DNA from: a virus
IMG/VR virus record: IMGVR_UViG_3300003322_000651
Location: 5,500 to 27,679 of that record
DNA: 22,180 nt
Direction: 5' to 3' (one strand)
Program-made: the position numbers and the translations under genes
Shown: piece by piece, positions 1-22,180 of the stretch
Numbering within the stretch: the stretch's first letter is position 1
How the letters are laid out: the number at the start of each line of letters is the position of its first letter
Notes under the pieces: model-generated
What the model saw: the letters and a program-made list of their open reading frames with translations, nothing else
Databases searched by the model: none
Told to the model about the DNA's origin: nothing

Positions 1-7745: not shown

Positions 7746-7793
7746 ACCTTTGAATCGTAGGTCAAGCGCCTATTTTGCGTTCGATTCAACGAT
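7746..7793. promoter_or_regulatory. Paired operator-like palindromes in the divergent terS / tailspike gap
   Basis: ACCTTTGAATCGTAGGT (7746-7762) matches the pre-portal palindrome at 16 of 17 bases. GCGTTCGATTCAACGAT (7777-7793) is a second, weaker copy (13 of 17) in inverted orientation. Between them lies TATTTT, the most AT-rich stretch of the gap. Read rightward, TTGAAT, 15 bases and TATTTT could serve as a weak promoter for the tailspike genes. The leftward head operon must also start near here. Confidence 0.5.
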
Positions 7794-7805
7794 CGGTGGC
7801 CGGTG

Positions 7806-7997
7806 ATGGTGTCATCCCGCGGAGGCCGCTACGGCTTCGTATTCCGCAGCAGGCACGACGCATATAGAGCCCTGCGCAAGAAGGGCGCCAGCAAGACCAA
7901 GGCCGCCCGCATCGCGAACGCAGGCCGGACCCACGCCCAACGCAGCGCCATGGCACGCAAGGCCAGCCGCACCCGCAAGATGCGCGGAGGCCGCTGA
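7806..7997 (+). CDS. Small basic protein with SKxKAARIANAG motif
   Basis: The product is 63 residues and very basic, beginning MVSSRGGRYGFVFRSRHDAY and ending ARKASRTRKMRGGR. It contains the motif SKTKAARIANAG, which I have seen in small actinobacterial and phage proteins of unknown function that contain KAARIANA-type helices. It has no signal peptide or membrane segment. The stop overlaps the tailspike start (TGATG), so the two are probably co-translated. The SD is weak. A nucleic-acid-binding or structural role is possible but not shown. Confidence 0.7.
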   Translation: MVSSRGGRYGFVFRSRHDAYRALRKKGASKTKAARIANAGRTHAQRSAMARKASRTRKMRGGR

Positions 7998-10927
7998 TGC
8001 CGCTCCCCGTCGGCGTCGACGCCGTCACCCTCAACGCCGGCACCAACGGGCTGCGCGCCCCCGACGGCACCGCCTGCACGGGTACGGTGACGGTCACTCC
8101 GTCCGTGACCAGGGTCGTGTCCGAGGAGCATGGACTGATCGTGCTCGGCTCCTCCAACGCCACCCTCGGCGCCTCGGGCATGTTCACCCTCGGTCCTGTC
8201 CTCGCCACCGACGCCGACGGCTTCACGCCCACCGGCTGGACCTACCGGGTCGACGAGAACTTCACCGGGCATCCGCCCCGCTCCTACAACGTCAGCCTGC
8301 CCGCCACCACCCCGACCGTGGCACTGCCGGATCTGGTCGAGGTCAGCACGTCCGACGGCACCGTTGTGCTCCATCCGCCCGGCGGCGGCACCCCGTCGGC
8401 CACGGTGGTGTCGGAGACCGGCTTCGGGCAGGCGGCCACTGCGGGCGTAGCTACGGCCTACTCGCGCGGCGACCACACCCACGGCACACCCGCCCTCCCC
8501 CCGACCGGCACGACGGCCGGCACTTACGCGGCGGGTAACGACTCCCGGTTGTCGGACGCTCGCACGCCGACGGCGCACGCCGCATCGCATGGCACCGGCG
8601 GGAGCGACCCTGTGACGCCGGCCGCGATCGGTGCCGAACCGTCCGGCACTGCGGCCTCTGCGGTGACCACGCACACGGGGGCAACTGACCCGCACGGCGA
8701 CCGGGCTTACGCGAACAGCACCTTCGCCACCCAGTCCACTGTGTCCACGATCGACGGCTACCTCAACGACGCCCTGAACCGATTGCAGGCGATCGAGCAG
8801 GGCACCGCCTACCTCGCGGGCGGGCACTTCACCGGCCCGGTCGACATGACCAGCTCCCTCACCGTCGGCGGCTACACCACCCTCCAAGGCGGTCAGTTCA
8901 ACGGGGACTTCGCCGCGTTCGGCGATATGACCTTGTACGGCACGAACAAGGGGTTCCGGTTCCGGCGCGGCGGATCAGCCACCGACTTCGAGGGCGCCGG
9001 CACTGACTTGCTGGTGTCCGTGTGGTCGGGCGGTGACTTCTCGGGCACGCAGCACTCGTATCTGCGGCTCAGCGCGGACGCCCAGAACGCGCAGTTGGCC
9101 GGGCCGCTGGAGGTTGTGAGTTCGCTGTATGGCGGCGCGGTCCACAAGCTCGACCCGACGACGGGTGTGGCCGGGCTCGGCGGCAAGAACGCCCTGAGCA
9201 ACATCCGCGCGTCCGGGCGGCTGGCCACGACGGGCGCGCCGACGTCGGGCACGTGGACGGCCGGGGACACGGTGCAGGACGCGGCCGGCGCATGGTGGCT
9301 ATGCACGGTCGGGGGTACGCCTGGCACGTGGTCGGGTGGGGCGCAGTCGTGGGTGTTCGATGTGACGGCCTACGGGGCGAAGGGTGACGGGCAGGTCGTC
9401 GCGGACGGGGCGATGGCGTCCGGGTCGGCGACGCTCACGAGCGCTACTGCCGGGTTCACGGCGGCGGATGTCGGCAAGGCCATCTCTGTGAAGGGCGCTG
9501 CGGCCACTGGCGTGACCACGCTGGTCACGACGATCTCGGCTTACGTGTCCGCCACTCAGGTCACCCTGGCCGCCTCGAATGCGTCTGGTGGCGCGGTGTC
9601 GGGGGCGATCGTCATCTGGGGCACCGACGACACGACGGCGATCCAAGCCGCAGTGGATGCCGCGGAGGCGTACCTGTCAGGCGGACGCACCTACGCACAG
9701 GTCTACTTCCCTCCGCGGGCGCCGTACATCGCCGCCGGAGCCCTGAACACCAGCAAGAGCGGCAACGGTCAGATCGTCTTCGGCGTCTACTCGACCACCG
9801 CCACCAAGAAGATCCTGGAGTTCCGCGGCGCGACCGACGGCGCCGCAGCCGTCCGGCACTGGCAGCAGACCGTCCCGCAGTACGCCGGATCATGCATCAT
9901 CAGCCTCGGCGTGTTCGCGTCGACAGCCGCACAGATCAGCTCCATCAACGCCGCAGGCAACCCAGGCGTGATCTGCGGCCCGAACGAGGGCGCCGGGTAC
10001 GGGGCGGGCGCGGTGTACTCCAACGTGCAGGCCGTCATCCGCAACCTGGCGATCCTCACCACGCACTCCGCCTACGGCCTCACCTACGGGGCCGCCAACC
10101 TGTATGGCGTCGCCAACTGCCATGTCGAGAACTTCGGGTACGGCACGGCGGGCGTGGTGCCGGGCAGCGACTACTCCAGTCCGGGCACGTTCGGCACGGG
10201 CCTGTCGATCGGGCTGTTGTTGCCGGCGCCGGGCAACAACGATCACGTCGTCGCGAACAACATCAGCTGCGGAGGCGGCTACACCTACGCGGCCTTCGTG
10301 ACCGAGCACCTGATGATGACCCGCTACATGGCCCTCTACTGCTGGGCCGGGCTGGTCGCGGTGGGCAACTACTTCGGGAGCGTCGGCTCCGTCCACGCCA
10401 TGAAGGTGATCGGCGCCAGCATCGAGGCCTGCATCAACGAGCTGTACATCCTCGGCGTCGGCTCGGCGGGCATCGGACCGATCATCGACATCGACCAGCT
10501 GTCGACGGAGAGCAGCACCCCGAACATCGGCGGGCAGGCCACGCACATGGCCGCGGCCCGGGGCATCGTCCGCTGGACGGGCCTGTTCACCGAGTCTGGG
10601 CTGACGCACGACAATCCGTGCGGCATCGAGTCGATCAACGCGCAGGCCGTCAGCGCCGTCCGCGCGGTCACCGCGTCGACGACGGCGCGGCCGATCGACC
10701 GGGTCATCAAGGCCGACGCAACCACCGGCGGCGTCACGGTGTCCCTGCCGTCAGCGGCGCCGAACCCGGTCATCTACACGATCATCAAGTCGGACGCATC
10801 GGGCAACACCGTCACCGTCGATCCGGCCGGCTCGGAGACCATCAACGGCTCGGCCACCCGGGTGCTGTCCTCGCAGTGGGACACGCTCACTGTCAGGTCC
10901 GACGGCGCCAACTGGCTCGCCATCTAG
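7997..10927 (+). CDS. Tailspike / tail fibre with pectate-lyase-like beta-helix
   Basis: The product is 976 residues with GGAGG about seven bases before its ATG. Residues 1-130 are a beta-rich attachment domain. Residues 155-213 carry tail-fibre collar motifs: YSRGDHTHGTP and HAASHGTGGSDPVTPAAIG. A short helix (250-268) is followed by a glycine-rich region. At 454-465 FDVTAYGAKGDG, with TDDTTAIQAAVDAA at 543-556, is the canonical entry of pectate-lyase-3 parallel beta-helices, which in tailspikes bind or cleave host surface polysaccharide. The C-terminal domain (about 890-976, ending SDGANWLAI) resembles trimerisation caps. It is transcribed away from the head genes, so it probably has its own promoter. 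Substrate and enzymatic activity cannot be read from sequence. Confidence 0.88.
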   Translation: MPLPVGVDAVTLNAGTNGLRAPDGTACTGTVTVTPSVTRVVSEEHGLIVLGSSNATLGASGMFTLGPVLATDADGFTPTGWTYRVDENFTGHPPRSYNVSLPATTPTVALPDLVEVSTSDGTVVLHPPGGGTPSATVVSETGFGQAATAGVATAYSRGDHTHGTPALPPTGTTAGTYAAGNDSRLSDARTPTAHAASHGTGGSDPVTPAAIGAEPSGTAASAVTTHTGATDPHGDRAYANSTFATQSTVSTIDGYLNDALNRLQAIEQGTAYLAGGHFTGPVDMTSSLTVGGYTTLQGGQFNGDFAAFGDMTLYGTNKGFRFRRGGSATDFEGAGTDLLVSVWSGGDFSGTQHSYLRLSADAQNAQLAGPLEVVSSLYGGAVHKLDPTTGVAGLGGKNALSNIRASGRLATTGAPTSGTWTAGDTVQDAAGAWWLCTVGGTPGTWSGGAQSWVFDVTAYGAKGDGQVVADGAMASGSATLTSATAGFTAADVGKAISVKGAAATGVTTLVTTISAYVSATQVTLAASNASGGAVSGAIVIWGTDDTTAIQAAVDAAEAYLSGGRTYAQVYFPPRAPYIAAGALNTSKSGNGQIVFGVYSTTATKKILEFRGATDGAAAVRHWQQTVPQYAGSCIISLGVFASTAAQISSINAAGNPGVICGPNEGAGYGAGAVYSNVQAVIRNLAILTTHSAYGLTYGAANLYGVANCHVENFGYGTAGVVPGSDYSSPGTFGTGLSIGLLLPAPGNNDHVVANNISCGGGYTYAAFVTEHLMMTRYMALYCWAGLVAVGNYFGSVGSVHAMKVIGASIEACINELYILGVGSAGIGPIIDIDQLSTESSTPNIGGQATHMAAARGIVRWTGLFTESGLTHDNPCGIESINAQAVSAVRAVTASTTARPIDRVIKADATTGGVTVSLPSAAPNPVIYTIIKSDASGNTVTVDPAGSETINGSATRVLSSQWDTLTVRSDGANWLAI

Positions 10928-10936
10928 GAGACGTTC

Positions 10937-11167
10937 ATGCCCGTCCGCTGCCCCGAGGCCGACACCCTCGACGTCCACGGCGATCCGCTCCCGCTTCAGT
11001 GCGTGATCTGGAGCGACGACCCCGACGGCCGGCACGTGGGCGAACATCTCGTGCACACGCCGCCGTCATTGGGCGACGACCACACGTGGGCCAACGGGAA
11101 CCCGCTGTCCGAGCAGGAGGCGGCCGACTTGGTAGCGAGGGGCTTGCATCCAGGCACTGCTGCCTGA
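10937..11167 (+). CDS. Small acidic protein of unknown function
   Basis: The product is 76 residues starting MPVRCPEADTLDVHGDPLPL, with GGAG six bases before the ATG and nine bases after the tailspike stop, so it belongs to the same transcript. It is rich in Asp, His and Pro and has two cysteines. It has no membrane segment. It ends just before two strong hairpins. Small genes after tailspikes can encode chaperones or tip proteins, but nothing here shows this. Confidence 0.65.
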   Translation: MPVRCPEADTLDVHGDPLPLQCVIWSDDPDGRHVGEHLVHTPPSLGDDHTWANGNPLSEQEAADLVARGLHPGTAA

Positions 11168-11170
11168 CGA

Positions 11171-11195
11171 GACCTTCCCGGGTGACGGGAGGGTC
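11171..11195 (+). terminator. First hairpin closing the tailspike operon
   Basis: GACCTTCCCG (11171-11180) pairs with CGGGAGGGTC (11186-11195) as a 10-bp stem with one G-U pair and a 5-nt GGTGA loop. It starts three bases after the stop of the rightward gene and precedes the second hairpin. Confidence 0.75.
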
Positions 11196-11231
11196 GATGC
11201 CCTCGGAGGACGTGGCACTCCGGGGGCATCG
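11195..11231. terminator. Bidirectional hairpin between convergent genes
   Basis: CGATGCCC-T-CGGAG (11195-11208) pairs with CTCCG-G-GGGCATCG (11218-11231), a 14-bp stem with one wobble pair and a 9-nt loop. It separates the rightward tailspike operon from the leftward lipoprotein gene and could stop transcription from both sides. There is no U-tract. Confidence 0.75.
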
Positions 11232-11243
11232 GCACGTGGTGGG

Positions 11244-11687
11244 TCAGAAGTTGGCGTTGGCGATCATCTTGCCGTCTTCGCCGTACACGGTGACCAGGCC
11301 GTTGTCGGACTCGTAGCAGGACGTGAACGCGGTCGCGATGAGCTTGGCGTCGCCCTGATGGGAGCTCATGAGGCCGCCCTTGTAGTCGGTGTACACCTCG
11401 ACGGAGTCGAGGATGTTGTTCTGCTTGTCGGCGCCGGTGACCTTGGTGACGTGCTTGACGGCCTTCTGTTCGGTGGCGGTGCCGGTCTTGTTGACGCAGG
11501 CGGTGAACTCCTCGGCCTGGGTCTTCTTCGGCTTGCTGTCGGCGTCCTTGGCGTTGGTGTCGCCGGCTTGCTGGGCGCTGTCGGTGCCTGCTTTGGTGCC
11601 GCCCTTGTCGTCGTTCATGGCTGCGTTGCAGCCGCCGATGGCGATGATGCCGACGACGATTCCGCCGATGATCTTACCTTTGGCCAT
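11244..11687 (-). CDS. Lipoprotein candidate (possible moron)
   Basis: The product is 147 residues, starting MAKGKIIGGIVVGIIAIGGC. This is a short charged N-region, a hydrophobic core and a lipobox IGGC with Cys 20 as the lipidation site. A Lys/Asp/Thr-rich linker follows to about residue 62, then a folded domain with EFTACVNKTGTATEQKAVKH, VEVYTDYKGGL, a second Cys in TSCYESDNG and the end VYGEDGKMIANANF. The two late cysteines could form a disulphide outside the cell. GGGGGA precedes the start. Hairpins on both sides make it an independent unit, as for phage morons; some phage lipoproteins block superinfection, but that role is inference. I recall similar sequences in Streptomyces chromosomes. 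Confidence 0.75.
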   Translation of the reverse strand: MAKGKIIGGIVVGIIAIGGCNAAMNDDKGGTKAGTDSAQQAGDTNAKDADSKPKKTQAEEFTACVNKTGTATEQKAVKHVTKVTGADKQNNILDSVEVYTDYKGGLMSSHQGDAKLIATAFTSCYESDNGLVTVYGEDGKMIANANF

Positions 11688-11802
11688 GGTTCCCCCTGGT
11701 GTGGTGCGGGTTGCTGTGGTGCGTGAGCGTATGGGGGTTGGGGTGGGGGTGTGGGGGTTGTGACGAGCCTGTGACCGGATCGAGTGAGCCCGGGCACGGC
11801 GG

Positions 11803-11833
11803 AGGCCCACTTCCGGGCGGCGGGGGTGGGCCT
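11803..11833 (-). terminator. Hairpin downstream of the small zinc-binding gene
   Basis: AGGCCCAC (11803-11810) and GTGGGCCT (11826-11833) form a perfect 8-bp stem with a 15-nt G-rich loop. It lies in the 172-base gap between the stop at 11860 and the lipoprotein start, and would insulate the lipoprotein gene from upstream leftward transcription. The rest of the gap is C-rich on the coding strand; I see no clear promoter in it. Confidence 0.6.
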
Positions 11834-11859
11834 TCTGCTGTACGGGGTCAGGCGTCGGG

Positions 11860-12057
11860 TCAGAAGCCGCCGCCGGGGAACGTCGGCTGGTGGTGGCGCT
11901 CGACGTGGTCGCGCATGTACGACCGGAGGCGCTTGGCCTCCTCGTCTTCGCAGCCCCGGAAGCGGACTTGGGCGGGGCAGCGGGGGCAGCGGATGCGCTC
12001 GTAGCCGCCGAGGATGTCGGTGATGCGGTCGATGGTCTGCCGGATGGCGGTGGCCAC
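11860..12057 (-). CDS. Small putative zinc-finger protein
   Basis: The product is 65 residues starting (GTG) VATAIRQTIDRITDILGGYE, with AGGAG seven bases upstream. The middle has CPRCP and a later Cys (FRGCEDEEAKR), then DHVERHHQPTFPGGGF. The Cys-x2-Cys with downstream Cys/His could hold one zinc. The rest is helical and charged. No function is recognised. It is the last gene of a leftward run of small genes that ends at a hairpin. Confidence 0.65.
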   Translation of the reverse strand: MATAIRQTIDRITDILGGYERIRCPRCPAQVRFRGCEDEEAKRLRSYMRDHVERHHQPTFPGGGF

Positions 12058-12082
12058 GGGAGTCTCCTGTCGGGTCGGGCGG

Positions 12083-12355
12083 TCAGCCGAGCTGTGTGCT
12101 GGTGATGAGCGGGTGGGGTTCGAGGGCGACCCAGTCGCAGCCGCCGTGGGCGTGGACCGCGCCGGACTCCTCGTCCTGCCAGGCGCTGTCGAGGTCGAAG
12201 GGGATGCGCTTGGCGGCTTCGACGAACGGGCCCTTGGCGGCTTCCTTGCTGGCGTAGACGCCGAGGACTTCGCCGCCTTCGTGGTCTTCGCCGGTGGAGA
12301 GGACCCAGACGATCGGTCGGGTCGGCTGGTCGTTGAGGTGGGCGAGTTCGGTCAT
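12083..12355 (-). CDS. Hypothetical phage protein, 90 residues
   Basis: The protein starts MTELAHLNDQPTRPIVWVLS, with AAGGAG nine bases upstream of the ATG. It is acidic: strands around IVWVLSTGEDHEGGEVLGVY, a helix (SKEAAKGPFVEAAKRI), then a Trp/His-rich end. The strand-helix order and length look like a small alpha/beta domain that is common in actinophages without a known role. It lies between the short gene ending at 12369 and the zinc-finger gene. Confidence 0.65.
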   Translation of the reverse strand: MTELAHLNDQPTRPIVWVLSTGEDHEGGEVLGVYASKEAAKGPFVEAAKRIPFDLDSAWQDEESGAVHAHGGCDWVALEPHPLITSTQLG

Positions 12356-12368
12356 GGGGTGAGTCTCC

Positions 12369-12503
12369 TTAGGCGGCGAGCGCATCCGCGAGGATCTGGA
12401 CGCGGGCGGCGATGGGGCAGTCGACGGGGTAGAGGACGGTGACGGTGGCGAGGCCGGTGGTGGCGCGCTGCTTGGGCTCGTCGGCGGCGGGGCGGGCGAT
12501 CAG
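12369..12503 (-). CDS. Short possible gene with a CTG start
   Basis: After the HNH stop codon the sequence between 12500 and 12369 stays open and ends in TAA, encoding up to 44 residues (LIARPAADEPKQRATTGLAT... ending ILADALAA). No in-frame ATG, GTG or TTG lies near its beginning. A CTG at 12501-12503 overlaps the HNH stop as CTGA and has GAGAGG five bases upstream, which would suit coupled initiation. The tail is helical and Ala-rich. It may equally be untranslated. Confidence 0.3.
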   Translation of the reverse strand: MIARPAADEPKQRATTGLATVTVLYPVDCPIAARVQILADALAA

Positions 12504-13111
12504 GTAGCCCTCTCGGAGTCGGCGCTGAGGCGCGCCGCCACATCGAGCAGCGTCTCTGCTGCCTCGGTCAGTGCCTTCGCCGCCTCTCCTTGGCCAAGCG
12601 CGGGAGGAGGCGGTGGGGCTCCCATGTCGAAGTCGGCCCCGTAGAGCGCAAGGATCTCCTTCGCCCACGCGACCTTGTCCACTACGCGCTGTCCGGGCGG
12701 CTGGCTCCGGCTCCACAACTCCAGGTTCTCGATCCGGTTGTCGTCGCGTACGCCGTTGAGGTGGTGGACGTTCTCCTTCGGCAGCAGAGCGCGTCCGAGG
12801 AACTGCGACATGACCAGCACGTGTTCCATGACGTAGCCGCCCTTTTGGGCGTTGGGGTGGTCCGGAAGATGGATGAGCCGGTACCCCGAGTTGTTGGTGA
12901 TCCCGCCCTTCCAGAGGTGGTGCCGGTCGCCCTGCTTCGAACAGGGCTTGCACATCTGCTTCGCCGTGACGGAGATCAGCGTGTTGCACTTCAGACAACG
13001 CTTCTGGAGCCGGGCCTTCCTGGCTTTGTAGCCGCAGGGGTAGCAGGCCGCGTGGTCCTTGGGGAGTTTCCTGACCTCGCCGCAGACGTTGCACTGACCG
13101 ATTCGTGACAC
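12500..13111 (-). CDS. HNH endonuclease with N-terminal zinc ribbons
   Basis: The product is 203 residues from a GTG at 13109-13111, preceded by GAGAGGA. Residues 7-57 hold four Cys pairs: CNVC, CYPC, CLKC and CKPC, i.e. two zinc ribbons. The nuclease core spans about 68-133: WKGGITNNSGYRLIHLPDHP, MEHVLVMSQFLGR, then VHHLNGVRDDNRIENLELWS. This is the HNH_3-type beta-beta-alpha metal finger with catalytic His 116/117 and Asn 125/129. Such enzymes in phages are homing endonucleases or nick DNA at specific sites. The C-terminus is Pro-rich, then helical. It lies far from the terminase genes, so a packaging role is not favoured; a free-standing mobile nuclease is more likely. Confidence 0.85.
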   Translation of the reverse strand: MSRIGQCNVCGEVRKLPKDHAACYPCGYKARKARLQKRCLKCNTLISVTAKQMCKPCSKQGDRHHLWKGGITNNSGYRLIHLPDHPNAQKGGYVMEHVLVMSQFLGRALLPKENVHHLNGVRDDNRIENLELWSRSQPPGQRVVDKVAWAKEILALYGADFDMGAPPPPPALGQGEAAKALTEAAETLLDVAARLSADSERAT

Positions 13112-13121
13112 GGGGTTCCTC

Positions 13122-13460
13122 TCAGGCAGCCAGCGCCAGCTTGGCGGCGGCGGTCTTGTAGGCGGGCTTGCGGGGGCGGTAGATGACGGCGATGGCGGCG
13201 ACTTCGGCGCGGCTGTAGCGGGTGCACTGGCGGGCGCGGCCGTGGGTGTAGCTGACGCCGGGGGTGCCGACTGCTCCGGCCTTGGCCGCGTTCTTCCGCA
13301 GGCTGCTGGCGACGGTGCGCGCCTCGCGGACGCCGAGTCCGGCGGCGATGGCGTGCGTTGCCAGGGTGGCAACACCCTCGCGGCGGATCTTGGCGGCGGC
13401 GCGGTTGGTGCGGGTGCGCTGGGCGAGGATGCGGCGGGCGGTGCGGGTGCGGTCGTTCAT
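13122..13460 (-). CDS. Small basic protein with possible helix-turn-helix
   Basis: The product is 112 residues starting MNDRTRTARRILAQRTRTNR, with GGGGGA before the ATG. It is highly basic (Arg/Lys/Ala). Residues 35-68 (VATLATHAIAAGLGVREART and VASSLRKNAAKAG) could form a helix-turn-helix. A conserved-looking middle (GVSYTHGRARQCTRYSRAEV) leads to a basic tail. It is the first leftward gene from the divergent promoter at 13483-13564, which suits an early regulator, but I do not recognise its family. Confidence 0.65.
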   Translation of the reverse strand: MNDRTRTARRILAQRTRTNRAAAKIRREGVATLATHAIAAGLGVREARTVASSLRKNAAKAGAVGTPGVSYTHGRARQCTRYSRAEVAAIAVIYRPRKPAYKTAAAKLALAA

Positions 13461-13482
13461 CGGGTCCCCCTGCTGCGGTGCG

Positions 13483-13564
13483 GTTTCTGTAATACGAGAA
13501 TGCACCCGGACCATGGGGGTTGTCAACAGGCTTGCGCAGATGGATCCTAGTTTCTGTAATACGA
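13483..13564. promoter_or_regulatory. Divergent promoters with a perfect 15-bp repeat at each start region
   Basis: GTTTCTGTAATACGA occurs at 13483-13497 and 13550-13564, 67 bases apart in the same orientation. Between them, leftward TTGACA (13521-13526) is followed after 18 bases by CATTCT. Rightward TTGTCA (13520-13525) is followed after 18 bases by ATCCTA. The two -35 boxes overlap, and each repeat falls at or just after a predicted -10 box, where a bound repressor would block initiation. The ribbon-helix-helix protein encoded next to it is the obvious candidate ligand (inference). Confidence 0.6.
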
Positions 13565-13579
13565 CACCGAGGAGGACCC

Positions 13580-13768
13580 ATGGCGCGGCCCGCCACCGGC
13601 CAGACCCCGCCCATCTCGTTCCGCCCACCGAAGCAACTGCTCAAGGACTTCGACGCCACCATCGAAGAGGGACGTTCACGGTCCGACGTGCTCATCGAGT
13701 TGATGCACGAGCGGGTCAGCAAGAAGCCGCGTCTGCGCCCGGTGGGCAGCGAGGAGACGACCACATGA
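13580..13768 (+). CDS. Ribbon-helix-helix transcriptional regulator
   Basis: The product is 62 residues, with GAGGAGG ahead of ATG 13580. An in-frame start further upstream would lie in the promoter and has no SD. Residues about 11-48 match the CopG/Arc RHH fold: a DNA-contacting strand (PISFRPPKQLLK), helix A (DFDATIEEG), the turn motif SRSDVL, and helix B (IELMHERV). The C-terminal tail is short. RHH proteins bind direct or inverted repeats as dimers of dimers and often repress their own promoter, which fits the two 15-bp repeats just upstream. It heads a four-gene operon with 4-bp overlaps. Confidence 0.88.
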   Translation: MARPATGQTPPISFRPPKQLLKDFDATIEEGRSRSDVLIELMHERVSKKPRLRPVGSEETTT

Positions 13769-14079
13769 GCGAGCTGGAGACCCTGCGCACGGCCCTGGTT
13801 GAGGAACTGTCCTGCCTGTGGAGCGACCTCCAGACCGCACGCCGCAGCGCCTACCGGGATGGCTGGTCGGTGCAGTGCGACTGGGTCGAGGGCCGCATCA
13901 AGGCGATCACGCCGCTCGTCGGGCCGACCTCGTGGAAACAGATCAACATCGAGCTGATTGAGGACGGCGTTTACCAGCGAATCCACGCCGAGCTTGGGGT
14001 GGACGCCCCCTACGACGAGGAAGGGGTGCGCGAGCATCGGGCATACCTCAACGCGGTGGTCAGCGAGGAGTCGACGTGA
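13765..14079 (+). CDS. Hypothetical protein of the RHH operon, 104 residues
   Basis: The ATG overlaps the regulator's stop codon (ATGA), with GAGGAG eight bases upstream. The protein begins MSELETLRTALVEELSCLWS and is mostly helical and acidic. It has an aromatic middle (TARRSAYRDGWSVQCDWVEG) and a C-terminal part with IELIEDGVYQRIHAELG. It has no membrane segment or signal. The first 50 residues could form a coiled coil. The family is not recognised. Confidence 0.7.
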   Translation: MSELETLRTALVEELSCLWSDLQTARRSAYRDGWSVQCDWVEGRIKAITPLVGPTSWKQINIELIEDGVYQRIHAELGVDAPYDEEGVREHRAYLNAVVSEEST

Positions 14080-14255
14080 GCCAGCTGCCCGAGGGGGAGA
14101 TCGACTGCCCTCACTGCCACGCCACCCCGGCCACCATGGACGTCCGGATCATCGTCGGCCGCGCGGACCTCACCACGGTTGCGATCCGGCACACGAAGGA
14201 CTGCGTGGACTACACGCCACCAGCCGAACGCTCGGACGAGGAGCCCGCACCATGA
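14076..14255 (+). CDS. Small CxxC protein, third gene of the RHH operon
   Basis: A GTG at 14076 overlaps the preceding stop as GTGA, with GAGGAG six bases upstream, and the frame runs 59 residues to a TGA that overlaps the next start. The product begins VSQLPEGEIDCPHCHATPAT and contains CPHC, a later His and Cys (IRHTKDCVDY), and an acidic tail. One zinc site formed by CPHC and the His/Cys pair is plausible. The overlaps on both sides and the conserved SD spacing are the main support. Confidence 0.65.
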   Translation: MSQLPEGEIDCPHCHATPATMDVRIIVGRADLTTVAIRHTKDCVDYTPPAERSDEEPAP

Positions 14256-14578
14256 GCCTTCCCAACCTGACCCCCACCCTCCGTGTCGGTGACCCCCGCT
14301 GTGGCTCGCGCGACACTGACGACAGTCCCACCTGCGGCGCGCCTGCCATCTGGCACGTCGCGTGGCGTCTGGCCCCGGCAGCCGAGTTCTCCCTTGTCTG
14401 CGACGAGCACATGACTCAGGCGCAGCGCACGTTCGTCTACGCCGACCGACACCCCGCAGACGTGGCCTGCGACATGCCTGGCACCGGCTGGGAGATCGGT
14501 GACCCGAGCCGCTGCGTGCTGCCGCCGGAGGAAACCGACCACGCATATCTTGCGGCGAGGGAACAGCCCACCGCATAA
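14252..14578 (+). CDS. Hypothetical Cys-rich protein, last gene of the RHH operon
   Basis: The product is 108 residues with ATG overlapping the previous stop (ATGA) and GAGGAG eight bases upstream. It begins MSLPNLTPTLRVGDPRCGSR and contains a CG-type pair (RCGSR, TCGAPAIWHVAW), then FSLVCDEHMTQAQ. This resembles compact zinc-binding domains that treat Cys-x(n)-Cys and CDEH as ligands. Two further cysteines follow. Similar short Cys-rich proteins are common in actinophages. A perfect terminator lies four bases after the stop. Confidence 0.7.
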   Translation: MSLPNLTPTLRVGDPRCGSRDTDDSPTCGAPAIWHVAWRLAPAAEFSLVCDEHMTQAQRTFVYADRHPADVACDMPGTGWEIGDPSRCVLPPEETDHAYLAAREQPTA

Positions 14579-14581
14579 CGA

Positions 14582-14607
14582 AGGCCCCGCCCAACCAGGC
14601 GGGGCCT
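14582..14607. terminator. Perfect terminator hairpin between convergent genes
   Basis: AGGCCCCGCC (14582-14591) and GGCGGGGCCT (14598-14607) form a perfect 10-bp stem with a 6-nt loop, followed by CTTCGTG. It serves the RHH operon and, read the other way, the leftward membrane-protein gene ending at 14620. Confidence 0.88.
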
Positions 14608-14619
14608 CTTCGTGCACGG

Positions 14620-14928
14620 TCAGCCGATGCTGCCGTTGATCGACCCGTCGTCGTAGTAGTCCAGCATGTCCTTGTCGCCCTTCGGCATCTCATCCAGCGT
14701 GTGCGACAGGACCAGCGCGAGATAGTCGTCCCGCGTCAAGTCCTCACAGCCCGGGAGGGTGCCGCCTTCCTCGACGGGGCCGGCGTCGAAATCGTGCTCG
14801 GCGATCAGCCGCTTGCAGTCGGCGACCTTGTCGTCGTAGGACTCGGCACGGAGCCAGACGATGGTGCCCGCGACAACGAGCGCGGTGACGACGGCAGCGG
14901 ACAGGATGATCCAGGCTCTTCGGCTCAT
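14620..14928 (-). CDS. Single-pass membrane protein with exported Cys-containing domain
   Basis: The product is 102 residues, starting MSRRAWIILSAAVVTALVVA at ATG 14928 with GGGGGGA upstream. Residues 5-26 are one membrane segment after a short basic N-terminus, so the acidic remainder should lie outside. That part has Cys in VADCKRL and PGCEDL, which could pair, and ends in an Asp-rich YYDDGSINGSIG. It is a one-gene unit between two hairpins, a moron-like arrangement similar to the lipoprotein gene. A role in cell-surface modification or exclusion is possible but unproven. Confidence 0.7.
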   Translation of the reverse strand: MSRRAWIILSAAVVTALVVAGTIVWLRAESYDDKVADCKRLIAEHDFDAGPVEEGGTLPGCEDLTRDDYLALVLSHTLDEMPKGDKDMLDYYDDGSINGSIG

Positions 14929-14999
14929 AGTCCCCCCAAGGGCAGTTCGGTGGGCGGGATCGTAGCGCCGACCACCGACACGCTGCCCCAGAAACGACG

Positions 15000-15038
15000 A
15001 AGGCCCCACCTCGACGGGGGAACGAGGTGAGGCCCCTT
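15000..15038 (-). terminator. Terminator after the two-pass membrane gene
   Basis: ACCTCG pairs with CGAGGT, and outside it C/G, one mismatch and GGCC/GGCC extend the stem (15000-15038). Read leftward it is followed by a T-rich stretch (TTCGTCGTTTCTG), so it should end the transcript from 15501. The remaining gap to 14928 holds the leader of the next gene; no clear promoter boxes were recognised. Confidence 0.75.
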
Positions 15039-15066
15039 CTTCGTACTCGCCAGTCTGGCACGACGG

Positions 15067-15501
15067 CTACATGGTCACCTCGTTCTTCCCGAAACGGGCG
15101 TGCTGGTGGACTTCCTGACGGATATGCACCGTCGTCCGGCCACGCGACCCGAACGCCAACAGCAGACCGATCAGGAGCGCCAGACCCGACGTGCCCATGA
15201 GCGCGGCGCCGGCGAACATCTGGCCCACGCCGTACCCGAGCCCTGCCCCGGCCGCTCCGATTCCGACACCGCCCGCGATGAGGCGCTGAGCCACGGGGTC
15301 GAGGAGCGGCTGAGGGGTGAGGTCGCGGACCGGCATCGGCTGCACGGGGGCCGGCGCCTGCGACTTGCGCATGGGCACCATCTGCCCGTAGGCGTCCGGC
15401 ACGTAGACGATCGGGTCCCGCTCAGCGTACAGCTCGACGGGCTGCGGCTGCCCGGCGGCCGGGCTCGCGTACTGCTGGTACCGCTCAGGCAGGGCGGACA
15501 T
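15067..15501 (-). CDS. Two-pass membrane protein, possible Spd-like transfer protein
   Basis: The product is 144 residues starting MSALPERYQQYASPAAGQPQ. The N-terminal half is Pro/Gln-rich and includes DPIVYVPDAYGQMVPMR. Residues about 73-118 are hydrophobic and glycine-rich and form two membrane segments (AGGVGIGAAGAGLGYGVG and LMGTSGLALLIGLLLAFG). A short basic, His-containing tail follows (TTVHIRQEVHQHARFGKNEV). It lies 11 bases after the translocase stop on the same transcript. Small membrane proteins next to tra in Streptomyces plasmids (Spd proteins) help spread DNA within the recipient mycelium. That assignment is by context only. Confidence 0.65.
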   Translation of the reverse strand: MSALPERYQQYASPAAGQPQPVELYAERDPIVYVPDAYGQMVPMRKSQAPAPVQPMPVRDLTPQPLLDPVAQRLIAGGVGIGAAGAGLGYGVGQMFAGAALMGTSGLALLIGLLLAFGSRGRTTVHIRQEVHQHARFGKNEVTM

Positions 15502-15512
15502 GGCGGCCTTTC

Positions 15513-17603
15513 TCAGGACTGGTCGGGGCGCACGGCGTAGCGGCCGTACTTGGGCTTGTGCACACGCGAGTCCTCGCCGAGCCAGCGGCCGATCGTCGCG
15601 GCGTGCGGGGTCTCGTAGCCGTGCGGCTTGAAGAACCGCTCGAAGATCTCCTGGACGGCCGCCGGGCCGATCCCGTCCTCGCCTGCCTTCGCGACGATCC
15701 CGAACACCATCTCCCTGCGGGGATCGGCGTCATCACCCTGCTGGACCGTCGGCGGCGGCTCGACGGCGGGAGGCTTCCAGGTGACTCCGCCCCCAGCGAG
15801 GATGTCGAGGAACTGGGCGTCCAGGTCGTCGTCCCGGGAGCTGGTCTCCTTCATCGCGTCGTGCAGACGGCGGCGGGCAGCCTCTGCCTGGTCGATGACG
15901 TCCTGCGCGTCGCCGCCGGCCGGAGTGGTTCCCCAGCCGTCGGTGACACCGGTGCCGCGCGTTTGCGGTGCGGGCGCCTCCCGCTCCTCCGTGATGGTGG
16001 GGGTGGGTCCGATGCCGAAGAGGTGGTCGGTGTTCATCCACCGCTGCTCATACGCCTCGCCCGCGGCCTTGCGGGACAGCTCGTCGAGCTCGGGATGCCG
16101 GTCGGCGGTCGCCTTCACGATGTCGAGGATCTGGTCCGGCTTCAGCCGGTAGATCTTCACCGGGTGGACCTGGCCCTCGCCGTCCTGGATGAGCGCGCAC
16201 CCCGGGTAGGGGGCGTCCTCGGCGGACGCGCCGTGGTTGTAGCCGAACAGGTAGTTCAGCTCGGCGTCGTGGGCGACCTTCATCCCGGCCTTGTAGGTGG
16301 ACTGCTTCAGCACCTGCGGGTCGGACAGCACGTCCTGGGTGGCGCGCAGCCCGGACGTGGTCTCGTTCACCGCGGCGGCGCGGGCGATCTCCAGGGTCTG
16401 GATGAGGTCGTCGCCGATCGCTCGGAGGATCTCCTGGCGGCGGGAGCGGGTGGAGAAGATCTCCGCGCCCTCGTCGTTGAACACCCGGATCTCCGGCACC
16501 TCGTGGTCGACGGGCAGCTTGTCGTCGTTCGCGGCGATCTCCCGGTCCTGGTAGCCGACCTTGCGGGCCTTCGCGATCCGCACCAGCGCCGCGGCCATCG
16601 CGCGCGCCTTCTCCGGGGTGTCCGCCACCCAGTCGATCGGCGGCCTGCCGGGACGGCCCGCAGTGTGCCAGGCGCGCATCCACTTCAGGGCGAGGCCGCC
16701 GCCGTTGAGGTCGATCGCCCACGAGATCGAGTCGGTCATGCGGCAGTTGTTGGCGACCTGCACGTGCATCAGGTTCGACTTGCCGGATCCGCGCTGCCCG
16801 ACGATCAGCATGGACGCCTGCCGGTGGACCGGCCCCTCCGGCGTGCCGTCGCGGCGCACCCCGACCGGGGCCGGAGCGTTCACGGTGAGCGGCGAGTAGT
16901 CGGCCGGGTAGTCGACGTCGTCGACGAGCCGGTTGACGGTGGTGACGTGGATGAGGACCGCGCCGCGGTGCGCACCGGGTTCGACCTCCACCCCGCAGCC
17001 CTCGGCGAGTTTCGCGTCCGCAGCGAGCTGCTCCTTGTAGGTGGCGATGTCCTTCCACCGGGTGCCACCCGCTCCGCACTCGCCGTCGAGGCTGAACCCG
17101 CCGCCGGACGGCCACTGTTCGACACCGACGATCTGCACGACGGTGCCGTGGCAGACGCGGACGATGCGGTCCTCCCACTCGTCTGCGATCTGCTTGCGCT
17201 TACCGTCGAGGGTGGCGCGGCGGGCCGCGGCCTCCTGCTCGGCGCGCTCTTCTGCGGCGGCGGTCTCGACGTGGTGGGCGCCGGCCATGGCGGCGCCGAG
17301 GCCGAGGGCGCCGATGAGGAGACTGCCGATCCCCCACTGGGACCACGGCCCGTTGACGATGGCCCACGAGCACCAGCCGCCCGCCGCAAGCCAGCCTGCG
17401 GCGCGCAGGGTGAGGGTGGCGGTGGTGACGTTGGCGCGGCGGCCGGCGAGGTGCGTGCCGACGGCTCCGGCTCCGGCGGCGAGTGCGGCCCACTCCCACG
17501 GCATGGTGGTGGCGTGTCCGGCGTAGCCGACGGCGAGGGCGGCGAGGCCGGTGTTGATGGGGCCGGTGACGGGGCCGTGCTTGGCGTCCCAGTCGAGGTT
17601 CAC
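15513..17603 (-). CDS. FtsK/TraB-type membrane DNA translocase
   Basis: The product is 696 residues from GTG 17603 (VNLDWDAKHG), with GGAG seven bases upstream. Frame continuity beyond this is a shadow of the preceding gene. Residues about 18-110 hold three to four membrane segments. A charged helical linker (112-145) follows. The motor has Walker A GQRGSGKS at 269-276 and a Walker B-like RVFNDEGAE at 373-381. Residues 629-690 (EMVFGIVAKAGEDGIGPAAV to KPKYGRYAV) look like a winged helix. This order matches Streptomyces conjugation proteins (TraB/TraSA), hexameric pumps that move double-stranded DNA and read short repeats through the winged helix. FtsK itself is longer. Membrane-protein neighbours support a transfer module; a cell-division or packaging-related FtsK role remains possible. 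Confidence 0.85.
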   Translation of the reverse strand: MNLDWDAKHGPVTGPINTGLAALAVGYAGHATTMPWEWAALAAGAGAVGTHLAGRRANVTTATLTLRAAGWLAAGGWCSWAIVNGPWSQWGIGSLLIGALGLGAAMAGAHHVETAAAEERAEQEAAARRATLDGKRKQIADEWEDRIVRVCHGTVVQIVGVEQWPSGGGFSLDGECGAGGTRWKDIATYKEQLAADAKLAEGCGVEVEPGAHRGAVLIHVTTVNRLVDDVDYPADYSPLTVNAPAPVGVRRDGTPEGPVHRQASMLIVGQRGSGKSNLMHVQVANNCRMTDSISWAIDLNGGGLALKWMRAWHTAGRPGRPPIDWVADTPEKARAMAAALVRIAKARKVGYQDREIAANDDKLPVDHEVPEIRVFNDEGAEIFSTRSRRQEILRAIGDDLIQTLEIARAAAVNETTSGLRATQDVLSDPQVLKQSTYKAGMKVAHDAELNYLFGYNHGASAEDAPYPGCALIQDGEGQVHPVKIYRLKPDQILDIVKATADRHPELDELSRKAAGEAYEQRWMNTDHLFGIGPTPTITEEREAPAPQTRGTGVTDGWGTTPAGGDAQDVIDQAEAARRRLHDAMKETSSRDDDLDAQFLDILAGGGVTWKPPAVEPPPTVQQGDDADPRREMVFGIVAKAGEDGIGPAAVQEIFERFFKPHGYETPHAATIGRWLGEDSRVHKPKYGRYAVRPDQS

Positions 17604-17623
17604 AACGTGCTCCAGGTCGAGGG

Positions 17624-18988
17624 TTAGAGGTTGGCGGAGACGTCCCACATGCGCTCGCCGGCGACGCCCTTGCGGGGGTTCTCCAGGCGGGCGATGTCGA
17701 CGTCGTGCAGGGATCGGAACGCGGGCTGCAGTTCGGTGGCGAGTTCGGCGGCCTTGAGTTGCAGGGCGTGGATCTGCCGCATGATCTCGACGATGTTCGG
17801 GTGCAGCGGCTGGTGGGCGTCCGCGTTCTCCACCGTGACCTTCATGGCCTCGGCGTGCAGGCGCAGCGCCTCCTCCAGTCCGGCGAAGTCCTGGCCGACT
17901 TGCAGCATGCCTTGCGGCTGATAGTTCGCGGCGGCGCGGGCGGCTTCCATTGCGGGGGCGACGAAGTGGTGTCCTCCACCGGACATGGCGGGTCCTCCAG
18001 TTGTGGTTGCGGGGATGGGTGAGGTGGGCCGGCGGACGGTGTCCGCTACTGGCGGTTCGGTTGGGGGGCCGGTCTGCTTGCGGCGGTCCCGGCGGCGGCG
18101 CCATACGGCGAGGAGCCGGTCGAGTCCGGCGCGGCCGCCGCGGCGCAGCGCCGTCCACGCTCCGGCGAGAAGCGCGGACAGTCCGTCGCGTGCGGCGCCG
18201 GCGGCATGCCGGAGTCCACGGCCGATGGCCCTTACGCCGCGGCCTGCCCACTGGCGGGCCTGTGTGGCTGCCGCGCGGGTGGCTCGTGCTGCGGCGGCGC
18301 GCACGGTCTGCGCGGCGCGGCGGACGGGTCCGGGAGTCTGCTCGCGGTCCTTCTGCCTGCGGTCGCGGTCGCGCGGGGAGCGGTTGCGTTCGGGCTTCCG
18401 GCGGCGCAGGCCGCTACCCCCGGACCCGTTGCTGCGATGGCGGTGCGCTCCACCACTCCCGCCGCTACCCGGGCGCCCGCTACCGCCACGGCCGGGCGCC
18501 ATGCCGCCGCTACGCAGCAAGCTGCCACGCGTAGCGCCACCGCCACGACCGCCCGACCCGCTACGCCTGAGCCCGCTACCGCCGCCCGCACCGGGCGCTA
18601 CGCGGCCGCTACTGCCACGCAGTTGGGCCGACGACGTGCCGCTACCCGCTCGGGCCGCGACGCTACGCTCCACCGCCGCCCGCCGCCGTAGCGCCGCAGC
18701 GGTGACACCGGCCGCGATGACGACACCCGTAGCGGCGGCCGCATACGGGCCGCCGACACGGTAGGCGGTGGTGATGGTGAGCGCGGACGTGTTCCCGGTG
18801 GCGGCGAGGACGGGGGCCATGGGCAGGCCGCGGGCCGGCCTCTGCTTCGCGGCGGGCGGCTCGGGGATGGGCCACTCGGAAGGCCAGGCCAGCACCGGGG
18901 ACGGGCGTGCCACGTCCTGTGCGGGCTGATCCGGGGGCGGTGCGGGGGGTGCCGGTGTCTCGGGGGTCGGCGTCTTGGTGCGGGCCAC
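17624..18988 (-). CDS. Membrane protein with Gly/Arg-rich region, upstream of the translocase
   Basis: The frame is open for 454 residues from GTG 18988 (VARTKTPTPETPAPPAPP), which has GAAGGAGAGG upstream. A Pro-rich start leads to a hydrophobic pair of segments at about 75-120 (TAYRVGGPYAAAATGVVIAA). Next come a Gly/Ser/Arg region (about 125-225), basic Ala-rich amphipathic helices and a final soluble domain of 120 residues beginning MSGGGHHFVAPAMEAARAAA. That domain has its own ATG (17986) with GGAGGA seven bases upstream, so it may also, or only, be made separately. It ends in ARLENPRKGVAGERMWDVSA, 20 bases before the translocase start. Function unknown; a partner of the translocase is likely by position. 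The Gly/Arg region carries the GTAGCG repeat cluster. Confidence 0.65.
   Translation of the reverse strand: MARTKTPTPETPAPPAPPPDQPAQDVARPSPVLAWPSEWPIPEPPAAKQRPARGLPMAPVLAATGNTSALTITTAYRVGGPYAAAATGVVIAAGVTAAALRRRAAVERSVAARAGSGTSSAQLRGSSGRVAPGAGGGSGLRRSGSGGRGGGATRGSLLRSGGMAPGRGGSGRPGSGGSGGAHRHRSNGSGGSGLRRRKPERNRSPRDRDRRQKDREQTPGPVRRAAQTVRAAAARATRAAATQARQWAGRGVRAIGRGLRHAAGAARDGLSALLAGAWTALRRGGRAGLDRLLAVWRRRRDRRKQTGPPTEPPVADTVRRPTSPIPATTTGGPAMSGGGHHFVAPAMEAARAAANYQPQGMLQVGQDFAGLEEALRLHAEAMKVTVENADAHQPLHPNIVEIMRQIHALQLKAAELATELQPAFRSLHDVDIARLENPRKGVAGERMWDVSANL
18412..18734. repeat. Dense cluster of GTAGCG/CGCTAC hexamers (clt-like candidate)
   Basis: Thirteen copies lie in 323 bases, starting at 18412, 18463, 18478, 18508, 18531, 18559, 18574, 18596, 18607, 18640, 18661, 18688 and 18729. 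Ten read GTAGCG on the minus strand; those at 18531, 18688 and 18729 are inverted. Most extend to GTAGCGG or GTAGCGC. An isolated copy lies at 18044. The copies encode different residues (Gly-Ser, Arg-Ser, Val-Ala, Ala-Thr, Ala-Leu) in more than one frame, so protein sequence alone does not explain them. Confidence 0.8.
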
Positions 18989-19004
18989 GGGCGGCCTCTC
19001 CTTC

Positions 19005-19102
19005 ACTGTGACTGGAACTGTGACTGCAGTCCTGCCGGGCGGGTGCGGGGGTTTGCGCTGTTCAGGGGGTGGATCGCGGTGTGACTGCAGTTGGACTGCA
19101 GT
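19005..19102. promoter_or_regulatory. Operator-like repeats upstream of the Gly/Arg-rich membrane gene
   Basis: The 8-bp palindrome ACTGCAGT occurs at 19023-19030, 19084-19091 and 19095-19102, the last two 11 bases apart (one helical turn). ACTGTGACT is repeated at 19005-19013 and 19017-19025, the second running into the first palindrome. These fill the 125-base gap before the start at 18988, one repeat lying just upstream of the SD. Repressor control of the transfer genes at this point is likely; no obvious -10 box was recognised. Confidence 0.6.
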
Positions 19103-19113
19103 CGCGGTGGGAG

Positions 19114-20091
19114 TCAGGCGGCGCGCGGGCCGGGCAGGCGTGGGTTCTCGGCTTCGACTTGGCGGCGGATCTTCCCGGCCTGCGCGCGGGAGTTGGGTAG
19201 GCCAGCGGCGCCGAGGGCTTCGACGACCGCGCCTTCGGTGGGGCGGTGGCCGAGGTGCAGCCACAGGGCGCGGACGACGTAGTGGGGGGTGCCGGGTTCG
19301 TAGCAGGGCACGCCCGGGTCGGTGGTGGCGTCGAGCGTGGCGGTGGCGTCCTCGGCGGCCGTTGTAGCGGCGTGCGCGGTCGCGGTGGTGCGTGGCGGCT
19401 TGGGTGTAGCGGGTGGTGGCGCTACAGCCTGTCGGGGTGTGGCGGCGGGAAGCTCGGTGGCGCTACTGAGCATGGCGGCGAGCGCCGTGTTGGCGCCGTC
19501 GACGATGCGGGTGTTCTGTACGTCGGTCAGTGCGCTACCGAGGGTGGCGTCGTGGTGGCCGAGCTTGGCCATGAGCCGCCACGCCACGAGCTCCGATACT
19601 CGGCGCACCCACTTCCAGGGGTGGCGTTCGGCGCGCGCCCGGTGGTAGGCGATCTTGCGGAGGATGGCGGCGTTGCGGCGTTGCGCTTCGACGTCGATGC
19701 CGGTGCGGTGCACGACGATCCGGCGGGCGAGGAAGCTGGTGCCCTCCGCGGAGGCGGTCATGGCGAGCGGGGTCAGGGCGAAGACGACGGCCTCGGTGCC
19801 GGTCGGTGCGATCGCCAGGCCCATCACGGAGGCGGTGGCGGGCAGCAGCCACAGTGCGGCGCGGATGGCGAGGGGGGCGGCCTGGCCGAGCATGGTGACG
19901 CCGATCATGACGATGGCTGCGACGAGGGTGGCGCCTTCGCCGGCGGCGACGACGCCGAGGGCTGTCTCCTTGCGGTGCAGGACGCTGGCGGCGTTGGCGT
20001 AGGTGCCGATGGCGCCGCCGATTCCGACGGTGATCATCGGGATGGTGGCGATGGCGAGGACGGCGATCTGCCCGCCGGTGAGCTTCTTCAC
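19114..20091 (-). CDS. Multi-pass membrane protein with C-terminal helical domain, Spd-like
   Basis: The product is 325 residues from GTG 20091 (VKKLTGGQIAVLAIATIPMI) with GGAG upstream. Residues 7-145 contain about four membrane segments (PMITVGIGGAIGTYANAA, GATLVAAIVMIGVTMLGQ, APLAIRAALWLLPATASVMG, EAVVFALTPLAMTA). A basic cytoplasmic helix follows (HRTGIDVEAQRRNAAILRKI) and AERHPWKWVRR. A Pro/Thr/Ala linker leads to a C-terminal domain (about 265-325) with RPTEGAVVEALGAAGLPNSR and KIRRQVEAENPR, resembling a helix-turn-helix. I recall similar membrane proteins in Streptomyces integrative elements annotated as transfer or DUF2637-like proteins. It probably works with the translocase. Five GTAGCG motifs lie in its linker-coding part. 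Confidence 0.7.
   Translation of the reverse strand: MKKLTGGQIAVLAIATIPMITVGIGGAIGTYANAASVLHRKETALGVVAAGEGATLVAAIVMIGVTMLGQAAPLAIRAALWLLPATASVMGLAIAPTGTEAVVFALTPLAMTASAEGTSFLARRIVVHRTGIDVEAQRRNAAILRKIAYHRARAERHPWKWVRRVSELVAWRLMAKLGHHDATLGSALTDVQNTRIVDGANTALAAMLSSATELPAATPRQAVAPPPATPKPPRTTATAHAATTAAEDATATLDATTDPGVPCYEPGTPHYVVRALWLHLGHRPTEGAVVEALGAAGLPNSRAQAGKIRRQVEAENPRLPGPRAA
19364..19538. repeat. Second group of GTAGCG/CGCTAC hexamers
   Basis: Copies start at 19364 and 19406 (GTAGCG on plus) and at 19420, 19461 and 19533 (GTAGCG on minus): five in 175 bases. In the coded protein they use unusual codons for this DNA (ACA Thr, GTA Val, AGT Ser, GGT Gly). They appear to belong to the same motif family as the denser cluster downstream. 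Confidence 0.65.
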
Positions 20092-20114
20092 GGTGACGGC
20101 TCCGTGGGTGGGGG

Positions 20115-20327
20115 CTAGTTGTGGCGCCAGGCGATGACGGCGAGGGCGCCGGCGAAGAGGGCGGCGAGGGCGAGGTCTGCGTAGAGGGCGGCGATGGCGG
20201 CGAGGGTGAAGCCCCAGCGGGTGACGGGCAGGCAGAGGGTGTTGAGGAGGGGGGACTTGGCGCGGAGGCGTTGGCGTCGGCGTTTGCATGTGGGGCAGGG
20301 GGCGCGGTGTGTGGTGGTGCGCGCCAT
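20115..20327 (-). CDS. Small membrane protein with N-terminal CxxC
   Basis: The product is 70 residues starting MARTTTHRAPCPTCKRRRQR with GGAAGG before the ATG. CPTC at 11-14 is followed by a basic stretch and then two hydrophobic segments (about 37-67: TLAAIAALYADLALAALFAGALAVIAW). It could hold zinc as a dimer through the CxxC. It is the first gene after a strong hairpin and lies 23 bases before the next membrane-protein gene, so it probably starts the transfer-like block. Confidence 0.65.
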   Translation of the reverse strand: MARTTTHRAPCPTCKRRRQRLRAKSPLLNTLCLPVTRWGFTLAAIAALYADLALAALFAGALAVIAWRHN

Positions 20328-20348
20328 GTCGGGTTCCTTCCGGGTGAA

Positions 20349-20382
20349 GCCGGCCCCGCGTGGGGGTGGTCGCGGGGCCGGC
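20349..20382. terminator. Strong hairpin before the transfer-like block
   Basis: GCCGGCCCCGCG (20349-20360) and CGCGGGGCCGGC (20371-20382) form a perfect 12-bp stem with a 10-nt loop. It follows the leftward small-gene run ending at 20396 and lies 22 bases before the start at 20327. It may end that transcript or act as an attenuator for the genes beyond. Confidence 0.75.
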
Positions 20383-20395
20383 GGCTTGTGGGGGT

Positions 20396-20473
20396 TCAGC
20401 GGCGGGTGATGCCGAGTGCTGTGGTGAAGAGGGCGGCGGTGTACGCGTAGGCGGCCCAGAAGCGGGCGCGCAT
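20396..20473 (-). CDS. Possible 25-residue membrane peptide
   Basis: ATG 20473 opens a short frame, MRARFWAAYAYTAALFTTAL plus GITRR, ending in TGA just before the hairpin. It starts seven bases after the preceding stop. Basic ends around a hydrophobic aromatic core suggest a small membrane peptide. The SD is not clear, so translation is uncertain. Confidence 0.35.
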   Translation of the reverse strand: MRARFWAAYAYTAALFTTALGITRR

Positions 20474-20480
20474 CAGGCGG

Positions 20481-20720
20481 TCACCAGTCCTCGCCGGGGA
20501 TGTGGCCCTCGCGGAGCGCTGCGGCTTCCTCGCGGTACTCCTGGGCGTGGTTCCGGGCGGACTCGGCGGCCCGGGCCGCGCGTGCTTGTGTGCCGGGACT
20601 GTTGGCTGGGTCGTTGGCGGCGCGGGCGCCGTCGGCGGCGTTGCGGTCGCAGCGGGCGGCGCACTTGTCGCGGTCGTTGGCGAGTTCGAGCATCTCGGCG
20701 CGGGTGGGGCGGCGGCTCAT
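20481..20720 (-). CDS. Small charged helical protein
   Basis: The product is 79 residues starting MSRRPTRAEMLELANDRDKC; the ATG overlaps the previous stop as ATGA. It is Ala/Arg/Glu-rich and predicted to be almost all helix, with Cys 20 and Cys 24 (DKCAARCDRNAADGARAAND) and a tail REEAAALREGHIPGEDW. It could be a coiled-coil protein. Function not recognised. Confidence 0.65.
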   Translation of the reverse strand: MSRRPTRAEMLELANDRDKCAARCDRNAADGARAANDPANSPGTQARAARAAESARNHAQEYREEAAALREGHIPGEDW

Positions 20721-21031
20721 GCGGTCACCGCCGGTCGCGGGAGGGCGCGGCACACGGAGGCGTGGGCTTGGGCCAGTTCGCGGTTGGCGGGGAGGTGCTG
20801 CTCGATGCGCGCCTGTTCCTTCTCCGGCGGGTCGTAGGCCATGCCGCCGGTGTCGGTGCGGTCGACGTGGTCGCAGCCGGTGCAGGTGGCGAGGAGCAGG
20901 CTGCTGTGGCTGGTGTAGGTGATGTCGACGGTGGCGCCCGCGACGGTGACGTAGCGGGCGATGACATCGTCGGGCCACGGCTGGGTGGCGGGGCTGGGCT
21001 GCGCTTGTGTGGTGCCGTTACGCTCTTGCAC
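20717..21031 (-). CDS. Hypothetical protein with CxxC strand motif, 104 residues
   Basis: The start is GTG 21031 (VQERNGTTQAQPSPATQPWP) with AGGAAGGA upstream. The middle is a beta-rich segment (VTVAGATVDITYTSHSSLLL) followed by CTGCDHVDRT, a zinc-ribbon-like knuckle. A helical C-terminal part has KEQARIEQHLPANRELAQAH and ASVC. I recall similar short proteins beside transfer genes in Streptomyces elements, without assigned function. It overlaps the next gene by four bases. Confidence 0.65.
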   Translation of the reverse strand: MQERNGTTQAQPSPATQPWPDDVIARYVTVAGATVDITYTSHSSLLLATCTGCDHVDRTDTGGMAYDPPEKEQARIEQHLPANRELAQAHASVCRALPRPAVTA

Positions 21032-21066
21032 GGCTGTCCTTCCTGTTCACAGCAGGTTGGGCGGCT

Positions 21067-21098
21067 GGCCCGACAGGGGTTGCGCCCCCTGCCGGGCC
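21067..21098 (-). terminator. Hairpin after the HNH/zinc-ribbon gene
   Basis: GGCCCG-a-CAGGGG (21067-21079) pairs with CCCCTG-c-CGGGCC (21086-21098): 12 bp with one mismatch and a 6-nt loop. It lies nine bases past the HNH stop codon in the leftward direction. The start at 21031 follows 36 bases on, so it may also tune read-through into that gene. Confidence 0.7.
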
Positions 21099-21106
21099 GG
21101 CATGGG

Positions 21107-22093
21107 TTATCGGTTGGCGTGCACCTTCTGGGTGTGGTGTTGGCCGACGTGGCCCAGTGGGCGATCGCAGGCGTTGCCACCACCGCTCACGTGTCCGCAG
21201 GACCCGACGCGCGCCAGTTCCGTGGCCCGCTTCTTGGCCGCAAGGCGACGGTTGGACTCTCGCTTGCACTCGCGACACGACAGGTGTCCGCGCGCGTTGG
21301 TGATGGAGTTCGCGTCGTCATAGGCGTGGCCTGCTGGACAGTGGCTAGGCCGTTGACGGGGCGTGCTACCGCCATGCTTCCTGGCCCACCGCTCCCGGTC
21401 GCACTCTCGGCAGGCCATGCCTTGACGACCAGCGTTGGCGCCGTCGTACGCATGGCCGTTCGGACAGTGCGTTCTGTTGCGCACGGCCTGCTTACTGATG
21501 TCTAGGTGCGTCGGGTAGGCGGCGAGCTCGGGTTCCTTTGCCTCGATGCGGCGGCGCGCGGCCAGAGCCGTCGCGGGAGTGCTGCCGATTCCGGCCGTGC
21601 TCATCGCGCGCAGCACATTGGAGATCGTCGGGCGCAGCGCGAGTTGGCCGTAGAGCGGCCTTACGACAGCGTCGATTTCTTCTTTGGTGGCTCGACGCCT
21701 CCCTGCTTCGGCCACCTCTCCCCGCCTGACGTTCTCGGCGAACGTAACGGCTTCCAGGTGGGCCGGGTTCGAGCATGCGCGGTTGCGGCAAAGGTGATCG
21801 AGGACAAGGCCGTCAGGAATGGGGCCGCGCGCAACGAGGTAGGCGAAACGGTGGGACCGCAGCTTGGCGTGGCGGAAGTTGAACCTTCCGTAGCCGCAGC
21901 CCGAAAGGGTGCTGGTCCAGACCCAGCAGTCCCCTTCCATGACGATCTTCGCCTCGAATCGGGCGATGTCGCCGTCCGTGACTTGGATCTCCTGGCCGTC
22001 GTTCAGGCGGATCTTCGGTAGTGGGGCCAGGCAAAGCGGCGCGATGAGGGTGCAGTTTGTTGGCGATCCGCCGATAACATTCGGCAAGGTCAT
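21107..22093 (-). CDS. HNH endonuclease with C-terminal zinc ribbons
   Basis: The product is 328 residues from ATG 22093, which overlaps the end of an upstream frame (ATGA); AGGA lies four bases upstream. After a 50-residue N-terminus comes the HNH_3 type nuclease: GDCWVWTSTLSGCGYGRF (54-71), HRFAYLVARGPIPDGLVLDH (81-100) and LCRNRACSNPAHLEAVT (101-117), with catalytic His 100 and the Cys pair. A helical linker (133-190) leads to two near-identical modules, CPNGHAYDGANA...CRECDRE and CPAGHAYDDANS...CRECKRE, likely zinc-binding and DNA-reading. A last Cys/His tail follows. This is the plan of free-standing homing nucleases of actinophages. Target site unknown. Confidence 0.85.
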   Translation of the reverse strand: MTLPNVIGGSPTNCTLIAPLCLAPLPKIRLNDGQEIQVTDGDIARFEAKIVMEGDCWVWTSTLSGCGYGRFNFRHAKLRSHRFAYLVARGPIPDGLVLDHLCRNRACSNPAHLEAVTFAENVRRGEVAEAGRRRATKEEIDAVVRPLYGQLALRPTISNVLRAMSTAGIGSTPATALAARRRIEAKEPELAAYPTHLDISKQAVRNRTHCPNGHAYDGANAGRQGMACRECDRERWARKHGGSTPRQRPSHCPAGHAYDDANSITNARGHLSCRECKRESNRRLAAKKRATELARVGSCGHVSGGGNACDRPLGHVGQHHTQKVHANR

Positions 22094-22180
22094 GCCTTCC
22101 TGATAGCGCAGGTAGGTGTGGCCGACCCGGCCCCGTGTGCGACCACGGGACTGGGGTTGTGGCGGTGCCCGGTGTGCGAC
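22090..22180 (-). CDS. C-terminal end of an upstream gene, partial
   Basis: One leftward frame enters at the window edge and ends in a TGA overlapping the HNH start by four bases, the usual junction in this DNA. The 29 visible residues (SHTGHRHNPSPVVAHGAGSA, then TPTCAIRKA) show no motif. Two other frames are also open here, one of them continuous with the HNH gene, so the choice rests only on the overlap. Confidence 0.35.
   Translation of the reverse strand, partial: SHTGHRHNPSPVVAHGAGSATPTCAIRKA

Follow-up and report, generated by a model that had tools for sequence, protein, structure and literature searches.

The locus analysed here raises the question whether a tailed phage may own a DNA-transfer module of the kind carried by actinobacterial plasmids and integrative elements, and how such a module would serve it. 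The window—the whole stretch of 22,180 nucleotides under study—covers bases 5500-27679 of a 27,679-base IMG/VR record, itself a 27.7-kb fragment. A head and packaging cassette occupies positions 1142..7722 of the minus strand, with genes for the major capsid protein (1142-2335; PF05065, 3e-11), a Mu-F-type head protein (3066-4070), the portal (4070-5614; phrog_104, 4e-55), TerL (5682-7211; phrog_2, 2e-36) and a TerS-like protein (7192-7722), all on that strand. The original prediction had placed a phage packaging and capsid cassette about 8 kb from the module; it is there, about 7.3 kb separating TerS from the module. The order is that of the minus-strand head and packaging cassette, then a plus-strand gene of 976 aa with small genes, then the module, which is transcribed from the minus strand in the order 70-aa protein, 325-aa protein, middle gene, 696-aa translocase and 144-aa protein.

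The translocase (15513..17603, minus strand) is of the FtsK/HerA type and is built of an N-terminal helical membrane domain, an alpha-beta motor and a C-terminal winged helix. Membrane segments, Walker A/B motifs and a winged-helix-like end had been announced for this protein of 696 residues, and their coordinates hold: four helices span residues 13-150, Walker A is GQRGSGKS, Walker B ends in the invariant D377-E378 and the winged helix covers about residues 629-691. In a Foldseek search with an AlphaFold2 model (pLDDT 82) built from 22 homologues, the window's and viral ones, the best structural matches were FtsK on dsDNA (6t8b, 2e-14) and TcpA (6o1w, 3e-13), the coupling protein of pCW3 conjugation. 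The RecA-like alpha-beta motor, the invariant Walker residues and the match to the FtsK structure place the protein in the FtsK/SpoIIIE/HerA fold. Among PHROGs it matches phrog_31069 (FtsK/SpoIIIE-like) at E=2e-84; together with the synteny of the module in independent contigs and in one isolate genome, this match indicates that the module is not there by chance.

The family to which the protein belongs within this fold is a distinct matter. Pfam and NCBIfam gave nothing above cut-off for the window translocase, PF01580 (FtsK_SpoIIIE) giving no match in the Pfam profile search, and NF041214, the model of canonical plasmid TraB, matched neither the window protein nor G000-G003. On the other hand, an hhalign comparison of the translocase profile with canonical TraB aligned the membrane domain and the motor (prob 97.8, E 1e-12). 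Translocase and TraB thus have a common ancestry, yet the translocase lies outside TraB by the family model, and canonical TraB membership is ruled out. The tra/spd match first proposed does not stand if canonical TraB/TraSA is meant, to which the link is this remote homology only. No FtsK gamma domain was matched in the window record, G001, G002 or G003. In a tree of 58 translocases, host FtsK and TraB stand apart, host FtsK forming a fully supported group whose branch measures 4.35 changes per column; the suggested check that the window protein might group with housekeeping FtsK was run on this tree and no such grouping appeared. The translocase is a third family, neither housekeeping FtsK nor canonical TraB. 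Its top PDB sequence match is the T7SS ATPase YukB. Type VII secretion EccC/EssC, characterised by tandem ATPase domains and ESX partners, was rejected as a candidate: the model has one motor domain, and FtsK and TcpA fit better than EccC.

At 77-82% identity the module recurs in four IMG/VR contigs and in a prophage integrated in S. caniscabiei, with the same order in G001, G002 and G003 and partly in G004. Relatives at 31-65% identity are found in many other phages, including Hiyaa, and in Hiyaa and P1312 the module is located within complete phage genomes. Scans of IMG/VR with the translocase alignment gave 23 loci (31-81% identity); the NBC_01177 protein, run against viral contigs, added nothing new. 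The synteny in contigs and in the isolate prophage bears out the central idea of the original prediction, i.e. that a conjugation-type dsDNA-translocation module of the plasmid/AICE kind truly lies within tailed-phage genomes. In the tree the window is one member of a supported group made up of 22 phage proteins, among them those of Hiyaa and of the circular replicon NZ_CP108596, which carries virion genes; 18 proteins of AICE type group separately (100/100), and plasmids and other phages lie in between. At least two changes between phage and non-phage carriers are forced by well-supported branches, the long branches leaving the deeper order unsure.

As for the lifestyles of the carriers, among 22 viral records, many of them fragments, three have a serine integrase and eight match a tyrosine integrase, of which seven exceed the cut-off; both kinds are present in a single record, and ParA occurs in two of these 22. 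The phages of the Hiyaa group have no integrase or ParA match, ParA gave no match in G001-G004, and no exact terminal repeats were found in G000-G004. With a circular replicon, ParA-bearing records and phages lacking integrase and ParA matches among its carriers, the module is independent of the plasmid state. Since the Hiyaa clade is without such matches, a role restricted to lysogeny cannot be general: in this group the module would have to act during infection. The term "phage-plasmid hybrid", first applied to the window phage, finds no support for this phage: the record is a 27.7-kb fragment, and the nearest relative whose flanks can be seen is a prophage integrated in the chromosome. The S. 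caniscabiei prophage measures about 73.5 kb and has inserted into a gene of the Mg-chelatase family (yifB-like), with positions 1-64 of the ChlI profile on its left and 65-119 on its right. Its sequence (L031:2721-4617 and L034:16579-17949) also shows a serine recombinase at the left end and the yifB/ComM-like gene split at a shared TTCGACCT core.

The middle gene (17624..18988, minus strand), left undescribed in the original prediction and uncertain in its start (a GTG at 18988 has a ribosome-binding site), encodes a Gly/Ser/Arg-rich product with a hydrophobic segment near the N-terminal third. Its C-terminal part is a helical-hairpin domain of 120 aa (17624..17986, minus strand; A3 alignment, AF2 pLDDT 87), which may also begin internally as a separate ORF and bears the invariant signature H-x2-D-x2-R-x3-P-R...E-x2-W. 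In all phage, plasmid and chromosomal loci searched, the A3 HMM matches the ORF immediately upstream of the translocase, so that the co-occurrence of the two is obligate. The domain has no Pfam, PHROGs or NCBIfam match above cut-off, its hairpin fold has no significant structural match, and it is previously undescribed. Two candidates were tried and rejected: a WXG100-like fold, for which EsxA came up only at a non-significant E of about 3, and homology to SCP2 TraB or to the SCP2 Gly-rich protein, the matches to which were not significant either.

Membrane proteins had been predicted on either side of the translocase, and are found there. Downstream, the 144-aa protein (15067..15501, minus strand) has one C-terminal hydrophobic segment by hydropathy; homologues 48-55% identical to it occupy the corresponding position in G001, G002, G003 and G004 as well as in the S. 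caniscabiei prophage. Upstream lie a DUF2637/Spd-like protein of 325 aa with three hydrophobic segments (19114..20091, minus strand; phrog_16651, 2e-58) and a 70-aa protein with a single one by hydropathy (20115..20327, minus strand), which the S. caniscabiei prophage matches with a counterpart of 69% identity. The A4 alignment links the 325-aa protein with DUF2637 proteins, and a protein of this type is present upstream in most loci, not all.

Inside the middle gene lies a putative cis-acting, clt-like docking locus (18411..18645, minus strand) made of eight copies of [CG]GTAGCGG in the same orientation, one of them with A at the first position; a ninth GTAGCGG copy is at 18043-18049. These nine GTAGCGG compare with 0.95 expected from synonymous-codon shuffles of the gene (p<=0.0003). 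The p-value of the k-mer scan was not accepted alone because control genes inflate it: five of 38 also reach p<=0.01 in this unguided scan. The case for the repeats rests on shared motifs, a single genome peak and covariation. In two relatives of ~70 kb, G001 and G002, the cluster is the sole peak of the genome, with 7 and 9 copies per 400 bp respectively against 2 for the next, and related phages have the same motif in 7-12 copies at other spacings. In the window the repeats sit in a Gly/Ser-rich coding stretch, most copies being in one frame; the sequence differs immediately outside the core of 7-8 bp, and the spacing is irregular.

Other phages display, in the same gene, arrays of CGTGGCG, CGGGGCG, TGGTTCG, GGTCCGG or CGGACCA, and the motif changes with the recognition helix of the translocase: PHAATIGRWL pairs with GTAGCGG, GTGGCGG, CGTGGCG or CGGGGCG, PSRxxVTTWL with GGTTC motifs, and the translocases of the Hiyaa group with GGTCCGG. 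Motif similarity still tracks recognition-helix identity after correction for motor identity (partial Mantel r=0.44, p=0.0004) in 20 phages, this list and the alignment window of the helix being our own choice. TraB assembles at clt on 8-bp TRS repeats (PMC4170104), which are read by helix 3 of its winged helix (PMC3583192). The covariation is the behaviour expected of a clt/TRS-type site, and by this analogy we regard the array as a putative docking site. The array in the middle gene and its covariation with the translocase helix are new here. No significant repeat cluster was detected in the middle gene of several phages and of most AICEs. In the middle gene of L057 (4970-5147), copies of the repeat CCGGACCA are spread over all three reading frames (8-mer, 8 copies; 7-mer CGGACCA, 19 copies).

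The same translocase family is present in 31 of 150 Streptomyces species genomes. Most of the 20 loci inspected are AICE-like, and the translocase stands in such a setting in 18 chromosomal loci. Annotated examples bring together GntR, the family translocase, Prim-Pol (PF09250), RepAM (PF12307), a Xis-like HTH and a tyrosine integrase, that is, the modules defining AICEs (PMC3218068). At the 17 chromosomal loci searched, the family translocase had no TraB homologue within about 10 kb; near AICE-like chromosomal elements, and likewise on small actinobacterial plasmids, no FtsK-type translocase other than this family was found. Between the window and the AICEs L106 and L112, the DUF2637-like protein is 58-59% identical whereas the translocases are about 39% identical, so parts have passed between AICEs and phages. 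The module of the window is itself no AICE, defined by Int, Rep and Tra without virion genes, as the genome around it is that of a phage and has terminase, portal and capsid genes. On the S. mobaraensis plasmid pDSM40587 the module is found together with a TraB-type protein (NF041214, 5e-129, below the strict cut-off of the model). In the S. uncialis plasmid (L041:19584-22037), the family translocase has a C-terminal FtsK gamma domain (PF09397, 1.4e-16). Five AICE translocases tested against PF01580 scored 12.9-23.9 bits for a cut-off of 24; the AICE-like class L101-L117, just under this cut-off, would escape surveys requiring PF01580, which was a criterion in the 2011 AICE survey.

Among named systems, the Streptomyces plasmid-phage pZL12 (NC_013420) resembles the window in that homologues of the translocase and of the middle gene, pZL12-71 and -72, are adjacent in a phage genome; pZL12-71, the sole translocase match in pZL12, is about 24-26% identical to that of the window. 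It differs in being a circular plasmid prophage with ParA/ParB. No matching repeat cluster was found in pZL12, and CGGGGCG, tried as its docking repeat, gave no peak. According to a passage of PMC3583192, the conjugal transfer of pZL12 as a plasmid requires a major tra gene and two adjacent genes; by elimination, we infer these to be genes 71-73. With canonical TraB/TraSA (NF041214; pSVH1, pSAM2) the window family shares the membrane domain, the FtsK-type motor, the C-terminal winged helix, short lineage-specific repeats as docking site (putative in the window) and membrane partners nearby. Unlike them, it has no NF041214 match, is separate in the tree, is accompanied by an obligate extra middle protein, and has its predicted docking repeats inside the upstream gene. 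The AICE-like elements L101-L117 of Streptomyces (Prim-Pol/RepAM) have the same translocase family, the middle gene and often the upstream DUF2637-like gene, but no virion genes are seen nearby, their translocases form a separate clade (100/100) and they are mostly without a significant repeat cluster in the middle gene. The transfer region of SCP2 (L146:16318-24778) has a similar order: the DUF2637-type SCP2.27c, which matches A4 at 6e-48, a Gly-rich protein, a small helical TraB, a membrane TraX and the motor TraA. However, its motor and helical proteins are not detectably of the same families by HMM, and hhalign gave an E of 1e-5 in the P-loop region only for SCP2 TraA and nothing reliable for SCP2 TraB; possibly this region is a split, very diverged version of the cassette. 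Finally, the moron annotated as phrog_31069 "FtsK/SpoIIIE-like" in the Streptomyces phages Hiyaa and Galactica belongs to the same phage family and has the same neighbours as in the window, but the annotation concerns the translocase only, partners and repeats being absent from it.

We consider it probable that the module is a phage-carried transfer cassette of the actinobacterial plasmid/AICE type, i.e. a sequence-specific dsDNA pump which moves the phage genome without virions. The translocase would sit in the membrane and bind, through its winged helix, the 8-bp repeats of the adjoining middle gene as a docking locus of the clt/TRS type; hexamerising at these repeats, it would form a pore and drive the phage genome, as a circular double-stranded molecule, across the membrane. 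The DUF2637-like protein and the small membrane proteins might be Spd-like partners, and the conserved C-terminal domain of the middle protein a required adaptor. In this way phage DNA would move between hyphae, and past the cross-walls within the mycelium, without virions. A wider reading is possible, and put forward more tentatively: a long-lived clade of Streptomyces phages, temperate as well as apparently virulent, may own a conjugation system, in which a non-canonical TraB-like pump and a docking site in the coding sequence of its partner gene co-evolve, and with it a second, particle-free route between or along hyphae.

The pump could also be confined to one mycelium, where it would spread replicating phage DNA through cross-walls in the course of infection, or clear prophage DNA into spores, never moving it between colonies. 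This would agree with the presence of the module in Hiyaa-type phages without detected integrase or ParA, with the existence of separate spread functions in Streptomyces plasmids (PMC4170104) and with the action of FtsK and SpoIIIE at septa. However, the single oriented cluster of repeats resembles a loading site and not genome-wide polar sequences, and near AICE-like elements no translocase outside this family was found; we hold such a confinement for rather unlikely. Clearly less credible is a reading in which codon-level slippage or amplification within a Gly-Ser linker produced the repeats as a by-product and the translocase has an unrelated role (such as a genome entry step, replication or T7SS-like protein export). 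The flanks which differ outside the core of 7-8 bp, the irregular spacing, the L057 copies in all three frames and the covariation of the motif with the recognition helix all argue against slippage, even if most copies of the window share one frame and some control genes also depart from the shuffle null. Protein export could be suggested by YukB, the best PDB sequence match, and by the helical hairpin of the middle domain; but the structure of the translocase is closest to FtsK and TcpA, and the hairpin is without significant fold match. The capture by a phage of a housekeeping-type FtsK, aiding the resolution of chromosome or prophage dimers, is highly improbable: the fold is the same and the S. 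uncialis plasmid relative carries a gamma domain, but the separate, fully supported host FtsK group on its long branch and the absence of a gamma match in the window record and in G001, G002 and G003 lead to its rejection, and the recognition motif varies between phages. As for a misassembly joining a separate AICE or plasmid to a phage, a concern raised from the start, nothing was found in its favour and it is refuted by synteny, the same order being found in the independent contigs G001, G002 and G003 and in the isolate prophage, and the module lying inside the complete genomes of Hiyaa and P1312.

If the module is indeed a transfer cassette, phage DNA in filamentous actinobacteria would travel by conjugation-type pumping besides virions, which would change the view of host range, resistance and lysogeny in mycelia, and pZL12 would become one instance of a wider pattern. 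The results further indicate a class of AICEs with a transfer protein that scores slightly under the PF01580 cut-off. In the cultivable phages Hiyaa, Galactica, Keanu and Spocter, the docking sequences predicted here and the recognition helices allow direct and cheap tests.

Some genes around the module can be mentioned besides. In the interval between TerS and the module, the 976-aa gene (7997-10927, plus strand) has a weak match to phage "pectin lyase" / tail-fibre profiles; in L047 a large gene of 827 aa (9510-11993) comes after the module. Upstream of the module, the window also encodes an HNH endonuclease of 328 aa (21107-22093, minus strand; PF13392, phrog_826).

Follow-up and report, generated by a model that had tools for sequence, protein, structure and literature searches.

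Which protein reads a short DNA word that is written many times into the genes beside a conjugation-type translocase of a phage, and what might this word be used for? The question arises from the stretch of DNA analyzed here (the window; 22,180 bp, bases 5500 to 27679 of a 27,679-bp IMG/VR virus record). Phage structural genes for the portal and the large terminase occupy its left part, and the minus strand of the right part carries, one after the other, a gene for a membrane protein with a helix-turn-helix domain (membrane-HTH gene), a gene for a Gly/Ser-rich protein, and traB. The features in question are the following, in window coordinates.

4070-5614: portal, SPP1 type (phrog_104)
5682-7211: large terminase (phrog_2)
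15513-17603, minus strand: TraB/FtsK-type translocase, 696 aa (phrog_31069, E value of 7e-85)
15516-15716, minus strand: C-terminal winged-helix region of TraB (REMVFGIVAK...PHAATIGRWLGEDSRVHKPKYGRYAVRP)
17624-18988, minus strand: gene for the Gly/Ser-rich protein, 454 aa, bearing 14 of the 19 clustered GTAGCG copies
18044-18049, minus strand: outlying GTAGCG copy, also in the Gly/Ser-rich gene
18412-18734, both strands: core array of 13 GTAGCG/CGCTAC copies in coding DNA of the Gly/Ser-rich, membrane-type protein
19114-20091, minus strand: gene for the membrane-HTH protein, 325 aa (phrog_16651, annotated as function unknown)
19147-19287, minus strand: C-terminal HTH domain (aa 269-315, pLDDT of about 86 in the structure model), the putative array reader
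19364-19538: second sub-array of five copies (19364+, 19406+, 19420-, 19461-, 19533-) in the membrane-HTH gene

The traB gene encodes both an FtsK-like ATPase and a C-terminal winged helix (the C terminus was assigned by eye). Its nearest relatives are found in Streptomyces phages and actinobacterial plasmids, and a close relative of the window TraB scores below the cut-off of the Pfam model FtsK_SpoIIIE. The Gly/Ser-rich protein has one membrane segment, predicted by eye, and a conserved helical C terminus; an alternative internal start of its gene near 17987 is possible.

The window contains 32 copies of GTAGCG/CGCTAC, compared with 9.19 ± 2.96 expected copies (maximum, 16) in dinucleotide shuffles, and 19 of them lie within 18044-19538, the other 13 being scattered. 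Exact counting thereby bears out the cluster of the preliminary description, including the 13 copies in 18412-18734, as well as its estimate of about a dozen copies in the rest of the window. Upstream of traB, at 0.4 to 1.9 kb from its start, the array spans two adjacent genes, of which the Gly/Ser-rich one contains the copy at 18044 together with the 13 of the core, and the membrane-HTH gene the remaining five. Synonymous codons were shuffled 10,000 times per gene with the amino acids held fixed. The Gly/Ser-rich gene then contained 1.51 copies on average and 6 at most, so that its actual 14 were reached in 0 of 10,000 shuffles, and the five copies of the membrane-HTH gene (0.76 expected) were reached in 1 of 10,000; traB showed no enrichment for GTAGCG in such shuffles (1 copy versus 0.78). 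As had also been described, the copies use both strands and several codon phases. This null is relevant for the suspicion that the array is a by-product of coding repeats of low complexity (Gly-Ser, Glu-Pro, or Val-Thr linkers). The linkers are of low complexity, and in some of the HTH classes introduced below the word stands in frame (VT in class 1; EP), but the enrichment survives synonymous shuffling, the strands and codon phases vary, and it is the HTH class and not the amino acids that the word tracks, all of which makes an artefact extremely improbable.

Since the window record comprises only 27.7 kb, the genome-wide control was taken from relatives. The five other complete relatives (L003, L004, L007, L008, and L016), with TraB proteins that are 64 to 81% identical, all keep the cluster and have 9 to 15 GTAGCG in the Gly/Ser-rich gene and 4 to 5 in the membrane-HTH gene. 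Alignment of the Gly/Ser-rich genes showed that each relative shares 2 to 5 of the window's 14 sites, i.e., the copy number is nearly constant despite a turnover of the individual sites. In the window family, the Gly/Ser-rich gene thus bears most of the copies, and the HTH gene the smaller part. No second GTAGCG cluster of this density is present in two related phages whose contigs (66,578 and 68,487 bp) were scanned as a whole. The preliminary description had concluded that selection acts on the DNA and not on the protein, and had listed similar counts in codon shuffles, a uniform density across the genome, and relatives lacking the cluster as observations that would contradict it. None of the three was made: the codon-preserving null fails to reproduce the counts, the density is not uniform, and the relatives keep the cluster.

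Replication iterons, which had been named as an alternative, and likewise an origin find little support, given the irregular spacing, the use of both strands, and the fact that no adjacent Rep gene was recognized.

The membrane-HTH protein is predicted to consist of four transmembrane helices, a helical stalk, a disordered linker, and a C-terminal three-helix HTH. Its AlphaFold model, which is based on an alignment of 12 relatives and, with a mean pLDDT of 64, is reliable only in parts, comprises four long, presumably transmembrane helices (residues 6-130), further helices up to residue 209, and disorder in residues 211-261 (pLDDT of about 30). Of the five copies of the second sub-array, four fall within or border on the coding DNA of this disordered linker. 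None of the Pfam and NCBIfam models covers the protein, a comparison with DUF2637 (PF10935) gave no match above the Pfam cut-off, and a Foldseek search of the model against the PDB returned no significant match, only two weak ones to Fur-type winged helices (probability of 0.4 to 0.5, 51 to 58 residues).

Other words stand at the corresponding place of related elements. Using an HMM of the N-terminal domain, the membrane-HTH protein was detected in 84 of 393 Streptomyces species genomes, and with phages and plasmids added, 123 different proteins were obtained from phages, phage-plasmids, plasmids, and integrated elements. These elements have different words at the array position, among them TGAGCC, GTGACG, GTGCCG, TGATGCG, and CCGATC. 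In the corresponding gene of more distant relatives, a blind scan for clustered 6-8-mers uncovered TGAGCC with 15 to 23 copies per 500 bp (L010-L015, the plasmid pSLE1 (L025), and L026), as well as GTGACG (L027, L030, and L031), GTGCCG (L028), and GTGTCG (L033); pIJ101 (L034), the control, has no strong 6-8-mer cluster. In each of the larger HTH classes, the membrane-HTH gene is enriched for the word of that class, as expressed by the observed/expected numbers from codon shuffles.

Class 4 (window): GTAGCG, 26/4
Class 3: TGAGCC, 197/31
Class 2: TGATGC, 63/10; GATGCG, 84/15
Class 1: GTGACG, 270/135; GTGCCG, 123/69
Class 0: CCGATC, 249/112

The off-diagonal ratios of the matrix of classes and words are mostly near 1. 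Enrichment is weak in the Woodruffvirus phages (class 5; 22/8), and no word is enriched in Galactica gp96, which stands outside the membrane-HTH family. Where the word is in frame, as for VT in class 1, the synonymous null is over-conservative, and a Markov cluster score was added. Small changes in the putative recognition helix appear to go with one-base changes of the word, as judged from tables read by eye and without a phylogeny. In class 1, GGExR[V/I]R corresponds to GTGACG, GSExRLR most often to GTGCCG, and ASAARLR of L033 most often to GTGTCG; in class 0, SPANAR corresponds to CCGATC, SSxxGR to CCGACT, and SPEKGRW to CGACCG.

In classes 1 to 4, the word is located mainly in linker-coding DNA (12 to 35 copies per kb), in class 3 additionally in the HTH-coding part, and in class 0 more weakly in the linker-coding DNA and also in the N-terminal part. 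The 500 bp upstream of the membrane-HTH gene are not enriched (0.4 to 2 per kb). Sites inside the gene of a protein could serve autoregulation, which is frequent among HTH proteins, i.e., the HTH might repress its own operon through intragenic sites. Such a role is very unlikely for the arrays, as the density in classes 1 and 3 amounts to 25 to 35 per kb in the linker but to 0.4 per kb in the 500 bp upstream, and 15 to 25 copies across coding DNA in both orientations do not resemble an operator. GTAGCG repeats also flank an attP-like place in several integrated elements, which would suggest arm-type sites of a tyrosine integrase. The respective copies of L157, L116, and L153 (10 to 13 GTAGCG) are compact, near symmetric, and situated 7 to 8 kb downstream of the HTH gene, but the HTHs of these elements fall into classes 0 and 7, in which the HTH gene is not enriched for GTAGCG (class 0, 10/13), and in the window, the copies are spread over two coding genes and no core site accompanies them. 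Hardly any credence can hence be given to integrase sites in the window, and the occurrence of the same hexamer at a different place is possibly a coincidence.

The array had originally been described as a candidate recognition locus of the neighboring TraB-type translocase. A TraB/FtsK relative was detected by phmmer at 101 of the 123 membrane-HTH loci, and about 7 more were added by a second, wider search; a Walker-A pattern missed most of them and caught primase-like genes. In most elements, the membrane-HTH gene is located directly upstream of traB, and many elements harbor a second word cluster at the 3' end of traB, e.g., TGACAC in L075 and L165. The words of 99 elements were compared with the two proteins on the basis of blind motif profiles, using closest-relative sharing, whose pair statistics are inflated by conserved DNA homology, and matrix regressions. 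The first word is shared with the element that has the closest HTH in 63%, with that of the closest TraB C terminus in 34%, and with a random element in 2% of the cases; the traB-3' word is shared in 60% for the closest TraB C terminus, 22% for the closest HTH, and 5% for a random element. In the subset with unrelated TraB, the HTH predicts the first word in 52% versus 13%, and for an N-terminal identity of less than 65%, its advantage is smaller (32% versus 10 to 14%). Regression of the first word yielded a P value of 0.002 for the HTH and a negative coefficient for the TraB C terminus in both scoring schemes, and that of the traB-3' word yielded 0.002 for TraB and 0.38 and 0.10 for the HTH in the two schemes. 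The word at the array position tracks the HTH of the membrane protein, and the traB-3' word tracks the TraB C terminus. Since HTH and array reside in one gene, linkage alone (hitchhiking) would yield part of this correlation.

TraB and the membrane-HTH protein are co-inherited in the window family, and the choice of the reader therefore rests on the general trend and on the plasmid L017. The TraB winged helix of L017 (PHAATIGRWLDADPRVHKPSYGRYAVRP; recognition helix PHAATIGRWLxADPRVHKP) is nearly the same as that of L004 (PHAATIGRWLAADPRVHKPKFGRYAVRP), the HTH of its PF10935 membrane protein is of another kind, and the corresponding 3 kb contain 0 GTAGCG and 49 GGGGCG. L017 may be taken as a tie-breaker for the window family, in which the word would depart from TraB and change with the HTH. 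The array could instead be the clt of the phage, with the TraB winged helix (15516-15716) as its reader and the membrane-HTH protein as an accessory. The TraB proteins of Streptomyces plasmids use their C-terminal winged helix to bind motifs of 7-8 bp that are present in several copies (PMC3583192, PMC4170104), and traB adjoins the array. A separate repeated word was sought at the traB 3' end of the window family and none was found, so that GTAGCG could still serve TraB there. We nevertheless regard TraB as an unlikely reader: with the HTH taken into account, the first word does not track TraB, the traB-3' cluster is the one that does, and L017 lacks GTAGCG in spite of a nearly identical recognition helix. 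Of the original description, the selection on DNA, the array, and the winged-helix TraB next door hold, and the assignment of TraB as the reader probably has to be given up.

Selection at the DNA level, conservation with turnover of sites, a mainly linker-coding position, the joint switching of word and HTH, and the linkage to TraB were observed, and they make it fairly probable that the GTAGCG cluster is a self-embedded recognition array for the membrane-anchored HTH protein, which probably tethers the DNA of its element so that TraB can drive the transfer or spread. The location of most window copies in the Gly/Ser-rich gene, the weak enrichment in the Woodruffvirus phages, and the lack of enrichment in Galactica gp96 speak against this reading. 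From these sequence patterns, we infer binding of the word by the HTH, tethering, and a role in transfer or mycelial spread, which might be connected as follows. The C-terminal HTH of the protein encoded at 19114-20091 would read a short word of about 6 bp, copies of which are written into the DNA for the protein's own linker and, in the window phage family, also into the adjoining Gly/Ser-rich gene. Many membrane-anchored monomers could hold one array, and the DNA would thereby be tethered at the membrane beside the TraB/FtsK pore. The word may accordingly represent the address of the element, by which "self" DNA would be marked to be transferred between cells or to pass through mycelial cross-walls.

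The main functional rival is a membrane-anchored partition centromere, an alternative that the preliminary description had named as well, in which the same reader and array would segregate or position an extrachromosomal element and conjugation would be secondary. The system is present in low-copy phage-plasmids (pSLE1, L025), motorless short-repeat systems of an analogous kind are known (StbA of R388), and with SpdA2, pIJ101 encodes a DNA-binding protein of the Spd type whose effect is on stability and not on transfer (PMC4170104). A ParA/ParM-type motor was not recognized between the array and traB, the surrounding small genes having been searched non-exhaustively. Partition as the main role appears less likely, given that the system is predominantly located directly upstream of traB, that integrated elements and presumably virulent phages (Geonosis, by prediction) possess it as well, and that L030 and L167 have ParA genes in addition to the membrane-HTH module, further off in its neighborhood. 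It could, however, coexist with the role in transfer or spread that we favor.

A more general reading of the tethering model, to which we assign about even chances, is a two-lock addressing system that is shared by actinobacterial phages, phage-plasmids, conjugative plasmids, and integrated conjugative elements. The membrane HTH would read a word present 10 to 35 times in its own gene, and TraB would read another one, located at the 3' end of its gene. A swap of the HTH together with the linker would change the reader and its sites at once, so that specificity would evolve as a cassette, and the pairs would provide an HTH-to-base code. As HTH variants and words covary at the single-base level, they represent a natural data set for HTH specificity.

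In the non-subscription literature, which comprises the smaller part of the work on TraB, no paper on such arrays was found. Compared with the known cis-acting arrays of conjugative elements, the apparent novelties are a membrane-HTH protein instead of TraB as the putative reader and sites in its own coding DNA. According to a study from 2022, a clt motif is lacking in the descriptions even of pSAM2, the archetype of the integrated elements; the study also raised the question of whether one element can use the pore of another (PMC9513070). For about a hundred elements, the current analysis provides candidates for both words that are defined by sequence, and it points to an uncharacterized membrane protein as the putative reader of one of them. 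It also suggests a possible reason for the presence of a conjugation-type pump in phages of mycelial hosts, i.e., the movement of their own DNA through hyphal cross-walls.

The closest known counterparts are the clt/TRS loci of pSVH1, pIJ101, pJV1, and pWTY27, which are read by TraB or TraA and, like the window array, consist of short cis repeats beside traB in similar elements. The footprinted clt of pWTY27 contains four TGACACC and begins within the last 16 bp of traA (PMC3583192). Its position corresponds to the traB-3' type of cluster and its word resembles that of L075 and L165, whereas the window array is not located at such a 3' end but upstream, in the membrane-HTH gene and its neighbor, and its word tracks the HTH; many elements have both types of arrays. 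The membrane-HTH protein, with its predicted helices and its position upstream of TraB in most loci, shares with Spd proteins such as SpdB2 of pSVH1 the character of an integral membrane protein of a tra operon. SpdB2 binds DNA, oligomerizes, and interacts with TraB, but its binding was reported to be non-specific, and no cognate array or specificity domain was described (summarized in PMC4170104).

With respect to DUF2637 (PF10935), L017, L168, and L171 combine PF10935 membrane domains with a linker and a C-terminal HTH upstream of TraB. These three are the only ones to pass the cut-off, with L169 just below it, and strong arrays are found in L017 and L169 (GGGGCG; GGGTACGG). The window protein, in contrast, lacks a PF10935 match and belongs to a family without a Pfam model. 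For DUF2637, the related domain present in L017, the literature searched contains a single mention in passing. The StbA-stbDR system of R388 and ParB-like centromeres likewise have a DNA-binding adaptor and repeated short sites and influence stability as well as conjugation. StbA is soluble and its sites are located upstream of its own operon, whereas the window protein is predicted to be membrane anchored and its sites lie in coding DNA. Binding sites inside the gene of the binder are known from the lambda O protein, a replication initiator with four iterons in its own gene (ori-lambda); in the window, the candidate binder with such an arrangement is a membrane protein encoded beside a translocase.

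The strongest array among those seen is carried by a gene of a Kitasatospora plasmid, L169, in which a word resembling GGGTACGG recurs about 37 times:

L169:2725-4701, gene with a borderline DUF2637 match

GTAGCG, the array word of the window, also forms compact, near-symmetric sets of 9-13 copies located 7-8 kb downstream of the gene for the membrane protein with a C-terminal HTH, e.g.:

L157:9277-9480, compact GTAGCG set
L116:9764-9963, compact GTAGCG set
L153:8458-8688, compact GTAGCG set

These sets, resembling integrase arm-type sites, are replaced by TGACGCAG or TTTCTGTG in other elements, and the identity of their hexamer with that of the window may reflect coincidence or a link. Further compact sets were observed in L071, L083, L086, L096, and L144. 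Iteron-like repeats were found in two loci:

L012:2600-3100, AATCTGACC repeats
L031:2000-2500, AATCTGACC repeats

Within the window, five to six copies of GATCTCC/GAGATC (16100-16600) lie inside the traB coding sequence and are present in relatives too, which conserved coding may explain. The module edge harbors a possibly mobile endonuclease:

21107-22093, HNH endonuclease gene (PF13392)

The Woodruffvirus phages L021, L022, L023 and L020 encode the membrane-HTH protein and an FtsK/TraB-like protein close to the genome end; among these phages, Geonosis is predicted to be virulent. The presence of both genes in phages suggests a use in the lytic cycle, e.g., DNA passage through hyphal cross-walls. 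In Streptomyces phage Galactica, nine copies of GGGTAAC within 500 bp (L018:16200-16700), distant from its TraB-like gene, are possibly origin or regulatory repeats.

Second motif clusters were observed at the traB 3' end of L156, L159, L162, L120, L127, L129, L139, and L142, as well as L091, L111, L124, L128, L131, L133, L075, and L165. Their words (AGGGAG, GACAAG, CGAAAC, TGACAC/CTGACA, and elsewhere CTAGCG/TAGCGA) track the TraB C-terminus and are candidate clt/TRS words of integrated conjugative elements; for one such element, pSAM2, no clt/TRS word had previously been described (PMC9513070).
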